A DNA stretch of 62,468 bases from Chloroflexota bacterium (GCA_022562155.1 JADFPV010000005.1:1-62468); one strand, 5' to 3'; positions 1 to 62,468 are shown, counted from the stretch's first letter. Program-made: numbers and translations. Notes: generated by a model from the letters alone, not told the origin.

Positions 1-171
1 AATCAAAATGAATAGTTCGCCGCCACTACGGGAGTGTGAGATATTCCGCCAGGCGTGAACCTCATGGACGCTGAGAGTTGGCGCATCGATCGCCAGCGCG
101 GGGCCGGCCATCATAAGCGCCGGCAACAGGGCGGCCAGGACCAGGGCGGTTATCTTTGCCAGGCGTTTCAT
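1..171 (-). CDS. Secreted protein, N-terminal part (runs off window)
   Basis: The reading frame starts at an ATG at 171 that overlaps the stop of the preceding 59-aa gene (ATGA) and stays open to the window edge, giving 57 residues. The start MKRLAKITALVLAALLPALM followed by MAGPALA is a textbook Sec signal peptide with a cleavage site near residue 27. The visible mature part is short and polar, and no family is recognisable. Its place behind an ATPase gene and a small membrane protein suggests a secreted or virion component of the mobile element. That role is inference, and the protein is truncated only by the window edge. Confidence 0.55.
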   Translation of the reverse strand, partial: MKRLAKITALVLAALLPALMMAGPALAIDAPTLSVHEVHAWRNISHSRSGGELFILI

Positions 172-347
172 TCGTCGGCCTGTTTTTTGGTGGGCGTGAG
201 GATCGCCACCAGTTCAAGCGCCGCCCAGGCGAACGCGACCAGGGCCATGATAAATAGCACGGTGCCCAGGGGCAGGCTTACCGCCATGAATAGCGACCCC
301 AGGTAGATCAGGGCGACGCCGGCCAGGACTAAGAGGGGCGATTGCAT
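168..347 (-). CDS. Small two-helix membrane protein of the mobile element
   Basis: This is a 59-aa frame whose ATG overlaps the stop of the upstream ATPase gene (TAATG) and whose stop overlaps the next start (ATGA). Two hydrophobic stretches are visible, roughly residues 4-24 and 28-48, the first beginning MQSPLLVLAGVALIYLG. A short charged tail TPTKKQADE ends the protein. Translational coupling on both sides is the main argument that it is real. No family is recognised. Small membrane proteins beside Zot-like or packaging ATPases are common in filamentous and pleomorphic viruses, so a virion or assembly-membrane role is possible but unproven. Confidence 0.55.
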   Translation of the reverse strand: MQSPLLVLAGVALIYLGSLFMAVSLPLGTVLFIMALVAFAWAALELVAILTPTKKQADE

Positions 348-1303
348 TAGACGCCCGCCCCGGCTCTGATCCTTCCCGCTTCCTCCGGCTGGTCGGCGGC
401 GTATGCGTCCGCCAGGCCGTCAGGGATAAGCCACTCTCTTGATTGGCCGTGCCGGCTATTGACTGACAGGGCGAACCCGTAGAGTTGGAATTCCCGCAGG
501 GCCATCCCGATTTTCGTAGTGGTCACGTTGATGGCCGGTTCCAAGCTCGATAGGTAATACTGGACCGTCCCCGGCCGGACGGCGTTGGTGCCAGTGAGGG
601 CGCAGGAAATCACATATCCCCAGATGGCTTTAGTCTGAGTCAGTTGGGCGATAGCCCGTAGCTCTGAGGCCGTTTGCCGGGCCGATCCAACGGCAACGTA
701 ACGCTTGTGATCGTAGAGATTCATAAAGCGCCAGGCGTTTTTCAGGACCGCCCGACTTGATCGCTGGTGAATCATCGAGTCACGATTCCACGGCGCGCCG
801 ATCCTGATGTGGTGAACCGATTTGCCGGCCGTGGTGGTCTGACATAAAACCTGGTGATCTACCCGGCGCAAGAACCGCCCATTTATCTCGTTAGGGAATT
901 GAGTCGTCGCCACTATCTCAACACCCTGATGGCGCATCTGGATCATTACGCCGATGGTGTCCACTTGCACTGTTGCGCCGGTCCGCAGGTTGTTTAGATA
1001 TTCCTCCAGTTCGTCAAACAGAACGACGCAATTTGAGTAACCGTTATCTCTGAATACCGCCATATCTAATTCGCGCCCGAAGTTCACCGCGCCGTTATGA
1101 AAGAGGGGCACGCCCATCGCGTAGACCTGGGCGACGTGGCTAACCGCTGAGATACTTTTGCCTGATCCTTTCTCTCCGGTGTAGAGAGTGGTCGGCGGAT
1201 TTTCGGCCGGGATCACCGGGCCGCCGTTGTCTTCGATAGCGGCGGCGTGAGACGCCTCAACACTCTCCGGGGTGTAGATGTTGGATTTTTTGCGTCGCGG
1301 CAC
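347..1303 (-). CDS. Zot/packaging-type P-loop ATPase with C-terminal winged-helix-like region
   Basis: This 318-aa P-loop NTPase has Walker A GEKGSGKS at residues 43-50, Walker B VVLFDELEE at 93-101 and a sensor-type ATTQ at 132-135. The block MRHQGVEIVATTQFP followed by FLRRVDHQV matches the layout of Zot-like assembly proteins of filamentous phages and of related FtsK/HerA-type viral ATPases. The last 120 residues, after AIWGYVISCALTG, look like a winged-helix segment, which Zot proteins usually lack. There is no transmembrane helix. Two tiny membrane and secreted frames follow with overlapping starts and stops, so the three are one transcription unit. A DNA-extrusion or packaging motor is the best guess; plasmid mobilisation is an alternative. 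Confidence 0.6.
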   Translation of the reverse strand: MPRRKKSNIYTPESVEASHAAAIEDNGGPVIPAENPPTTLYTGEKGSGKSISAVSHVAQVYAMGVPLFHNGAVNFGRELDMAVFRDNGYSNCVVLFDELEEYLNNLRTGATVQVDTIGVMIQMRHQGVEIVATTQFPNEINGRFLRRVDHQVLCQTTTAGKSVHHIRIGAPWNRDSMIHQRSSRAVLKNAWRFMNLYDHKRYVAVGSARQTASELRAIAQLTQTKAIWGYVISCALTGTNAVRPGTVQYYLSSLEPAINVTTTKIGMALREFQLYGFALSVNSRHGQSREWLIPDGLADAYAADQPEEAGRIRAGAGV

Positions 1304-1362
1304 CTAGTACTCGTTTCAGATTCGTTACCAGTCGGATTAGAAGTGACACCAGTGTAAACGAA

Positions 1363-1392
1363 GGGAGCGCCCGCAGTTCTGCGGGCGCTCCC
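1363..1392 (-). terminator. Strong hairpin terminator after the DUF2238 gene
   Basis: Perfect 14-bp arms at 1363-1376 and 1379-1392 (GGGAGCGCCCGCAG and its complement) close on a 2-nt tip. It sits 32 nt past the stop of the minus-strand DUF2238 gene and before the ATPase gene. On the minus strand it is followed by TTCGTTT, so the U-tract is imperfect. It separates the two minus-strand transcription units. Confidence 0.6.
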
Positions 1393-1423
1393 TATGTTCA
1401 CGGCTGTTAGCTCGCGGGCCTGG

Positions 1424-2002
1424 TCAACCCTCGCGGCCACCTGATCTAATCGCCAGGAACGCCACCGAGCCGGCGAGGCCCAGCCCAAGGTCGCCTAGCG
1501 TGTCCGTGTACGCCGTTGCTAGCTCGGGCGAATTGCGAATAAACGTGACGTACTCCATTAGTTCCCAAAGGATGGCGGTCGTAGCTCCAAACCCGATACC
1601 CAGGAGACCGACGACAAGCGCAGTTAGGTTAGACCAGCGAACCAGCAGCACAAATCCGGCTGTGAGCAAGGCCCAATTCATGAAGTGGTTGGCGTCGTCC
1701 CACCAGCCGATGCTGTCGTAGAGATTCAATGCGTTTCCCACAGTGTCGATGAGGAATGGTGCCGTGATGAGCAGGTCCGCCGCGAAGGGGTAAGGTCGTT
1801 CCCGGGCGAACAGCCACCAGCCGACAGGAACCATCATGGTAGCAAGCGGGTAGGCAATCGCTCGTCCGGTCATCGCCTTGCCGGCAAATTGGGCTAGGTC
1901 AGGGTTCAGCGCCCCGAAGACGAGCAGAGCGACGAGGAGCGCTTTGGCGGCAATGTCAGCGATGAGTCCGACGCGGCTGTACATCGGGTATGAGTGTATC
2001 AA
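1424..2002 (-). CDS. DUF2238 (YjdF-like) integral membrane protein
   Basis: The 192-aa polytopic membrane protein has about five hydrophobic segments. The motifs DDANHF near residue 105, WELMEY near residue 148 and DTLGDLGLGLAGS near residue 168 are the conserved acidic and histidine positions of the DUF2238/YjdF family. The biochemical role of this family is unknown. The gene ends 32 nt before a strong hairpin and starts about 30 nt left of the broken tRNA-Gly. It is therefore the outermost gene on this side of the attachment-site scar, and could be element cargo. Confidence 0.65.
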   Translation of the reverse strand: MIHSYPMYSRVGLIADIAAKALLVALLVFGALNPDLAQFAGKAMTGRAIAYPLATMMVPVGWWLFARERPYPFAADLLITAPFLIDTVGNALNLYDSIGWWDDANHFMNWALLTAGFVLLVRWSNLTALVVGLLGIGFGATTAILWELMEYVTFIRNSPELATAYTDTLGDLGLGLAGSVAFLAIRSGGREG

Positions 2003-2033
2003 GGAGACTGCAGCGGCGAAGACCGGTCCGCAA

Positions 2034-2081
2034 TGCTTCCCAAGCAGAGGGTCGCGAGTTCGACTCTCGTCTCCCGCTCCA
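2034..2081 (+). pseudogene. tRNA-Gly(CCC) 3' half, attR-like
   Basis: From TGCTTCCCAAGCA (2034-2046, anticodon stem-loop with CCC) the sequence continues through variable loop, T-arm (GAGTTCGACTC region) and acceptor strand to an encoded CCA at 2079-2081. Left of 2034 the sequence does not form the D-arm or 5' acceptor strand. The gene is therefore cut exactly at the anticodon stem. The same core recurs at 4036-4048 and 27050-27062. Confidence 0.8.
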
Positions 2082-2090
2082 CCCCAACAT

Positions 2091-2291
2091 CTAATGCTTC
2101 TCTGGTAGCTTGGGTGGCAGAACGGCTAGACTCGCCTGCGCATACCTGCGGTCTTCACAGCTGACATCAACAGTTATGCCGCTGGCTTCGCCGACAGCGA
2201 TAACAGCAAAACAGGCTTCATCGAAAGGCTTCTCGGCGGGATCGAGGATGGTTTCCTCAGCCTCGTCAATGAGGGCTTCCAGTTCGGCCAT
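2091..2291 (-). CDS. Hypothetical small acidic protein (doubtful)
   Basis: The 66-aa frame starting MAELEALIDEAEETILDP is acidic, and its complement reads as a serine-rich nonsense frame, which slightly favours coding on this strand. The frame is open a further 17 codons upstream with plausible sequence (HPAAWDEVLDVIAEAET) but has no start there. The N-terminus may therefore be lost. It lies just past the tRNA-Gly 3' half. No family is recognised, and it may be a remnant. Confidence 0.3.
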   Translation of the reverse strand: MAELEALIDEAEETILDPAEKPFDEACFAVIAVGEASGITVDVSCEDRRYAQASLAVLPPKLPEKH

Positions 2292-2528
2292 CGTCTCCGC
2301 TTCCGCGATGACATCAAGTACTTCGTCCCACGCGGCGGGATGTTTGGCTCGTCATTCGCTTCTCTGCGGCGTTGGCGCTGTCCAGGGGCGTGAGGCGTCG
2401 GGCTTCGCCCATGGCACTCTCAGTTTACAGCAGCTAGCAAGGCCCTTCGCTCCTGCTGCCCTCAGTGCTGTAAGATAAGGCCTCAATCGCGCATGGCGCG
2501 CATACGGCTGGTAGGAGGCAGGGCCCGC

Positions 2529-2837
2529 GTGGAACCGCGCATCCAGTACGCCAAGACCGAGGACGGCGTGAGCATTGCCTATGCCAGCGAACGCGAAGGA
2601 ACAACGTTAGTCTATTTGGCCTTCGCCCCGGTATCTCACGTCCAGCGAGGCTTGGATATGTTTCCGAACATTTTCCCGCCGATGACAACGAACTTCCGTC
2701 TTATCCGATTCGACCCCTGTGGCACAGGTCTCTCCGACCGAGGTGAGATCGACTTTTCCATGCAGGCGATGACGCGTGACTTCGACGCCGTTGTCGAGCG
2801 CATTGGCCTCCAGTCGTTTGCCATTGGACGGGGTTAA
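2529..2837 (+). pseudogene. Alpha/beta-hydrolase-cyclase fusion, N-terminal fragment
   Basis: A GTG start at 2529 follows AGGAGG at 2514-2519 and gives VEPRIQYAKTEDGVSIAYAS, the usual N-terminus of alpha/beta-hydrolase domains fused to class III nucleotidyl cyclases. The motif FDPCGTGLSDRG is also present. The frame stops after about 102 residues at FAIGRG, just where the nucleophile elbow (GxSxG) should follow, so no catalytic serine is encoded. A matching C-terminal cyclase fragment lies at 3322-3525. The two are probably ends of one former gene whose middle has been lost and replaced by a DUF1330 gene. Confidence 0.55.
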
Positions 2838-2943
2838 TAAAGTGTAGTAGCCACTACTTGACCTGACCGACGTGGATTATCCGACATGAATCCACCATCT
2901 ATCATAGGAAGAGAGACCAGCAACAGAAGGAGGGAGAGCGCTA

Positions 2944-3225
2944 ATGGCAGCGTATATAATCTTTGAGGTAGAAGTCACCGACCCGGAGGCGACGGATGAA
3001 TATGCCAAACTTGCTGGCGAGTCCCTGGCACCCTTGCAGGCGAAGCCAATAATTCATGGCGGTATGGTAGAGGTATTGGATGGAGACTGGGAACCCAAGA
3101 CGTTGGTAATGGTGGAATTCGAAAGCATGGAGCAAGCTCGGCAGTGGTACAAGTCGCCAGCATACGCCAAAGCAAAGGATGTTCTTATACCGTACAGCAA
3201 TGTAATCTTGATTGAAGGCGTGTAA
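2944..3225 (+). CDS. DUF1330 family protein
   Basis: This 93-aa protein belongs to the DUF1330 ferredoxin-like-fold family. The typical pattern is an N-terminal strand MAAYIIFEVEVTDPE, a central GGMVEVLDGDWEPK and FESMEQARQWYKSPAYAKA. Its length is normal for the family and it appears intact. A strong Shine-Dalgarno AGGAGG ends about 10 nt before the ATG. The family resembles small ABM-like monooxygenases, but its substrate is unknown. It sits between two pieces of a broken hydrolase-cyclase gene, so it probably arrived with the rearrangement. Confidence 0.75.
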   Translation: MAAYIIFEVEVTDPEATDEYAKLAGESLAPLQAKPIIHGGMVEVLDGDWEPKTLVMVEFESMEQARQWYKSPAYAKAKDVLIPYSNVILIEGV

Positions 3226-3321
3226 GACACCGGTTGCAAAATTGGGAGCCGTCGCAATACGGGCCAAGAAGCGGGCTTCATTTCTTGCCATTCAACAACC
3301 CACAAAAGAGAAAACCCGCCA

Positions 3322-3525
3322 ATGGAGCAAGACCTCTTCGGTGCCTCCGCGCAGCTCGCCCGGCGCATCTGCGATCACGCGGAGGCGAGGCAGATCCTGG
3401 CCGCGAACGTCGTGCGCGAACTCGCGGCCGGAAAGCAGTTCCTGTTCGCTGATCTGGGCGAAACTGAACTGCGCGGCTTCGAAGACCCGGTCACGCTCTG
3501 GGAGCTACCCTGGCAAGACGGCTAG
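3322..3525 (+). pseudogene. Class III nucleotidyl cyclase, C-terminal fragment
   Basis: The 67 residues from EQDLFGASAQLARRICDHAE through FLFADLGETELRGFEDPVTL to LWELPW are the usual end of bacterial class III adenylate/guanylate cyclase domains found in signalling fusions. Only the last part is present. The metal-binding aspartates and transition-state residues lie upstream in intact family members and are missing here. The first codons have no ribosome-binding site. It is most simply the C-terminus of the gene whose N-terminus is at 2529-2837. Confidence 0.55.
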
Positions 3526-3874
3526 TTCTACGCCGAAACTCACACCACATAACTGGGCCAGTTTGGGTTGGCTTCTCCCTTCTGAAGCACAGCGCTTAGC
3601 GCGAGATACTCAGAAAGCAGATGGCCACTCGCGCACCAAGCGACTAGGCTCACATTTCCCAGATTAGCCGGATGGGAGCGTCATAATCCGGTAAGAGTAC
3701 TGCCCCACATACCGCTTACACGGGCATCATGGCCAGTGAGTGTGCTAGACTCGCCGTGTTTAGCGGGATCTAGCTCTGGATAACAGACATTTGCGAGGGA
3801 GCGAATGCCAGAGAGGATTTGAGGATGAGATCCATTTGATCGGATAGCACAGGTCACCACACTCGGCTCTGGAT

Positions 3875-3915
3875 TTGGGAACAAGAGGTCCGCGGTTCGA
3901 ATCTGCGCCGTGCGA
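3875..3915 (+). pseudogene. tRNA-Pro(GGG)-like 3' half
   Basis: From TTTGGGAACAAGAGG the sequence reads like a tRNA anticodon loop (GGG) and 3' stem, then a T-arm (CGCGG TTCGAAT CTGCG) and an acceptor-like CCGTGCGA. The 5' anticodon arm does not pair with it, and no D-arm lies upstream. It therefore looks like another tRNA cut at the anticodon loop. No CCA is encoded. The rest of 3526-4035 holds no recognisable gene. Confidence 0.35.
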
Positions 3916-3984
3916 TTGTAACAGAGCTGGCTATCTCGCTCCGCCTGCCTCCTGTGGTGAAGCTGTCGGCAGCTGATAACAATC

Positions 3985-4026
3985 CGCTCTAGTGCTCGCT
4001 GTCCCAGCTACGGCGCTCTAGTGCTC
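3985..4026. repeat. Pair of 13-bp direct repeats beside the tRNA-Gly core
   Basis: CGCTCTAGTGCTC occurs at 3985-3997 and again at 4014-4026, a 29-bp period. The second copy ends 9 bp before the 13-bp core of the tRNA-Gly 5' half. The position and spacing resemble arm-type binding sites of a tyrosine integrase on the element side of an attachment site. This function is inferred from position only. Confidence 0.45.
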
Positions 4027-4035
4027 ACAGCGCCA

Positions 4036-4075
4036 TGCTTGGGAAGCAGATGCTCTACCACTGAGCTACTCCCGC
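4036..4075 (-). pseudogene. tRNA-Gly(CCC) 5' half, attL-like
   Basis: Read on the minus strand from 4075: acceptor strand GCGGGAG, D-arm (TAGCTCAGTGGTAGAGC) and 5' anticodon stem, then the core TGCTTCCCAAGCA at 4048-4036. After the core the sequence changes to TGGCGCTG and no T-arm follows. Joined to the 3' half at 2034-2081 it would rebuild a complete tRNA-Gly(CCC), but the two halves lie on opposite strands. Confidence 0.8.
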
Positions 4076-4116
4076 TCGGTCACGCGCGACGCCATTGTAG
4101 CAGAGCGCCAGAGCGG

Positions 4117-4608
4117 TCAGGCGTCTATGTCTTCAGGGCTCTCATGATCGTCGTCGGGTGAGGTCTGCTGGCCAAACAACCTTCGGAAGAGCGGTGGATC
4201 GTCACGGCGGCCAGAGATGTATTCGGAGAACGGTCGCATCTCCAATATCAAAAAGATCAGCACGGCCCCGACTAGCGCCACGAGATAGAGTTCAAGGCCG
4301 ATGAGCACGCCGATTGCGGCCACGGCCCAGATAGTTGCCGCTGTAGTGATGCCTCGAAGATTGCTGCCGTCCCTAAAAATGATGCCAGCGCCGAGAAAGC
4401 CGATGCCTGTAACGATGTTGGCAACCACCCGGTCCATTCCGAGCACTTCGTTCGCCGCGGTGAACATGGCTGCGCCTGCCGCCACGAGGGCCATCGTGCG
4501 CAACCCCGCGACGTACTGGCGGCGGTCGCGCTGCCAGCCGACGACACCGCCGCAGAACGCGGCCAGCAGCACCTTGCCTACGACTTCTGCCTGTTCCGCA
4601 AAATCCAT
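4117..4608 (-). CDS. MgtC/SapB family membrane protein
   Basis: This is a 163-aa inner-membrane protein. The MgtC signature is clear: GGVVGWQRDRR near residue 20, GLRTMALVAAGAAMF near 35, and GIGFLGAGIIFRDG near 68, followed by an AATIWAVAAIG helix. The length fits MgtC proteins that lack the long cytosolic C-terminal domain; here the tail is a short acidic stretch. The family is linked to magnesium limitation, pH homeostasis and modulation of the F-type ATPase. It is the first ordinary chromosomal gene right of the tRNA-Gly scar. Confidence 0.85.
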   Translation of the reverse strand: MDFAEQAEVVGKVLLAAFCGGVVGWQRDRRQYVAGLRTMALVAAGAAMFTAANEVLGMDRVVANIVTGIGFLGAGIIFRDGSNLRGITTAATIWAVAAIGVLIGLELYLVALVGAVLIFLILEMRPFSEYISGRRDDPPLFRRLFGQQTSPDDDHESPEDIDA

Positions 4609-4673
4609 AACGAGCTAGCCGCACTCGATGCGGCGCGGCCATTGTAGCATCGACGCCTCAGCGAGGCGTCCGG

Positions 4674-5690
4674 CTACTGGTAGATGACGACTGCGGGTGT
4701 GGGCTTCAGGAAGAGCACGTCTTCCTCTGACATCAGATCCGGGTCGTACTCGAAAAAGAGCTTGATAGCGGCGTGTGCGGCGTAGGGACGGGCCGCAAAC
4801 TCTTCGTAGGTAGCGCGTTTGACCGCTGCCGGTCCGAAGCCGTCCATGTCGATGATCAGCTCGACGCCCGGAAAGTAATCGATTGTGTCGGCCCCGAGGA
4901 GCATCTCATCCAGGAACTGATGCACCATGAGCAGCTTCGGGGGGAGCCGTTCGGCGACCACGAGGTCTTGTAGCATCGTCTGAGCGACCTCGATGTCGGC
5001 AGCGTTCAGGCTGCCGATGATGTCTCCCGGCGCGTATCTGCTGTCGACCGCGAACTCCGGATCGAGGGCGAGGTGAACGTTCGGGCGGCTGAGATAGGGG
5101 AGCACCTTTTCGATCTCATCCGCCACAGAACTTCGGCCGATCTGGAGGTCCAAGAAGAGCAGCATGTCGCGCTCTTCAGTCAGAGCAAGGTAGCGGTCCA
5201 GCGTTTCGTCATCGACGTACTGGAGGTACAGACCGTTGTCAGTTGGGTGGGGTTGAGCCACCGCGTACACCAGATGGATGGCTGGGATCACGTCTAACGG
5301 TCCGTTGAGCTTGTCGTAGCGGGCAGCATGGGTCTCGAGGAGATCGGCTACCGCTTCCAGGTCGTCGCTGCCAAGTATGCCCATCAGTTCGGTATACGGA
5401 TTGCCGTAGTAACTCACGATTTGATGCTGCGACAGAAGGGAGAGGCGCGATGCCAGCACTGCGGTCATGCTAGGAAAGCGCGTGGCCAGGTTCGTCAGCC
5501 ACAGCGGCTCGAGCGGGCGTGGTGGGTCCATGGGCGTCGATGGCAGGGCGACGCGGTCGCTGGCTGTCGTCTGCCGGCTGGTGGCCTCAGCGCTGTTGTC
5601 GGGCGGTACTGCCACCGTGAGCGTCACGAGCGCCACGATCGCGCCGAGCAGCAGGATGGAAAAGCGCCTGTCGGCACTTACTGCAGTCAT
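4674..5690 (-). CDS. Secreted protein of unknown function, TIM-barrel-like family
   Basis: The 338-aa protein has an N-terminal signal or anchor (FSILLLGAIVALVTLTVAV, residues 10-28) and a Ser/Thr-rich linker. The globular part contains SYYGNPYTELMGILGS, PAIHLVYAVAQPHP, LLFLDLQIGRSSV, VHLALDPEF, LLMVHQFLDEM and ELIIDMDGFG. This order of strands ending in short motifs matches a family of exported proteins seen in Actinobacteria and Chloroflexota, probably TIM-barrel-like. No enzymatic activity is established to my knowledge. The gene stands alone between mgtC and the ABC transporter cluster. Confidence 0.55.
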   Translation of the reverse strand: MTAVSADRRFSILLLGAIVALVTLTVAVPPDNSAEATSRQTTASDRVALPSTPMDPPRPLEPLWLTNLATRFPSMTAVLASRLSLLSQHQIVSYYGNPYTELMGILGSDDLEAVADLLETHAARYDKLNGPLDVIPAIHLVYAVAQPHPTDNGLYLQYVDDETLDRYLALTEERDMLLFLDLQIGRSSVADEIEKVLPYLSRPNVHLALDPEFAVDSRYAPGDIIGSLNAADIEVAQTMLQDLVVAERLPPKLLMVHQFLDEMLLGADTIDYFPGVELIIDMDGFGPAAVKRATYEEFAARPYAAHAAIKLFFEYDPDLMSEEDVLFLKPTPAVVIYQ

Positions 5691-5789
5691 GCTGGTGAAG
5701 TTCCTGTAGGTTACTGGACGCCTGTCCGGCCGAGGTACCTACCACGGTACTTCAGGTCCAGGGGGAAATCGAGCGGTTATGGTGAGGTG

Positions 5790-6611
5790 CTAGAAATTTC
5801 TTGTGTCGCTCGTGCGAGCGAGAAGCGAACCAGCCAGGGCCGTGATCGCGGCGCCTACCATAAAGATGATCCCGTTGCGGATTGGCGCCCAGGCTAGCTC
5901 CTGCCCCAGCTGTAGGAACTCGTGAGAGACGTAGTCATCCGCGCCGTCGGCGGCGACTCGAAACGCGAAGCGGACCGCGACGGCGAAGGCAAGGAATGGC
6001 GCTGACGCAAGCAAGAGGCTAACGCCGACGGCGACGATACGGCCGTATCCTCGTGTGACCGAGGCGAGGGCGACGGCCAGGCCAGCCGCGATAACGCCTA
6101 GAGCAATCGTGAGTCCGTATGAGACCCTATGTGGTGCGGGACGGAGGATGTCGATGCCCCGCCGGAGCGCGCCTTCTGTTGAGAAGAAGCCTTCGTCGCC
6201 TTCGCGCCCCTCAAGCAGTACCGAGGCGCCGTCTTTATGGAGGCGTTCGGCCGCGCGCGCGAGGAGCAACTCTCGGAACTCCGCGCGATCGCCGGCCAAC
6301 ACCTCCTCGGCCGTGAACAGGACCGGCACCGGGAAGTCGGTGAGGGCGACTTGGCCGGTCGTCTCGCTCGCGCGCTCGCGGAGGATCTCGTACTCGGCGT
6401 CGAGGAAGCTATCGACCTCAGTGAGGATCGCGAGGCTCTGGGCGAGGCTCCGCTTTGCGGAGCCCTCCGCGGTGATGTTCGCGAAGGCCAGCGAGCAGAG
6501 CAAGCCGGCTGTGACGAACGCCAGGACGGTTCCCAGCGTCCACTTCGCCCGCCCCGCAGTGTCCTCGTCGCGAAGCTGACGTTCGAGAGAGGACGGCGGC
6601 CCGGGCCTCAT
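5790..6611 (-). CDS. Membrane protein of unknown function, last gene of ABC/RDD operon
   Basis: This 273-aa protein has about four hydrophobic helices: residues 25-45, about 165-185, 192-215 and near 245-265. The extracytoplasmic region between the first two is about 120 residues and rich in Ala, Arg and Glu. The ATG overlaps the stop of the RDD gene (ATGA), so it is translationally coupled. No family is recognised. It may be an accessory subunit of the neighbouring ABC-2 transporters; this rests on operon position only. Confidence 0.6.
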   Translation of the reverse strand: MRPGPPSSLERQLRDEDTAGRAKWTLGTVLAFVTAGLLCSLAFANITAEGSAKRSLAQSLAILTEVDSFLDAEYEILRERASETTGQVALTDFPVPVLFTAEEVLAGDRAEFRELLLARAAERLHKDGASVLLEGREGDEGFFSTEGALRRGIDILRPAPHRVSYGLTIALGVIAAGLAVALASVTRGYGRIVAVGVSLLLASAPFLAFAVAVRFAFRVAADGADDYVSHEFLQLGQELAWAPIRNGIIFMVGAAITALAGSLLARTSDTRNF

Positions 6612-7186
6612 GCCTGTTCCGCCGCGACGACCCGTGTGCGGGCGAGCCGGTCGTGGACGCCCCGTCGTTCTGAGTCGAGCGCCATCGTCGCGAAACTCAC
6701 GATGGGTACGGCGATACAGAGGAGCACCAGGGCTAGCGTCAGCACCAGAACGCTGCGACTGAGCGTCACGGAGGTGGCGTATGCCGCCAGCAGCGTCCAG
6801 ACAGGGACCAGGAGGGGGTGGTACAAGACGGGGTTAAGGCCGAACCATCGCAGCAGAACCCCGCCTGCAGTCCGGACGCCAGGCCCGACGAACGTCGCCT
6901 TGATGCCGACCACGTACATCCCAATCGATTGCGCGCGCCAGCGGTCCAGCATCAGGTTGAACAGCGACCAAGAGACGAGCGGACCTCCGATAAGGATCGC
7001 GATGAAGGCGTTGTACGCGGCATCGGGCGGGTCATCCTTGCCCCAGTCGCTCGTGAAGAGGAGGACGGCCCCGCCGATCACGAAGAAGATAAGCAGGAAC
7101 ACGAGCAGGACGATCGAATCGATGAGGTACCCCGCGATGCGCGTGCCGAAGCTGGCCGGAGTGCGCGAGGAACTGGACGGCGCCAT
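6608..7186 (-). CDS. RDD family membrane protein
   Basis: The 192-aa protein shows the RDD pattern: FGTRIAGYLIDSIVLLVFLL in the first helix with the conserved Arg and Asp, and RAQSIGMYVVGIKA before the later helices. I chose the ATG at 7186 because AGAGAGG lies just upstream. A longer frame opens at 7225, but a TATAAT box sits at 7239-7234 almost touching that codon. RDD proteins are small polytopic proteins of uncertain, possibly transport-related, function. The gene follows an ABC-2 permease by about 80 nt and overlaps the next gene. Confidence 0.7.
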   Translation of the reverse strand: MAPSSSSRTPASFGTRIAGYLIDSIVLLVFLLIFFVIGGAVLLFTSDWGKDDPPDAAYNAFIAILIGGPLVSWSLFNLMLDRWRAQSIGMYVVGIKATFVGPGVRTAGGVLLRWFGLNPVLYHPLLVPVWTLLAAYATSVTLSRSVLVLTLALVLLCIAVPIVSFATMALDSERRGVHDRLARTRVVAAEQA

Positions 7187-7266
7187 CGTCGCCTCTCTAG
7201 CACGATATCCAGATGTAGCGACCATCCGCCGCGATTATAGCACTCGTCTCGGTCGCCGTACGGCGG

Positions 7267-8022
7267 CTACGGCACATCCATCTGGCTAAGCCGCCGGACA
7301 GTGAGGTAGAAGAAGCCAATAGTTACGGCGGCGACGCCTACGAGGGCCGCTGGGAATTCGATTGCGCGGCTGCTGAGATCGGCGAAACTAACGTCGTCGA
7401 GGCCATGCACGAGGCCGAGCGTGTAGCCGCGAACGCTGAGATAGCGGATGCCGCCTAGAAACGAGCTGACCACGCCTTCCCAGAGCACTACGTAGACCAG
7501 CGCATAGGGTAAGGCACGCGTGCTCATGAGGCCTGCCCACGTGAAGAGAGAGGTGTATGCGACGGAGCCAAGGAACAGCGCGAGTCCTATTGCGGCGATG
7601 GCCCGAGGCGTGCTGTCAAACAGGACGATCTTCGATCCGATGGTGCCTGCGCCAAGCCAGGCCGCGATCACGCCGCTCAGCACGATCAGCGGGAGGCCGA
7701 TTGCGAGGGCGGCTGCCAACTTTGCCACTACGATCTGGTAGCGCGGTACAGGCCGCAACGTGAGGTAGTTTAGCGTTTGATCTTCCACCTCGTTGCCAAA
7801 CAGCGCCGTCGCGAGCACCAGGCTGACGATGGGCATGACCCCTCCGATGAGCAGGCCATCCAGGAGTGTGTCTACGAACTCTTCATTCGACGTTTCGTCC
7901 TCGCCTAAGGTGAGCGCAACAAGCACCGCTAGCCCAACTGGCAGCGCGGCCAGGAGCAGCAGCAGCAGCAGCCTCCACTTACCCGTGAGCTGCCTGAGCG
8001 AAAGTCGAAATAGCGCTCCCAT
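7267..8022 (-). CDS. ABC-2 type transporter permease
   Basis: The 251-aa protein has about six transmembrane helices. After the amphipathic start MGALFRLSLRQLTGKWR comes the first helix LLLLLLLAALPVGLAVLVAL, then a large loop and IVSLVLATALFGNEVEDQT. The LRPVPRYQIVVAKL segment is typical of ABC-2 export permeases, where the domain contacts the ATPase. It directly abuts the ATPase gene at 8023, so the two form one exporter. The substrate cannot be read from sequence. Confidence 0.8.
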   Translation of the reverse strand: MGALFRLSLRQLTGKWRLLLLLLLAALPVGLAVLVALTLGEDETSNEEFVDTLLDGLLIGGVMPIVSLVLATALFGNEVEDQTLNYLTLRPVPRYQIVVAKLAAALAIGLPLIVLSGVIAAWLGAGTIGSKIVLFDSTPRAIAAIGLALFLGSVAYTSLFTWAGLMSTRALPYALVYVVLWEGVVSSFLGGIRYLSVRGYTLGLVHGLDDVSFADLSSRAIEFPAALVGVAAVTIGFFYLTVRRLSQMDVP

Positions 8023-8967
8023 TTAGGCCTCTGCCAGGTAGCCGAAGACGCTCTCCAGCGATTCGTCAAGCGGCTCGACGCGCAAGAGCCGGATACTCTG
8101 TTCCTTCGCAATCTGAGGAATCGAGCGCTGCAACGCTTCTACGTTTCTGCTGAGGACGACAAGTGCGTCCTGATCGACGACGTTCACCGAGTCGACGGCT
8201 TCCAGGCTTATCAAGGCGGCAGCCATCGCTCTGGCGTTGCTCGACACGACGCGCACGTTATAGGGTTGTTCGTCCAGTTTCGCCCTGATGGCGTGGAAAT
8301 CGCCGGAAGCGGCCAGTTTGCCGGCAACCATGAGCAAGATGTTGTCGGCGAGCGTTTCGACCTCGTCCAGGACGTGCGACGAAATCAGGATCGTGCGGCC
8401 TTCGGCTGCTTGCTCGAGCATGAGCTGTTCGAACTCAAGCCGTTGTCGCGGGTCGGTGCCGCTCAGGGGCTCGTCCAGCACGAGTAGTTCTGGTTCGTTG
8501 ACGAGCGCCACCGCCAGCCGCATGCGCTGACGCATCCCTCGTGAGTACGTTCCCAGTGTGCGCCCGGCCACGTCTGAGAGGCCGACCCGTTCGATCGCAA
8601 GACCGACGGCAGCGTCTACGTCGCTCAGTTCGTGCATCTCGGCGGCGAGCGCTACGAACTCGCGCCCCGTGAGGACGTCGTACACGGCTTCCTGTTCCGT
8701 CATCACGCCGACACGGCGGTACAGGTCAGGACTGCTGCGTGGCGGTTGGCCTAAGATTCTGATCGAACCCTCGGAGGGCTTTGCCAGGCCGGTAATCATG
8801 CGCAACAGTGTCGTTTTGCCCGCCCCGTTACTGCCGACCAGCCCCGTGATGCCGGGTAGCACTTGGAAGGAGATGTCGTTGACAGCGACGACGTTGCCAA
8901 ACCACTTCGAGACGTTCTGCACGTCGATCGAAGGTTCGTGGGCCGTGGGCGTGTCGGCGTTTGTCAC
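8023..8967 (-). CDS. ABC transporter ATP-binding protein (ABC-2 type)
   Basis: I chose the GTG at 8967 because it overlaps the stop of the upstream permease (GTGA), giving 314 aa. It has Walker A GSNGAGKT, a signature of the ABC-2 export type (TYSRGMRQRM) and Walker B LLVLDEPLSG followed by a D-loop. The H-loop is in ISSHVLDEVE. The C-terminal 80 residues are the usual regulatory extension of CcmA/DRA-type ATPases. It pairs with the permeases at 7267 and 8964. Confidence 0.85.
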   Translation of the reverse strand: MTNADTPTAHEPSIDVQNVSKWFGNVVAVNDISFQVLPGITGLVGSNGAGKTTLLRMITGLAKPSEGSIRILGQPPRSSPDLYRRVGVMTEQEAVYDVLTGREFVALAAEMHELSDVDAAVGLAIERVGLSDVAGRTLGTYSRGMRQRMRLAVALVNEPELLVLDEPLSGTDPRQRLEFEQLMLEQAAEGRTILISSHVLDEVETLADNILLMVAGKLAASGDFHAIRAKLDEQPYNVRVVSSNARAMAAALISLEAVDSVNVVDQDALVVLSRNVEALQRSIPQIAKEQSIRLLRVEPLDESLESVFGYLAEA

Positions 8968-9896
8968 AGCGCCATCCTCCGGTACTGCCACCAGAGCACA
9001 AGGCCCGGAACGACGGTCAGGATCAGGAGCCACGCGACCGGCACAGCGCTGCTGTGTTCGCGGACCAGTTCGGCAACGTCCGATTCGTTGTCGTCATCGA
9101 AGATGAGGTCGCTGACGTGCAGGGGAACCTCGGGAAGCGATACGAGCGCGAGCCACTTCGCGGCGTCACCAGTCACGGGCTCACATTCGCTCTGGACCGC
9201 CCCGAGCCGGCCGTGCCCGTGGTCTTCGCAAAAGGTGAGAGAGCCGGCTACAACGGGTGTGATGACGAACAGAGCGATGACGATCGCGGCGGCATACGTC
9301 CGCCGGATCGTGAACGTTGATACGGCTAACGGGATTGAGGTCGCGAAGGCGGCGATGGCGGCTCCCACGGCGAGGAGGCGCGGAATATCGAGCCACTGAT
9401 CACGGAGATAGTCAAGCGGCTCATCCGCCGCAAACGTTAGGCCGATAAAGAGGACCACCTGGCCGGCATACACAAGCGCGAGCATAACCGAGAAGAAGGC
9501 GAACCAGCGCCCAATGACGTAATCCGTGGTTGTCAAGGGGCGCACCAGGTAGAGGTCTATCACGCGGTCTCGCCGGTCAGGAATGAGCATCTCGGGCGCC
9601 GTTGTGGCTGAAAACAGCAAGATGACGATGTTGATGATCCAGTAGTAATCTGCGTGCGTTGGGACGTCTTGGAGGATGTCGGCGGTGGAAGCGATGAAGC
9701 TAAACAGGAAGGCAGGCACCATCACCGCGAAGAATAGGAGGCCGGGCAGGACTTTCGATTGCCACCCACGTCCTAATCCGATGGCGGTCCGTACGCCGTT
9801 GACGAACAGAGCCTGCCGCGCTCGCATGCGGCCTTCGCGGGGGCCATCGTAGTGCTGGTACCCCAGATCGAAGACTTCGCCGGTGGCTTCAGTCAT
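8964..9896 (-). CDS. ABC-2 type transporter permease
   Basis: The 310-aa permease has six or more hydrophobic helices. The cytosolic start EVFDLGYQHYDGPREGR and the stretch LIPDRRDRVIDLYLVRPLTT match ABC-2 permeases of the NatB/DrrB-like class. A Cys-containing extracytoplasmic loop (FCEDHGHG) lies near residue 230. Its ATG overlaps the end of the upstream ATPase by 8 nt, and its stop overlaps the downstream ATPase start. These two ATPases and two permeases are therefore one operon, probably two exporters or one heteromeric one. Confidence 0.8.
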   Translation of the reverse strand: MTEATGEVFDLGYQHYDGPREGRMRARQALFVNGVRTAIGLGRGWQSKVLPGLLFFAVMVPAFLFSFIASTADILQDVPTHADYYWIINIVILLFSATTAPEMLIPDRRDRVIDLYLVRPLTTTDYVIGRWFAFFSVMLALVYAGQVVLFIGLTFAADEPLDYLRDQWLDIPRLLAVGAAIAAFATSIPLAVSTFTIRRTYAAAIVIALFVITPVVAGSLTFCEDHGHGRLGAVQSECEPVTGDAAKWLALVSLPEVPLHVSDLIFDDDNESDVAELVREHSSAVPVAWLLILTVVPGLVLWWQYRRMAL

Positions 9897-10797
9897 CGTT
9901 CTGTTTCCTGAAGATGTCTGTCAGGCCTCCGCGCCGGGGCGCCAGGCGATGGAGGCGTACTTCCGTCTCGACGATCGCATCGCGAACGGCGTCATACAGC
10001 TCATCGTTAGCAAGCTCAACGAGAAGCGACTTCCCGTCTTTGCTCGTTTCGATACCGCGATTAGACAGGGCGGTGGCCAGCTTCTCTGCGTCGTCGACTT
10101 CGACAACCAGCGTCGAAGTCTCCCGAGTGAAGCCGGACACGGGGCCTTGCTCCACGACGTGGCCGCCCTCGAGCACGATGAGCCGGTCGCACGTGCGATG
10201 GACGTCGCCCATGAGGTGGGTCGACAGCAGGATGCTGATGCCGGCCTCGCGGCTCGTTCGCCGGATCAGTTCCAGCATCTCTTCTCGGCCCGCCGGATCG
10301 AGGCCGGCGGTGGCCTCGTCCATCAGCACGAGGACAGGATCGTGGACCAGCGCCTGCGCCAGCTTGACGCGCTGCTTCATGCCGGTGGAGTATTCGCTTA
10401 GCGGCCGGTAGCGCTCCTCATGCAGGCCGACGTGGCGGAGGACGTCCGCTGCCCGAATACGCGCGTAATGGGGCGGCAGACCGCTGACCTGGGCCAAATG
10501 GCCGAGGAACTCCGTGGCCGAGATTGCGGGCGGGAGGCAGTCGTGCTCGGGCATGTAACCAAGCCGCCCTCTTGCCTCGAGCGCGTCGTAGGTGGGCATT
10601 CCCAGAACGGTGACCGAGCCTTCCGTCGGCGCGATCAGCCCCAGGAAGAGCTTGATTGCCGTGCTCTTTCCAGCGCCGTTAGGGCCCACCAGGCCGGTAA
10701 CGCCTGCTGTGATCTGGAGATCGACCGATTCGAGGGCGATGATTGAGCCGTAACGCTTCGTCAGGCCCTTCGCTTCAAGGAGCACGGCACCTGCCAT
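9889..10797 (-). CDS. ABC transporter ATP-binding protein (ABC-2 type)
   Basis: The 302-aa ATPase has Walker A GPNGAGKS near residue 38, Q-loop region GYMPEHDCLP, signature YSTGMKQRVKLAQAL, Walker B LVLMDEATAGLDP and H-loop LLSTHLMGDV. The C-terminal extension is the regulatory type found in drug and antibiotic exporters. It is the first gene of a minus-strand operon that continues through permease, ATPase, permease, RDD and a membrane protein. Confidence 0.85.
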   Translation of the reverse strand: MAGAVLLEAKGLTKRYGSIIALESVDLQITAGVTGLVGPNGAGKSTAIKLFLGLIAPTEGSVTVLGMPTYDALEARGRLGYMPEHDCLPPAISATEFLGHLAQVSGLPPHYARIRAADVLRHVGLHEERYRPLSEYSTGMKQRVKLAQALVHDPVLVLMDEATAGLDPAGREEMLELIRRTSREAGISILLSTHLMGDVHRTCDRLIVLEGGHVVEQGPVSGFTRETSTLVVEVDDAEKLATALSNRGIETSKDGKSLLVELANDELYDAVRDAIVETEVRLHRLAPRRGGLTDIFRKQNDD

Positions 10798-10870
10798 GCG
10801 GCGAGTATAGCGAGGCTCATGGGTGGGTCAAGAATTAGCTGCCCGTCGAACCGAGCCGCTTGATAGGCCG

Positions 10871-11584
10871 TTATTCGGCGCGCGTCAACGTCATTGAGAG
10901 TCGGTATTCGAAGAGGTCAACGTCCAACAGGCCGGCGGTCGCCGTCCGCAGCTCGGGACTAATCGTTCTGGCCACGATTATAATCCGCACACGCTCTGCG
11001 GAGAAGATCTGCGCAATCCGACCTTGGTAGTAGAGGGCCTGGCCGATCGTGCGCTCGTGACCCTTACTTACCTTCAGCTCGATCACCACTGGCGTCCCGT
11101 CTCGGTCTTTAGCGAGGATATCGATTCGACGTCCCCGGTCGTCTACAGGAAACTCAACCGCCGGATGATCAGGCGCTGCCCATGGTTCCAGTCCATCTTC
11201 TATTAGCCGGAGGTTGCTTGCCAGGTAGTCGCGCAAGTCGGTTTCGTAGGCGAACCTCGTTTCATCCAGATCCTCTTCCTCGATCTCTTCTTCCTCTGGC
11301 GAACCGGAGAGGAACCGTTGATAAATGCTGAGATATCTCTGGATGAGACGCCTACCTGGATCCGTTGCCCCATTGGGCCATTTGTCAGAGACGAATTCAT
11401 CGATTAGGTTCTTGTTCGCCAGCAGGTCCGTCACTTTTCCGCGCTTGAGCGTGGACGTATACGAACCGAGCTGGTCAGTGCTCGTCCTGATCGCGGTAGC
11501 CTCCTCCGCGAGCCCGTGAGCTTCCAGGAAGCTCCACGCACTACGCAAAGGTAAGGCTTCAGGATTGTCCGGTAGAGCTGGCAC
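10871..11584 (-). CDS. NucS/DUF91-like PD-(D/E)xK nuclease domain protein
   Basis: The 237-aa protein starts at a GTG with GGAG close upstream. The C-terminal half has the PD-(D/E)xK core: EFPVDDRGRRIDILAKDRDG (Asp) then VVIELKVSKGHERTIGQ (ExK), with conserved Gln. This is the arrangement in NucS/EndoMS and related DUF91 nucleases. The N-terminal half, with an acidic EEEEIEEEDLDE linker, is not the NucS dimerisation domain I would expect. It may be a standalone mismatch- or flap-processing nuclease, or a defence nuclease. No partner gene is adjacent. Confidence 0.65.
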   Translation of the reverse strand: MPALPDNPEALPLRSAWSFLEAHGLAEEATAIRTSTDQLGSYTSTLKRGKVTDLLANKNLIDEFVSDKWPNGATDPGRRLIQRYLSIYQRFLSGSPEEEEIEEEDLDETRFAYETDLRDYLASNLRLIEDGLEPWAAPDHPAVEFPVDDRGRRIDILAKDRDGTPVVIELKVSKGHERTIGQALYYQGRIAQIFSAERVRIIIVARTISPELRTATAGLLDVDLFEYRLSMTLTRAE

Positions 11585-11621
11585 TTCTCCGGTATTCTAC
11601 TGCACCACCGGCCCACTGTGG

Positions 11622-12119
11622 TTAGGCGTTAGCCCTCGCCAGCGCCTCGTAGAACGCGTCGCTGAAGGCTTGGTGGAACGCCCCAGGCTGGCCGTCCGAG
11701 CACTGGCAGGGCCCGCTCTCGCCTGTGGAGCCTGAGGCGGCAGCGTAGGCTGCCTCGACGCGGTCCTGCTGTTCGTACGCTGGGATCTCAAGGGGATGCC
11801 TTCGTCCTTTTGTCCATCCGCTCAGGACCTTCTGAATGAAGTACCGGACGTAGAACGGTCGAATAAACCAAACGCCGGGCCCGCCCGCGCCCTGCTTGAT
11901 GTGAAACAGCTCGTGGGCGATCAGGGCGACGCCCTGGGCGCTGCACGGGTCGAACTTCTCGTCCGCGAAGTAGATGCGCCTGCCGACGGTGATCGCATGA
12001 GGGTTGCCCGTGGCGTAGAAGGGCAGTCCTTCATGGAAGGACACGGTCCCCATATCGACGTCCGGGTACATGCGCGAGTAGAATCGCTTGAGGCACTCAT
12101 GGAAGCCGAGCCTGGGCAT
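11622..12119 (-). CDS. DUF4157-like putative metallopeptidase
   Basis: This 165-aa protein carries the HExxH zinc motif in ALIAHELFHIKQGAG near residue 92, preceded by AITVGRRIYFADEKFDP. That is the standard layout of the DUF4157 (eCIS-core) domain. A Shine-Dalgarno GGAGGT ends about 4 nt before the ATG. There is no signal peptide. The C-terminal tail includes a CQCSDGQ segment. DUF4157 domains often sit at the front of secreted or contractile-injection effectors; here it is a short standalone protein with no such system nearby. Confidence 0.6.
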   Translation of the reverse strand: MPRLGFHECLKRFYSRMYPDVDMGTVSFHEGLPFYATGNPHAITVGRRIYFADEKFDPCSAQGVALIAHELFHIKQGAGGPGVWFIRPFYVRYFIQKVLSGWTKGRRHPLEIPAYEQQDRVEAAYAAASGSTGESGPCQCSDGQPGAFHQAFSDAFYEALARANA

Positions 12120-12219
12120 CGTAACCTCCGTCAGGCTTCACCGCCTTGTTGACGGCGCAATGATACCAGAAGGCCGCGTATTGCTGCGCTGAGAAGGCCG
12201 GTGATAGCCTGAACACGAT

Positions 12220-13425
12220 ATGAGGCGGGAGTTGTGGGACCGAGGCTGCCTACTGGCGTCGCTCACGGTTGCGGCCTGCCTGCTGGGTGCCTGGTCGATA
12301 TCACTAGCCATTTCGATACCCGATGAGGACGACTTCAATGTGGTCTATTGGGAGATCAGGCATATACCGGGCAAGTGGCTGTACTTGACCGGTGAGTTCA
12401 TCAACGGGGAACTGTCCGAAGCGCAGGAGGACGAGCGGCTAGGACAGTTCTTGCTTGTTGCACAGCGCATCGAAGAACTAGAGCGCTCCTTTTCCGCCGG
12501 GGATGCCGACGAGTTGCAACGCTTGGTCCAGCAGCGGGATGAGCTAGAGAATGATGTCGAGGCGATCATCGAAGGGCGTCTCACGGCGCTCCTGGCGGGA
12601 ACGGGCCTGGAGTCGTCGCTGCCGCTGTTCCCAAATGCGCGGTGGGTGTTTCCACCTGTGGATGTCGAGTTCGACGAGGCGCCGCGGTCGCTGACGATCT
12701 CGCCGCGCGACAGGATCGAGCTAGTTGATCGCAGGCCGCTACGGCCCGGGCTGTCGCTCGATGAGGCGGTGGAGCGTGAGGCGGAGACGGAGAGGGCTGG
12801 TGACGTTTCGGCGCTTGTTGGGTCCTTGTCCGGCGCGGCGACCTACCCCAGCATCGTCGCTCCTAGAGGCGACTACCGATCGCTCGTCTCAACGATCGCG
12901 CACGAGTGGGTGCACCATTATTTGTTCTTCAAACCGCTGGGTGGGCACTATTACGACAGCATTGCGCTGCGCACCCTAAACGAGACTGTGGCCGATATCG
13001 CTGGTGATGCGCTCGCCGCGATGTTCGTTGACAGGCATCCCTTGCCGGCGCAGATTACATCGCTGTTTCCACCGCCGCGAGAGGCGCCGGACGTGGACGT
13101 CGACGCGTTCCTCCGAGAGTTGCGCCTTGATGTTGAATCGCTGCTGACGGCGGGTCAGATTGAAGTCGCTGAGGCGCTGATGGAGGAGCGGAGGCTCGAG
13201 CTCGTCGGTCAGGGTGTGGTGTTCCGCCGCATCAATCAGGCCTTTTTCGCCGCGAGGGGCATCTATGCGACAACGCCAGGCTCGGTCGACCCAACTGGCC
13301 CGAAGCTGCGCGCGCTTTTCCAACAATCGGACGATGTGGGTGAGTTCCTACGTGCCGCCGCCAGATTTACGGCGACGGCGGACTTGGACGCGGCCATCGC
13401 GGACGGCGATGCCAGATTGGAGTAA
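12220..13425 (+). CDS. Membrane-anchored HExxH putative zinc metallopeptidase
   Basis: The 401-aa protein has an N-terminal anchor (residues 11-32, CLLASLTVAACLLGAWSISL), a coiled-coil-like Gln/Glu-rich region about residues 65-120 and a peptidase-like part. The motif TIAHEWVHHYLF (His at residue 228) and a downstream NETVADIAGD give HExxH plus a candidate third ligand Glu, a gluzincin-like arrangement. The enzyme would face outside. I know no characterised close relative. It is divergent from the DUF4157 gene. Confidence 0.55.
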   Translation: MRRELWDRGCLLASLTVAACLLGAWSISLAISIPDEDDFNVVYWEIRHIPGKWLYLTGEFINGELSEAQEDERLGQFLLVAQRIEELERSFSAGDADELQRLVQQRDELENDVEAIIEGRLTALLAGTGLESSLPLFPNARWVFPPVDVEFDEAPRSLTISPRDRIELVDRRPLRPGLSLDEAVEREAETERAGDVSALVGSLSGAATYPSIVAPRGDYRSLVSTIAHEWVHHYLFFKPLGGHYYDSIALRTLNETVADIAGDALAAMFVDRHPLPAQITSLFPPPREAPDVDVDAFLRELRLDVESLLTAGQIEVAEALMEERRLELVGQGVVFRRINQAFFAARGIYATTPGSVDPTGPKLRALFQQSDDVGEFLRAAARFTATADLDAAIADGDARLE

Positions 13426-13453
13426 GCGGCTCGCGGGAGTAAGATAGGTAGCG

Positions 13454-14080
13454 ATGAGCGACGAGCCGAGCCACAGCGATGCCCGGCCGGTTCGCACAGT
13501 GAAGCCGGGCGACCGGGTTCTTCGCGTGCGCACGCGGCGGGCACGACTGCCAATGATCGAGCGCGGCGTTTCCACGCCCGTAGCCGAGGGCCTTCAATTC
13601 CTGATCGACATTGGCACGCAGACGCCCGTATTGTGGTTCATCGGTGTGCTTGGCGTGCTAGTGGTCCTGGTGCCGATCCCGGTGTGGTTGTTCGAACGGA
13701 CGGGCGACAACGCGGACGTCACCAGCTACTGGGTCGGGCTTTGGTGGGCCGTCTCAGCGTTTACTACAGTCGGCCATAGCGGCGTCAGCGTGGACACAGT
13801 GGGTGGTCGGGTTGTCGGATCAATCTACACTGCGGTCGGCGTAGGGCTGTTCTTTGGTAGCGTGATCGCGGCCTTCAGCTCGTACTTCATCCTCACCTGG
13901 CGTAAGCCGAAGCGGCAGCTCGTCGACACCATTAACTACTATCTCCAGCGGATCGATGAACTCTCGCCGGAAGAGATCGAAGACCTGGAGGACATGACGA
14001 GAGGCCTACTCCTGACCGCGAAGGAGCGTGCTGAAGAAGAAGGCCGGGAAGGCCTGGAATCCGAGGAAACGTCTAGCTAG
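13454..14080 (+). CDS. Two-helix pore-loop (potassium-channel-like) protein with altered filter
   Basis: The 208-aa protein has the two-TM channel layout: TM1 about residues 57-80 (VLWFIGVLGVLVVLVPIPVW), a pore region YWVGLWWAVSAFTTVGHSG and TM2 about residues 116-140. The filter position reads T105-V-G-H-S-G110 instead of TVGYGD, so the aromatic, second Gly and Asp are changed. The C-terminus (residues 150-208) is acidic and helical, with no RCK domain. The gene ends tail-to-tail with the PBP1A gene, overlapping by 4 nt. It is probably a cation channel; potassium selectivity is doubtful. Confidence 0.65.
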   Translation: MSDEPSHSDARPVRTVKPGDRVLRVRTRRARLPMIERGVSTPVAEGLQFLIDIGTQTPVLWFIGVLGVLVVLVPIPVWLFERTGDNADVTSYWVGLWWAVSAFTTVGHSGVSVDTVGGRVVGSIYTAVGVGLFFGSVIAAFSSYFILTWRKPKRQLVDTINYYLQRIDELSPEEIEDLEDMTRGLLLTAKERAEEEGREGLESEETSS

Positions 14081-16809
14081 CCGTCGTCGTCCGCTGGCTC
14101 CTTCGGGTCGGGTTTGGGGCTGTTGTCAGGTTCGGGTTCGACAACGCCGACAAGCAGCACCTGCACCCGCTGCTCGCTTTCGCCTGCAGCCTCGTCACTG
14201 ATGACCAGCCGGAGCGTATAGAGGCCTAGCGAAAAGCCGTCCGTGTTCCAGATGCCCAGCACGCCCTCCGGTACAGAGTTCTGGACTTCGATGATCGGCT
14301 GCCAGTCGCCCGCCAGCGTGTCGTAGCGATACTCCAGCCGGTACGAGATGAAGCTTTCTGAGAAGGCGCGTCCCTCGATAACCACGTCCCCGGAAACTTG
14401 TTCGGCCCTGATCGGCGACGTGATTGCCATCGGCAGGTCGCGGACGTCCGTCGTCTCTGTCGGGACCTCGTCTGAGCTGGCATCCCCTAGCTCCTCCGCC
14501 CACTCCAAGGCCTGGTTGGTTTCCCAAGAGCCCAGCCCTTCGGGGAGCTGGAGGTAGAGCCGCTCCTCGATGAATTCGGCAGGTGTGAACTCGCTGGCCA
14601 GCTTGTTCGTTCGGCTATCGATCTGGGCTACCACCCACCAGTCGTCGTCCGCGTCGGAAAGCCGTTCTGCGACGAACAGGTCTGGTGGGTTCTTTATCGG
14701 GCAGGTCTCTGTGGCAACGATGCCCGAGGGGGCGCAGAGTTCCGCTTCAACCAGACCAGGTGGTCGGCGGAACTGTTCGACGGGTAGGCCTTCGTGGTAC
14801 GTGGTTATGATGTCGCGCACAGTGCGCCAGGAGACGCTGGTGCTGCTGATGTCTGTCATTGGGCTGTTATCGGCGTTGCCGAACCACGTCCCGACGACCA
14901 GCTGTGGCGTGTAGGCGAACGCCCACGTATCGCCGATAGCGAAGCTGTCTGAGTAGGGCTCGCTCGTACCGGTCTTAATGCCGGCCGGCCGGCCGGGGAT
15001 GCTGAGCGCGCCGCAGCCACCGAACGTGATCGTTTGCGCGCAGCCGTCTGAGAGGATGCTGTTGATCAGGTACGTCGCGGCTTCCGGCGCGACCCGTTGC
15101 TCCTGAAGATACGGGCCGTCGGCGGATGGCTCGCCGGCGATCAGCGGGTAGATGACCTCGCCATCGCGATTCTCAACGCGAATGATAGAGACCGGCTCGA
15201 TGTTGCGTTCGCCTGCCGGCCGCACGATCGTACTCTCGACACCCTTAAGGATGCCGAGGTTCGGGAACGCCGTGTACCCGTACACCATGTCGATCAGCCT
15301 GACGTCGACGCCGCCGATCGTCATCGATGGCCCCAGGCGGCTTGGCTCCAGGCCGGTGATGCCCATCTTGGTCGCCTGGTTGATCGTGTTAACGACGCCA
15401 GCGTACATGATCGCCTTGACGGCCGGGATGTTCAACGAGTTGCCGAGTGCGTTGCGTACCGTAATCGGGCCTTGGAAGCCTGTGCCGGGGTTTCGGGGGG
15501 GGCGTTCGCCGTCCCAGTACTCTCCTGGGAACGGCGTGTCGAGGATCAGCGTGCCGGCTCCCCAGCCGAGCTCGAGGAACGCGGTGAGGTACGTGAACGG
15601 CTTGAACGACGAACCGGGCGAGTTCAACGCCGCGGCCATGTTGTTACGGCCGTCGATGTCATCGCGAAAGTAGTCGCGGCTGCCGACGTAGGCCATGATC
15701 TCGGCCGTATTAGGGTCGATCGCCACAACAGCGCCGTTGTGGCCGCCGGAGTACTCAAACGTGGTGATCCATTCCTCCAGGTGGGCTTCCGCCTGCTTCT
15801 GGAACTCGAGGTCGATCGACGTGTAGACGATGAGCCCGTCGCGCCGTACTGCTTCCTCGCCGAAGAGGCGCTCCAGCTCTGGCCGGACGACGTTAAAGAC
15901 AAAGTGGGGCGCTTCTACAGGAAACGGCTGCAGCTCGACGCTGAGCGGCTCGGCCTGCGCCTCGATCATCAGGTCACGCGTGATGTAGGCCTCTTCGTAC
16001 ATTCGCCGCAGCACGACGTTCCGTTGCTCGAGTGCCGCCTCAGGTTCGTTGATGGGGTCGTAGCAGCTTGGACAGGAGGGGATAGCTGCCAGCATTGCGG
16101 CCTGCGGGAGTGTCAGGTCCTCCGCCGTCGTATTGAAGTAGCCGTTGGCGGCGGCCTCCGCGCCGATGAAGACGTTGCCGTAGGAGATGAGGTTGAGATA
16201 CCACTCGAGGATTTGCTCCTTGCTGTAATCTCTCGTTAGCTCTACAGCGATGGCTGTCTCTCTCAGTTTGCGGTCAATGCTGCGTTCGGTTCGCTCCTCT
16301 GGCGTGAAGTAGATGTTCTTGACTAGCTGCTGCGTGATCGAGCTGCCGCCCCGGCCTTCCAGGAAGCCCGACGAGTCGCCGAATGGAGAGAAGTTGTCCA
16401 ACGCCGCGGCCACTAGGCCGCTGAAATTGACACCGGGGTTGTCCATGAAACTGGCGTCCTCGGCCGCGATTGTCGCGCCGATGAGGTTGAGCGATATCTC
16501 ATTATGGGGGACGTATTTGCGCAGGCCGGTGACATCGTCGAAGAATTCGTACAGGAAGTTGCCGTTGCGGTCGCGGATTTCGGCGCCGCCTAGCGGCAGC
16601 TTTGCGATCTCTTCGGCGGGGGTAACCAGATCGTTCGTGTAGCTCCGATAGACGCCGTAGCCGACGCCGGCTACTACTCCCACCGAGATCGCAAACAGCC
16701 CGCCGAGGACGATCAGGCCTAGCAACCAGCGAGGCATCCCGTGGCCGTTTCCGCTGCGACGCCGTCTCCGGTATGCGGCGTAACGATAATACGCGCCGCC
16801 GTTAGCCAT
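14077..16809 (-). CDS. Bifunctional penicillin-binding protein 1A (GT51 + transpeptidase)
   Basis: This 910-aa class A PBP polymerises and cross-links peptidoglycan. A cytosolic Arg-rich start and one TM helix (about 29-52) precede the GT51 domain with AAEDASFMDNPGVN and GGSSITQQLVKNIYF. The transpeptidase has SSFK (nucleophile Ser near residue 401) and KTGTS near 608. A C-terminal Ig-like domain (residues 790-880) and an acidic Pro-rich tail follow. The normal GT51 motif has His after the catalytic loop Glu-Asp; here the tail of that motif reads DNPG. It overlaps the methyltransferase start region by 8 nt. Confidence 0.9.
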   Translation of the reverse strand: MANGGAYYRYAAYRRRRRSGNGHGMPRWLLGLIVLGGLFAISVGVVAGVGYGVYRSYTNDLVTPAEEIAKLPLGGAEIRDRNGNFLYEFFDDVTGLRKYVPHNEISLNLIGATIAAEDASFMDNPGVNFSGLVAAALDNFSPFGDSSGFLEGRGGSSITQQLVKNIYFTPEERTERSIDRKLRETAIAVELTRDYSKEQILEWYLNLISYGNVFIGAEAAANGYFNTTAEDLTLPQAAMLAAIPSCPSCYDPINEPEAALEQRNVVLRRMYEEAYITRDLMIEAQAEPLSVELQPFPVEAPHFVFNVVRPELERLFGEEAVRRDGLIVYTSIDLEFQKQAEAHLEEWITTFEYSGGHNGAVVAIDPNTAEIMAYVGSRDYFRDDIDGRNNMAAALNSPGSSFKPFTYLTAFLELGWGAGTLILDTPFPGEYWDGERPPRNPGTGFQGPITVRNALGNSLNIPAVKAIMYAGVVNTINQATKMGITGLEPSRLGPSMTIGGVDVRLIDMVYGYTAFPNLGILKGVESTIVRPAGERNIEPVSIIRVENRDGEVIYPLIAGEPSADGPYLQEQRVAPEAATYLINSILSDGCAQTITFGGCGALSIPGRPAGIKTGTSEPYSDSFAIGDTWAFAYTPQLVVGTWFGNADNSPMTDISSTSVSWRTVRDIITTYHEGLPVEQFRRPPGLVEAELCAPSGIVATETCPIKNPPDLFVAERLSDADDDWWVVAQIDSRTNKLASEFTPAEFIEERLYLQLPEGLGSWETNQALEWAEELGDASSDEVPTETTDVRDLPMAITSPIRAEQVSGDVVIEGRAFSESFISYRLEYRYDTLAGDWQPIIEVQNSVPEGVLGIWNTDGFSLGLYTLRLVISDEAAGESEQRVQVLLVGVVEPEPDNSPKPDPKEPADDDG

Positions 16810-17548
16810 TCGACTGTCCCCGCGTTCTTAACACGATGAAATGCGACAGCCCGAAGGCGCGCATGAAGCTGTTCTCCAGCCGGTAGAAGACCGCGCGTAG
16901 CAGGCCGCCGACCGCCTTGCTGCGGGCGGCAATGTTGTCGAAACCCGGATAGACCTGCGTATGGACGATGAGGTCGGCATCGAGATCCCTAAAGATGCGA
17001 CGGAGACCGCCCGATGTGTAGGCTCGCGCATGAGGGACGAGCCTTCTACGCAGAACATTGGGTAGGTAATTTACGAGCGGGATGTTGCCGAACACGTAGC
17101 GCTTTCCCAGGTAGACGCCGTGCGTCTCGAACGGGTAGAGCCGGTTCGGCGCGTAGATGACTACGTGGCCGCCCGGCCGCAAGACGCGACAGGCCTCCTG
17201 TAGCGTCGCAGCGTCATCTTGGACATGCTCGATGACCTCGTTGAGCAGGACAACGTCGAAGCTGCCGTCCGCAAATGGTAGGCGCTCACTGACCGCAACC
17301 GAGAGACCTTTCGCTTTGCCGTTCTGGACACGCGTGGCATCGATGTCGACGCCATAGACCTCGCCAGAAACCTCGCTCAGTTTCTCAACGTACGTGCCGA
17401 TTCCACAGCCAATGTCGAGCACACGGGCCCCTTCTAGATCGACGTAACGGCGGATGAGGTTCAATCGACGATCCTGTCCCGTCCGCCAGACAAAGCTCGG
17501 GTTCCCTAGCGCGACCTGCTCTGCTGTAGTTGACGGAGCTTCTGGCAT
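16802..17548 (-). CDS. Class I SAM-dependent methyltransferase
   Basis: This is a Rossmann-fold methyltransferase with motif I VLDIGCGIGTYVEKL, acidic motif II EVYGVDID, motif III region RLPFADGSFDVVLLNEVIEH and LRPGGHVVIYAPN. The frame opens at a TTG at 17626, but the ATG at 17548 (MPEAPSTTAEQ) is the more natural start, giving 248 aa. The substrate is unknown; the C-terminal half resembles methyltransferases of glycan and lipid clusters. Its stop overlaps the start of the PBP1A gene, suggesting one transcript. Confidence 0.75.
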   Translation of the reverse strand: MPEAPSTTAEQVALGNPSFVWRTGQDRRLNLIRRYVDLEGARVLDIGCGIGTYVEKLSEVSGEVYGVDIDATRVQNGKAKGLSVAVSERLPFADGSFDVVLLNEVIEHVQDDAATLQEACRVLRPGGHVVIYAPNRLYPFETHGVYLGKRYVFGNIPLVNYLPNVLRRRLVPHARAYTSGGLRRIFRDLDADLIVHTQVYPGFDNIAARSKAVGGLLRAVFYRLENSFMRAFGLSHFIVLRTRGQSNG

Positions 17549-17696
17549 TAGGCTATTCGCAGCTCCCACTGCTCTCAGAGTAGCAATGCTGTTATGGTGG
17601 TACAAACCTACGCCGAAGCTAGCCAACCATTCTTAAGAGGATTGTCATATTCAGCCTTAACGTTCGCAGATCGGTATCTGTCGTAAGGAACCCAGC

Positions 17697-17987
17697 TTGA
17701 GTCTGACGAAGGAAGAAGTAGCGCACCTTGGGCAACTGGTTAGACTCGGCTTGACCGAGGAAGAGGTGGCCAGGTTCCAGGAGCAGCTGTCTGAGATACT
17801 GGGCCACTTTGACGCGCTCCAGGAGCTGGACACCGAGAACGTCCCGCCGACGCCATACCCGCTGCCGCTGAACAACGTCATGCGCAAGGACGTAGTCAAG
17901 GACTCTCTTTCCCAGGATGACGTGCTCGCGAACGCGCCCCTGCAAGAAGACGGGGCCTTCCGCGTCCGCGCGGTGCTGGACGAGTAG
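17697..17987 (+). CDS. gatC: Asp/Glu-tRNA amidotransferase subunit C
   Basis: GatC stabilises GatA in the GatCAB complex that amidates misacylated Glu-tRNA(Gln) and Asp-tRNA(Asn). The 96-aa protein has the full family pattern: LTKEEVAHLGQLVRLGLTEE, LSEILGHFDALQELDTENV, PLPLNNVMRKD and DGAFRVRAVLDE. The start codon is TTG at 17697 with TAAGGAA about 8 nt upstream; no ATG fits. It is the first gene of a plus-strand operon and lies 6 nt before gatA. gatB is not in the window. Confidence 0.93.
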   Translation: MSLTKEEVAHLGQLVRLGLTEEEVARFQEQLSEILGHFDALQELDTENVPPTPYPLPLNNVMRKDVVKDSLSQDDVLANAPLQEDGAFRVRAVLDE

Positions 17988-17993
17988 ACAAGC

Positions 17994-19469
17994 ATGGCGG
18001 ACGAACTACATCGCCTGACCGCACACGAGGCGCGAAAGCTACTCTCCAACCGAGAAGTGAGTTCAGTTGAGCTGACGCAGGCCGTGCTCGACCGGATCGC
18101 GGCGGTCGACGACAGGCTGGGAGCGTACCTTACCGTTTCGGACGAGCTAGCGCTCGCTCAGGCCGCGGACGCGGACACGTCGCTGTCTAACGGTGGCGGG
18201 GGGCTTCTCACCGGCGTCCCCGTGTCGGTCAAAGACAACATGTGCACCAAGGGAATTCGTACGACGTGCGGTTCGCGGATGCTTGAGACGTTCGTCCCGC
18301 CCTACGATGGACACGTCATTAGCAGGCTTCGGGACGCCGGGGCGGTGCTCATCGGCAAGACGAACATGGACGAATTCGCGATGGGCTCGTCCGTCGAACA
18401 CTCAGCCTTCAAGCCGACTCACAACCCATGGGCGCTCGACCGCGTGCCCGGCGGGTCGTCCGGCGGGTCAGCCGCGGCGATCGCGGCCGACGAGGCGATC
18501 ATCGCCCTCGGCTCCGACACCGGCGGGAGCATCCGCCAGCCCGCGTCTCTTTGCGGCGTTGTTGGCTTGAAGCCGACGTATGGCCGAGTGAGCCGCTACG
18601 GGCTGGTGGCCTTCGGCAGCTCGCTCGACCAGATCGGACCAATCACGAAGGACGTGCGCGACTGTGCGCTCATGCTGAACGTGATATCCGGACACGACGA
18701 ACGCGACGCAACGTCGGTGGAGATGGATGTTCCGGACTTCACCGAGGCGCTGACGGGCGACATCAAGGGCCTGCGGGTTGGCGTCGTCGACGAGTACCTG
18801 CCGGACGACCTCGACGCGGGCGTCCGCGGCGTCGCCGAGGCGGCACTCGCTGAGCTGGAAAGCCTGGGCGCGTCGATCGAACGTGGTGTTTCGCTACCGA
18901 ACACGAAGTACGCGCTGGCCTGCTACTACATCATCGCGCCCAGCGAGGCGTCCGCGAACCTTGCTAGATACGACGGCGTGAAGTACGGCTACTCGTATCA
19001 GGATGGCGACAGCATGTGGGCGAACATGGACGGGACGCGCCAGCACGGCTTCGGCGACGAGGTCAAGCGCCGGATCATGCTCGGAACCTACACACTCTCC
19101 ACCGGCTACTACGACGCGTACTACCTGAAGGCGCTCAAGGTGCGCACGTTAATCAGACAAGAGTTCGACGAGGCCTTCGAGCGCTTCGATGTCTTGTTCG
19201 GACTCGTTTCGCCAACTCCGGCGTTTCGTCTGGGTGAGAAAACGGACGACCCGTTTGAGATGTACCTGAGCGACGTATTCACCCTGCCGACCAACATCGC
19301 CGGCATCCCGGGCATGTCGCTGCCGGCGGGGTTCGTCGAGCAAGACGGTCAGCTGCTGCCCGTCGGCATCCAGCTACTGGCGAAGCCGTTCGACGAAGCC
19401 TCCATCCTTCGCACCGCCTACGCTTACGAACAGGCGACGTCGTGGCACACGGAGCGGCCGCCGGGCTAA
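17994..19469 (+). CDS. gatA: Asp/Glu-tRNA amidotransferase subunit A
   Basis: GatA is the glutaminase subunit of GatCAB. The 491-aa amidase-signature protein has the Ser-cisSer-Lys triad: Lys in VSVKDNMCTKG (near residue 79), cis-Ser in GGSSGGSAAA and nucleophile Ser in GSDTGGSIRQPAS. The length is typical, and the C-terminal YYLKALKVRTLIRQEFDEAF region is the GatA form rather than a generic amidase. The neighbouring gatC confirms the identity. Confidence 0.95.
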   Translation: MADELHRLTAHEARKLLSNREVSSVELTQAVLDRIAAVDDRLGAYLTVSDELALAQAADADTSLSNGGGGLLTGVPVSVKDNMCTKGIRTTCGSRMLETFVPPYDGHVISRLRDAGAVLIGKTNMDEFAMGSSVEHSAFKPTHNPWALDRVPGGSSGGSAAAIAADEAIIALGSDTGGSIRQPASLCGVVGLKPTYGRVSRYGLVAFGSSLDQIGPITKDVRDCALMLNVISGHDERDATSVEMDVPDFTEALTGDIKGLRVGVVDEYLPDDLDAGVRGVAEAALAELESLGASIERGVSLPNTKYALACYYIIAPSEASANLARYDGVKYGYSYQDGDSMWANMDGTRQHGFGDEVKRRIMLGTYTLSTGYYDAYYLKALKVRTLIRQEFDEAFERFDVLFGLVSPTPAFRLGEKTDDPFEMYLSDVFTLPTNIAGIPGMSLPAGFVEQDGQLLPVGIQLLAKPFDEASILRTAYAYEQATSWHTERPPG

Positions 19470-19473
19470 GGCC

Positions 19474-19722
19474 ATGAGTGATCGTGGGGCGGCCGACGAA
19501 TCTGCCGGCCGGCTCAACGTCGGCTGTTATGCAGGCCACCGCTACCCCGAGCGGCCAGAGTGGGTGGAGCTGGATGGCGAGCGGGTGGACGTGGTGGAAA
19601 TCGAGAAAGAGTGGCGCGAGGAAGATCGGCTCGGGTTCGTCGTGAAGCTAAGCGACCGTAGGCGACTGCTGCTGTACTATGAGCCAAATGACGATGCATG
19701 GTCAGGGGACTTGACAGAATGA
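19474..19722 (+). CDS. Small conserved-looking hypothetical protein between gatA and aminotransferase
   Basis: The 82-aa protein starts 4 nt after gatA and ends in ATGA overlap with the aminotransferase, so it is translationally embedded in the operon. The sequence GHRYPERPEWVELDGERVDV followed by DRRRLLLYYEPNDDAWS looks like a small beta-rich domain. There is no signal or membrane segment. I do not recognise a named family. Confidence 0.6.
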   Translation: MSDRGAADESAGRLNVGCYAGHRYPERPEWVELDGERVDVVEIEKEWREEDRLGFVVKLSDRRRLLLYYEPNDDAWSGDLTE

Positions 19723-20912
19723 CTGAGCAGGAACATCTCACACACAGAGGCGCTATTTCACAGCATGTCCAGGCGCTTCCGGCCTCTGGTATCCGCAGAT
19801 TCTTCGACCTGATCGCGAACACGGATGACATCATCTCGCTCGGCGTGGGCGAGCCGGACTTCGTGACGCCGCCGGCCATTAGCGCCGCCGCTGTGAAGTC
19901 GATCGACGAAGGTTTTACACACTACACGTCGAACTACGGGCTTCCAGAACTGCGCCAGCTCATCTCGACCCACCTCCACAAGCGCTATGGCGTTGAGTAC
20001 GACCCCTCGACTGAGATCATCATTACGACCGGCGTGAGCGAGGCGATCAATCTTGCCATGCTGGCCATCGTCGATCGAGGCGACGAAGTAATCGGACCGG
20101 ACCCTAGCTACGTCGCGTACCTACCGACGGTGTTGCTCGCAGGCGGCACCTATGTGCCGGTACCCACTACGCCGGCCAACGATTTCAAGATGAAGGCCGA
20201 AGACATTGAAGAGCTGATCACGCCCAAGACCAAAGCGATCTTCTTTGGCTATCCCTGCAACCCGACTGGAGCCATCATGGAAAGGAAGGACCTCCTCGCC
20301 GTCGCGGATGTGGCGAAACGGCATAATTTGTTCGTGATCTCCGATGAGATATATGACCGGCTGGTCTATGGCACCGAGCACACCTGCTTTTCATCGCTCC
20401 CCGATATGAAAGACCGCACACTGCTAATGGGCGGCTTCTCCAAGGCCTATGCGATGACAGGCTGGCGCGTTGGTTACACGTGCGGCCGGGTCGACCTGAC
20501 GGAAGCGATGATGCGCGTTCATCAGTACATCACGATGTCCGCTCCGACAGCAGCGCAGTACGCCGGCCTGGAAGCGATGCGTAACGGCGAAGAAGATGTC
20601 CGCGGCATGGTCAAGGAGTACGACCGCCGCCGGAAGATGATGGTGAAGGAACTCAACGATATGGGACTCACCTGCTTCGAGCCGCGCGGCGCGTTCTACT
20701 GCTTCCCTTCGGTGAGCATCACCGGTATGTCCGACGAGACGTTCTCAGAGACGCTGCTGATGGAAGAGAAGGTGGCCGTCGTTCCCGGCTCCGCCTTCGG
20801 CCAGTTTGGTGTCGGCCACGTGCGCATCTGCTACGCGGCCGACTACGACGACCTCGTCGAAGCGGCGAAGCGCATGCGCCGCTTCGTCGAGCGGCACACA
20901 ACCTCCGAATAG
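19719..20912 (+). CDS. Class I/II PLP-dependent aminotransferase
   Basis: This fold-type I aminotransferase has the motifs ISLGVGEPDFVTP at the N-terminus, the substrate-cofactor loop GYPCNPTG, SDEIYDRLVYG, and the Schiff-base Lys in MGGFSKAYAMTGWRVGY. The conserved C-terminal Arg lies in VGHVRICYA. The start is set at the ATG at 19719, which overlaps the upstream stop; a longer frame from 19698 lies inside the preceding gene. It is probably an aspartate- or aromatic-type aminotransferase (subgroup I-gamma-like). The exact substrate cannot be assigned. Confidence 0.85.
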   Translation: MTEQEHLTHRGAISQHVQALPASGIRRFFDLIANTDDIISLGVGEPDFVTPPAISAAAVKSIDEGFTHYTSNYGLPELRQLISTHLHKRYGVEYDPSTEIIITTGVSEAINLAMLAIVDRGDEVIGPDPSYVAYLPTVLLAGGTYVPVPTTPANDFKMKAEDIEELITPKTKAIFFGYPCNPTGAIMERKDLLAVADVAKRHNLFVISDEIYDRLVYGTEHTCFSSLPDMKDRTLLMGGFSKAYAMTGWRVGYTCGRVDLTEAMMRVHQYITMSAPTAAQYAGLEAMRNGEEDVRGMVKEYDRRRKMMVKELNDMGLTCFEPRGAFYCFPSVSITGMSDETFSETLLMEEKVAVVPGSAFGQFGVGHVRICYAADYDDLVEAAKRMRRFVERHTTSE

Positions 20913-20920
20913 CTCCTGCC

Positions 20921-21640
20921 ATGGCCGCCCACTCCAACGGCGCCGACGACCTCAGCGGCGATCTGGAGCTATCGATCCTCGGTGTCGCCGGGAAGGAGCG
21001 CCCCGACGGCGCGATCGACGTCAGCATCAACAGCTCTCGAGGTGAGATCACGGGCATTATGCACCCCTGCGAAGGCCAGCCGGGAGCGGCGATCTATGTG
21101 GGCGGTGCTCTGGGTGGACTCGACGGCCCCGCCGATGGTCTCTACCCCAAACTTGCTCAGGAGCTACGAGGACCCGGCGGCATGACCGGTCTCCGGTTGC
21201 ACTATCGAAAACCGAACCAGTTCGAGGAGTGCGTGCTCGACGTGCTGGGCGGCGTGTCGTTTCTCAAAGGTATCGGAGCGCAGCGGATTGCCCTCGTCGG
21301 ACATAGCTTCGGCGCGGCGGTCGCGATCAAGGCAGGGGAACTGTCTGAACTCGTCGTAGCCGTTGCCGCGTTGTCACCACAGGTCTACGGCACCCGGACT
21401 GTCGAACGCCTGGCGCCGCGATCGCTCCTGCTCGCTCACGGCACAGCCGACAAACTTCTGGATGTCCAAGCGAGCCGCGACATCTACTCCCGGGCCGGGG
21501 AGCCAAAGCGATTGGAGCTGTTCGAAGGCGCTGGACATTCGCTGCGCTCGTGCGCCGAAGAGTTGTTCGAGCTAGTGCAGGGCTGGCTCATGGAAGCAGT
21601 GAGCGCGAAAGAACAGCCGGAGGACGACGATGCCCTATGA
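20921..21640 (+). CDS. Alpha/beta-hydrolase family protein
   Basis: This 239-aa hydrolase has nucleophile elbow VGHSFGAAV (Ser near residue 127), an acid in LLAHGTADKLLD and catalytic His in FEGAGHSLRSC. The strand order and the Gly-rich AIYVGGALGG segment fit the dienelactone-hydrolase/KANL3-like group. There is no signal peptide, so it is cytosolic. It follows the aminotransferase by 8 nt and overlaps the TfoX-domain gene. The substrate is unknown. Confidence 0.75.
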   Translation: MAAHSNGADDLSGDLELSILGVAGKERPDGAIDVSINSSRGEITGIMHPCEGQPGAAIYVGGALGGLDGPADGLYPKLAQELRGPGGMTGLRLHYRKPNQFEECVLDVLGGVSFLKGIGAQRIALVGHSFGAAVAIKAGELSELVVAVAALSPQVYGTRTVERLAPRSLLLAHGTADKLLDVQASRDIYSRAGEPKRLELFEGAGHSLRSCAEELFELVQGWLMEAVSAKEQPEDDDAL

Positions 21641-21959
21641 TGAACAGCTGGTTGGCCGCGTGCGGGGCGTGCTCGCCAAGAAACGCAACGTCGCAGAGAG
21701 GAAGATGTTCGGCGGGCTAACGTTTATGGTTCGCGGCCACATGGCGTGCGGTGTGGAGAACGAAAGGCTTATGGTGCGCGTTGGGCCTGCCGCCTACGAT
21801 GACGCGGTCGGCCGGCCTCACGCTCAGATGATGGACTTCACGGGCCGCCCCATGAAAGGCTTCGTCTTCGTCGAACCGGCGGGGCTGAAGAGCGATAAAG
21901 ACTTGGAGGCTTGGGTGCAGCGCGGCGTCGACTTCGCGATGTCGCTGCCCGCGAAGTAG
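21630..21959 (+). CDS. TfoX N-terminal domain protein
   Basis: The 109-aa protein is a standalone TfoX_N domain, with RKMFGGLTFMVRGHMACGV, MVRVGPAAYDDA and DFTGRPMKGFVFVEP in the usual order. Full-length TfoX regulates competence in gammaproteobacteria; this short form, widespread in other phyla, has no demonstrated role. It is the last gene of the gatC operon, overlapping the hydrolase gene by 11 nt, and converges on the lipoprotein gene. Confidence 0.85.
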   Translation: MPYDEQLVGRVRGVLAKKRNVAERKMFGGLTFMVRGHMACGVENERLMVRVGPAAYDDAVGRPHAQMMDFTGRPMKGFVFVEPAGLKSDKDLEAWVQRGVDFAMSLPAK

Positions 21960-21981
21960 CCCGCGCGACCCTGTCGCGCAC

Positions 21982-22596
21982 CTACTCGGCCGGATAGCGG
22001 AGCCAGTTTCCGGCGACCCAGCCCAACGCAGCTAGCCGCCACCAAGTGAGGCCATCCCTGTCCGTAGGGCCGGCGTTGATTGTGACCGGCGTCCCATCAT
22101 CTAGGCAATCGATGGGAACCGCGGCCAGCCCCGGCTGATCGCGAACTTGTAAACACTCGCTATCTACGGCAACAAGTACATCGGCGCCGACCGCGAGCGG
22201 CCAGGGAATGCTGGTCAGTTCGCCGCTGTAGATCTCTTCGACGAGGATTGTCCAGACGCCGTTGTCCAGTTCGAGGATGAAGAGACGCGTTAATTCGCTG
22301 AACGTAGGGCCGAGCTGATAGGCGATCCTGCCGTCGCGTTCGCTGTGAAGGCGCGCGCATTGCCTGCCGACGTCATCGGGGCGTTGCGCATCCTCGCAGC
22401 GAGGCACGAAGCCCTGGCTTAGGTGCTCCTGCACCCAAGTGCGCAGCACCCCCTCCGCGGAACCGGCCGTAGCGATCAGTTGCTCGAAGTCTTCCGTAGG
22501 GTCCGGCGTCGAAGGAGGGCCACCGTCACCGCCGGATGAGCAGCCCAGCACCAATACGGCCATGAATAGCAGCGCTCCGGCAGGCAGCCGCCTCAC
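21982..22596 (-). CDS. Lipoprotein with C-terminal SH3-like domain
   Basis: I chose the GTG at 22596, one nt after the stop of the phosphatase gene. It gives the clean lipoprotein signal RRLPAGALLFMAVLVLGC (lipobox VLGC) and a Gly/Ser/Asp linker. A longer frame from 22638 would overlap the phosphatase by 41 nt. The C-terminus CLQVRDQPGLAAV and GLTWWRLAALGWVAGNWL is a bacterial SH3-type domain. The middle domain has two Cys residues (PRCEDAQRPDDVGRQC). It is probably an envelope protein that binds cell-wall polymer. Confidence 0.65.
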   Translation of the reverse strand: MRRLPAGALLFMAVLVLGCSSGGDGGPPSTPDPTEDFEQLIATAGSAEGVLRTWVQEHLSQGFVPRCEDAQRPDDVGRQCARLHSERDGRIAYQLGPTFSELTRLFILELDNGVWTILVEEIYSGELTSIPWPLAVGADVLVAVDSECLQVRDQPGLAAVPIDCLDDGTPVTINAGPTDRDGLTWWRLAALGWVAGNWLRYPAE

Positions 22597-22597
22597 G

Positions 22598-23440
22598 TCA
22601 GTCCGTGCCGCTCGCCGGAAGATCCAGTTCACCCGCATGCTCTCTCTGCCAGTTCAGGAAGTCGTTGTGTGCGGCGGAGCTGCCGCAGAGGACGGTGCGT
22701 GAGCGCACCTCGACACTACCACCCAGGTGGTCCGTGATCGCGCCGCCTGCCTCTTTGACCAGCAGGATGCCCGCGGCGATGTCCCAGGGAAAAAGGTAGT
22801 GGTGGAGGAACAGGTCATAGCGGCCCGCGGCGGCGTAGGCGAGGCCTAACGCGGCGCTGCCGGGGATGCGAAAGCTCTGCACGCCGGGGAAGAGCTGATG
22901 GAGGAGCTTGAGCTGAGCGCGACCGCGTTCGTCGTGATAGCCGAGGTCGACGCCCAGTACCGACGCCGCGACGGTCGGCGCGGAGGACGCGCGGATCGGT
23001 GTGTCGTTGAGCCAGGCGCCGCCACCTCGCTCCGCCCAGAAACTTTCGCCGTGGTTGGGGTCGTGCGTGACGGCGATGACGGGAGCACCTTCCTGGCACA
23101 ACGCGACGTTCACGCAGAAGACCGGGATGCCGCTCACGAAGTTCCGCGTGCCGTCGATCGGGTCGATTACCCACACCCAGCCGTCTAGTCCTGTATCGCT
23201 TGCAGTCTCCTCAGATAGGATCTTGTGGTCTGGAAACTCGGCTGCGAGCGCTTCATGGAACAGCTTCTCCACGGCGAGATCCGACTCGGTGAGGAGGTCG
23301 CCGCGGCCCTTTACGGTGATCTCCTGAGGCTGGCGGAAGCGAGAGAGGGCGAGATCACCTGCTTCGAGCGCGACTGCACGGGCTACTTCGGTCGCGGAGC
23401 GCCCGGATACGCCGACAGGAACATCTTTCGTCACAACCAT
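22598..23440 (-). CDS. Inositol monophosphatase family protein
   Basis: This 280-aa Mg-dependent phosphatase has the metal site KILSEETASD (Glu), the core motif WVIDPIDGTRNFVSG and the C-terminal FPWDIAAGILLVKEAGG. It is the right length for IMPase/FBPase-like enzymes that act on inositol-1-phosphate, fructose bisphosphate or PAP; the substrate cannot be separated by eye. It lies 13 nt downstream of argS and 1 nt upstream of a lipoprotein gene, in one minus-strand operon. Confidence 0.88.
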   Translation of the reverse strand: MVVTKDVPVGVSGRSATEVARAVALEAGDLALSRFRQPQEITVKGRGDLLTESDLAVEKLFHEALAAEFPDHKILSEETASDTGLDGWVWVIDPIDGTRNFVSGIPVFCVNVALCQEGAPVIAVTHDPNHGESFWAERGGGAWLNDTPIRASSAPTVAASVLGVDLGYHDERGRAQLKLLHQLFPGVQSFRIPGSAALGLAYAAAGRYDLFLHHYLFPWDIAAGILLVKEAGGAITDHLGGSVEVRSRTVLCGSSAAHNDFLNWQREHAGELDLPASGTD

Positions 23441-23453
23441 AAGGGGAGTGCCG

Positions 23454-25115
23454 CTACATGCGGTCCGGGGCGTCCATGCCCATGAGGCCGAGTGTCGTCG
23501 CGAGCACGGATTGGGCTGCCGCGACGAGCTTGAGGCGAGCGCGCGACAGATCGACGTTGTCCTCGTCGACGACGCGGCACTTCTCGTAGAAGTCGTGGAA
23601 CGTCGTTGCGAGGTCCTGCGCGTAGTGGGGGAGGTGGTGTGGTTCTAGCGTGCGGGCCATCACCTCGACCAGTTCCGGCAGGTGGAGCATCTTACGGATG
23701 AGCGCGAGTTCGGCTTCGTGCGTGAGGAGAGCGGTGTCGCCGTCCTCAGTTTCGGGCAGCCGTTCGCCGGCCGTTGTGAGGATGCCGGCGATGCGGGCGT
23801 GGGCGTACTGGACGTAGTAGACGGGGTTCTCTGAACTCTGTTGCTTCGCGAGGTCGAGATCGAAGTCGATCGTCGCGTCAGCGGAGCGGGAGAGAAAGAA
23901 AAAGAGGCACGCGTCCTTACCAACCTCGTCGATCACTTCGCGTAGCGTGACGATGTCGCCGCTGCGCTTCGAAAGTTTCAGCGTCTCGTCGCCGCGGCGT
24001 AGCGTGACCAGTTGGCCGATGATGATGTCTAGGCGTCCTTCCTCGATGCCCATCGCCTGGGTGGCAAGCTGCAGGGGGCGGACGTGGCCCTGGTGGTCGG
24101 CTCCCCAGATGTCGATCACGCGGTCGAAGCCACGAACGATGAATTTGTCGTAGTGATACCCGACGTCAGTAGCGAGATACGTCGGGAGCCCGCTTGATCG
24201 GACTAGGACTTCGTCCTTGTCCGCCTCCAGTTTGCTGGTGGCGAACCAAACAGCGCCCTCGCGTTCGGTCACCAGGTCCTTCTCGCGGAGCAGGCTCATG
24301 ACCTTGTCGAAGTAGCCTGAGTCGTACACGGTCTGCTCGCGATACCAGTTGTCGTACTCGACGCCAAGGCTGCTGAGGTCACGGCGGATCCAGTCCATGA
24401 CTTGCTCCATGCCGTAGCGGCCAAGCTGGTCAGGTGGAGGCTCGCCCTCCGGGCTGAGCATCGTATCCCCGAACTTTTCGCGCGCCTGTCCGGCGAGGTC
24501 GACCATGTAGGAGCCGACGTATCCATCCTCAGGCACGGGTACGTCGCGGCCGAAGAGCTGCTGATAGCGCGCATAGAGCGTTCTTGCGAAGACATCGATC
24601 TGCGTACCCGCGTCGTTGAAGTAGTACTCCGTCTGGACGTTGTAGCCGGCGACGCGGAGCACCCGTGCGAGTGTGCTGCCGAGCGCAGCCCATCGGCCGT
24701 TACCCGCATGGAGCGGGCCGGTGGGATTCGCGCTGACGAATTCGACCTGGACCTTCTCGCCGTTCCCGACAGACACTTCGGCAAACGCTGGACCCGCTTC
24801 GAGAATTTCGTCTACTTGGCTTGCAAGCCAGGCAGGGCTGAGATGGAAGTTGACGAAGCCCGGCGGCACTACTTCTAAGCGTTCGACGGCAGCAGACTCC
24901 GGCATATGCTTAATCAAGGTCGCTCCGAGATCGAGCGGCTTGGCCTGGGCGGCCCGCGCGAGTTGGAGCGGGAGGCTGGTGGCATAGTCGCCGTGCTCCG
25001 CTCGTTGTGGGCGTTCGATGATGGTCTCGGGCAGCGCGATCTCGGGCAGATCGCCGGCCTTTTGGGCACGGGCGGCTGCTTCCTGAACCATAACGCTGAT
25101 GTCGTCTTTAATCAC
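23454..25115 (-). CDS. argS: Arginyl-tRNA synthetase
   Basis: Class I synthetase that charges tRNA-Arg. The 553-aa protein has VSANPTGPLHAGNGRWAALG (HIGH-like motif HAGN), LKLSKRSGDIVTL (KMSKS-like) and the C-terminal DALR anticodon-binding domain ending MGMDAPDRM. The N-terminal Add1 domain is present (residues 1-85). The start ATG overlaps the stop of the DUF402 gene (ATGA). Confidence 0.95.
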   Translation of the reverse strand: MIKDDISVMVQEAAARAQKAGDLPEIALPETIIERPQRAEHGDYATSLPLQLARAAQAKPLDLGATLIKHMPESAAVERLEVVPPGFVNFHLSPAWLASQVDEILEAGPAFAEVSVGNGEKVQVEFVSANPTGPLHAGNGRWAALGSTLARVLRVAGYNVQTEYYFNDAGTQIDVFARTLYARYQQLFGRDVPVPEDGYVGSYMVDLAGQAREKFGDTMLSPEGEPPPDQLGRYGMEQVMDWIRRDLSSLGVEYDNWYREQTVYDSGYFDKVMSLLREKDLVTEREGAVWFATSKLEADKDEVLVRSSGLPTYLATDVGYHYDKFIVRGFDRVIDIWGADHQGHVRPLQLATQAMGIEEGRLDIIIGQLVTLRRGDETLKLSKRSGDIVTLREVIDEVGKDACLFFFLSRSADATIDFDLDLAKQQSSENPVYYVQYAHARIAGILTTAGERLPETEDGDTALLTHEAELALIRKMLHLPELVEVMARTLEPHHLPHYAQDLATTFHDFYEKCRVVDEDNVDLSRARLKLVAAAQSVLATTLGLMGMDAPDRM

Positions 25116-25618
25116 GGCGACTCTGATGGAGCTCTTGCAAGGACGGCGAAGGGGCCCTCCGCAGCCGCCGCCAGCCGGACGAGTTCGTCCAAGGCGTTAC
25201 GGGCGTGTTCGATCACGTCTGGAGAATAGCCCATGCGCTTGCTGTTATCCAGAAACTCATCCTCGTCGAGTACCTCAAGCTTCCCTTGGGCAGAGACGCG
25301 CAGATCGAGGTCTAGGTCTACATAACGCACGCTGGTTCCATCGTACTCGGCTGGCGTGGTGACGTTGCAGTAGAAGCCTTCAAGCCCCTTGCGGTTGGGC
25401 TTCTCAAGAAGCATGACGTTGTACCAGCGGTCCGACCAGAAGTGATTCAGCGTGTCCCATGGCGTCCGCCAGGAGCCTTTCCAGTTCTTCAGTTCCTGGC
25501 CGGCGTGGTTGCTCGTGACGAGAAGGGGGCCTTCCTCGCGGACCAGCCAGGAGTCGAACTCCCAATGAGGCGAGCCGTCGTACTTCGTGGATCGAACGTG
25601 GATGCGCTTGCCGGTCAT
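25112..25618 (-). CDS. DUF402 domain protein
   Basis: I set the start at the ATG at 25618 (MTGKRIHVRSTKYDGSPHWE), giving 168 aa. The frame is open a further 120 codons upstream, but that part is only palindromic repeat DNA. DUF402 features are the SDRWYNVMLLEKP stretch, EGFYCNVTTPAEYDG and the acidic YVDLDLDLRV. Related proteins hydrolyse nucleoside phosphates or act as RNA-linked enzymes (FomD/Ntdp-like). It is coupled to argS by a 4-nt overlap. Confidence 0.85.
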   Translation of the reverse strand: MTGKRIHVRSTKYDGSPHWEFDSWLVREEGPLLVTSNHAGQELKNWKGSWRTPWDTLNHFWSDRWYNVMLLEKPNRKGLEGFYCNVTTPAEYDGTSVRYVDLDLDLRVSAQGKLEVLDEDEFLDNSKRMGYSPDVIEHARNALDELVRLAAAAEGPFAVLARAPSESP

Positions 25619-25910
25619 GTGGGCAGTGTAATCGGCTACTGCCGCAGGCAGTAGCTGGCTACAGGCTAATGAGGGCGGCCCTGAAGCGGGCAAGCGTGAG
25701 GGTGGAGGGCTGCGAAGTTTGTTTTGCAGAATCGTCCCTTTTCTGTATACGCTGATGAGTAGTTTCGTGGGCACACGGCTACTGGCTGCGCCAGTAGCTT
25801 GGAAGAACGCGAAGCGTTCTTCTGGCTGAGGCAGTAGTTTGCCCTGCGGGGCGGGCGCATGGCCATGCGCCCCTACATGACGCCCCGATGTCGTTCGGCG
25901 AGTTGGCCTC
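25619..25910. repeat. REP-like palindrome cluster upstream of DUF402 gene
   Basis: There is no gene here. The segment holds several small palindromes, among them CTACTGCCGCAGGCAGTAG near 25636, GAAGAACGCGAAGCGTTCTTC near 25803 and GGGCGCATGGCCATGCGCCC at 25853-25872. The 38 bp at 25841-25878 recur identically at 35560-35597. These are dispersed extragenic palindromes, and the long open frames across them are artefacts. Confidence 0.75.
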
Positions 25911-26675
25911 TCACGCGGAGTTGGGGAGGACATCGGAGATCTGGGGCCTGCTGGTGTTGCGATACGCCGGAGATGCATTGTGGTCAATACGGGCGAGGGG
26001 TGAGGCCTGGCCGAGCCGCCGGGCCTGAAGCGCTTCGAGCTCGTGTAACGTGCCCTGCCAGAGGCGCTGGAGATGACCTTGGTAGCGCATGACCGTATCG
26101 AGGTCGATCTTGCCGGGGATCATCCGCCGCTCGCGACGCAATTGCATCTCTTCCTGGGTCGGATCAGGGAGGTCATTCCGTTTGCCGTCGGCCTGCTCGT
26201 AGACCGCCTCAACGCCGTAGAGGTACATCGCGCTGTTGATGAAATCCTCCTCCATAGAGGCAACGTGCATGGCTGTTACGGCTGTAATGTAGCGATTGAC
26301 CCGTCGAAACTGCCAGAGGTGGAGGGCAAGAAGCTCAGCGAGCTCACGCTCGAGGTAGCCCTCCGGCGCGACGCTTTCGATGATTCCATCCAGGTGAGCC
26401 TGCCATGCCTCCTCGGTCTCCATGCCGGGGATGACGGGGCTGGGGGACGTAATACCGTGCTTGATGGCGTTGCGGCTGACGGCCACCTTGCCGGCGGCAG
26501 TCTTGGGACCACCGCCCTTGCCCTGCCTCGATTTACCGTTCCTGGGAACCTGCTGCGCAGGTTCCTTGGGTTTCGTTGCAGAACCCTGGCCGGCAGTCTT
26601 AGTCTTTGCGTCCGCTTCGTTCTTGGGATTCACGCTGTTACCTGGTTCCGTCGCGCCATTCTTGGATTTCGCCAT
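25911..26675 (-). CDS. Hypothetical protein with GPKTAAGK / NAIKHG motif
   Basis: The 254-aa protein begins with a Lys/Gly/Asn-rich low-complexity tail (residues 1-60). The following GPKTAAGKVAVSRNAIKHGI motif is common in proteins annotated as hypothetical in mobile and repeat-rich regions. A helical core follows: ERELAELLALHLWQFRRVNR and EEMQLRRERRMIPGK. Its function is unknown. It lies between a REP cluster and the tRNA-Gly fragment at 27 kb, so it may mark the island edge. The antisense frame is a shadow. Confidence 0.6.
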   Translation of the reverse strand: MAKSKNGATEPGNSVNPKNEADAKTKTAGQGSATKPKEPAQQVPRNGKSRQGKGGGPKTAAGKVAVSRNAIKHGITSPSPVIPGMETEEAWQAHLDGIIESVAPEGYLERELAELLALHLWQFRRVNRYITAVTAMHVASMEEDFINSAMYLYGVEAVYEQADGKRNDLPDPTQEEMQLRRERRMIPGKIDLDTVMRYQGHLQRLWQGTLHELEALQARRLGQASPLARIDHNASPAYRNTSRPQISDVLPNSA

Positions 26676-26990
26676 GGCTCACCGCCTTCCAGTGCTCTCC
26701 CGCCGGCCCACTTCCTCAGAGTGGCATGGAGTCTCGTCTTGCAGAAAGAACCTGTATTGCATAAGCAGATACTCCTATAAGCTATTCCTACTCTCCATAA
26801 CGTCGGATTGTAGTACAAATGTGCGAGCATGTCAAGGTGTACGGATGTGGAATTGAGGTTGGCTCCGCGCCCGGGCCGGCTGCGCTCGCTGGTTCGCTGT
26901 CTGATAGTCTCGCTGCAGAGTAAGGAGCAACGCCGTCGGAGGCCATCCGCCTCCGTGGAAGAGCGTCCTATGTGGTTCGAGATTTGAATC

Positions 26991-27067
26991 TGGAGCGGGA
27001 GACGAGAGCCGAACTCGCGACCCCTTCGGCTGCGCTCAGGACAGGCCTCTGCTTGGGAAGCAGATGC
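26991..27067 (-). pseudogene. tRNA-Gly(CCC) 3' part with a repeat inserted in its variable region
   Basis: On the minus strand, GCATC plus the core TGCTTCCCAAGCA (27067-27050) is followed by GAGG. After a 23-bp insertion come the T-arm (GGGTCGCGAGTTCGGCTC) and the acceptor strand with encoded CCA at 26991. The D-arm and 5' acceptor strand are missing upstream of 27067. The rest of 26676-27310 contains only hairpins and no supported gene. Confidence 0.75.
27023..27045. repeat. 23-bp repeat unit inside tRNA-Gly fragment
   Basis: CCTTCGGCTGCGCTCAGGAC plus AGG interrupts the tRNA variable region. It is a variant of CCTTCGACAAGCTCAGGATG, present three times at 35426, 35501 and 35681. The tRNA reads correctly on both sides if the unit is removed. 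Confidence 0.6.
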
Positions 27068-27118
27068 GTCCCTTGCTGAGTCTGATGGAAGCCCCAGATG
27101 CCCTAATCGGCTCGCCTT

Positions 27119-27146
27119 GGCCCTAAGCCTCCAGAGGCTGAGGGCC
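27119..27146. terminator. Hairpin between island genes and tRNA scar
   Basis: Arms of 13 nt at 27119-27131 and 27134-27146 (GGCCCTaAGCCTC / GAGGCTgAGGGCC, one mismatch) lie 165 nt past the stop of the AlbA_2 gene. They are followed on the plus strand by TTTGCTT. It could end transcription from either side. Confidence 0.4.
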
Positions 27147-27310
27147 TTTGCTTCCAGCAACACACTAACACAGACTTTAGTCCGCCGGAAGGAACTTCGG
27201 CGGTGGCTATCGGACATGAGAGGCTTCAATGGATGGGGCGCCGTACCTGCGTTGGCTCAGATTGTGAGAGGACGTTGATTCGGCACGCACAAACCGTTGG
27301 CGACTTCGAT

Positions 27311-28528
27311 TTACTTGTGCAGCCGAACAATGAATCGATCGTCCTCTTCGATGAGGTCGGGCTCACTACCGTTGTGTTCTTGCATGGAAGGGATCAGTTT
27401 GAATGGGATGCCCATTCCGCGTCCCTCCACGTAGCCGTAGTCGCGAAGGAGGTCCTTGAGAAGCTCATTACGAGCAGCTCGGAATCCAACTCTCATCTTA
27501 GGCACGGTGACGGTATTAGGCAGGTTTCCAGGGGAGACTACCTCGAGCCTGTTGCTGTATATAGAGAGCTCTACGTCAGTGACAGCGATCGTGTAGTCAC
27601 GGTGAACCACCGCGTTGACGATGACTTCACGGACCGCGTCCATCGGGTAACTGGGTCGGGTACGGCGTCGACCCTCCTCAACTCGGGCGCTACTGCCCAT
27701 GTTGCGGCGTGCAAACTCCAGGGCGCGATCTATGACACCGGGCTCTGACACTTCACCGTCTTCTGTTAGCGAAGGAACTAGAGGGCCGCGGATCGTCTCT
27801 TCGTCGACCGTGTCATAATCCTTGCCCTCTCCGCTATACGCCGTGGCAGTAATCCCTGTCTGCGGGAGGAACCGTCCTGGGTTGCGACCGAAGAGAATGA
27901 GGCCCGCAACCGTGGCGACGAAGTGACCTCTATCCTCCCGAAGGATGTCGATGTTGGAGAGTAAGCGCTCCCAAGCTGGTAAGTCGGTCGTCGCTGGGTG
28001 GTCTTGTCTGCGGAGAACGGCGAAATAATCAGTTAGTCGCCGAAGGTCGAGATCCTGGATGGTAGTGCCCGGGACGGGTCTGATTTCGTGCCTGACTACA
28101 CCGGACGCTTGGTATAGGCGCTGCTCCTCTTCACGTGTCACTTCACGACAGGTCGTACCTGTTCTAATGTATGGGGTCCAGGCTCTGCCCTGTCTAGCTT
28201 TGTAAGGCTTGTTGGGTGCATCCGCAGGGAGTGTAATCACTCCCACAACCTCGCCATCGATTTCGATCGTTTCCCAGTACGGTATGGTAGGAGGCTGAAG
28301 ACGGTCTCTACACACGTTCATCACCCATTCCTCCGCCTCAGGCAGAGGGCGGGTTAGACCGCTAAGCGTACCGTCGTCTTCGACCCCTAGAAGAATGTGG
28401 CCACCCTCGAAGTTGAGTAGACAGCTTACTAGTCTGGCAAGGCGTTCTGGCAGAATGTCATCTCGTTTGAAATCTACGCCGGAACTTTCGCCGTTGGTTA
28501 TCAGTTCGAGGAGTTCGGAGCGGAGCAT
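27311..28528 (-). CDS. AlbA_2 (Schlafen-like) domain ATP-binding protein
   Basis: The 405-aa protein has an N-terminal AlbA_2 domain: ESSGVDFKRD near residue 13 and FEGGHILLGVEDDGTLSG near 40. The C-terminal GHKL-type ATP-binding domain (HATPase_c_4) has REVIVNAVVHRDY and GYVEGRGMGIPF. This architecture is often labelled putative transcriptional regulator or, wrongly, RecG-like helicase. AlbA_2 is related to Schlafen nuclease cores and is common in defence islands. It starts 2 nt after the TrlF-like ATPase gene, so the two should be co-translated and probably cooperate. Confidence 0.8.
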   Translation of the reverse strand: MLRSELLELITNGESSGVDFKRDDILPERLARLVSCLLNFEGGHILLGVEDDGTLSGLTRPLPEAEEWVMNVCRDRLQPPTIPYWETIEIDGEVVGVITLPADAPNKPYKARQGRAWTPYIRTGTTCREVTREEEQRLYQASGVVRHEIRPVPGTTIQDLDLRRLTDYFAVLRRQDHPATTDLPAWERLLSNIDILREDRGHFVATVAGLILFGRNPGRFLPQTGITATAYSGEGKDYDTVDEETIRGPLVPSLTEDGEVSEPGVIDRALEFARRNMGSSARVEEGRRRTRPSYPMDAVREVIVNAVVHRDYTIAVTDVELSIYSNRLEVVSPGNLPNTVTVPKMRVGFRAARNELLKDLLRDYGYVEGRGMGIPFKLIPSMQEHNGSEPDLIEEDDRFIVRLHK

Positions 28529-28530
28529 TG

Positions 28531-31191
28531 TCAGAAGTTGTACTTTCGACGGCGGGTCTCGAAGGCTTCTCGGCCACCTTCCAAGAGGTCTTCTACGATT
28601 TCCCTGATCGTGAGAACGTCGATCGAGCCGAGATGGCCGATAGGAACTTCAGCCCGACTCTCGGTCGCCTCTAGCGCAACTATCAACTCAGCATCGCCGA
28701 GAACTGGCACGTTGGCGTTGTGAGTCGCAAACAAGAACTGTCGACGACGCTTCTCGTCGCGCATTCTAGGAACCACCCCTTCGGTTATGAAACGATTGTC
28801 AAGGTCGTCCTCAGGCTGGTCGATGATCAATGGGCCCTCGGATTCGAGGAGAAGGAGAAGAAGCACAGCGGTCGCCTTCTGTCCTGTAGAGAGTTCATCT
28901 AACGGATGCCAGTCTGGGGCTGAGTCATCGTGAGCGGTGTTGAGCTCTGGGCTCGTTGTGTGAGGGAGCTCGAGTTCTTCGATTAGCATGCAGGCCTCGG
29001 CCGACGCCCCCGAAAGGCGTTCAGCCTGTGCCGGTGCTATTTTGTACTTGTCCACCAGCGTGGTTTGGCCCTGACGACACGCGTCGGCAAATTCGGATAA
29101 CGAAACGTCCTTCGCATCGCGCAGGATGCTCATAGCCTCGGATACCCGGCCGCCCACGTGCTCTCGGAGAAGACTAATCAGCGGCTCCCGGTCCTTTCCG
29201 AATTGAACATTGACCCGGACCCTGGGTACAAGTTGACTGGAGACTCTGTTCGCAGCCTTGTCGAGGCGTTGAAACTCCTCGCCCTTGAGGCTTTCCCAGT
29301 CGGCGACTAAGCCTCGTCGGCTCTCTTGGAGCTCGCGACGCTCGCGCGTGAATCTGTCCTCTGATTCGCGGAGAGGACGAAGTTCTTCTATCTGCGTGCG
29401 TAGCCTGACGTATTCTTCTCCGTCCACGTTGGCGGTCTGGAGTTCGCGAAGAACGGCTTCGTAGGCTTCCTGTGCCGCGGTCTTCCTGACAGTCCAGCGC
29501 GTACGTAGACTCTTTATTTCTGTCGTGGCACGTTCAAGTGCTTGTCGAATCAGACCAGATGCCTTACGGACGTCTTCCTCGAACGCGTCGAGTATATCCG
29601 TGGCTTCTGAAAGCAGATCTCGTGCTGGGAGGTCAGCAAGAGCCTTGTCGGATAGAAACGCGCTGTCAACGGGAGTCAGGGTCTCAAGGAGCTCTAGTGC
29701 TTCGGTAGACGGCTCAAGGCGTTCACTCAGAATCTTGAGAACACGCTCCTCGCGAATCAGCAGGTTTCGATCCTTGAGACGCTCCTCGACTCCAAGTTCG
29801 CGGAAACGCTCTAATATCTCTTCTAGGCCAGGAAGCGCGGCTAGTCGATCTACGATCTCAGCCTGCTCTCGGTCGATTAGTAGAATCCTGATTCTCGATT
29901 GCTCGAGGCGCATCTTGACATCAGCTTTGCGTCGATCGATTGCTGGGTCGTGGTCCAGAAACCGATGCAGGAGACGAGTCAATTTAGGCGGGCTCTTGGC
30001 AAGCTCTGACAGTTCGTGCTGCCCGTAAACTTCTAGACCTGGCAGAATGTCCTGCGGACGGAGAGGGAGGACGTTACCCTCCTCATCTCTGACGACCGGT
30101 GGGTTGGGTATGGAGCGCTCGATTAGGTAAGTCTTCTCCGACGGATGATAGGAGCGCACTGCCAACGAGATCTTAGTGCCGCTGCGCAGGACCTTCTGGA
30201 CAATGTCTTCGTGCAATTTGGTCGCTTCGTCGCCTAGCGGTTCGAGGCCGAGCGTCGCCCTCAGACTCTCGATGATCGTCGACTTACCTGTGCCACGACC
30301 ACCAATCAAAACATTGAGGTTCTCGTTGAAATGGATTGCACACTGATCGAGGAACCCTCCTTGCCAGGTAATCGAGAGCAACACGCTGTGGTCTTCCGTT
30401 TCTGGATCAGTTGACAAGCGAATGCGGGAGTCCGGATCGAGGAAGGCTAGCCGCAGTCCGTCGATCGAGACAGATGTCATCTTGATGTAGCAGGAGGTGC
30501 CGGGGTTATCGAAGTCTTCAGGGGATGAAACGTCAGATGCATTGATCACGGCAACGGGGTAGTCACGTTTGTACTGTGGATCCTTGCCGGCAAGGATTCC
30601 GCGGAACTGTTCAGGGGCCTCGGCAACAGGTCCAGGTAAGGAGACCGCCAAGAGGTTTTCATGACGCCAGGCATTGACACGCGGTTGTCCGCTCAGTTCC
30701 GCTAGGAGGCCGCTTTTACTCACAACGTGGGCGGCAATGCAGAGGCCGCCCCATTCCTTACACTTCTCGAGGAGTTCGGTAACGTCTAAGCTAGACGTTA
30801 CCGACCTGGGGGATTCATCGTATATTCCGCAGGCTCCAAGTACTCTCTCGAGGTCCAGCGGGACGTCTGGATCGAAAAGGCACAGGAAGTGGACGCCATC
30901 CTTAGTAGTCGCTTCAAAGCCGGGATACACGCGTAGCCCGGCGTCCTTGGCTGCCTCAGTGAGGCTAAGGGCTGTCTTGACTCGATGATGATCGGTAATA
31001 GCGATTACTTCTACGCTGTTTCGCTTGCACGCCTCGATTATCGCCTCGTTGTAGGTTCCCTCGTCAGTGAAGCTACTAGAGCGGCCGTGAGTGGCTAGGT
31101 AGTCGAATGGGTTCACCTGTAGGGCGCACTTGAAGAACCGTGCACCATTCGGCAATTGGAGAGCTTCTAGAGCGGAGTTGCTATTGGCCAT
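28531..31191 (-). CDS. TrlF-like protein: PHP domain fused to SMC-type ATPase
   Basis: This 886-aa protein uses the ATG at 31191; the frame opens at a TTG 15 nt earlier. Residues 30-280 are PHP-like: VIAITDHHRVKTA, YPGFEATTKDGVHFL, IAAHVVSKSG and INASDV. The first His-x-His of PHP phosphoesterases is not seen. The ATPase part has Walker A IGGRGTGKSTIIES near residue 300, a long coiled coil (about 420-690), signature-like ELSTGQKATA and Walker B PLIIDQPEDDLDN with His in LFATHNANV. It is SMC/RecF-like. Such PHP-ABC ATPases are thought to act in biological conflict. Confidence 0.75.
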   Translation of the reverse strand: MANSNSALEALQLPNGARFFKCALQVNPFDYLATHGRSSSFTDEGTYNEAIIEACKRNSVEVIAITDHHRVKTALSLTEAAKDAGLRVYPGFEATTKDGVHFLCLFDPDVPLDLERVLGACGIYDESPRSVTSSLDVTELLEKCKEWGGLCIAAHVVSKSGLLAELSGQPRVNAWRHENLLAVSLPGPVAEAPEQFRGILAGKDPQYKRDYPVAVINASDVSSPEDFDNPGTSCYIKMTSVSIDGLRLAFLDPDSRIRLSTDPETEDHSVLLSITWQGGFLDQCAIHFNENLNVLIGGRGTGKSTIIESLRATLGLEPLGDEATKLHEDIVQKVLRSGTKISLAVRSYHPSEKTYLIERSIPNPPVVRDEEGNVLPLRPQDILPGLEVYGQHELSELAKSPPKLTRLLHRFLDHDPAIDRRKADVKMRLEQSRIRILLIDREQAEIVDRLAALPGLEEILERFRELGVEERLKDRNLLIREERVLKILSERLEPSTEALELLETLTPVDSAFLSDKALADLPARDLLSEATDILDAFEEDVRKASGLIRQALERATTEIKSLRTRWTVRKTAAQEAYEAVLRELQTANVDGEEYVRLRTQIEELRPLRESEDRFTRERRELQESRRGLVADWESLKGEEFQRLDKAANRVSSQLVPRVRVNVQFGKDREPLISLLREHVGGRVSEAMSILRDAKDVSLSEFADACRQGQTTLVDKYKIAPAQAERLSGASAEACMLIEELELPHTTSPELNTAHDDSAPDWHPLDELSTGQKATAVLLLLLLESEGPLIIDQPEDDLDNRFITEGVVPRMRDEKRRRQFLFATHNANVPVLGDAELIVALEATESRAEVPIGHLGSIDVLTIREIVEDLLEGGREAFETRRRKYNF

Positions 31192-31382
31192 CAGCGACCT
31201 TGTCAATTCGTTAGCTAATCTACCATCACTATAGTGCGGGATCGTAGAGCATGCTAGCGGGAATTAGGGACAGATATGCTCTCTGCTTACTGGACGAAGG
31301 TTGGCTTGTCACCCATCCTTGCAGACCTCGTCTGGCCAAACGAATACGCAGGAGTCAACCAGGACAGGCCGTATAGGCCGCC

Positions 31383-32126
31383 TTACAGTCTGACGCCCTG
31401 GAACGCCGCCGGTCGGGGCTGGAGCGGCAGGCCCCGGTCAGCGCATGTCCGTTTTACGATGGCAACGAATAGAGCTCCACGCGACTTTCGAATCTTTCCT
31501 TCGTGTACGGCTCGCTTCACGAGACTGAGCGTCTCGAAGATGGTGTCTTTCGGGACGGTCGCTGCGAGGCGTCTGTAGTAGCTTTCGCTCTCGGTGTCCT
31601 GCAGGACCGAGAGCATCTCGTGTACCAGGCCTTCACGTTCGTCGTCCGACGGGGCCTGATGTTTCTTACTTGAAAACGTTACGTTCTGAACAACGTCATT
31701 TAGTCTTTCTTCTCTTTGTCTTTCTTCGGGTGACATTTTTGTCTTTCTGCGGGTGACATTATTGTCACCCCTGGCGAAGCGTTCCTCATAGCGGTGGGCC
31801 TCGTCGTCGCTCACGTCTTCGATGTAGAGCAAGTTGGTGTAGCCCGGTCGCTCCTCCTTGGTCAGGAGAGCAGTCTCTACGAGTTCCTCGATGTGCCGCT
31901 GGATGGTTCGGTCGGTTACAGAGCGTATGGATGCGAGCGTTTCCACGGAGGGGTACGCGAAGCCTTTGCGGAGCCCCTGGCCGTCCTGCCAGTCGAAGCT
32001 GTCGATGACTTGGTAGGTTACTTTCGCGCTGTCGGAAACATGGGAGTAGCCGAACAGTAGGACGTTCGACGTGATGACGAAGTGCTTCTTTAGCCGGTTC
32101 CTCCGGCGGAAGGTGACGTTGTCCAT
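31383..32126 (-). CDS. Winged-helix replication-initiator-like protein
   Basis: The 247-aa protein starts FVITSNVLLFGYSHVSDSA and has a helix-turn-helix PSVETLASIRSVTDRTIQRH (about residues 80-100), as in HTH_36-type replication proteins of phages and plasmids. A charged linker (residues 120-155) precedes a helical C-terminus. The linker is encoded by tandem 23-bp repeats that resemble iterons. A near-consensus promoter lies at 32192-32220. A transcriptional regulator is the alternative. The gap 31192-31382 to the next gene holds no frame. Confidence 0.5.
   Translation of the reverse strand: MDNVTFRRRNRLKKHFVITSNVLLFGYSHVSDSAKVTYQVIDSFDWQDGQGLRKGFAYPSVETLASIRSVTDRTIQRHIEELVETALLTKEERPGYTNLLYIEDVSDDEAHRYEERFARGDNNVTRRKTKMSPEERQREERLNDVVQNVTFSSKKHQAPSDDEREGLVHEMLSVLQDTESESYYRRLAATVPKDTIFETLSLVKRAVHEGKIRKSRGALFVAIVKRTCADRGLPLQPRPAAFQGVRL
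31715..31770. repeat. Iteron-like tandem repeats and palindrome inside the initiator-like gene
   Basis: Two abutting 23-bp units (31715-31737 and 31738-31760) differ at one base. A perfect-arm palindrome GGGTGACATTATTGTCACCC at 31751-31770 overlaps the second. GGGTGACA thus occurs twice in one direction and once inverted. The 23-bp period is not a multiple of three, so protein-level repetition does not explain it. The layout recalls origins inside initiator genes, as in phage lambda O. Confidence 0.65.
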
Positions 32127-32191
32127 AGATAAACAAGCCCGCGCGGACGGTCGATAGCCTTCCGGCGGGCGCGAGCAGATATGTTGACTAC

Positions 32192-32220
32192 ACTATACAA
32201 TAAAAAGGCACAGCTGTCAA
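32192..32220 (-). promoter_or_regulatory. Sigma-70-type promoter for the initiator-like gene
   Basis: On the minus strand TTGACA (32220-32215), a 17-bp spacer and TATAGT (32197-32192) are close to consensus. Transcription would start near 32185 and leave a leader of about 60 nt before the ATG at 32126. It lies between the methylase gene and the initiator-like gene. Confidence 0.7.
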
Positions 32221-32232
32221 AACCAAATACGC

Positions 32233-34596
32233 TTAGGTGAGCGGCTCTAGGCATACGACCGGCTCCCGCGCAAGCATTTCGCGCAGCGGGCTTAGATCCG
32301 GCAGTCCTAGCGCAGCCGAAATCGCATCGTCCGCAGCCTTACGTACCGGGTCCAGATGCATTTCTGGGAACGGAAGCAGAGCCCCTTTACAGACGTTATC
32401 GTAAGCCTTCGCAAGCGCATCGCGCTGCTTTGGGGACAACGACACAACATCGAGAACAGGCATGTCCTCCAGCACGGGCTTCTTGAAGTCAATCCACGCT
32501 CCCCGCGTCTCCTCCCTATGCGCGAGCATAACCAAGAGGCCGAGTGTCGAGTTCCACCACAAGACGAGAGATTTTTCAGCGGCTGCGGAGTCGGCATGGA
32601 GAGATAGTGGCCACCAGACGTTTGACAGGACTTTTTGCTTCATTCGCACAGCAGCAGCGCGCTGTGTTTTAAGCCAAAGCCTCTCAGCCAAGAGAATCCG
32701 ACCAGCCCGCGGCCAGAGAACGGTGACCTTACGCAGCGGCCGACCTTCCTTCGCTTTCGCCAGAGGAGCCAAATAGCTATTTGGCTCTGCCGCCATCGTC
32801 GTGACAGCCGTTGCATCGTGTCCCCATAGCGCAGGATAGGTAGTCTTGCCGTTTGCTAGATTGAACCCGTCGTGAATATCGCGACGGTCAGGACCTAGGA
32901 CGCCGAGCCCCTTCAGAGGTACGAGCGGAACGTTTCCGACTGTGCCTTGGCCGGGCAGGGTCACAGTCCCGACCTCGAGTTGGCTGGCAGCGCGAACTAG
33001 TTCAGCTTGCGCGAACGCGCAGGGCGGCATCCACAGGTTTTCCTTCAGTGTCACCCAGTCAGCGCGGACGGCTTCGCCAAGTTTCCTGTCACCAACTCGT
33101 ATTTCAAGTGCACCTTGGCCGCCAGTTATGTCGGGAGCGGTGCCCTCGCTTAGTGCTTGCGCAATCGCCAGCGCTTCGAACGCCGTTGTCGGGTTCTTCC
33201 ACAGATTGACGCAGACCACTTTCGCGTCCGCCTCGCCATCGTCAACTTTTCGCCCTATGACCAGCACCTCACTGAGGCTGGTGTTATCCGAGAAGTTCCA
33301 CCGCTCGGGGTCGTGGCTGCATATCAGGTACTCTAGGCGATATCGTAGACCAAATAGCGCACGCGTCTTGCCCCAGGCTACGCCGCTGAGTAGTGCTTTG
33401 GGCAACACCAGGGCCATGCGGCCACCTTCCTTCAAGTACTTATCGCCAATGGCGACGAACACAGAGCCAAGCCCGGCTGTTGCGCTTGCCAAAACACCTG
33501 GAACTTTCAGCAGCCGCGAAAGTTCCTTTTGCATCGGAGCGCGCTCGGCGGCAGGCAACGAACCAAATAGCAGGTTCCCGCCTACACTACGAGTGAACGG
33601 GGGGTTCATCACGCAAAGATCGATGTCTGGGGCTGAAGCAGTCTGTCGCTGTACGTCGCCTGCCCCCGTCACTTGTTCGGTAGCTTCTGCAAGGCCGAAG
33701 AGATCAACACTGATTGCAACGTCGCGGTCTCGAAGAAATTCGATACTTCCCAATCTCTTATGCGTACCGCCGTGCGGCATGCTGTAAAGCCGCATACCGT
33801 GGAACGATACCTCGGGTGCCCTTATAGCGAGGGTTGATGCAGTTAGGTGCAGCGCTGACGGAAGCACATCATAGCCATATATGACGTCCTCAATTAAGAC
33901 TTGGTGCAGATCGCTCAACTTGGGTTCGTCACCGCTGCTTCCGCACTCTCGAACGTAGTTGTCGGCCAGGGCTTCTGCTGCCGCCATGAGCAACGTGCCC
34001 GTACCACAGGCGAAGTCGACAACGCGGAAATCGTCGCTCATCTCCTCCAGGTCTGACCAATCGACTGGCCACGACTCAGGATCAAGAGCAAGCTTCAATA
34101 GTAGAGTCGCTGCTGGCACAGAGGTGTAGTAAGTCCCCAGGTACTTCGCTTCTTCCAGCAGCTGGTGATAAATTCGACCCATCAAGTCATGGCGCAGAGC
34201 CGCGCGCTGTCCGACGATGTAGAGAGCGGCCTTCGCCAAGTCTCTCAGCGCTGCGTTAACATCCGGGCCAGATGAGAGGCCAAGTAGCACATTTCGCGCG
34301 ACACGGAAGATAGGGACGTAATTTATGTCGGTGAGAATAAACTGCCAGTGGTCGGCGAACGCCGTTATCACGTCGCCACCACGGAGCGTCTTTCTTACGG
34401 TCTGAACTTGTGAGTTGTGGATGGAGAGTATTTCTTGGAAGGCCATGGCGTTGACTACTGTCAGCCCCGCGATTCTCGCAACCGCGTGCTCTTGTCGCGC
34501 ACTAAGGTTCAAGCCGGACCTAGCCACGGCGACGTCTCCGCTTCGGTGTCGCGTCCCCAGTAGTTTCTCCAGCCATGCCCAAAGCTTGGGCAGCAC
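32233..34596 (-). CDS. N6-adenine DNA methyltransferase (HsdM/type IIG-like)
   Basis: The 787-aa protein has SAM motif VVDFACGTGTLLMAAAEAL (residues about 192-210), the catalytic motif CVMNPPF near residue 330 and the HsdM-type GGRMALVLPKALLSG after it. The helical N-terminus resembles HsdM_N. The long C-terminus (residues 500-780) has room for target recognition, for example LRKVTVLWPRAGRILLAERL. It overlaps the upstream small nuclease candidate by 77 nt. Modification half of a restriction system is the likely role. No separate specificity subunit is present. Confidence 0.8.
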   Translation of the reverse strand: MLPKLWAWLEKLLGTRHRSGDVAVARSGLNLSARQEHAVARIAGLTVVNAMAFQEILSIHNSQVQTVRKTLRGGDVITAFADHWQFILTDINYVPIFRVARNVLLGLSSGPDVNAALRDLAKAALYIVGQRAALRHDLMGRIYHQLLEEAKYLGTYYTSVPAATLLLKLALDPESWPVDWSDLEEMSDDFRVVDFACGTGTLLMAAAEALADNYVRECGSSGDEPKLSDLHQVLIEDVIYGYDVLPSALHLTASTLAIRAPEVSFHGMRLYSMPHGGTHKRLGSIEFLRDRDVAISVDLFGLAEATEQVTGAGDVQRQTASAPDIDLCVMNPPFTRSVGGNLLFGSLPAAERAPMQKELSRLLKVPGVLASATAGLGSVFVAIGDKYLKEGGRMALVLPKALLSGVAWGKTRALFGLRYRLEYLICSHDPERWNFSDNTSLSEVLVIGRKVDDGEADAKVVCVNLWKNPTTAFEALAIAQALSEGTAPDITGGQGALEIRVGDRKLGEAVRADWVTLKENLWMPPCAFAQAELVRAASQLEVGTVTLPGQGTVGNVPLVPLKGLGVLGPDRRDIHDGFNLANGKTTYPALWGHDATAVTTMAAEPNSYLAPLAKAKEGRPLRKVTVLWPRAGRILLAERLWLKTQRAAAVRMKQKVLSNVWWPLSLHADSAAAEKSLVLWWNSTLGLLVMLAHREETRGAWIDFKKPVLEDMPVLDVVSLSPKQRDALAKAYDNVCKGALLPFPEMHLDPVRKAADDAISAALGLPDLSPLREMLAREPVVCLEPLT

Positions 34597-35137
34597 GTTC
34601 GACGCTACCCGGCTCGGGCAGAACTGCGCGGGCGAATCCTTCTACCGCCTGACTAAGCACCTCGACAGCACGGGCCACCACATCCTCTTCCACGAGTTGT
34701 TCATACGTACGCCGCAGTAGCTGGGAAAGGTGCTCCAAGTTGCCTTCCACCCAGCCCGTGTCACCGCTCTCGCTGAACACCGCGATTCGGAGAGGCGCTA
34801 CCTCAAGCCCCCTTTTCAGATCCTTGAATGGGGTCTTTCGCAACTCTTTAGGATATAGGAGCGCAACGGCGAGATGACTTACGCCTTCTTCCACGCGTTG
34901 AGCAGCATTCGCCCGAACCTCTTTTGCGGCACCTGGATGGTCGTCAACCTTTCCCTCCACTACTGTTCTGAGGCCATGGAAGGTCACAATCACATCCGGC
35001 ATCCGCCTCTGACGGGCTGTTGTCTGCAGGATTTGTTCAGGGGCCGAGGCGATGCCTCGCTCATGCAGTAGCTGAGCGAGCAACACGTTCAAGACTTCTT
35101 CACGGTGGGTCTCAGTAGCCACTATGGTGGCCCCCAT
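34520..35137 (-). CDS. Small PD-(D/E)xK-like nuclease candidate paired with methylase
   Basis: The 205-aa protein has RRMPDVIVTFHGLRTVVEGK (residues about 43-63): a PD followed after about a dozen residues by ExK, the restriction-nuclease core pattern. Helices before (HREEVLNVLLAQLLHERG) and after fit the fold. The Arg-rich end PKRRRRRG may bind nucleic acid. It is the first gene of the operon and overlaps the methylase gene by 77 nt. A nuclease or DNA-binding partner is inferred from motif and context; the match to a family was not checked. Confidence 0.5.
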   Translation of the reverse strand: MGATIVATETHREEVLNVLLAQLLHERGIASAPEQILQTTARQRRMPDVIVTFHGLRTVVEGKVDDHPGAAKEVRANAAQRVEEGVSHLAVALLYPKELRKTPFKDLKRGLEVAPLRIAVFSESGDTGWVEGNLEHLSQLLRRTYEQLVEEDVVARAVEVLSQAVEGFARAVLPEPGSVERAAQALGMAGETTGDATPKRRRRRG

Positions 35138-35339
35138 TTCGCGCCCATCACCGCCGAGTGTACCACCAGCGCGTCTTAGCAGCCCTCTCGTCAGCTAGGG
35201 TGCGCGCGCGGCGTCATTTTGCGCGCCGCCGAAACGAGGAACGCCACACGTCGCATAATGCGCGATGAGCGACGCGGGCCGTCAGGTTGGCGTAGCCTGC
35301 ACACGGTAATGCCCATCAAACGTCACTTGGCCGATAGCC

Positions 35340-36020
35340 TGCCGAACTGCGGTCTATAGGCCCGAACCGGTGGCCGATAGTTGCGGCAGGGCGTTCGGCT
35401 ACTGGCACAGCCAGTAGCTTGGAATCCTTCGACAAGCTCAGGATGGAACGCGGGTAACGCCGTGGGCGCACGGCTACTGGCACAGCCAGTAGCTTGGAAT
35501 CCTTCGACAAGCTCAGGATGGCTACTGCAAAGGCAGTAGCTTGCGCGTTCTTCTGGCCGGCCCTGCGGGGCGGGCGCATGGCCATGCGCCCCTACATCGC
35601 GGCGGCGGTAGCTTGCGCGTTCTTCTGGCTGGCCCTGCGGGGCGGGCGCACGACGAATGCCAGAGGCAGTAGCTTGGAATCCTTCGACAAGCTCAGGATG
35701 GCTACCGCCGTAGGGCGGTAGCTTGGAAGAAGCTTCGCTTCTTCTGGATACAGGAGCGATTCGGGACGAGGGGCCGTACCCCTCGGGGGCGGGCGCATGG
35801 CGACTGCTGTGATGCAGTCGCTTGGAAAGAATGGCTACTGCCTTTGGCAGTAGCTGCGCTTCTTCTGGCCGGGCCGGTAGTGGCGGCGGGGCCGCAGGCC
35901 CCGAACGGCCCGGCAGCGGGCCACGGCACAACGCCCGAGCGGCACGGCGCAGGTCCTCGGGCGCGTCAAGAGGCGCCCCTACACCAGCCCCAAGGGGTGG
36001 GGGGTGCCGGGTTGCACACG
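35340..36020. repeat. REP-like palindrome cluster, right of the island
   Basis: No gene is supported in 35138-36027. Three copies of CCTTCGACAAGCTCAGGATG (35426, 35501, 35681) alternate with CTACTGGCACAGCCAGTAG-type palindromes (35399, 35474) and the palindrome GGGCGCATGGCCATGCGCCC (35572-35591). A 38-bp stretch at 35560-35597 is identical to 25841-25878. A 202-codon open frame crosses it but repeats HPELVEGF and is an artefact of the units. Confidence 0.8.
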
Positions 36021-36027
36021 GGCGAGG

Positions 36028-37680
36028 CTAGCGCTCCACGAGGGCCGAGAGCGTATCCTTGCGCTGAAGGAAGTTAAACCAGAGGCCGTCGATCTTGACT
36101 GACCGCACGTCGTACAGCTGCCAGAGGCGGAGGTCGGCGAACAGGGCGTTGCGGGCTACAACAGGTGAGGGGACGGCGGCGAGCACGCGGAACGCCTCCG
36201 TTGTCAGCGGCCCCGGCTGGGCGTCGTTCGTGATGATGATTTCAGGCAGGACGTTGTCTAGGACGTAGTCGATGTTGTACTTCTCGTGGCCGGCGAGCCC
36301 GGTGCCGAAGTCCGGCACATCGGAGTGCGCGATGACAACATCGTTCAGGCCGAGCAGATCGAGGACATCTCGCTCGCCGTAGTACCCGATGGCTCCTACG
36401 GCGAAGGCGGCGATGGTGTAGTCCGGGGGCGTGTTGTCGGACAGCCACCTTCCCAGCACTTCGCGTCCTCGCTGGGCCTGTCGTTCATGCTCGACGGGTC
36501 CAGCGAGTTCGAGCGACGCGTGGAACAGCGACACCGCGCCTAGCGTGAGCACGGCCGCGGCGATCACGCCCGACCGGATGGCCGAAGTAGAGAGTCGACC
36601 GAGAAGAGTCGCGAGTCCTGCAAGCCCCGCGACGTAGACCAAAGGCAAGATAGGGATGATCATGCGCCCATGCGGGAAGTCGTCACCGCCTTCGATTACG
36701 ACTCCTGCGAGCATGGCCGCGGTCAGCACGAGAACGTACGCGGCATCCGATCGCAGGCGGACGTTCGTAAGGAGAACGGCCACACCGCCTAAGAGAGGAA
36801 GGAGTTGGTAACGGAAGGCGTACGTCCAGACGTAATCGAGGCCTCGTTCGTAGAGCGCGGACGTCGGCTCCACCTTCGCGTAGAACGTGTTTGGCAGGAG
36901 ATGGTCGTAGTACGTATAGCGCCATGCGAAGTAGGAACCGTAGAGAACCAGGAGCACCGCCGACCACGACGCGAGTCGCAAAAGCGCCTCGCGGCGGTCG
37001 CTAGCGAAGCCCGCGCGAATAACGAGGAAGGCTCCCGAGACCGCGATCGCGATCAGCCCCTCCGGTCGGGTCATGGCCGTCGCGGCCAGAGCCACGGCTG
37101 ACCAAGGCAGGCCGCCTGCGCGCTGTTCGCGCAAGAACAGAAAGGCACTCAGCGTGAGCAACGCCATGAACGCCGCCGTCTCCATGCCACTGAAGCCCCA
37201 GAACGCTACGCCATCCGTAAGCGCGAGCGCGATGATGGCCGCCGCGATGACCAACGGGCTCGCGAAGTCGCCGGCGGGTTCATCATCACTCCACATGCTC
37301 CAGGTCCGGTGCATGATCAGCATGGTGCCGACAACGGCAGCGAGCCCCAGGACACGCGACATCTCGACTACGTCGAACCCAATCTTCGCCAGTCCTGCGT
37401 GGGTTCCCATCCAGAGGAACGTTGTGTATCCCTCCACACGGCCGTCGCTGTTCCAATTCGGCCCTTGTCCGTCGGCCAGATGCTGTGAGTAGCGCAGCGT
37501 GATCAATGCGTCGTCCGCGTAGAAGTCGAAGTAGAAGGGGCCGTGGATGAGCAAGATTGCGGTTGCGCCGAGTAGCGCGATGGCGGCCGCGAGAAGGCGC
37601 TGTTGGCGTGCGAGCAGGACGCCGCCTGCCGTTGCGATGGCCAGTAGCGAGACGGTGAGGACGTAGAGCGGAAAGGACAT
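36028..37680 (-). CDS. GT-C family (AftB-like) membrane glycosyltransferase, copy 1
   Basis: The 550-aa polytopic protein has 10-12 helices. The catalytic-type acidic pair sits in FYADDALITLRYSQHLADG followed by GRVEGYTTFLWMG, matching AftB-like GT-C enzymes that use polyprenyl-phosphate sugars at the outer membrane face. FWGFSGMETAAFMALL and AMTRPEGLIAIA are further family motifs. The C-terminal soluble part has DLLGLNDVVIAHSDVPDFG. A tandem paralog of the same length lies 3 nt upstream. The acceptor glycan is unknown. Confidence 0.75.
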   Translation of the reverse strand: MSFPLYVLTVSLLAIATAGGVLLARQQRLLAAAIALLGATAILLIHGPFYFDFYADDALITLRYSQHLADGQGPNWNSDGRVEGYTTFLWMGTHAGLAKIGFDVVEMSRVLGLAAVVGTMLIMHRTWSMWSDDEPAGDFASPLVIAAAIIALALTDGVAFWGFSGMETAAFMALLTLSAFLFLREQRAGGLPWSAVALAATAMTRPEGLIAIAVSGAFLVIRAGFASDRREALLRLASWSAVLLVLYGSYFAWRYTYYDHLLPNTFYAKVEPTSALYERGLDYVWTYAFRYQLLPLLGGVAVLLTNVRLRSDAAYVLVLTAAMLAGVVIEGGDDFPHGRMIIPILPLVYVAGLAGLATLLGRLSTSAIRSGVIAAAVLTLGAVSLFHASLELAGPVEHERQAQRGREVLGRWLSDNTPPDYTIAAFAVGAIGYYGERDVLDLLGLNDVVIAHSDVPDFGTGLAGHEKYNIDYVLDNVLPEIIITNDAQPGPLTTEAFRVLAAVPSPVVARNALFADLRLWQLYDVRSVKIDGLWFNFLQRKDTLSALVER

Positions 37681-37683
37681 CAG

Positions 37684-39336
37684 CTAACGGAGGCCGCTCG
37701 CTTGCAGGTCGCCGAGGGTGTCCCGTCGCTGCATAAAGTGGATCCAGCGGTCCGCGACGCGGAGAGCTCGCGCTTCATAGCGCTCCCACAAGCGAGGGTC
37801 AGTGAGCAAGACGTAGCTGGCTGAGAACAGTGACGTTTCGCGGATCGCCCGCTGTAGTTCGTCGGCGGTGAGCGGTTCGGGGCGGGACTGTCCGACGACG
37901 ATGATCTCAGGCCGGACTTCGTCGTACACGTAGTCTGCGTTGTACTTCTCATGCCCGACGACTCCCCGTCCCATGTCCGGTATCTCCGTGTGGGCGATCA
38001 CCACGTCGTTGAGACCGAGCAGATCGAGGAAGTCGCGGTCGTTCGCGTAGTAGGCAACGGCGCCGATGGCGAAGTCGGCGATGACGTAGTCAGCCGGCGT
38101 ATGTTCGTTGAGCCAAGTACCGAGCGCCCGCCGCTGTTCGATGGCGCGAGAACCGAGCGGCACAAGAGGGTCGTACGAGGCCGGCAAGAGCGAAAGCCCA
38201 CCGAACACAAGCGCAGACGCGCTGATCATCGCGAAGTGCGCCCGCGGAAGCGATGCTCGTCTAAGCAGCGTCGTATAACCGGCGAGGCCCGTGATCAGCA
38301 GCAGTGGCATGATCGGGACGATGAACCGTCCGTGTGAGTCGCCGCCCTCTAACACTACGGCGGCCAGCATCGCTCCGGTGAGCATGATGATATACGTTGC
38401 ATCGCGGCGCCATCGCGGCTCCGCGAGGAGCAGCGCACTACCGACGAACAGGATCCCGAGATGGTACTGGAGCCCGGACGTTGTCACGTAGCGGAGGCCA
38501 CGATCGAGGGCGTCCAGATTGAGCCCGACCTTCGCGTAATAGGTGTTTGGAAGCAGATAGTCGTAGTACGTGTAGCGCCAGAGGAAATAGGAACCGTAGA
38601 GGCCGATGAATACGGCGCCCCAGGAAGCTGCCCAGAGCACAGCTTGGCGTCGGTCTGATGCGGTAGCGGCGTCAAACAGGACGAACGCTCCCGTCACCGC
38701 AACAACAATCAGCCCTTCGGGCCGGGTCATCGCCGTGGCGGCGAGCGCGACCGCCGACCAGGGAACGCCGTGGCTGCGCCGCTCGAGCACATAGCGGTAG
38801 GCGCTGAACGTGACAAGCGCCATGAAGAGCGGCGTCTCCATCCCGGAGAACCCCCAGAAGGCCACGCCGTCGACGAGCGCGAGGCCGAGGAAGACTACGC
38901 CTAGTAAGGCCGGGCTGGCGATGCCGCTATCCGGTCGCTCGCGACTCCAGAGATTCCAGATCAAGTAGACGGCGCCGAACGTCGCCAAGAGCGAGGCGAA
39001 GCCGAGGTAACGTGAAACATCGACGATGTCGAAGCCCAGCTTGGCGAATCCGGCCAAGACGCCCATCCAGAGGAACGTCGTGTAGCCTTCGACGTGGCCT
39101 TCACTGTTCCAGTCTGGCCCTAGGCCCTGGGCGAGGTGGGTCGAATAGCGCAGCGTGATGAAGGCGTCGTCCGCGTAGTAATCGAAATAGATCGGCCCGT
39201 GGACGATGAGCAGGGCGGTGGCGCCAAGGAACGCCACGATGATCGCGAGCGGCCGCCGATCAGCGCATGCGAGAACGCCGCCGATTGTGGCAACGGCAAT
39301 CGCCGAACTCGTGAGCACGAACAGTGGAAACGGCAT
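37684..39336 (-). CDS. GT-C family (AftB-like) membrane glycosyltransferase, copy 2
   Basis: This is also 550 aa, with the same motifs: YYADDAFITLRYSTHLAQG, HVEGYTTFLWMG, FWGFSGMETPLFMAL, AMTRPEGLIVVA and DLLGLNDVVIAHTEIPDMG. In the N-terminal block it is roughly two-thirds identical to the neighbour by eye, so the pair comes from an old tandem duplication. Conserved Asp-Asp suggests both are active. It starts about 10 nt after recG ends and probably belongs to the recG transcript. Confidence 0.75.
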   Translation of the reverse strand: MPFPLFVLTSSAIAVATIGGVLACADRRPLAIIVAFLGATALLIVHGPIYFDYYADDAFITLRYSTHLAQGLGPDWNSEGHVEGYTTFLWMGVLAGFAKLGFDIVDVSRYLGFASLLATFGAVYLIWNLWSRERPDSGIASPALLGVVFLGLALVDGVAFWGFSGMETPLFMALVTFSAYRYVLERRSHGVPWSAVALAATAMTRPEGLIVVAVTGAFVLFDAATASDRRQAVLWAASWGAVFIGLYGSYFLWRYTYYDYLLPNTYYAKVGLNLDALDRGLRYVTTSGLQYHLGILFVGSALLLAEPRWRRDATYIIMLTGAMLAAVVLEGGDSHGRFIVPIMPLLLITGLAGYTTLLRRASLPRAHFAMISASALVFGGLSLLPASYDPLVPLGSRAIEQRRALGTWLNEHTPADYVIADFAIGAVAYYANDRDFLDLLGLNDVVIAHTEIPDMGRGVVGHEKYNADYVYDEVRPEIIVVGQSRPEPLTADELQRAIRETSLFSASYVLLTDPRLWERYEARALRVADRWIHFMQRRDTLGDLQASGLR

Positions 39337-39346
39337 CGCGAAGCGG

Positions 39347-41770
39347 CTAGTGGAGTTCGTCGCTCACGCGCTCAAAGAGGCGGGCCACGATCTGTTTGAG
39401 GCCGGCGTGCTCAGGCTTCGAGAGGTCAGGGTCGTCATCGAGGATTGTTGTGGCTTCGGTGCGCGCTAACTCGATGAGCCTGGTGTCGAGCAGGTTGGCG
39501 ACTCGCAGGTCTGGCAACCCTGCCTGCATCGTGCCGAAAAACTCGCCGGGCCCTCGAATCTCAAGGTCGGCCTGAGCAAGGCGAAAGCCGTCGTTCGTTT
39601 CCTCCAGCAGTCGCAGCCGCTCTTGCGCTTCGAGCGATGGACTCTCGGAGAGCAGCAGACAGTAGGATTGGTCGGCGCCACGCCCAACGCGGCCTCGGAA
39701 CTGGTGGAGCTGTGAGAGTCCGAAGCGGTCCGCCCCTTCGATCATCATGACCGTTGCGTTGGGTATGTCGATACCGACCTCGACGACGGACGTCGAGACG
39801 AGGATCTGCGCCTCGCCCGAACGGAAGCGCTGCATGGCCGCGTCTTTGTCGCGCCCGGCCATCCGGCCGTGGATTAGTTCCACCTCCAGGTCAGGGTAGA
39901 TGTCCGACTTGAGACGTTCGTATTCCTGGACTGCCGATTTCGCTTGCAGCGCCTCGGACTCCTCAACGAGTGGACAGATTACAAAGGCCTGCCGGCCCGC
40001 ATCGACTTGGCCACGCAAGAACGCGTATGCGCCATCGCGCTCCTCGGGCGGCCACCAGCGTGTGCTGATCGGCTTGCGTCCCGGCGGAAGCTCATCGATC
40101 ACTGAGACATCGAGGTCGCCGTAGAGCGTCAGGTACAGCGAGCGCGGGATCGGCGTCGCCGTCATCACGAGCATATGCACGGAACGCTCTGATTTGTCAC
40201 GTAGGGCAGCGCGCTGCATGACACCGAAGCGATGCTGCTCATCGACGATGACGAAGCCGAGGTTCGGGAAATCGACGTCCTCTTGAATCAACGCGTGCGT
40301 CCCGATGGCGAGGTCGACGTCGCCTGCGCGGATCGCTTCATGGACGGCCGTCTTCTGTTTGGCGCCCATGCTGCCTTTGAGCAGTCCGATTCGTAGAGGC
40401 CGGTCGAGGTACGGCGGCGTCGCTTCCACGATAGGACCGTCGCTTTCAGCACCGAAGAGACCGCAGATGGTCCGGAAGTGCTGGTCCGCGAGCACCTCAG
40501 TTGGAGCCATCATCACAGCTTGCCGTCCGGACTTTACGGCTGCCAACAGGCCGCAGGCCGCGACAACAGTCTTGCCTGAGCCGACGTCGCCCTGGAGGAG
40601 GCGGCTCATCGGCACGTCGCGCGCTAGGTCCTCAAGCAACTGATCGAGGACCTTCTGCTGGGCAGACGTGAGTTCGAACGGCAGCGTCGCGAGGAAGGAA
40701 GACTTCAGTTCTTCGTCGAGTGCTATCGAGTCAGCCGTACCGGCCTTCTGCCAGAGCTGACGACGCAAGAGGACGGATATCTGTAAGGGAAGCAGTTCGT
40801 CGATAGCGAGGCGCCGGCGTGCCTTCGCCAGTTCGTCAAGGGTGTCCGGGTAGTGGGCCTGCGCGACGGCCTTGCGGATGTCGCCGAGACCCAGGCGCTG
40901 ACGCAGCGCCTCCGGCAGCGGATCAGATAGTTTATCCAGGTAGCCGTCCAGCGCGGCTCTCGCGAAGCGCCGGACATTTCGGCCGGTGAGGCCTGCCGTT
41001 GCGGGATACACCGGCACGAGCCGCCCGGTATGGGTGAGCTCCTCCTGTCCGTCCCAGAGTTCCCATTCCGGATTTTCGAACGACGGCCGGCCCTTGTACA
41101 GTCTGACCCGGCCGGAGAGGACGATCTCCGCGTTCGTGCGAAGCTGGCGCGCGATAAAAGGCATGTTGAACCAGACGACCTTCATCATGCCGGAGTCGTC
41201 GCCGACGGTTGCCTCGGTGCCTTTCCGCGCGCCGAGGCGTTTCTCATCCGCGCTCCAGACCGTTGCACGCACCGTCTCCTCTTCGCCCGGCGTCAGCTCT
41301 CCGACCTGCCGCAGATTCGAGTAGTCGATATGGCGGCGTGGGAAGAGGAACAGCAGGTCGCGCACTGTCTGGACTCCTAGTTTCTCGAACTTGTCCGCCA
41401 GACCAGCCTTGATGCCTTTCAGCACCGTGATCGGCGAATCGATGCCTGGCGACGGTGGCGGTGGAGCGGAGCTGCGTGGTGGGCGCGGCGTCGCCGCGCG
41501 CGAGGGGGCCGGTCGGCCGCCAAGCGCCCGGAGGACGTCCTCCAGCCAGGCGTTGCGTTCGTGTTTGGCCAAGCCACCGTAGCCACTGTTAGGGAGAGCG
41601 CGGATGGCGTCCGCGGCCGGCGAGTGCATCGTGGAGGAGCCGGCAAGGTAGTTGTTGAGGAAGCCGTCCAGGCCACCGGCGACGGCTCCGTTCGAGTAGT
41701 CACGTTGGCGTTCCAGTTCGAGGATCCTACGGAGGCGTTCGTCGGTGATCGTTTGGCTCGTGGACGTCAA
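39347..41770 (-). CDS. recG: ATP-dependent DNA helicase RecG
   Basis: RecG remodels stalled forks and Holliday junctions. The 807-aa protein has an N-terminal extension of about 110 residues with a Pro/Ala-rich linker, the wedge OB domain (residues 160-280) and two helicase lobes. Motifs are Walker A LLQGDVGSGKTVVAAC, DEQHRFGVMQR, VMTATPIPRSL, and QFRGRVGRGADQS in motif VI. The extension makes it longer than the usual 680-700 residues. The start overlaps the DegV gene stop by 4 nt. Confidence 0.95.
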   Translation of the reverse strand: MTSTSQTITDERLRRILELERQRDYSNGAVAGGLDGFLNNYLAGSSTMHSPAADAIRALPNSGYGGLAKHERNAWLEDVLRALGGRPAPSRAATPRPPRSSAPPPPSPGIDSPITVLKGIKAGLADKFEKLGVQTVRDLLFLFPRRHIDYSNLRQVGELTPGEEETVRATVWSADEKRLGARKGTEATVGDDSGMMKVVWFNMPFIARQLRTNAEIVLSGRVRLYKGRPSFENPEWELWDGQEELTHTGRLVPVYPATAGLTGRNVRRFARAALDGYLDKLSDPLPEALRQRLGLGDIRKAVAQAHYPDTLDELAKARRRLAIDELLPLQISVLLRRQLWQKAGTADSIALDEELKSSFLATLPFELTSAQQKVLDQLLEDLARDVPMSRLLQGDVGSGKTVVAACGLLAAVKSGRQAVMMAPTEVLADQHFRTICGLFGAESDGPIVEATPPYLDRPLRIGLLKGSMGAKQKTAVHEAIRAGDVDLAIGTHALIQEDVDFPNLGFVIVDEQHRFGVMQRAALRDKSERSVHMLVMTATPIPRSLYLTLYGDLDVSVIDELPPGRKPISTRWWPPEERDGAYAFLRGQVDAGRQAFVICPLVEESEALQAKSAVQEYERLKSDIYPDLEVELIHGRMAGRDKDAAMQRFRSGEAQILVSTSVVEVGIDIPNATVMMIEGADRFGLSQLHQFRGRVGRGADQSYCLLLSESPSLEAQERLRLLEETNDGFRLAQADLEIRGPGEFFGTMQAGLPDLRVANLLDTRLIELARTEATTILDDDPDLSKPEHAGLKQIVARLFERVSDELH

Positions 41771-42684
41771 GATGACGGCTCGCTTGCAGGTCGCTCGGCC
41801 AGGATGACGGCGAGGCCGATCAGCCCAGGCCCCGCGTGAACGCCGATGACGGGACCGATCCTGCCGGCGTGGATTGGAATGTTGGGGTAGCGTCGTCTAA
41901 TCTCTTCTGTCAGATACACTGCGTCTTCGATGTCGGTCGTATGCATGACGGTCGCTTCTTCTACGTCGCCTGATTCCAGGCAGACGCGTAAGAGCTCGTC
42001 CAGCGCTTTCTTGCGTGTACGGACGCGACTGAGGGGGAAGGCCTCGCCGTCGCGAATCGTCAGGATCGGCTTGAGCCGGAGCAGCCCTCCGATAAACGCC
42101 GTCGCCCTGCCGATGCGGCCACCGCGTCGAAGGTACTCCAGCGTATCAAGTGCAACGGCAAGGCGTTGTCGTCCCAGCACGGAGCGCGCGATCCGCTCGC
42201 AGGTGTCGACGTCGGCGCCGCCCGCGGCGGCACGCGCCGCAGCGATCACGCTAAAGCCCATAGCCATCGAGACCGTGCCGGAGTCGATGACCTCGATCTG
42301 ACACTCTTCCGCAAGCGTCGCGGCGGCCTGTTCGGCCGCGCCGACTGTCCCCGAAAAGCCCGATGAGAGGTGAATCGAGAGTACATGGTCTGTTTCTTCG
42401 GCGAGCCGTTGATAGACCTCCTGGAATTCGCCGATCGAGGGTTGTGATGTGGTCGGTAGCTCCTCGGCCTCCGCGAGCTTTCGGAAGAACTCCTCGCTTG
42501 AAAGGTCTACACCATCACGAAAACTCTCAGAACCGAAGATCACCTGTAGCGGGACGACGGTGATGCCTAGTTCGGCCGCAAGCTCGGCTGGTATATCGGC
42601 CGTGCTGTCGGTGACCAGGCGGACCGGCTTCGGACGTTGTCGTTGGCCGGGAAGAAGGCTCCGAAGGCGCTGAACGATCGTCAT
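41767..42684 (-). CDS. DegV/FakB family fatty-acid-binding protein
   Basis: The 305-aa DegV-fold protein has VRLVTDSTADIPAELAAELG, a TTSQPS motif that contacts the fatty-acid carboxylate and SIHLSSGFSGTV. FakB proteins bind a fatty acid and present it to FakA for phosphorylation. The adjacent FakA-type gene (4-nt overlap) supports this role strongly. recG follows with another 4-nt overlap, an arrangement widespread in Gram-positive bacteria. Confidence 0.88.
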   Translation of the reverse strand: MTIVQRLRSLLPGQRQRPKPVRLVTDSTADIPAELAAELGITVVPLQVIFGSESFRDGVDLSSEEFFRKLAEAEELPTTSQPSIGEFQEVYQRLAEETDHVLSIHLSSGFSGTVGAAEQAAATLAEECQIEVIDSGTVSMAMGFSVIAAARAAAGGADVDTCERIARSVLGRQRLAVALDTLEYLRRGGRIGRATAFIGGLLRLKPILTIRDGEAFPLSRVRTRKKALDELLRVCLESGDVEEATVMHTTDIEDAVYLTEEIRRRYPNIPIHAGRIGPVIGVHAGPGLIGLAVILAERPASEPSS

Positions 42685-44339
42685 TCGAGCGACAGCAGGT
42701 ACGAGTAGTGCCGTTGTCCGCCTGGCACCAGCTCGACTTCGAGATCTGGATTGCGTTCGCGAAGCTCCCGGACGAGCGCTTCGGCCTCGTGCTGGCGCAC
42801 GTCAGCGCCGGAGTAGACCGTGAGCAGGCTCGAACGAGCGGGGTCCATTTCCGTGATTGAGTCGTGGACCGCCTGCTCCAGGTCTGTCGAAACGACAGTG
42901 AGGTCGCCGTCGACGATGCCGATCGCTTGTCCGGCGTGGATCTTGCGGCCATTGATGACCGTCGCCCGGACAGCTCGCGTGACCTCCGCCGAGCGCACCG
43001 CTGCCGCGGCGCGTGCCATTGAGCCGACGTTTTCATCGAATGACTGATCGGGGCTCAAAGCAAGGACGGCGGTAACACCCTGAGGAATGGACTTCGATGG
43101 CACAACAGTGGCCGTCTTTTTGGCTTCCGCGGCGGCCTGCTCGGCGGCGGCGATGACGTTGCCGTTGTTCGGCAGGATGATGACGTGGTCCTGAGGGCAG
43201 GCGTCGATCGCCTCGAGGATTTCGCCGGCGCTAGGGTTCATCGTTTGGCCGCCCTCGATGAGCTGCGTGACCCCGATGCTGCGGAACGCCGCCTCGATTC
43301 CCGGGCCCTCCGCGACGGCCACGATACCGATGTCGGCCAGGGTTGCTGCTTCCTTCGAAGCGAACTCCAGGACCTGCTGCTCCATGTTATCGACCTTGAC
43401 CTGGGAAACGTCTCCCAGTGTGTGTCCATACGCCAGCGCATCGTCAGGCGTAGCCGTGTGGACGTGGACGCGCAGGAGGCTCTCGTCGCCGACAACGAGG
43501 AGGGAGTCGCCGAACTGCTGCAGATGAGACCGGACCTCCCCTGCGTCTGTCGCCGCACCGGCTACGACGAACTCTGTGCAGTAACCCGCCGTCCCGTGCC
43601 GTGCGTCGTGGAGGGAGGCAGCCTGGCTTTGCCAACCCGCGATGTCCGGAATCTCCGGCGTCAGATCGACGTCCAGCGTCTTACCGTGAAACGACCGCGA
43701 TAGTCCTTCAAGCAGGATCGCAAGGCCGAGGCCTCCAGCGTCGACGACTCCGGCCTCCTTGAGCACCGGCAACAGCTCAGGCGTCTGTTCCACTGCTGCA
43801 TGGGCTGCGGCCGCGGCGTTTGCCAGCACTTGGCCGGCGTTCAGGTGATCGGCGCTGGCAGCATCAGCCGCGGCACGAATGACGGTGAGGATCGTACCCT
43901 CCCTCGGCTCCGCGAGCGCCGCGTAGGCGTCGTCGGCTGCGCTGGCCAGTGCGCCGGCTAGCGTTGCTCCGCCGACGTTGGTCTCGCCGTCCAGGCTGCG
44001 AGCGAAGCCCCTGAGGATCTGCGACAGGATCACGCCGGAGTTGCCCCTAGCGCCCATGAGCGCGCCATGGGCGAGCGCTTCCGCGACGTCCGGTGCGTCG
44101 GTAACCTCCAGGGCATTCATCGCCTCGATAGCGGCCTTCATCGTCAGGTGCATGTTGGTGCCGGTGTCGCCGTCGGGCACGGGGAAGACGTTGATCGCGT
44201 TCAGGGCGGCGACGTGTCGTTCGAGGAGGGCCCGAGCATCGATGAACATGGTTCGCAGACGCGACCCTGTCAGCGTTTGGACGTTGGGTTGGTTGGTGTT
44301 CCGGCTCAGATTGGCGGGCTCGTCAGTTGAATCGACCAT
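42681..44339 (-). CDS. fakA: FakA-type fatty acid kinase (DAK2 domain, YloV family)
   Basis: The 552-aa protein has the Dak2 nucleotide-binding domain at the N-terminus: NVFPVPDGDTGTNMHLTM, GARGNSGVILSQILRG and a central FakB-interaction part. The C-terminal YloV domain shows YCTEFVVAG and HVHTATPDDAL. FakA phosphorylates fatty acids held by FakB. The gene starts divergently from rpmB. The kinase-binding-protein-recG order is the classic one. Confidence 0.88.
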   Translation of the reverse strand: MVDSTDEPANLSRNTNQPNVQTLTGSRLRTMFIDARALLERHVAALNAINVFPVPDGDTGTNMHLTMKAAIEAMNALEVTDAPDVAEALAHGALMGARGNSGVILSQILRGFARSLDGETNVGGATLAGALASAADDAYAALAEPREGTILTVIRAAADAASADHLNAGQVLANAAAAAHAAVEQTPELLPVLKEAGVVDAGGLGLAILLEGLSRSFHGKTLDVDLTPEIPDIAGWQSQAASLHDARHGTAGYCTEFVVAGAATDAGEVRSHLQQFGDSLLVVGDESLLRVHVHTATPDDALAYGHTLGDVSQVKVDNMEQQVLEFASKEAATLADIGIVAVAEGPGIEAAFRSIGVTQLIEGGQTMNPSAGEILEAIDACPQDHVIILPNNGNVIAAAEQAAAEAKKTATVVPSKSIPQGVTAVLALSPDQSFDENVGSMARAAAAVRSAEVTRAVRATVINGRKIHAGQAIGIVDGDLTVVSTDLEQAVHDSITEMDPARSSLLTVYSGADVRQHEAEALVRELRERNPDLEVELVPGGQRHYSYLLSLE

Positions 44340-44347
44340 GGTGTCGG

Positions 44348-44376
44348 TTGTCCGCTACCGGTGGCCTTGGTATCAT
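44348..44376 (+). promoter_or_regulatory. Candidate promoter of rpmB
   Basis: TTGTCC (44348-44353), a 17-bp spacer and TATCAT (44371-44376) point toward rpmB. The leader of about 50 nt contains a small hairpin (CTTGCC at 44394-44399 with GGCAAG at 44407-44412) just before the AAGGAG ribosome-binding site at 44415. Confidence 0.45.
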
Positions 44377-44433
44377 ACGGCATCGTATTCCAGCTTGCCC
44401 GATCGAGGCAAGATAAGGAGTAAATAAGCTCAA

Positions 44434-44646
44434 ATGGCAGCAAGATGTGGCCTGTGCGGCAAAGGCACCGCATTCGGTCAGAACATTCGGCACAAGAGCA
44501 CGGGCCGCTGGGAGCGGAAGGCTTCCCGCACGAAGCGGAAGTTCAGGCCGAACCTGCAGCACCACTTTGTCTTTAGAGAGGGACGCAAGGTGCGCATGCG
44601 ACTCTGCACTCGGTGCCTCCGCACCGAGCTGCGGGCGGCGGTCTAA
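44434..44646 (+). CDS. rpmB: 50S ribosomal protein L28
   Basis: The 70-aa L28 begins MAARCGLCGKGTAFGQNIRH and has KRKFRPNLQHHFV and RLCTRCLRTELR. Two CxxC pairs (CGLC, CTRC) identify the zinc-binding form. An AAGGAG lies 13 nt upstream of the ATG. It is a single-gene unit, divergent from the FakA gene and convergent with rpe. Confidence 0.95.
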   Translation: MAARCGLCGKGTAFGQNIRHKSTGRWERKASRTKRKFRPNLQHHFVFREGRKVRMRLCTRCLRTELRAAV

Positions 44647-44663
44647 CCTCAGTCCCCGCTTCC

Positions 44664-45344
44664 TCAAGCACTAGGTTCGTTCGAAGCGAGAGCTTCTCGT
44701 AGTTCGCGCATGTTGTCGGCTACAGACGCCTTGTCGTTGAAGACGACCGACCCCGCGACGAGCACGTTCGCGCCCGCCGCCGCGCACTCGGCGGCGTTGT
44801 GCACTTTCACCCCGCCGTCGATCTCGATGTCTGGATTCAGCCCTCGTTCGTCGAGCAGTTCGCGTAGCTCTCGGAGCTTCGGAAGCGTCTCGGGAATGAG
44901 CGACTGGCCTCCCCAGCCTGGGTTGACGCCCATGACGAGCACCTGGTCGATCTCCTCAAGGACGCCTTCGATTGCGGAGATTGCTGTCTCCGGGTTGAGC
45001 CCCACGCCCGCGCGACAGCCGAGCGCCTTGATCCGCGCCAGAATGCCTGGCAGGTCATCGCAGGCCTCGACGTGCACGTCGAGGGTGTCGCCGCCGGCCT
45101 TCGCGAACGCCTCGATCTGCCGTTCCGGATGTTCGATCATCAGGTGAACGTCGAGCGGTAGGTCCGTGATCTTGTCGATCGCCTTGACGACGATCGCGCC
45201 AAACGAGATCGGCGGGACGAAGTGGCCGTCCATCACGTCCAGGTGCAGGACATCGGCGCCTGCCGCCTCAACGGCGCGCACTTCCTCGGCCAGCCGCCCG
45301 AGGTCGGCGGTGAGAAATGACGGCGCGATCTTGATGGCGGGCAT
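44664..45344 (-). CDS. rpe: Ribulose-phosphate 3-epimerase
   Basis: TIM-barrel enzyme of the pentose phosphate and Calvin pathways. The 226-aa protein has IAPSFLTADLGRLAEEV, LHLDVMDGHFVPPISFG, DVHLMIEHPE, VMGVNPGWGGQSLIPETL and IEIDGGVKVHNAAECAAAGA, all in order, including the metal ligands His/Asp. It is the last gene of a long overlapping operon. Confidence 0.95.
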   Translation of the reverse strand: MPAIKIAPSFLTADLGRLAEEVRAVEAAGADVLHLDVMDGHFVPPISFGAIVVKAIDKITDLPLDVHLMIEHPERQIEAFAKAGGDTLDVHVEACDDLPGILARIKALGCRAGVGLNPETAISAIEGVLEEIDQVLVMGVNPGWGGQSLIPETLPKLRELRELLDERGLNPDIEIDGGVKVHNAAECAAAGANVLVAGSVVFNDKASVADNMRELREALASNEPSA

Positions 45345-45346
45345 AG

Positions 45347-45844
45347 TCAGACGACCTGCTCAAGGGGCTCAAAGCCCATCCTTTGATAGAGGTGCTCCGC
45401 TGGTTCATTGCCGGCGGTGACGACGAGGTTGAGGACAGTCTCACTCTTCGCTTCTAGCGCGTTCATGCTCAGCTGGATCAGAGTCCGCGCAAGCCCACGG
45501 TTCTGGTGCGAGGGCGTCGTGAACACCTGCGGCAGCAGAGGGTCGCCTTGGTCAAGCGAAGCGAGCACGGCACTGATCGCACGACCGGTCTCGAATGCGA
45601 CGTAGCTACAATCGAGCAATGGAGCGCCGAAGTCGCCCGCGAAGTATCTCTCGATGTGAACGATTGCTTCTGCTGCGCTCTTGTGCCTCTCGTCGATCGT
45701 GCCGCGGTAAGCGTCGAACATGAGCGAACCGAGAGCTTGGCAGTCGTCTGCCGTGGGATGGCGATGGTCACGTCGAAGTTCGACCGGTCGGGAGATGACG
45801 CTTGCACGCCAGATCTGACGAGGGTGCGTCTTGATCTGCGGCAT
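45347..45844 (-). CDS. GNAT family N-acetyltransferase
   Basis: Starting at the ATG at 45844, which overlaps the stop of the preceding gene (TGATG), the protein has 165 aa. The acetyl-CoA site reads QVFTTPSHQNRGLARTLIQ, and the C-terminus AGNEPAEHLYQRMGFEPL is the usual GNAT end. A longer frame opens at 45898 within the upstream gene. The substrate is unknown. It lies 2 nt before rpe. Confidence 0.8.
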   Translation of the reverse strand: MPQIKTHPRQIWRASVISRPVELRRDHRHPTADDCQALGSLMFDAYRGTIDERHKSAAEAIVHIERYFAGDFGAPLLDCSYVAFETGRAISAVLASLDQGDPLLPQVFTTPSHQNRGLARTLIQLSMNALEAKSETVLNLVVTAGNEPAEHLYQRMGFEPLEQVV

Positions 45845-46743
45845 CAGTCCAGCCTTTTGGTGTAGTTCCAGTTGTGGCCGGCGACGCGAAAGCCGCACGA
45901 CTCATAGAGCATCTGTGCGCCCGGATTGTCGGTCGAAGTGTAGACGATGGCGCGTTCCGCCCCGAGCGCCTTAAGCCGGTGCAGCCCCTCCAAGATCAGG
46001 GCACGCGTGACGCCTTTGCGCCGATGGTTTGGATGGCAGCCGACCGGCTGGAACTCGCCAACCTTGATAGCATCGTCGTACCAGGCGTTCGTGCACGAGA
46101 CGAAAGCGCCTTCGGGGCCGACTGCGACCAGGTCCAACTCCTGCCGGTAGCCCGGCATCTTGACTAGCTCCTGGTAGACATCGGTGGATAACGCAGATGG
46201 CTTCTCGTCCGACCAGGCCGCGCGATGTGCTTCAGCACGACGTTCGATCCCGTCAGTGCCTGTGATGCCGCGGACGCTGTAGCCTTCCGGAGGGTCGGGC
46301 GAGTTGAAACCGGTCGTCAGATCGATTAGGAGGTGCTGATCGCCGTAGCCGGCTCTAGCGTACCCGCGATCAGCTAAGAACGCGCTGCGGCGGTCGTCAC
46401 CGAGGAAGCAGTCTGTGCTGAAGTCTTTGGAACCGCGACGGCGGGCCTCGTCCTCGAATCGGGCGAATATGATTGTCTCGGTCTGCTCATCGGCGTCCGG
46501 ATGTCGCATGGCGTTGCCGCCCACGGCGTGATCCAGCCAAAACAGGCCAGTAAGGTGACCCGATGAGTCGTGCCATACGTGGATGTCCTCTTCCGGATCA
46601 CGCCCAGGCCATGGAAGCAGCCCCCAGTACAGGTCGCCGACGTGGAGCGTGACGCGCGGCCCATCGCGGCGCCACTTCTCCGAGATGAGGGTGTGTAGCG
46701 CGGGGATGTCCTCCCAGCGGAAGAATCGCGATGTAAGCTCCAT
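45844..46743 (-). CDS. Tandem GNAT-domain acetyltransferase
   Basis: The start at 46743 overlaps the argH stop (TGATG) and gives 299 aa. Two GNAT-like halves are visible. The first (residues 1-140) is degenerate, without a clear acetyl-CoA loop. The second has the loop VGCHPNHRRKGVTRALILEG and NPGAQMLYESCGFR. This two-domain form resembles mycothiol-synthase-like acetyltransferases, but no specific role can be assigned. Confidence 0.75.
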   Translation of the reverse strand: MELTSRFFRWEDIPALHTLISEKWRRDGPRVTLHVGDLYWGLLPWPGRDPEEDIHVWHDSSGHLTGLFWLDHAVGGNAMRHPDADEQTETIIFARFEDEARRRGSKDFSTDCFLGDDRRSAFLADRGYARAGYGDQHLLIDLTTGFNSPDPPEGYSVRGITGTDGIERRAEAHRAAWSDEKPSALSTDVYQELVKMPGYRQELDLVAVGPEGAFVSCTNAWYDDAIKVGEFQPVGCHPNHRRKGVTRALILEGLHRLKALGAERAIVYTSTDNPGAQMLYESCGFRVAGHNWNYTKRLD

Positions 46744-48137
46744 CAGTCCTGGAGTTGGCGTCGCCACTTGCGGAGCTGCGCGCCGACTTGCCGGGGCGCG
46801 GTGCCCCCGCGTGCCGAACGCGCCCGCAGTGCGTCATCGACGGTGAGCTTGGGGGCGTCTTCCGGGAACAGCTTAGAGAAGCGCTGGAACTCTTGCGATG
46901 TGAGGTCGGAAAACTCCTTACCTTGCCCCTCCGCGTAACGGACGAGCTTGCCGACGACTTCGTGTGCCTGGCGGAACGGTAACCCATTGCGGACCAGCAG
47001 ATCGGCGTAGTCCGTCGCAAGTGCATAGTTCGCGCTGCTGGCTGCGCGGCCACGCGCCTCGTCGAAGGTGAACTCCGGTATCATCGCCGCGAACACCGTG
47101 AGCGTCTCTAGCAGCGTGTCCTCAGCCTCGAAGAACGCGCGTTTGTCCTCCTGCAGGTCGCGGTTGTACGCGAGGGGGAGTCCCTTCAGGGTGGCCAGCA
47201 ATGACTGAAGCAGGCCCTGCACGTGTCCGGTGCGGCCACGCGCCAGCTCGGCGACGTCCGGGTTGCGCTTCTGCGGCATGATGCTCGAGCCGGTCGAGAA
47301 CGCGTCCGGCAGCTTAAGGAAGCCGAACTCGGCGGTCGACCAGAGGACGATCTCCTCCGCGAGCCGAGAGATGTGGGTCATGCAGAGCGCGGCGGCCGCC
47401 ACGAAATCAACAGCGAAATCGCGGTCGGAGACGGCGTCCAGGCTGTTTTCGCAGAGCCTGCTGAAGCCCAACTCCTTCGCCACGCCGTCGCGGTCGATAG
47501 GGTAGGGCACCCCAGCGAGCGCGCCGCTGCCTAGAGGCAGCGCATCGGCTTCGTCGCTCGCGCTCGCGAAACGCTGGATATCGCGTTCGATCATCTCGAC
47601 GTAGGCCAGCAGGTGATGCGCGAGCAGCACCGGCTGCGCACGCTGCAGGTGCGTGTAGCCGGGCATAACGACGCGGCGGTTCGCGTCGGCGAGGTCGAGC
47701 AGCGCGACCTGGAGCCGCTTAGCTGCTTCCATTATGCGGTCGCACGCGGCCATCGCGTAGAGACGCAGGTCCGTGGCCACCTGGTCGTTGCGCGAGCGGG
47801 CCGTATGCAACTTGCCTCCGGTCGCGCCGATCTTCTGAACCAACCGAGCTTCTATGTTCGTGTGGATGTCTTCGAGATCATCGCGCCAGCGAAACTTGCC
47901 GTTCGCGATGTCGCGTCCGATCTCGCGCAATCCGCTGATGATGGCACTGGCCTCCGCTCGCTTGATGATGCGCTGGCGGCCGAGCATGCGGGCGTGCGCG
48001 ATCGAGGCCGCGATCTCCTCGCGCCACATGCGGCGGTCGACGGGCAGCGAGAGCGTGTAGGCGTCGACGAGCGGATGCGTTTTGCCCTGGAAGCGCCCGC
48101 CCCAGGTCTTGCCACTACGCCTCTGTGCTTTCGCCAT
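46743..48137 (-). CDS. argH: Argininosuccinate lyase
   Basis: It catalyses the last step of arginine synthesis. The 464-aa fumarase-superfamily protein has GKTWGGRFQGKTHPLVDA at the start, HTARSRNDQVATDLRLY, PGYTHLQRAQPVLLAHHLLA and the signature GSSIMPQKRNPDVAEL with the flexible catalytic loop. No other arg biosynthesis gene is adjacent. It is co-transcribed with a methyltransferase upstream (2-nt gap) and acetyltransferases downstream. Confidence 0.95.
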   Translation of the reverse strand: MAKAQRRSGKTWGGRFQGKTHPLVDAYTLSLPVDRRMWREEIAASIAHARMLGRQRIIKRAEASAIISGLREIGRDIANGKFRWRDDLEDIHTNIEARLVQKIGATGGKLHTARSRNDQVATDLRLYAMAACDRIMEAAKRLQVALLDLADANRRVVMPGYTHLQRAQPVLLAHHLLAYVEMIERDIQRFASASDEADALPLGSGALAGVPYPIDRDGVAKELGFSRLCENSLDAVSDRDFAVDFVAAAALCMTHISRLAEEIVLWSTAEFGFLKLPDAFSTGSSIMPQKRNPDVAELARGRTGHVQGLLQSLLATLKGLPLAYNRDLQEDKRAFFEAEDTLLETLTVFAAMIPEFTFDEARGRAASSANYALATDYADLLVRNGLPFRQAHEVVGKLVRYAEGQGKEFSDLTSQEFQRFSKLFPEDAPKLTVDDALRARSARGGTAPRQVGAQLRKWRRQLQD

Positions 48138-48139
48138 GG

Positions 48140-48865
48140 TTAGGCCGCCTTCTCGGCGTAGCCGACGTACGACATGCCGGTGTCATCCCCGATAACGAAG
48201 CCGCCGAGCTTCCTGGTACGGGCGAACGAGATGCCGGCTGCGATCGGGTTCTGCTTGAGCGCGAGGCCGCGTGTCTCGCAGTTCCGCAGGCCGTGTCGCG
48301 CCATGATCTCCTCAAGCTCCGCTGGCTTGATGAAGCGCGCGTACTCGTGCGTGTCCGGCGGCGCGATGTGAAAGACGTTCTGCGGCAACCACACCAGCAG
48401 CAAGCGCGACTTCCAGGTGCGATTCACCGTGTCGTAGACGAAGCGACCGCCCGGACGCAGCACGCGAGCGGACTCGCGCACTACCTGTTCAACGTCGTCG
48501 ACGTGCTCCAGCGTATCCGCGGACACGACGGCCTCGAAGCTCTCGTCAGAGAACGGGAAGTGTTCCCCGACAGCGGGTGCGTAGTCGATGCTCAGGCCGG
48601 AATCTCTGGCATGTCTGGTTGCGGCCGCTATCGAGGCCGCGGAGCGGTCGATCGCCGTGACGGACGCGCCGCGGCGGGCATACTCCTCAGCCATGAGCCC
48701 GCCGCCGCAGCCAAGCTCCAGCAAGCGCATTCCGTGCAGGTCGCCAAGGACGCCGCAGAAGTACTCTACGCGTACGGGGTTGATCTCATGCAGCGGCCCG
48801 ACAACGCCATCTGGGTCCCACCAGGCGTCTCCTAGGTCGTGGTACCACTCATTGTCGACCGGCAT
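48140..48865 (-). CDS. UbiG-like SAM-dependent methyltransferase
   Basis: The 241-aa class I methyltransferase has WWDPDGVVGPLHEINPVRV at the N-terminus, motif I LLELGCGGGLMAEEYA, HVDDVEQVV and LRPGGRFVYDTVNRT. This resembles UbiG (ubiquinone 3-O-methyltransferase), including the W-D-x-G-x-x-x-x-LH-x-IN-P-x-R pattern. Ubiquinone would be unexpected in Chloroflexota, so a different phenolic or lipid acceptor is likely. It sits between a HAD hydrolase and argH with 2-3 nt gaps. Confidence 0.7.
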   Translation of the reverse strand: MPVDNEWYHDLGDAWWDPDGVVGPLHEINPVRVEYFCGVLGDLHGMRLLELGCGGGLMAEEYARRGASVTAIDRSAASIAAATRHARDSGLSIDYAPAVGEHFPFSDESFEAVVSADTLEHVDDVEQVVRESARVLRPGGRFVYDTVNRTWKSRLLLVWLPQNVFHIAPPDTHEYARFIKPAELEEIMARHGLRNCETRGLALKQNPIAAGISFARTRKLGGFVIGDDTGMSYVGYAEKAA

Positions 48866-48868
48866 TGC

Positions 48869-49639
48869 TTAGCCGGCCGGAGTTCGGCCGTTCTTCTCGA
48901 AGATGGGGAGTTGGAGCAGTTCGTTCAGTTCGTCGATCACGAAGTCCGGCTCCACATGGTCGACGTTCGTCTCGTCGATCTCATGGTGCCTGTTCCAGAT
49001 GCCCGCTATACCGAGTGCCTGTGCGCCGGCGACATCGGCCTTGAGTGAGTCGCCAACCATGACCGCCTCTTCCGGTGTGACGCCCATCGCTTCCAGCGCG
49101 TGCTCGAAGATCTTGCGATGCGGCTTCATATAGCCGAGGTCGCACGATATCGACATCACGTCGAAGTAGTCATCCAAGCCAAGGCTGGAAACCTCCTCGA
49201 CAAACGTTGGACCGCTATAGGGGCGGTTCGTCACGCAGCCGAAACGCAGTCCGCGGCTCCGCAGTTCGTCCAGCGTGTCGATGGCGTCCTCGAAGAGGCG
49301 GCGCCCGAAGAACGAACCCTCCAAGTTCCAGGTGTGCCACAGCTCCGCGCTCTGCTCGAGTGAAATTTCGAGGCCTTTCTTGGCGACGATGTCTTGCACG
49401 ACCGCTGGAATGTCCGGACTGAGTTGATCACTCTCGAATGCTGCTTCATCCGCGGCGCCTACGCCGAGCCTGAGGTCGCGGCCGAGGAACCGCAGCTCGC
49501 CTTCCGGCTTGACGCCCCATCTCCCCAGCAGCCCGAAGATACGCCGCACTGTCTCCTTGCGGATCTCGTCAACGGGCGGCCGCTCCGGAATGTGCCAGAG
49601 CGTGTTTCCCAGATCGAACAGGATGGCTTTCTTCGTCAT
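48869..49639 (-). CDS. HAD family hydrolase
   Basis: The 256-aa haloacid dehalogenase-like phosphatase has motif I ILFDLGNTLWH, motif II FGCVTNRPYSG, motif III Lys in GYMKPHRKIFEHAL and motif IV VMVGDSLKADVAGA. Motif I lacks the second Asp (DLGNT instead of DxDGT), a variation common in this subfamily. An alpha-helical cap lies at residues 20-110. The substrate is unknown. First gene of the argH operon. Confidence 0.8.
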   Translation of the reverse strand: MTKKAILFDLGNTLWHIPERPPVDEIRKETVRRIFGLLGRWGVKPEGELRFLGRDLRLGVGAADEAAFESDQLSPDIPAVVQDIVAKKGLEISLEQSAELWHTWNLEGSFFGRRLFEDAIDTLDELRSRGLRFGCVTNRPYSGPTFVEEVSSLGLDDYFDVMSISCDLGYMKPHRKIFEHALEAMGVTPEEAVMVGDSLKADVAGAQALGIAGIWNRHHEIDETNVDHVEPDFVIDELNELLQLPIFEKNGRTPAG

Positions 49640-49744
49640 AGGTCACCATGCTACCGAACGCGCAGATGCGGGGCTAGGTCGAGCAGGCGTTAGTTGACAG
49701 CCTTGGGCGACAGTGGGAGAATGGAGCGCGGACGGAGCGCCGGT

Positions 49745-50689
49745 ATGAGAGCCCTCGTACTCCTTGTTGCATTCATTGTGCTCACCGTGTTAGTGCCGCC
49801 GGGACGCGACGCGGCGGCGAAAGGGGCGCCAGTTGGCATCTCGCCTGACAGCGGTGAGTTGGGGACTGTGGTGGAGGTTTGGAGCGAGAGCTGGCCGCCG
49901 GATACAGAAGTGCGGCTGTACGCTGCCTTCACTACGTCCGCCGCGGAGCGCTATCCGGGTCCTTCCGAGTATGTCGGGCCCATCCGCATCGTGCGTTCGG
50001 ACTCTGACGGCGTTTGGCAGACCCAGGTTGCGACCGACGACATCCCTGGCCTAGCCCCGCCCGGTGAGCCCGGGTTCCTCTTTTTCCGCGCCGATTCCGA
50101 CGATCTCCCCGCGTTTCTGGAAGGCAACGCGACCGACTTCGTCGTGGAACACCAGGGGCTCCGCCCGCCCGGCAGCGGCGAGATCAGGCTCTCTATCGCT
50201 CTGGCGAGCGGAGGATCAGTGCCGGCGGGTGTCTTCGGCTGGCGCCGAGCCGACGCCCCCTGGTTCTTTTCGCCGTACGGAGTGATCCCCGTCCCGTTCG
50301 AGACGACTATCAGCAGCCTCGCGGACGGTGAGTGGGAGATCGTGGCGATGACCCGAGCTGGGTCGGAGCCGATCGGCGAAGGGACATACGACCTGGGAGG
50401 AGCCTCGCTCTGCTTCAACCCGTCGTGCGCCGGAGGCACGCCTATCGTACAGGTGCACTCCGCCTTCCGCGTGACGATCGAGAATGCTCAGATTGTGGAG
50501 GCCAACGTCGTGCTTGGCACGCTCCGCAGCGATGAACCACCAGCACAGCAGGAAAGGGTCGACCCGCTGGTCGCCACTGTTCCGCCTAGCGAGGATGGCC
50601 GCACTGCCCTCATTGCGGGCGCGAGTGTGCTACTCGCGATACTTGCCGCGGGGACTGTGCTCGTACGGTCACGTCGCGTCGCGCGCTAG
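49745..50689 (+). CDS. Secreted, C-terminally anchored protein, tandem paralog 1
   Basis: I start at the ATG at 49745 because this codon and the upstream GACAGTGGGAGA align with the paralog at 50728. The protein has a signal peptide (RALVLLVAFIVLTVLV), a beta-rich extracellular part with WPPDTEVRLYAAF and GEPGFLFFRADSDDLPAF, and a C-terminal helix TALIAGASVLLAILAAGTVL with an Arg tail. The first domain resembles IPT/Ig-like repeats. Its function is unknown. Confidence 0.6.
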   Translation: MRALVLLVAFIVLTVLVPPGRDAAAKGAPVGISPDSGELGTVVEVWSESWPPDTEVRLYAAFTTSAAERYPGPSEYVGPIRIVRSDSDGVWQTQVATDDIPGLAPPGEPGFLFFRADSDDLPAFLEGNATDFVVEHQGLRPPGSGEIRLSIALASGGSVPAGVFGWRRADAPWFFSPYGVIPVPFETTISSLADGEWEIVAMTRAGSEPIGEGTYDLGGASLCFNPSCAGGTPIVQVHSAFRVTIENAQIVEANVVLGTLRSDEPPAQQERVDPLVATVPPSEDGRTALIAGASVLLAILAAGTVLVRSRRVAR

Positions 50690-50727
50690 TTGACGACAGT
50701 GGGAGATTTGTCGCAGGCGGAATTGTC

Positions 50728-51684
50728 ATGAGATCGCTTCTGTTCGCTGCCGTCCTAGCCATGGCCGTGATTGGTGCCTTGGGTCTGAGCGTGTCCGAAG
50801 AAGTCGCGTATGCCAAAGGAACGGCGATTGGGTTCACTCCGGACGCCGGTCCCGCGCACGAAGAGGTGATGGTGTCGGGCGGTAGCTGGCCGGAAAACAC
50901 CGAAGTGCGGCTCTTCGCGGCGTTCTCACCGATCATGGAAGGAAGCTATCCCCATGCTGACGAGTTCGTGGGTCCCTTCGAGGTTGTTCGTTCAGATACG
51001 GAAGGGCGCTGGGAGGCGCAGATTACCCCAGACACTATCGCAGGACTCGACCTACCCGGAGAGCCCGGATTCCTGATCGTGAGGGCGGAGTCCGACGACT
51101 TGCCGCTCTATCTGGAGGGGGCCAATTCCAACCACTTCGTGTTGACCGTGGACGGCCAACGTCCGGCAGGCTCTGGGAAGATAGAAGTCTCTTTCACATT
51201 CGAGTCGGAGCAGCCACGCGTGCGTTACGGCGGATTCGGTTGGCGTCGCGTTGGCAACGACAGCTTCTACTCGCCCTATCAGACAGGCCTCTCATTGCCT
51301 GGAACACGGACCACATCATCCTTGTCAGATGGTGATTACGAGGTAGCTCTTAGCCTTCCTGACGACTTAGAGATTTCCATCGGAGATCATTTCAGGCTGG
51401 ATAGTGGCCCAATGTGTGATGGTCTGGAGGGCGTTCCCTGCTACCGAGCGAATAGATTGTTTGTCCTCAACATCTCGGTCGTCAATGCAGAGATCGCGCA
51501 TGCCGATATCGTCCTGAGGCGGATAGCCACTGTCCAACCAGTGGACCTCGCAATCGACGCTCTGGTCGCCATTGCTCCGCCTAGCGAGGATGGCCGCACT
51601 GCCCTCATCGCGGGCGCGAGCGCGCTGCTTGCGATCCTTGCCGCGGGGACGGCGGTACTCAGATACTGTCGCGTCGCGCGCTAG
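50728..51684 (+). CDS. Secreted, C-terminally anchored protein, tandem paralog 2
   Basis: The 318-aa protein has the same plan as its neighbour: signal peptide (LLFAAVLAMAVIGALGLSV), the domain with WPENTEVRLFAAF and GEPGFLIVRAESDDLPLY, and C-terminal helix TALIAGASALLAILAAGTAV. The last 30 codons are almost identical in DNA to those of the first copy, while the middle differs much more. It has two Cys in MCDGLEGVPCYR. Surface or adhesive role is possible only by analogy. Confidence 0.6.
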   Translation: MRSLLFAAVLAMAVIGALGLSVSEEVAYAKGTAIGFTPDAGPAHEEVMVSGGSWPENTEVRLFAAFSPIMEGSYPHADEFVGPFEVVRSDTEGRWEAQITPDTIAGLDLPGEPGFLIVRAESDDLPLYLEGANSNHFVLTVDGQRPAGSGKIEVSFTFESEQPRVRYGGFGWRRVGNDSFYSPYQTGLSLPGTRTTSSLSDGDYEVALSLPDDLEISIGDHFRLDSGPMCDGLEGVPCYRANRLFVLNISVVNAEIAHADIVLRRIATVQPVDLAIDALVAIAPPSEDGRTALIAGASALLAILAAGTAVLRYCRVAR

Positions 51685-52481
51685 TAGCGCTCCGCGTTGC
51701 CGTCTGCGTGTGGTGTGGGGCTTTGTGCAGCCTGGGCCAGGTTTCCCTCTGGTAAGAGGCCGAGGGTGAACAACTCCCAGAGGTCGTGGATCGTGTAGTC
51801 GGCCTCGTCGGCAGGGGGAACCTCCTGGCGCCCGTTCAGCTTCCAGACTGTCGTCATGCCGAGCGCCTTCGCGCCCATGATGTCGACGTCGAGCACGTCA
51901 CCGACGAACACGCAGTCTGCGGCTCCCACATCCAGCACGTCGAGCGCTCGCAGGAACGGCTCCGGCCTTGGCTTGGGGCGCATCACGTCGGCCGAAAACA
52001 CGAAGGCGTCGAACAGCCTTTCGGGAAGGTCCAGCTTGTGGAGGAGCGGCACGCGCGTATCGGCGGTGTAGTAGCTGTTCGATACAAGTCCGACCTTCAC
52101 CGGCATAGCGCGAAGCTTGCGGAGCGTATCGAGCGAGTCAGGGAAGAGCTGCCAGCCCCACAGCGGTAAGCCCACGGCCGATGCCTTCCAGAACTCGCGC
52201 GCCTGTTCCTCGGAAGACTCGAATCCATGAGCCGCTAGCGCGCCCTGAGTAACGAACGGCCCATCGACCTCCAGCCCCCGCGACCGGCGCTCGCTCTGGG
52301 CCTCCTCGACAGCCTGATAGAGGTCGCCCAATAGCCCAACGGCGTCGATCCTGGTATTCCATTTCTTGAGGAGGGGGCGAACCTGTGCGGCCATCGCCTC
52401 GTAGAGCGCGGCTTCGTCGGGTTGGTGGGCCTGGAAGATCAAGGTGTCGCCGAAATCGAAGAGGACGGCGCGGACGGGCAT
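51681..52481 (-). CDS. HAD family hydrolase
   Basis: The 266-aa protein begins VRAVLFDFGDTLIFQAHQPD (motif I DFGDT). It has VGLVSNSYYTADTRV (motif II), Lys in VMRPKPRPEPFLRAL (motif III) and CVFVGDVLDVDIMGA (motif IV). The helical cap is at residues 20-110. It is similar in plan to the HAD gene at 48869 but not a close copy. The stop overlaps the end of the plus-strand secreted-protein gene. Confidence 0.8.
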   Translation of the reverse strand: MPVRAVLFDFGDTLIFQAHQPDEAALYEAMAAQVRPLLKKWNTRIDAVGLLGDLYQAVEEAQSERRSRGLEVDGPFVTQGALAAHGFESSEEQAREFWKASAVGLPLWGWQLFPDSLDTLRKLRAMPVKVGLVSNSYYTADTRVPLLHKLDLPERLFDAFVFSADVMRPKPRPEPFLRALDVLDVGAADCVFVGDVLDVDIMGAKALGMTTVWKLNGRQEVPPADEADYTIHDLWELFTLGLLPEGNLAQAAQSPTPHADGNAERY

Positions 52482-52564
52482 ACGCTGATCCTATCGCATC
52501 CTTCGTTGCTGGCCCGCAGGCCGTGGTAGAATGCCCTTGGAGAGTGAGAACGACCTTGATTGGC

Positions 52565-52996
52565 ATGGACAACGACTTCGATCTGGACCATGGCCAGATC
52601 ATCAACACGATCCGTAAGGCAGAGGTCGTCACCTTCCGCTTCGTCGTCGTCAGCGAGCGGTTGCTCTTTGACACGCGGTCGTCAGAGATCGATCCGCCGC
52701 TCGTGAAGCTTGTGCCACGGGCGACGAGTGTGGCGGACCGGTTTCGCTCGCTCAAGCAGCTCCGCCCTCGGTTCAAACTCCCTCAGAAGATCAGCGCTGT
52801 GTGGTGGCCGAAATCGATCGACAGTTTGGTGAGCCACGGCGTTTGGGATGCCATCGTCGAGCGCGTCGACAGCGCCGGCTTCGCAGAGGCGGCGCGGGAA
52901 TACGCGGGCGTGTTGGAGGAGCTACGGGCTTCCGAGCGCAAGGAGTTGCACAACGCCCTCACCGGCGATGGCTACCAGTCCCTCTGGGAGCGTTAG
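52565..52996 (+). CDS. Hypothetical protein upstream of zincin gene
   Basis: From the ATG at 52565 the protein has 143 aa: DNDFDLDHGQIINTIRKAEV, a basic middle (RFRSLKQLRPRFKLPQK) and a helical C-terminus ASERKELHNALTGDGYQSLW. There is no signal or membrane segment. The longer open frame upstream is antisense to the HAD gene start. I do not recognise the family. It lies 9 nt before the metallopeptidase gene and is probably co-expressed with it. Confidence 0.55.
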   Translation: MDNDFDLDHGQIINTIRKAEVVTFRFVVVSERLLFDTRSSEIDPPLVKLVPRATSVADRFRSLKQLRPRFKLPQKISAVWWPKSIDSLVSHGVWDAIVERVDSAGFAEAAREYAGVLEELRASERKELHNALTGDGYQSLWER

Positions 52997-53005
52997 CTCC
53001 TAGCG

Positions 53006-53374
53006 ATGCAGCGCGGACGCTTCCTAAAGCTTGTCCGCAGGGCGCTGGCGGAGGTGCCTGACCCGTTTGCCACCTGGCTGGAGAACGTCGACGTTCTTGT
53101 TGAGAAGCGCCCAACCAAACGACAACGGCAGGAGCTGGGCCTCCAGCCCGGCGAGACGCTCTTTGGCCTCTACGAAGGCATTCCCCAGACAGAGCGCGAC
53201 AGCGGTTACGGCATGGTCCTGCCGGACACGATTACGATTTTCCAAGAGCCGCTGGAGCAAACATTTCGCGACGACGCCGAACTCGTCGAAGAGGTGCGCC
53301 TCACCGTGCTGCACGAGCTGGCTCATTTCTTCGGGATGTCGGACGACGAGCTGCACAGACTGGGCCTCGACTGA
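53006..53374 (+). CDS. Zincin-like metallopeptidase family protein (DUF1025)
   Basis: The 122-aa protein carries HELAHFFGMSDDEL near residue 106, an HExxHxxGxxD zinc site, and the preceding GYGMVLPDTITIFQEPLEQT. Both are hallmarks of the small Zincin_1/DUF1025 family. Length and architecture are normal. There is no signal peptide, so it is cytosolic. Proteolytic activity has not been shown for most members. Confidence 0.85.
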   Translation: MQRGRFLKLVRRALAEVPDPFATWLENVDVLVEKRPTKRQRQELGLQPGETLFGLYEGIPQTERDSGYGMVLPDTITIFQEPLEQTFRDDAELVEEVRLTVLHELAHFFGMSDDELHRLGLD

Positions 53375-53418
53375 CTCCAAGTTACCGGAATCTCAACTTC
53401 CTGCCGATACTAAAACCC

Positions 53419-53640
53419 ATGAGGGAAACTGTTGCGTTCATCTGCGAGGACATGGTCGCTTACGGGGCTTACCTGCGAGGAGCGATCCGTGGTGAGCGGG
53501 AGCAGACGCTGGCGGAGTACAGTCTGATCATTACGGTGATTGCTGTTGGCGTAGTAGTGACTTCGGTGGCCGTATTTCGGGGAGCACTTGCTGGCGCGTT
53601 CACCACCGTGGCCGACTGTATCACCGCAACTACCTGCTAA
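53419..53640 (+). CDS. Flp/Fap-type (type IVb) pilin
   Basis: The 73-aa protein has the Flp pilin core: a charged leader ending GERE, then QTLAEYSLIITVIAVGVVVT (residues 29-48), with the Glu-Tyr pair after the cleavage position. A longer leader than usual (about 25 residues) precedes it. Two Cys lie near the C-terminus (DCITATTC). No prepilin peptidase, CpaF or TadB gene is in the window. Confidence 0.75.
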   Translation: MRETVAFICEDMVAYGAYLRGAIRGEREQTLAEYSLIITVIAVGVVVTSVAVFRGALAGAFTTVADCITATTC

Positions 53641-53668
53641 TGCTCAGGGCGCAGTCGCGGTCGTTAGC

Positions 53669-55159
53669 CTAGGTATCGGCCCGCAAAAGAAACTGGCCTG
53701 ACGGGGCCGGCCTGACCTTGCCGTTCTCAACCACAACCTGGCCGTTCACGATGACGTGTGAGATGCCCGTCGGATGCTGGCGCGGCTCTTCGTAGGTGGA
53801 GGTCTCCACGATCTTGGCCGGATCGAAGATGACGAGGTCGGCCCAAGCTCCTTCTCTGATCTCGCCGCGGTCTGCGAGCATGAATGTCTTTGCCGGCAGG
53901 GACGTCATCTTGCGCACCCCCTCCTCTAGGGAGAAGATGCCTTCCTCCCGCACGTAACGTTCAAGCACCCGTGGGAAGGTGCCGTAGAGCCGGGGGTGCG
54001 GCTTACCGGTCGGGGAGGGGATACCGTCGGAGCCGATCATGCACTGCGGATGTTGGAGGACGCGCCGGACGTCTCCTTCTTCCATGATGAACATCACCGC
54101 GACGACAGCCTGCTCCTCGTCGTTCAGGAGCTTTGGCACGGCGTCTTCGACAGGCAGGTCCATCATGTCCGCGATTTCGTCTAGACGTTTGCCTTCGTAC
54201 TCGTGTTGGTGCTTGACGGACGCCACCATCACATCGTGTGGGTCCATCGCCCTGATCAGGCGGCCGTTTCGCGTCAGCGCCGCGAGCGCCGTGCTGGCCG
54301 CTGTATAAGGGTAGGCGTCCATCGTGACCTCGACACCGCGCTCGCGTGCCTCGTCGATCACGGCCAGCGAATGCTTCGTCAGGCCCCAGTTGTCACGGCC
54401 GCTCGCTTTGTGATGTGAGATCTGAACGGGCGTTCCGGTTTCTTCGCCGATACGGATCGCTTCTCGTACTGAGTCGAGTAAGCCAGGCCCCTCATTCCGG
54501 ATGTGGCTGACGTAGATGCCACCGTGTTCGGCGACCACGTGGTTCAACTCGATCAATTCTTCAGTCTTCGCGAACGCGCCGGGCACGTACGTGAGGCCGG
54601 TCGATAGCCCGAGGGCGCCAGCGGCCATCCCCTCCGCGAGATGTTCTTTCATCTTGCCGAGTTCGGCGTCGGTCGGGGCGCGATGCTCCCAGCCCATCGT
54701 GCTCACTCGCAACGTGCCGTGAGGCACGAGGAACGCCGCGTTGGGCGTGGGCTTCGCCGCCCGGACCGCCTCGTAGAACTCGCCGATCGTCTGCCAGGAG
54801 AAGTGGGGTACGGGCCCTAGCACGCCTTCGATGCCACGGGCAAAGAATTCATGCACGTGTTCGTTGGCGGGCGCGGCGCCAAGGCCGCAGTTGCCGCAGA
54901 TGACAGTCGTCACGCCCTGCGCTGTTTTGAAATCTAGCGATGGTGTGTTGAGCAGGGCCACGTCATCGTGGCAATGGACATCGATGAACCCCGGAGCCAC
55001 CGACGAGCCGGAGGCGTCGATCTCGCGATCGGCGGTGCCATCAATGTTACCAACCATTGCGACTTTGCCATCCTTGACCGCCACATCGCCCGCACGAGCA
55101 GGCGCGCCCGTGCCATCGATGAGGCTGCCTCCGCGAATGAGCAGGTCGAACGGGCTCAT
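53669..55159 (-). CDS. N-acyl-D-amino-acid deacylase family amidohydrolase
   Basis: The 496-aa amidohydrolase has the N-terminal LIRGGSLIDGTGAPARAGDV, metal site FIDVHCHDDV, GVTTVICGNCGLGAAP with the conserved Cys ligand, and HHKASGRDNWG (His). GSDGIPSPTGKPHPRLYGTF near the C-terminus is typical of D-aminoacylases. Substrates are N-acyl-D-amino acids or N-acyl-D-glutamate; close relatives also act on other acylated compounds. Confidence 0.85.
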   Translation of the reverse strand: MSPFDLLIRGGSLIDGTGAPARAGDVAVKDGKVAMVGNIDGTADREIDASGSSVAPGFIDVHCHDDVALLNTPSLDFKTAQGVTTVICGNCGLGAAPANEHVHEFFARGIEGVLGPVPHFSWQTIGEFYEAVRAAKPTPNAAFLVPHGTLRVSTMGWEHRAPTDAELGKMKEHLAEGMAAGALGLSTGLTYVPGAFAKTEELIELNHVVAEHGGIYVSHIRNEGPGLLDSVREAIRIGEETGTPVQISHHKASGRDNWGLTKHSLAVIDEARERGVEVTMDAYPYTAASTALAALTRNGRLIRAMDPHDVMVASVKHQHEYEGKRLDEIADMMDLPVEDAVPKLLNDEEQAVVAVMFIMEEGDVRRVLQHPQCMIGSDGIPSPTGKPHPRLYGTFPRVLERYVREEGIFSLEEGVRKMTSLPAKTFMLADRGEIREGAWADLVIFDPAKIVETSTYEEPRQHPTGISHVIVNGQVVVENGKVRPAPSGQFLLRADT

Positions 55160-55217
55160 AGCGCGGCAAGCCTACCGCACGGTGTGAGCAGGCGGCAACA
55201 GGTGGGCCTTGCTTGGT

Positions 55218-56951
55218 CTAGGCGGCTTCTCGCTTGCCGGGGTGGACGAAGGGGCTTGCGACCTGGCTGGCGAGGATCTCGCGGAGGGCGCCTTGCTCGA
55301 AGAGCGCGTGGAACGCTTCGACGACTTGTGGTGAGAATTGGCGCCTGGCATGCGACTCGATCTCGGCCAGCGCCTTGTCGGCCGGCCAAGCGTGCTTGTA
55401 TGGCCTGGGAGAGGTGAGCGCGTCGAAGACGTCGGCCACCGTGACGATCTGCACGGCGAGCGGGATCTCGTCGCCGGAGATGCCGTCGGGGTAGCCGCCG
55501 CCATCCCACCGCTCGTGATGCCAGCGAGCGATCTGCAGCGAGACCTGGGGGATGTTGGAGTGCGCCAGGATCTCTTCGCCATAGAGCGGGTGCTGTCGGA
55601 TCAAGTCCCATTCCCGTTTGTCGAGACTTCCCGGCTTGAGCAATATGGAGTCGGGCACGCGGAGCTTGCCCACATCGTGCAGGCCGGCCCCGAACCGGAG
55701 TGCCTCGACGTCCTCAGGCGAAAGCTCAAGCTCCGTCGCCAGTGTCGTTGTGTACGCCTCGATGTTTCTGAGGTGCTGGCCCGTGAACGGGTCCCGCGCT
55801 TCGGCTGCGTAGGCAAGCGTTTGCACCGTCGCGTGGTGGCTGGCGGTCAGGCTCGCGTTTGCGTCCTGAACCTCTTCGAACAGGCGTACGCTCTTGAGGA
55901 TGGCTGCGATGTGGCTGGCCAGCGCGGTGAACACGCGCAGGCGTTCCCACGTTTCGCTTTCGCTGTACGTACTCGTGATCCTGAGCGTACCGAGGTACTC
56001 GTCACCGTACGCAAGTGGTATCTGAACCAGGAAACGGATGCCGGTTTCGATCATCCAACGCTTGCTCTGCTCCTCCATGGTGGATAGTTGCGCCGGGTCA
56101 GCAAAGAGAAGCGGGCCCTCACGCCCTTCAAAGAAGCGTCTGGTCTCGTCCAGCGCGTCGTCGGTCGCGTAGAACTGGAGTGCCCAGTCGACATACTCCT
56201 CGGAGTACGCGGCTTCGTCGACGGCGAGCGCGGCAGGGTTCTGTCCACTGGCGGTCTTCGTGCCCTGGGCGACGAGTCCAATGGACGTGAATCCCGTCGC
56301 CGCGCGGGCCCGCTCGACGACGTCCTGTAAGCGTTCGGAGAACGGCCGCTGTTGGGTGAGGATGCTACTGAGCTCCTCCAGCAGGTGCAGTTCGTTGGCG
56401 TCGCTCAGCGCCCACGCTCGGCCCACGGTCTGCTGAAGCGCAGGTGATGCCAGCTGGGCGATCGACTGGGTCACCTCTTTGCTCGGCGGCTTGGCGTTGT
56501 GTTGGGGCGAACCAATCATCCACAGGATCCCGACGACTTGTTTGTCCTGGTACAGCTCGACGGCTGTGGACCAAGAATCCGGGTAGAGCAGTTCCATGAT
56601 GGAGTCGGGCAGAGGATTGGCGTCTTCCCACTCCGCCATCGTTGTGGATACGCCGCCCGTGCTCATCAGCCGTGTCGTGTTGACGCCAACTTGCTTCTCC
56701 ATGTAGGCGTTGATGAACGCGTCTCGCAGCTCATCGGTGCGGAAATAGACGGCGATGGACGCGTCTTCCTCGTTACGGGTGGGGAAGATGCCGCATGCGT
56801 CGAGCGACAGCGTCACTCCGACCACATCGATAACCTGCTGGGGTGTTGGATTGCCGTCCGCAGCCTCGTTGAGTGCCAGCAGCAGCCGCCCGCTGGTCTG
56901 GACGTCCCAAGGCTGGTCACCGTGGCTGGAGGCCTGCTTACGTTTTCCCAT
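55218..56951 (-). CDS. GAF and HD-GYP domain protein (putative c-di-GMP phosphodiesterase)
   Basis: I use the ATG at 56951 (AAGGAA about 8 nt upstream), giving 577 aa. Two GAF-like sensory parts (about residues 30-180 and 190-360) precede a short coiled coil and the HD-GYP domain. Motifs are GAGLHDVGKLRVPDSIL (HD), RQHPLYGEEIL, WHHERWDGGGYPDG (GYP) and VADVFDALTSPRPYK. HD-GYP enzymes hydrolyse cyclic di-GMP. No transmembrane helix is seen. No diguanylate cyclase lies nearby. Confidence 0.85.
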   Translation of the reverse strand: MGKRKQASSHGDQPWDVQTSGRLLLALNEAADGNPTPQQVIDVVGVTLSLDACGIFPTRNEEDASIAVYFRTDELRDAFINAYMEKQVGVNTTRLMSTGGVSTTMAEWEDANPLPDSIMELLYPDSWSTAVELYQDKQVVGILWMIGSPQHNAKPPSKEVTQSIAQLASPALQQTVGRAWALSDANELHLLEELSSILTQQRPFSERLQDVVERARAATGFTSIGLVAQGTKTASGQNPAALAVDEAAYSEEYVDWALQFYATDDALDETRRFFEGREGPLLFADPAQLSTMEEQSKRWMIETGIRFLVQIPLAYGDEYLGTLRITSTYSESETWERLRVFTALASHIAAILKSVRLFEEVQDANASLTASHHATVQTLAYAAEARDPFTGQHLRNIEAYTTTLATELELSPEDVEALRFGAGLHDVGKLRVPDSILLKPGSLDKREWDLIRQHPLYGEEILAHSNIPQVSLQIARWHHERWDGGGYPDGISGDEIPLAVQIVTVADVFDALTSPRPYKHAWPADKALAEIESHARRQFSPQVVEAFHALFEQGALREILASQVASPFVHPGKREAA

Positions 56952-57106
56952 AGAGATTTTCCTTAGGAAGTATCGGTAGTCTAAACAGTCACTTGAACCT
57001 AGAATTAACGTTTTCGATAATTCCGCCAACTTCTACCGACTGTGGCATAGGCCGGTTCGTGGCTACAATTTAGACAGGCAGCCCTAGATTCCTCGGAGGT
57101 GAATGC

Positions 57107-58465
57107 ATGGTCCGCTGGCTACTACGATCGGTTCCCGTGATGCTTCTGGGCTTGCTGATTGCTTGCAACGGGGGCGATGACTCGCCACCACAGGGCGAGA
57201 CTCCAGCCGGACCTACCGCCGTTACCGTTTGGCATTCCATGCCAGACCCAGCGGGAGGGTCGCTCCAGCGTATCGTGGACGACTTCAACGCTTCCCAGAC
57301 TGATTACGAGGTCGAACTGATCTTTCAGGGCGGGTACACGGATTCACTGAACAAGCTGATCAGCTCCATCGGCTCCGATAATATCCCCGCCGCCATCCAG
57401 CTCAGCGACGCCTCGACGCAGATCATGATCGACAGCGGCGCGATTACGCCCATCCAGGACTTCATCGATCAAGAGGAGTACGACCTCTCTGACTTCGAAC
57501 CGAAGGCGCTTGTGTATTACACGATCGGCGATGTTCTCTATTCGATGCCGTTCAACATGTCCGGGCCCATCCTCTACTACGACCGGCTTGCGTTCGAAGA
57601 GGCCGGCCTCGATCCTGATGACCCTCCAACCACTCTGGAAGAGGTCCGGGAGTACTCGGAACAGCTACTACAGCGCAACGATGATGGCAGCGTCTCTCGC
57701 TATGGCATCTCTCTTCAGACGAGCGCCTGGTACTTCGAACAGATGCTCGCGATTGGAGGCGAGCTATATACGGATGGCGAGAACGGCCGCGAAGGCCGCG
57801 CGACGAGGGCGGTCTTCGATAACGCCACCGGCGTTGAGATCATCACCTGGTGGGATGAGATGGTCGACGAAGGTCTCGCTTACAACGCGGGCGGTGATGC
57901 GGTTGACGCGATGATAAAGCTGGCGTCCGGCCAGGCCGCAATGACGATCGGGTCGACAGCCGCTCTCAGGGCGGCCATCGCCGCGATCACGCTGATTGGC
58001 CGGGATCCGTTCCAGTATGACACGGCGCCGATGCCTGGCCCGGAGGGTACTGGTGGGATCGCGCTCGGCGGCGCGTCGCTCTGGATTCTCAATGGCCGGC
58101 CCGAGGAGGAACAGCGCGGCGCCTGGGAGTTCATCAAGTTCGCCGCGAGCCCGCAACAGCAGGCGCAGTGGCACTCCGATACCGGCTACTTCCCGAATCG
58201 AGTCTCCGCGTACGATGAGCCTCCAGCCGTGCGGGCGCGGGAAGAGTTCCCCCAGTTCATGACGGCCGTCGAACAGCTCCGGGCCTCGCCCGAAACGCCG
58301 GCGACCTCCGGTGTCTTGCTTGGTCCGCTGAATGCCGTGCGTGCGCGGCTGGTCGAAGCCTTCGATCAGGTACTGGCGGGCGGGGGCGATCCGGCCCAAG
58401 AGTTGGCGGCGGCCGCCGAAGACGCGACCGACATCATCGAGGAGTACAACCGCACGGCACCGTAG
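57107..58465 (+). CDS. Extracellular solute-binding lipoprotein (sugar type, UgpB-like)
   Basis: The 452-aa protein has a lipoprotein signal ending LLGLLIACNGGDDSPP (lipobox LIAC) and the family-1 binding-protein fold: VTVWHSMPDPAGGSLQRIVD, PFNMSGPILYYDRLAFEEAG, GGASLWIL and FIKFAASPQQQAQWHSDTGY. GGAGGT lies 6 nt before the ATG. It is most like glycerol-3-phosphate or oligosaccharide binding proteins. No permease or ATPase gene is adjacent, so it must work with components encoded elsewhere. Confidence 0.85.
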   Translation: MVRWLLRSVPVMLLGLLIACNGGDDSPPQGETPAGPTAVTVWHSMPDPAGGSLQRIVDDFNASQTDYEVELIFQGGYTDSLNKLISSIGSDNIPAAIQLSDASTQIMIDSGAITPIQDFIDQEEYDLSDFEPKALVYYTIGDVLYSMPFNMSGPILYYDRLAFEEAGLDPDDPPTTLEEVREYSEQLLQRNDDGSVSRYGISLQTSAWYFEQMLAIGGELYTDGENGREGRATRAVFDNATGVEIITWWDEMVDEGLAYNAGGDAVDAMIKLASGQAAMTIGSTAALRAAIAAITLIGRDPFQYDTAPMPGPEGTGGIALGGASLWILNGRPEEEQRGAWEFIKFAASPQQQAQWHSDTGYFPNRVSAYDEPPAVRAREEFPQFMTAVEQLRASPETPATSGVLLGPLNAVRARLVEAFDQVLAGGGDPAQELAAAAEDATDIIEEYNRTAP

Positions 58466-58557
58466 GTATCCGATCGAATTGACGGTCCGGCTTCGACGCC
58501 GATATACTTCCATCCCCGCCCAATGGAGCCGATAGGCAGGTAGAAAGAGGGAGAGCC

Positions 58558-59733
58558 ATGGAAGATGTTGTAATCGTCAGCGGTTGTCGCACCGCCATCG
58601 GAAAGCTGAGTGGCGCGTTCGAGAACACGTCCGCCTCCGATCTGGCGGCGGCTGTTCTCAAGGAGGCCGTCTCCCGTGCCGGCATCGAACCCGATCAGGT
58701 CGACCAGGTTATCTTAGGCTGCGTCGGTCAGGTGATGGAGGACGGCTACATCGCCCGCCATGCTGCAGTGAAGGCAGGCATGCCGGTCGAAGTGCCAGCC
58801 TTCACGGTGAACCGCATCTGCGGAAGCGGGCTGGAGGCGATCAACACCGCGGCGCGCTGGATCCAATCCGGGGATGCGGACGTCGTTGTCGCTGGTGGCG
58901 CCGAGAACATGACGATGATGCCGTACTACATTCGCAAGGGCCGCTCCGGATATCGGCTGGGCCACGGCGAACTGGAGGATGGGATTCTCCACCTCCTCTC
59001 CGATCCGTTCAGTAGCGAGCATATGGGCATTACGGCGGAGAACCTGGCCGAGAAGTTCGACATCGGTCGTGATGAGCAGGACAAGGTTGCCGCGCGCAGT
59101 CAGGAGCGCGCGGTCGCTGCGATCGAAGCCGGTAGGTTCCGTGACGAGATCGTGCCGATCGAGGTGAAAGTGGGCCGCGAAACGAAGGTCTTCGATACGG
59201 ACGAGTTTCCGCGCGCTAGCACCAATATGGAAACGTTGGCGAAGCTGAAGCCTGCGTTCAAGAAGGACGGCAAGGTAACGGCGGGCAATGCAAGCGGCAT
59301 CAACGACGGGGCAGCCGCGGTCGTCGTCATGAGCAAATCGAAGGCCGACGAGCTGGGCGTGAAGGCGCGGCTGCGTCTAGTGGCGCGCGCTGAAGCGGGC
59401 GTCGAGCCCGCCGTGATGGGCATGGGCCCGATTCCGGCCGTCCGCAAAGTGATGGACAAGGCCGGCATGACCGTCGACCAGATGGACGTCATCGAGCTGA
59501 ACGAGGCGTTCGCGTCGGTCGCGGCGGCTTGCAGCAACGAACTTGGCCTGGATGAAGCGAAGACCAACCCCAACGGTGGCGCGATCGCGCTGGGTCATCC
59601 GGTCGGCGCTAGCGGCGCTATCCTCACCGTGAAGATCATGTACGAGCTAGAGCGAACGCAGGGTAAGTTCGGACTCGTCAGCCTCTGCATCGGCGGCGGC
59701 CAGGGCATCGCCACGATCTTCGAACGCGTCTAG
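58558..59733 (+). CDS. Acetyl-CoA acetyltransferase (thiolase)
   Basis: The 391-aa thiolase has active-site Cys in NRICGSGLEAIN (residue about 88), NEAFASVAAA, His in IALGHPVGASGA and the second Cys in SLCIGGGQGIA. The start IVSGCRTAIGKLSGAF is the biosynthetic/AtoB-type N-terminus. It makes or cleaves acetoacetyl-CoA. GAGGGAGAG lies just before the ATG. No beta-oxidation partner is adjacent. Confidence 0.9.
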   Translation: MEDVVIVSGCRTAIGKLSGAFENTSASDLAAAVLKEAVSRAGIEPDQVDQVILGCVGQVMEDGYIARHAAVKAGMPVEVPAFTVNRICGSGLEAINTAARWIQSGDADVVVAGGAENMTMMPYYIRKGRSGYRLGHGELEDGILHLLSDPFSSEHMGITAENLAEKFDIGRDEQDKVAARSQERAVAAIEAGRFRDEIVPIEVKVGRETKVFDTDEFPRASTNMETLAKLKPAFKKDGKVTAGNASGINDGAAAVVVMSKSKADELGVKARLRLVARAEAGVEPAVMGMGPIPAVRKVMDKAGMTVDQMDVIELNEAFASVAAACSNELGLDEAKTNPNGGAIALGHPVGASGAILTVKIMYELERTQGKFGLVSLCIGGGQGIATIFERV

Positions 59734-59807
59734 GTTATAACGTACGGTGTCTCGATCCTCGCGTGAGGCGCGTGTACAATGCGGTGCGTACTGAATAGGG
59801 AGCCTAG

Positions 59808-60803
59808 ATGCCTTCAGCACTCATCACGGGTATTACCGGTCAGGACGGCTCGTATCTAGCGGAGTACCTGCTCTCGCAAGGCTACGAGGTGCATGGCCTC
59901 GTCCGCGGCCAGGCAAATCCCAAGCGGCCGCTCGTGGAAGCCCTGCTGCCCGACGTTGACGTGGTCGAGGGCGACCTGCTCGACCAGGCGTCGCTCATCA
60001 GTGTGGTGCAGAGCTGCCAGCCGGATGAGGTGTACAATCTCGGCGCCATCAGCTTCATCCCGATTTCCTGGAAGCAGGCAGAGCTGACAGCCGAGACAAC
60101 GGGACTGGGCGTCCTGCGCATGCTCGAGGCGATCCGGCTCGTGACCGGCGCCAGCAAGTCGCGACCGGGCGGTGGTGCCGGTATCAAGTTCTATCAGGCG
60201 TCGAGCAGCGAGATGTTCGGTAAGGTTCGCGAGAGTCCGCAGAGCGAGTCGACGCCGTTCTATCCGCGCAGCCCGTACGGTGTGGCCAAGGTCTACGGCC
60301 ACTACATCACGATGAACTATCGCGAAAGCTACGATCTCTTTGCGTGCAGCGGTATTCTCTTCAACCATGAGTCGCCGCGTCGGGGGCTGGACTTCGTAAC
60401 ACGAAAGCTCAGCCTAGGAGCGGCGCGTATCAAGCTGGGAACACAGGCCGAACTGCTGATGGGAAACCTCGAATCGAAGCGCGATTGGGGCTACGCGCCC
60501 GACTACGTTCGCGCTATGCATCTAATGCTGCAGCAGGAAGAGCCAGATGACTTCGTGATCGGCACCGGCGAGAACCATACCGGTCGGGAGTTCGCCGAGT
60601 TGGCGTTCAAACACGTTGGACTGAATTGCGATGACTACATCAAAACGGACGAACGCTTTATGCGGCCGGCAGAGGTCGATCACCTGCTAGCGGATGCTTC
60701 CAAGGCCCGCGAGAAGCTGGGGTGGGAGCCTTCGGTAGACTTTCAGGAGCTCGTGAGCATCATGGTCGACGCCGATCTGCAGGCGGAGGCAAAGGCCGGC
60801 TAG
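59808..60803 (+). CDS. gmd: GDP-mannose 4,6-dehydratase
   Basis: The 331-aa extended SDR enzyme makes GDP-4-keto-6-deoxymannose for fucose or rhamnose synthesis. It has ALITGITGQDGSYLAEYLL (NADP site), ASSSEMFGKVRESPQ, Tyr-Lys pair in SPYGVAKVYGHYITMNYRES, and NHESPRRGLDFVTRKLS, which is diagnostic for Gmd. The length is slightly shorter than the usual 345-370. The Fcl/WcaG partner is not next to it. Confidence 0.92.
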   Translation: MPSALITGITGQDGSYLAEYLLSQGYEVHGLVRGQANPKRPLVEALLPDVDVVEGDLLDQASLISVVQSCQPDEVYNLGAISFIPISWKQAELTAETTGLGVLRMLEAIRLVTGASKSRPGGGAGIKFYQASSSEMFGKVRESPQSESTPFYPRSPYGVAKVYGHYITMNYRESYDLFACSGILFNHESPRRGLDFVTRKLSLGAARIKLGTQAELLMGNLESKRDWGYAPDYVRAMHLMLQQEEPDDFVIGTGENHTGREFAELAFKHVGLNCDDYIKTDERFMRPAEVDHLLADASKAREKLGWEPSVDFQELVSIMVDADLQAEAKAG

Positions 60804-60883
60804 GGCCGGTCGGCCAGCTAGGGCTGGCCAGCCAGCTAGACGCCGGCCTATCACGTAGGGCCGGTATTATCGCTAAGATTAGG

Positions 60884-60907
60884 ACGCCCCGGCCGGAGTC
60901 GGGGCGT
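60884..60907 (+). terminator. Hairpin after gmd
   Basis: ACGCCCCG at 60884-60891 pairs with CGGGGCGT at 60900-60907 around an 8-nt loop. A U-rich tail is lacking. It lies 80 nt past the gmd stop and 7 nt before the ribosome-binding site of the next gene. The stretch 60804-60850 repeats GGCCAGCTAG-like units. Confidence 0.4.
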
Positions 60908-60924
60908 TCGTGTGGAGGTGACGT

Positions 60925-61923
60925 GTGGCAAAGGAAGTACTCTCGGGTCTGTACCAGCTCAAGGTGCCGATCCCCAACAATCCCATCGGCTTCGTACTGC
61001 CGTATCTGATCCCAGGAGACGACGGCTACACGCTCGTCGATTCAGGATGGAACACGCCCGAGGCCTTCGCCGCGCTGGAGGCGGAGCTTGACGAAGTGTC
61101 GGTCTCGTTTGACGAAATCAAGCGCTTGCTCGTCACCCACGTCCATCCGGATCACTACGGGCTGGCAGGGCGGATCAAAGAGATCTGCGGCGCGGAAGTC
61201 ATCATCCACCAGCGGGAGCGGGATTTCATTCGTAGCCGTTACCGGCAGCCCGAACAGTTGCTGGAGCGCATGGCCACGTGGCTCACGGAGAATGGCGTCC
61301 CCGAAGATGAGATGTCAGAACTCCAGCAGTCTTCGATGCCGGCGCGAGCCTACGTCGTGGCTGTCGAACCCGATACTGTCCTCTGGGGCGGAGAGACGCT
61401 CGATTTCGGCGTGTACCGGTTCGAGGTGTACTGGACGCCGGGCCACTCGCCGGGCCACATGTGCTTTTACGATCGAGCGCAGCGGACCATCCTTACCGGC
61501 GATCATGTCCTGCCGACCATCACGCCCAACGTGAGCCTACACCCGCAGCAGATGGGTAACCCGCTCGGTGACTACCTCGCCTCGCTGAAGCGCCTTATGC
61601 CGCTGGAGGTCGAGCAGGTCCTGCCCGCACACGAATACTCGTTCACAGACCTGCAGGGGCGCCTGACTGAGATCGTCGAGCACCATGACCAGCGTCTGGA
61701 CGAGATGCTGGCCATCGTCGGAGAGGACGGCGCGACCGGCTACGACGTCGCGTCGGGCATCGTCTGGACGACAGGAACGTTCGACACTTTCTCGTTCTGG
61801 ATGCAGCGCGCCGCGATCAGCGAGACGCTGGCCCACCTTGAGTACCTGGTGTACGAAGGCAGGGTGTATGCGACGAGGCGAGACAACGTCGTCTACTACG
61901 AGAAGGTGACGCAAGAAGAATAA
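60925..61923 (+). CDS. MBL-fold metallo-hydrolase
   Basis: This 332-aa metallo-beta-lactamase-fold enzyme starts at GTG 60925 with GGAGGTG about 5 nt upstream. It has LLVTHVHPDHYGLAGRI (HxHxDH), a downstream metal His in PGHSPGHMCFYD, Asp in LTGDHVLPTITPN and His in VLPAHEYSFTD. The C-terminal 80 residues form a winged-helix-like LACTB2-type domain. It is likely a hydrolase of thioesters or nucleic acid-like esters; not specifiable. Confidence 0.85.
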   Translation: MAKEVLSGLYQLKVPIPNNPIGFVLPYLIPGDDGYTLVDSGWNTPEAFAALEAELDEVSVSFDEIKRLLVTHVHPDHYGLAGRIKEICGAEVIIHQRERDFIRSRYRQPEQLLERMATWLTENGVPEDEMSELQQSSMPARAYVVAVEPDTVLWGGETLDFGVYRFEVYWTPGHSPGHMCFYDRAQRTILTGDHVLPTITPNVSLHPQQMGNPLGDYLASLKRLMPLEVEQVLPAHEYSFTDLQGRLTEIVEHHDQRLDEMLAIVGEDGATGYDVASGIVWTTGTFDTFSFWMQRAAISETLAHLEYLVYEGRVYATRRDNVVYYEKVTQEE

Positions 61924-61932
61924 GGGGCGGTG

Positions 61933-62468
61933 TCAGCTGGTGATGCCGGTGATGGCGGTGGGCTGCTTACTCGGCAGGCCTTCCAGGTATTCGTGGATCG
62001 TAGTCGCCGCCCGACGGCCGTCGGCCAGCGCGGTCACGACGAGGTCCGCGCCGTTCACACAGTCGCCGCCCGCGAAGACTCCAGGACGGCTCGTCTCGAA
62101 CGTATCCTGGTTCACAGAGACCAATGACCACTGATCGGTCTCGATACCTTTCGCGTTGCGGACGACCTCGTCGTCCGTGCCGTACCCGATGGCGAGCACG
62201 ACAGTGTCGGCATCGACCGTGAACTCCTCACCCGTCGGCAGGGGGCGCCTGCGACCAGACTCGTCTGGCTCGCCCAGCTCCATCCGCGAGAACTGCACCC
62301 GCGCGATGCTCCCGTCCTCGCCGGCCTCGAAGTGCAATGGGGCCGCCAGGTACTCGAACCGCACGCCCTCCTCGACCGCGTGCACGCGCTCCTCAATGCG
62401 GCCCTTCTGCTCCGCCTCAGTCCGCCGGTAGACGCACGTCACCTCCTCCGCACCGAGGCGGACGGCCG
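61933..62468 (-). CDS. Glutamate synthase small subunit-like FAD/NAD(P) oxidoreductase, C-terminal part
   Basis: The frame runs off the window edge; an internal GTG at 62442 is not the start, since AVRLGAEEV continues upstream in frame. It has VTCVYRRTEAEQKGRIEER, DADTVVLAIGYGTDD and FAGGDCVNGADLVVTALADG with RRAATTIHEYL at the end. This is the FAD/NADPH domain of GltD-like proteins, which pass electrons from NADPH. The converging MBL gene ends 9 nt away. It may be GltD or a related pyridine oxidoreductase. Confidence 0.8.
   Translation of the reverse strand, partial: AVRLGAEEVTCVYRRTEAEQKGRIEERVHAVEEGVRFEYLAAPLHFEAGEDGSIARVQFSRMELGEPDESGRRRPLPTGEEFTVDADTVVLAIGYGTDDEVVRNAKGIETDQWSLVSVNQDTFETSRPGVFAGGDCVNGADLVVTALADGRRAATTIHEYLEGLPSKQPTAITGITS

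What the first reader, a model, noticed from the sequence alone, without database searches (positions are those of the whole stretch)
26991..35200. Compact accessory island with nuclease, methylase, replication-like protein, PHP-SMC ATPase and AlbA_2 protein
Seen: five co-directional genes between a tRNA-Gly fragment and a REP cluster. They are a small PD-(D/E)xK candidate and N6-methylase overlapping by 77 nt, a winged-helix protein with its own promoter, then a PHP-SMC ATPase and AlbA_2 gene 2 nt apart. Known: each family occurs in defence or mobile regions. Inference: a mobile defence island combining restriction-modification with a second conflict module. I know of no named system with this exact set.
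Basis: partly seen in the sequence, partly recalled or inferred. Interest (0 to 1): 0.75.

Follow-up and report, generated by a model that had tools for sequence, protein, structure and literature searches.

The report
Hotspot island with two defence modules
A 9-kb insert at a variable chromosome site carries two separately inherited, probably anti-phage gene pairs (a two-piece restriction enzyme, and a large ATPase paired with a Schlafen-like protein), so it is not one new five-gene system, but the second pair is widespread, often sits inside restriction operons, and has no name in the libraries searched.

Summary
The five genes are real, and the insert is foreign. Family relatives lack it (99 nt in its place), and same-genus relatives carry other cargo at the same site, in one case a type I restriction gene. 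The five genes do not form one system: none of 80 TrlF loci from other genomes carries the nuclease, methylase or winged-helix gene, and the nuclease-methylase pair occurs alone elsewhere. Three parts are present. (1) A PD-(D/E)xK nuclease plus N6-methylase, a split form of a ~990-aa fused, type IIG-like enzyme; the true overlap is 8 nt, not 77. (2) An orphan replication-initiator-like winged-helix protein. (3) TrlF-AlbA_2, a two-gene operon found across many phyla, often inside type I or III restriction operons, unnamed in PADLOC and NCBIfam. In the window's TrlF clade the PHP motif DxHxH has become AxQxN, while every AlbA_2 partner keeps Schlafen-like acids; another clade shows the reverse. 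Each change happened once on the tree, so this is suggestive only. Best reading: a restriction enzyme plus a portable second-line module that senses DNA ends and acts through the Schlafen-like subunit. No phage test exists. The tRNA-Gly remnant marks one side only.

The parts
34520..35137 (-). Nuc: small PD-(D/E)xK nuclease, 205 aa (D48, E61, K63; also E34)
   Evidence: ORF; no Pfam family; motif conserved in 29 homologues; N-terminal domain of longer fused ORFs in other genomes
32233..34527 (-). MTase: N6-adenine methylase, 764 aa from the conserved GTG start (the longest ORF begins at 34596)
   Evidence: Pfam N6_Mtase 2.8e-7; motifs DFACGTG and NPPF; start by comparison with L123/L124
31383..32126 (-). 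HTH: orphan winged-helix protein resembling phage replication initiators
   Evidence: HTH_36 1.9e-6; phrog_391 replication initiation O-like 3.4e-8; only one weak partial match in 399 other phylum genomes and none in plasmids or viral contigs
28531..31206 (-). TrlF: PHP + SMC/Rad50-type ATPase, 891 aa (possible ATG start at 31191)
   Evidence: NCBIfam NF045780 502 bits, cut-off 350; AF2 pLDDT 88; motif I AxQxN instead of DxHxH
27311..28528 (-). AlbA_2: Schlafen-type N-terminal domain + GHKL-like (HATPase_c_4) C-terminal domain, 405 aa
   Evidence: PF04326 2.9e-15, PF13749 2.1e-18; AF2 pLDDT 90, Foldseek to 3lmm, SLFN14, SLFN11 and weaker to the SAMD9 tRNase
32192..32220 (-). sigma-70-like promoter before HTH (TTGACA-17-TATAGT)
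   Evidence: consensus match only
26991..27062 (-). decayed 3' half of tRNA-Gly(CCC) with a 24-nt REP-like insert; possible old attachment site, one side only
26853..36027 (.). extent of the insert judged from same-genus flanks (left homology ends near 26852, right resumes near 36031)
   Evidence: empty junction in L117 4702-4801
35389..35900 (.). REP-like repeat cluster at the right edge

Best explanation
A chromosomal cargo hotspot (between an ArgRS/DUF402-side gene and a membrane-protein pair) has captured two independent defence modules and an orphan replication-initiator-like gene. Module 1 is a restriction-modification enzyme of type IIG kind split into a PD-(D/E)xK nuclease and an N6-methylase, translationally coupled: it would methylate self DNA and cut unmodified DNA (inferred). 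Module 2 is the TrlF-AlbA_2 operon: TrlF, an SMC/Rad50-like ATPase with a PHP domain, is proposed to sense abnormal DNA (free ends, as reported for its relative Ppl) and to switch on the partner AlbA_2, a Schlafen-like predicted nuclease that would cut RNA or ssDNA and stop phage growth. In this clade the PHP motif-I ligands are lost, so the Schlafen-like site of AlbA_2 is the likelier effector. Shown: gene content, hotspot, modularity, recurrent TrlF/restriction linkage, residue patterns. Inferred: every biochemical step.
For: Empty site and alternative cargo in relatives, including HsdR at the same point in G001. TrlF absent from the same genus and family and from all but two order members, where matches are only partial. 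TrlF-AlbA_2 adjacent and co-directional in nearly all of the 48 loci where an AlbA_2 homologue was found, among 80 loci from many phyla. At least 25 of 80 TrlF loci have restriction genes within 8 kb, about ten as complete Mod-TrlF-AlbA_2-Res; restriction families lead the Pfam tally of neighbours; annotated example HsdR-TrlF-AlbA_2-HsdS-AAA-HsdM. Nuc+MTase equals a fused ~990-aa enzyme. AlbA_2 E14 and D19 align with rat SLFN13 E205/E210 by position. 17 of 17 AxQxN-type TrlF partners keep the acids; 23 of 23 EQK partners sit with intact DxHxH PHP. Ppl mechanism from PMC12904381.
Against: No phage-resistance or enzyme data. The PHP and AlbA_2 changes each occurred once on the tree, so the reciprocity is not independent evidence. 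Twenty AxQxN TrlF proteins have no AlbA_2 homologue in the held neighbourhood, so TrlF may work without it; the other predicted PHP ligands (H73, E98, H106, H160, D225) stay almost invariant, so the PHP domain may still be active. Seven pairs keep both sites. The MTase target-recognition region was not tested. The rate of restriction neighbours has no random-locus control.
Confidence: 0.55

Rival explanations
1. The five genes are one new defence system working together.
For: Co-directional, compact and in one insert; TrlF is often next to restriction genes.
Against: None of 80 TrlF loci has Nuc, MTase or HTH homologues; Nuc-MTase stands alone in L123, L124 and L154; HTH is essentially an orphan; HTH has its own promoter-like site.
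Confidence: 0.08
2. TrlF is itself the effector, a Ppl-like PHP exonuclease with an altered metal site, and AlbA_2 is a nucleic-acid-binding regulator rather than a nuclease.
For: Five other predicted PHP ligands are almost invariant; orphan TrlF without AlbA_2 is common; Ppl is an exonuclease through its PHP domain (PMC12904381); many AlbA_2 partners have E to Q at position 19.
Against: Loss of D28, H30 and H32 of motif I in exactly this clade; AlbA_2 keeps Schlafen acids in all 17 partners of this clade.
Confidence: 0.3
3. A decayed integrative element that entered through tRNA-Gly(CCC), whose cargo is no longer functional.
For: tRNA-Gly remnant at the left edge; many such remnants in this genome and in G005.
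Against: No att copy at the right edge (best 25/48, shuffled maximum 28); no integrase in the insert; the intact tRNA-Gly(CCC) found lies on another contig; same-genus inserts at this site have no such fragment; all five reading frames are intact.
Confidence: 0.07

Closest known systems
TrlF family (NCBIfam NF045780)
   Same: Full-length match, 502 bits over a cut-off of 350; PHP + SMC-like ATPase; annotated on many plasmids
   Different: The window clade lacks PHP motif I (AxQxN); paired with AlbA_2
Ppl anti-phage protein
   Same: PHP + SMC-like ATPase architecture, homologous ends (PADLOC 1e-40, NF042955 4.8e-51)
   Different: Far below the family cut-off (174 of 1000 bits); Ppl is a single gene with an active PHP exonuclease (PMC12904381)
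Type I and III restriction operons with embedded TrlF-AlbA_2
   Same: Same TrlF-AlbA_2 pair beside a methylase
   Different: Here the neighbour is a split type IIG-like pair, with an HTH gene between
Type IIG restriction-methylation enzymes
   Same: PD-(D/E)xK + N6-methylase, ~990 aa in total; fused relatives in the same phylum
   Different: Split into two coupled genes in the window, G040 and G053
Schlafen/SAMD9 tRNases and PDB 3lmm
   Same: Fold and the E-x4-E/D positions
   Different: Single AlbA_2 domain plus a GHKL-like C-terminal domain; activity unknown

Membership tests
TrlF family (NF045780) | Score above curated cut-off over the full length | tested here: met
   502.4 against 350 bits, residues 20-890
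Catalytic PHP domain | PHP motif I DxHxH for metal binding | tested here: not met
   A28, Q30, N32 in the window and in a 37-member clade; canonical in the other clades; the TrlF model itself accepts both forms
Ppl | Score above NF042955 cut-off | tested here: not met
   173.7 against 1000 bits
Type IIG restriction-modification | Nuclease and N6-methylase motifs | tested here: met
   PD-x12-EGK; DFACGTG and NPPF
Type IIG restriction-modification | Nuclease and methylase in one chain | tested here: not met
   Two overlapping genes here and in L123/L124; fused in L154 and others
Type IIG restriction-modification | Sequence-specific methylation and cleavage | not testable with these tools
   needs long-read methylation data or enzyme assay
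SLFN_AlbA_2 (PF04326) | Score above gathering cut-off | tested here: met
   57.3 against 25.3 bits
Schlafen-type nuclease | Catalytic acids equivalent to SLFN13 E205/E210 | tested here: met
   E14 and D19 at the aligned positions; third acid probably D51 or D52 (inferred); activity not tested
One five-gene system | Genes co-occur in relatives | tested here: not met
tRNA-integrated mobile element | Two att copies and an integrase | tested here: not met
   one fragment only, no integrase in the insert
PARIS, Lamassu, Septu and other PADLOC systems | Named component set present | tested here: not met
   only partial ATPase-region matches to AriA, LmuB, PtuA and GajA; AlbA_2 matches only pAgo-type profiles partially

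The most novel reading that the evidence does not exclude
TrlF-AlbA_2 is an unnamed, phylum-spanning two-subunit defence module that rides in restriction operons, and in which catalysis has moved between the partners: PHP-active with a weakened Schlafen site in one clade, Schlafen-active with a broken PHP in the window's clade.
Probability: 0.3. Interest if true: 0.68.

Novelty: new variant of a known kind. Interest (0 to 1): 0.48.

Why it matters
The TrlF-AlbA_2 pair recurs across bacteria and archaea, commonly within restriction operons, yet neither PADLOC-DB 2.0.0 nor NCBIfam describes it as a unit. If it backs up restriction by acting on cut or end-bearing phage DNA through a Schlafen-like nuclease, it would link restriction enzymes to the nuclease family used by animal antiviral proteins (SLFN11, SLFN13, SLFN14, SAMD9), and the site-swap hypothesis gives a simple mutational test.

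Tried and rejected
PADLOC and NCBIfam gave no whole-system assignment. Literature searches for TrlF with phage or ATPase and for AlbA_2/Schlafen with PHP found no paper on the pair; only PubMed Central open papers were searchable and DefenseFinder was not available. The HTH protein was followed in 400 phylum genomes, plasmids and viral contigs without a real homologue. A programmed frameshift at the Nuc-MTase junction was considered and dropped: relatives have a plain ATGA coupling. A matching tRNA fragment at the right edge was sought and not found. The reciprocal PHP/AlbA_2 pattern was put on a tree and found to rest on one change each, so I do not count it as statistical evidence. AlbA_2 relatives in viral contigs were fetched but their neighbours were not analysed.

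Full report
Observation. Five co-directional ORFs lie on the minus strand: Nuc 35137-34520, MTase 34596-32233 by longest ORF, HTH 32126-31383, TrlF 31206-28531 and AlbA_2 28528-27311. Pfam gives N6_Mtase, HTH_36, AAA/SMC plus PHP, and SLFN_AlbA_2 plus HATPase_c_4; Nuc has no Pfam family. NCBIfam calls the fourth gene TrlF with 502 bits against a cut-off of 350. The island has 55-58% G+C against 60-65% around it. The tRNA-Gly(CCC) remnant is real but degraded and not called by ARAGORN or Rfam. The repeat cluster is at 35.39-35.9 kb, and the winged-helix gene has an 11/12 sigma-70-like promoter.

Hotspot. In a same-family genome (G003, L117) the sequence runs from window 25603 to window 36053 with 99 nt between; G004 is empty too. 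In same-genus G002 the same flanks hold 8.3 kb with ABC-2 permeases, an ABC ATPase, a TetR-like and a response-regulator-like gene. In same-genus G001 the same left flank is followed at once by a type I HsdR-like gene up to the contig end (these cargo genes were named by eye from their sequences). The insert is therefore about 26853-36027. No TrlF match was found in the same genus or family; in the order there are two partial matches, and one full-length but distant (28%) one in the class.

Two modules, not one system. None of 80 TrlF loci from other genomes carries Nuc, MTase or HTH. Nuc and MTase occur as an adjacent pair among unrelated genes in G040 and G053, and as one 992-aa chain in G364. 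Homologous 950-1000-aa ORFs with PD...ExK and NPPF/Y occur elsewhere in the phylum. In G040 and G053 the two genes meet at ATGA; the matching GTG in the window is at 34527, an 8-nt overlap, so the reported 77 nt is a start-codon artefact. HTH resembles phage replication initiators and is otherwise almost without relatives.

TrlF-AlbA_2. An AlbA_2 homologue was found in 48 of the 80 loci, usually immediately downstream and often overlapping or within about 20 nt; several other contigs end too soon to tell, and in L012 it lies elsewhere in the locus. At least 25 of 80 loci have restriction genes within 8 kb by BLAST with a limited set of queries, about ten as Mod-TrlF-AlbA_2-Res. In 81 neighbouring proteins the leading Pfam families are ResIII, N6_N4_Mtase, DEAD and RE_endonuc, with HsdM and HSDR also present. 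A Klebsiella plasmid shows HsdR-TrlF-AlbA_2-HsdS-AAA-HsdM as annotated (AlbA_2 there named RNA-binding domain-containing protein), and a Chitinibacter plasmid N6-methylase-TrlF. There is no random-locus control for these rates. I take the recurrence across type I, type III and, here, a type IIG-like pair as evidence that TrlF-AlbA_2 is a portable partner of restriction systems.

Active sites. In the TrlF alignment PHP motif I, DxHxH in most clades, is AxQxN in a clade of 37 including the window (SH-aLRT 100), while H73, E98, H106, H160 and D225 stay almost invariant. The AlbA_2 partner model (pLDDT 90) has a Schlafen-type N-terminal domain and a GHKL-like C-terminal domain, nearest to 3lmm, then SLFN14 and SLFN11, with weaker matches to SLFN13 and the SAMD9 tRNase domain. 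E14 and position 19 align with rat SLFN13 E205/E210 if the chain carries a 13-residue tag (residue roles from general knowledge and from the E209A and E211A structures listed). Partners of AxQxN-type TrlF keep both acids in 17 of 17; 23 partners of DxHxH TrlF have Q at 19; seven DxHxH partners keep both. Each change is single on the tree, so the reciprocity is a hypothesis with one event per side. Twenty AxQxN TrlF proteins have no AlbA_2 homologue nearby, which speaks against AlbA_2 as the only effector.

Mechanism. Ppl, the nearest studied relative, is described in PMC12904381 as a 3'-5' ssDNA exonuclease held off by NTPs and triggered by nucleotide depletion plus 3'-OH ends. By analogy, TrlF would sense ends and nucleotide state, including ends made by a restriction enzyme, and the partner would execute. 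TrlF's model matches SMC, MukB, JetABC, RecF/RecN and Rad50 heads. All functional steps are inference.

tRNA-Gly fragments. The 48-nt 3' half of tRNA-Gly(CCC) occurs about ten times in this genome and about 19 times in G005, often in same-direction series 0.9-3.5 kb apart with one or two genes between. One copy in G005 is followed by an integrase-like gene and then an HsdM-like gene. This resembles tycheposon-like or integron-like arrays and deserves its own study. It explains the remnant near the island but does not show that the island came that way: only one edge has it.

Verdict. An accessory defence hotspot carrying two known kinds of module. The novel part is the widespread, unnamed TrlF-AlbA_2 pair and its clade-specific loss of PHP ligands.

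Noticed in passing
window 2034-2081 (+), 26991-27062 (-); L104-L109, L172-L177: The 3' half of tRNA-Gly(CCC), from the anticodon arm to CCA, is repeated about 10 times in this genome and about 19 times in same-family G005, in same-direction series with 1-2 genes between copies; several copies share an upstream arm like 'ttaacaattaggcccaacccaa'. It looks like an array of small tRNA-derived cassettes (tycheposon-like). The reversed-pattern control gave 0.
   Followed up: partly
L175 6268-9154 (G005:C63): One tRNA-Gly fragment is followed directly by a tyrosine-integrase-like gene (330 aa) and then a type I HsdM-like gene: a candidate autonomous element of the array. In 19 related genomes its full-length relatives are at most 36% identical; only short fragments reach 67-72%.
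   Followed up: partly
L104 13323, window 26991, L110, L112: Several tRNA-Gly fragments carry a 20-50-nt REP-like insert in the variable-loop region, as if a small mobile repeat had entered the remnant repeatedly.
   Followed up: no
L116 4709-7190, L114 8999-16436: The same hotspot holds a type I HsdR-like gene in G001 and an ABC-2 transporter and regulator cluster in G002, so the site takes varied cargo.
   Followed up: partly
L052, L053, L062, L072, L075, L078: Recurrent four-gene operon Mod-TrlF-AlbA_2-Res: type III restriction systems with an embedded TrlF-AlbA_2 pair.
   Followed up: partly
window 25911-26675 (-): A 254-aa protein with a 'GKVAVSRNAIKHGI' type motif and no Pfam or PHROG family sits at the left side of the hotspot in G000, G001 and G002 but is absent from the empty site in G003.
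   Followed up: no
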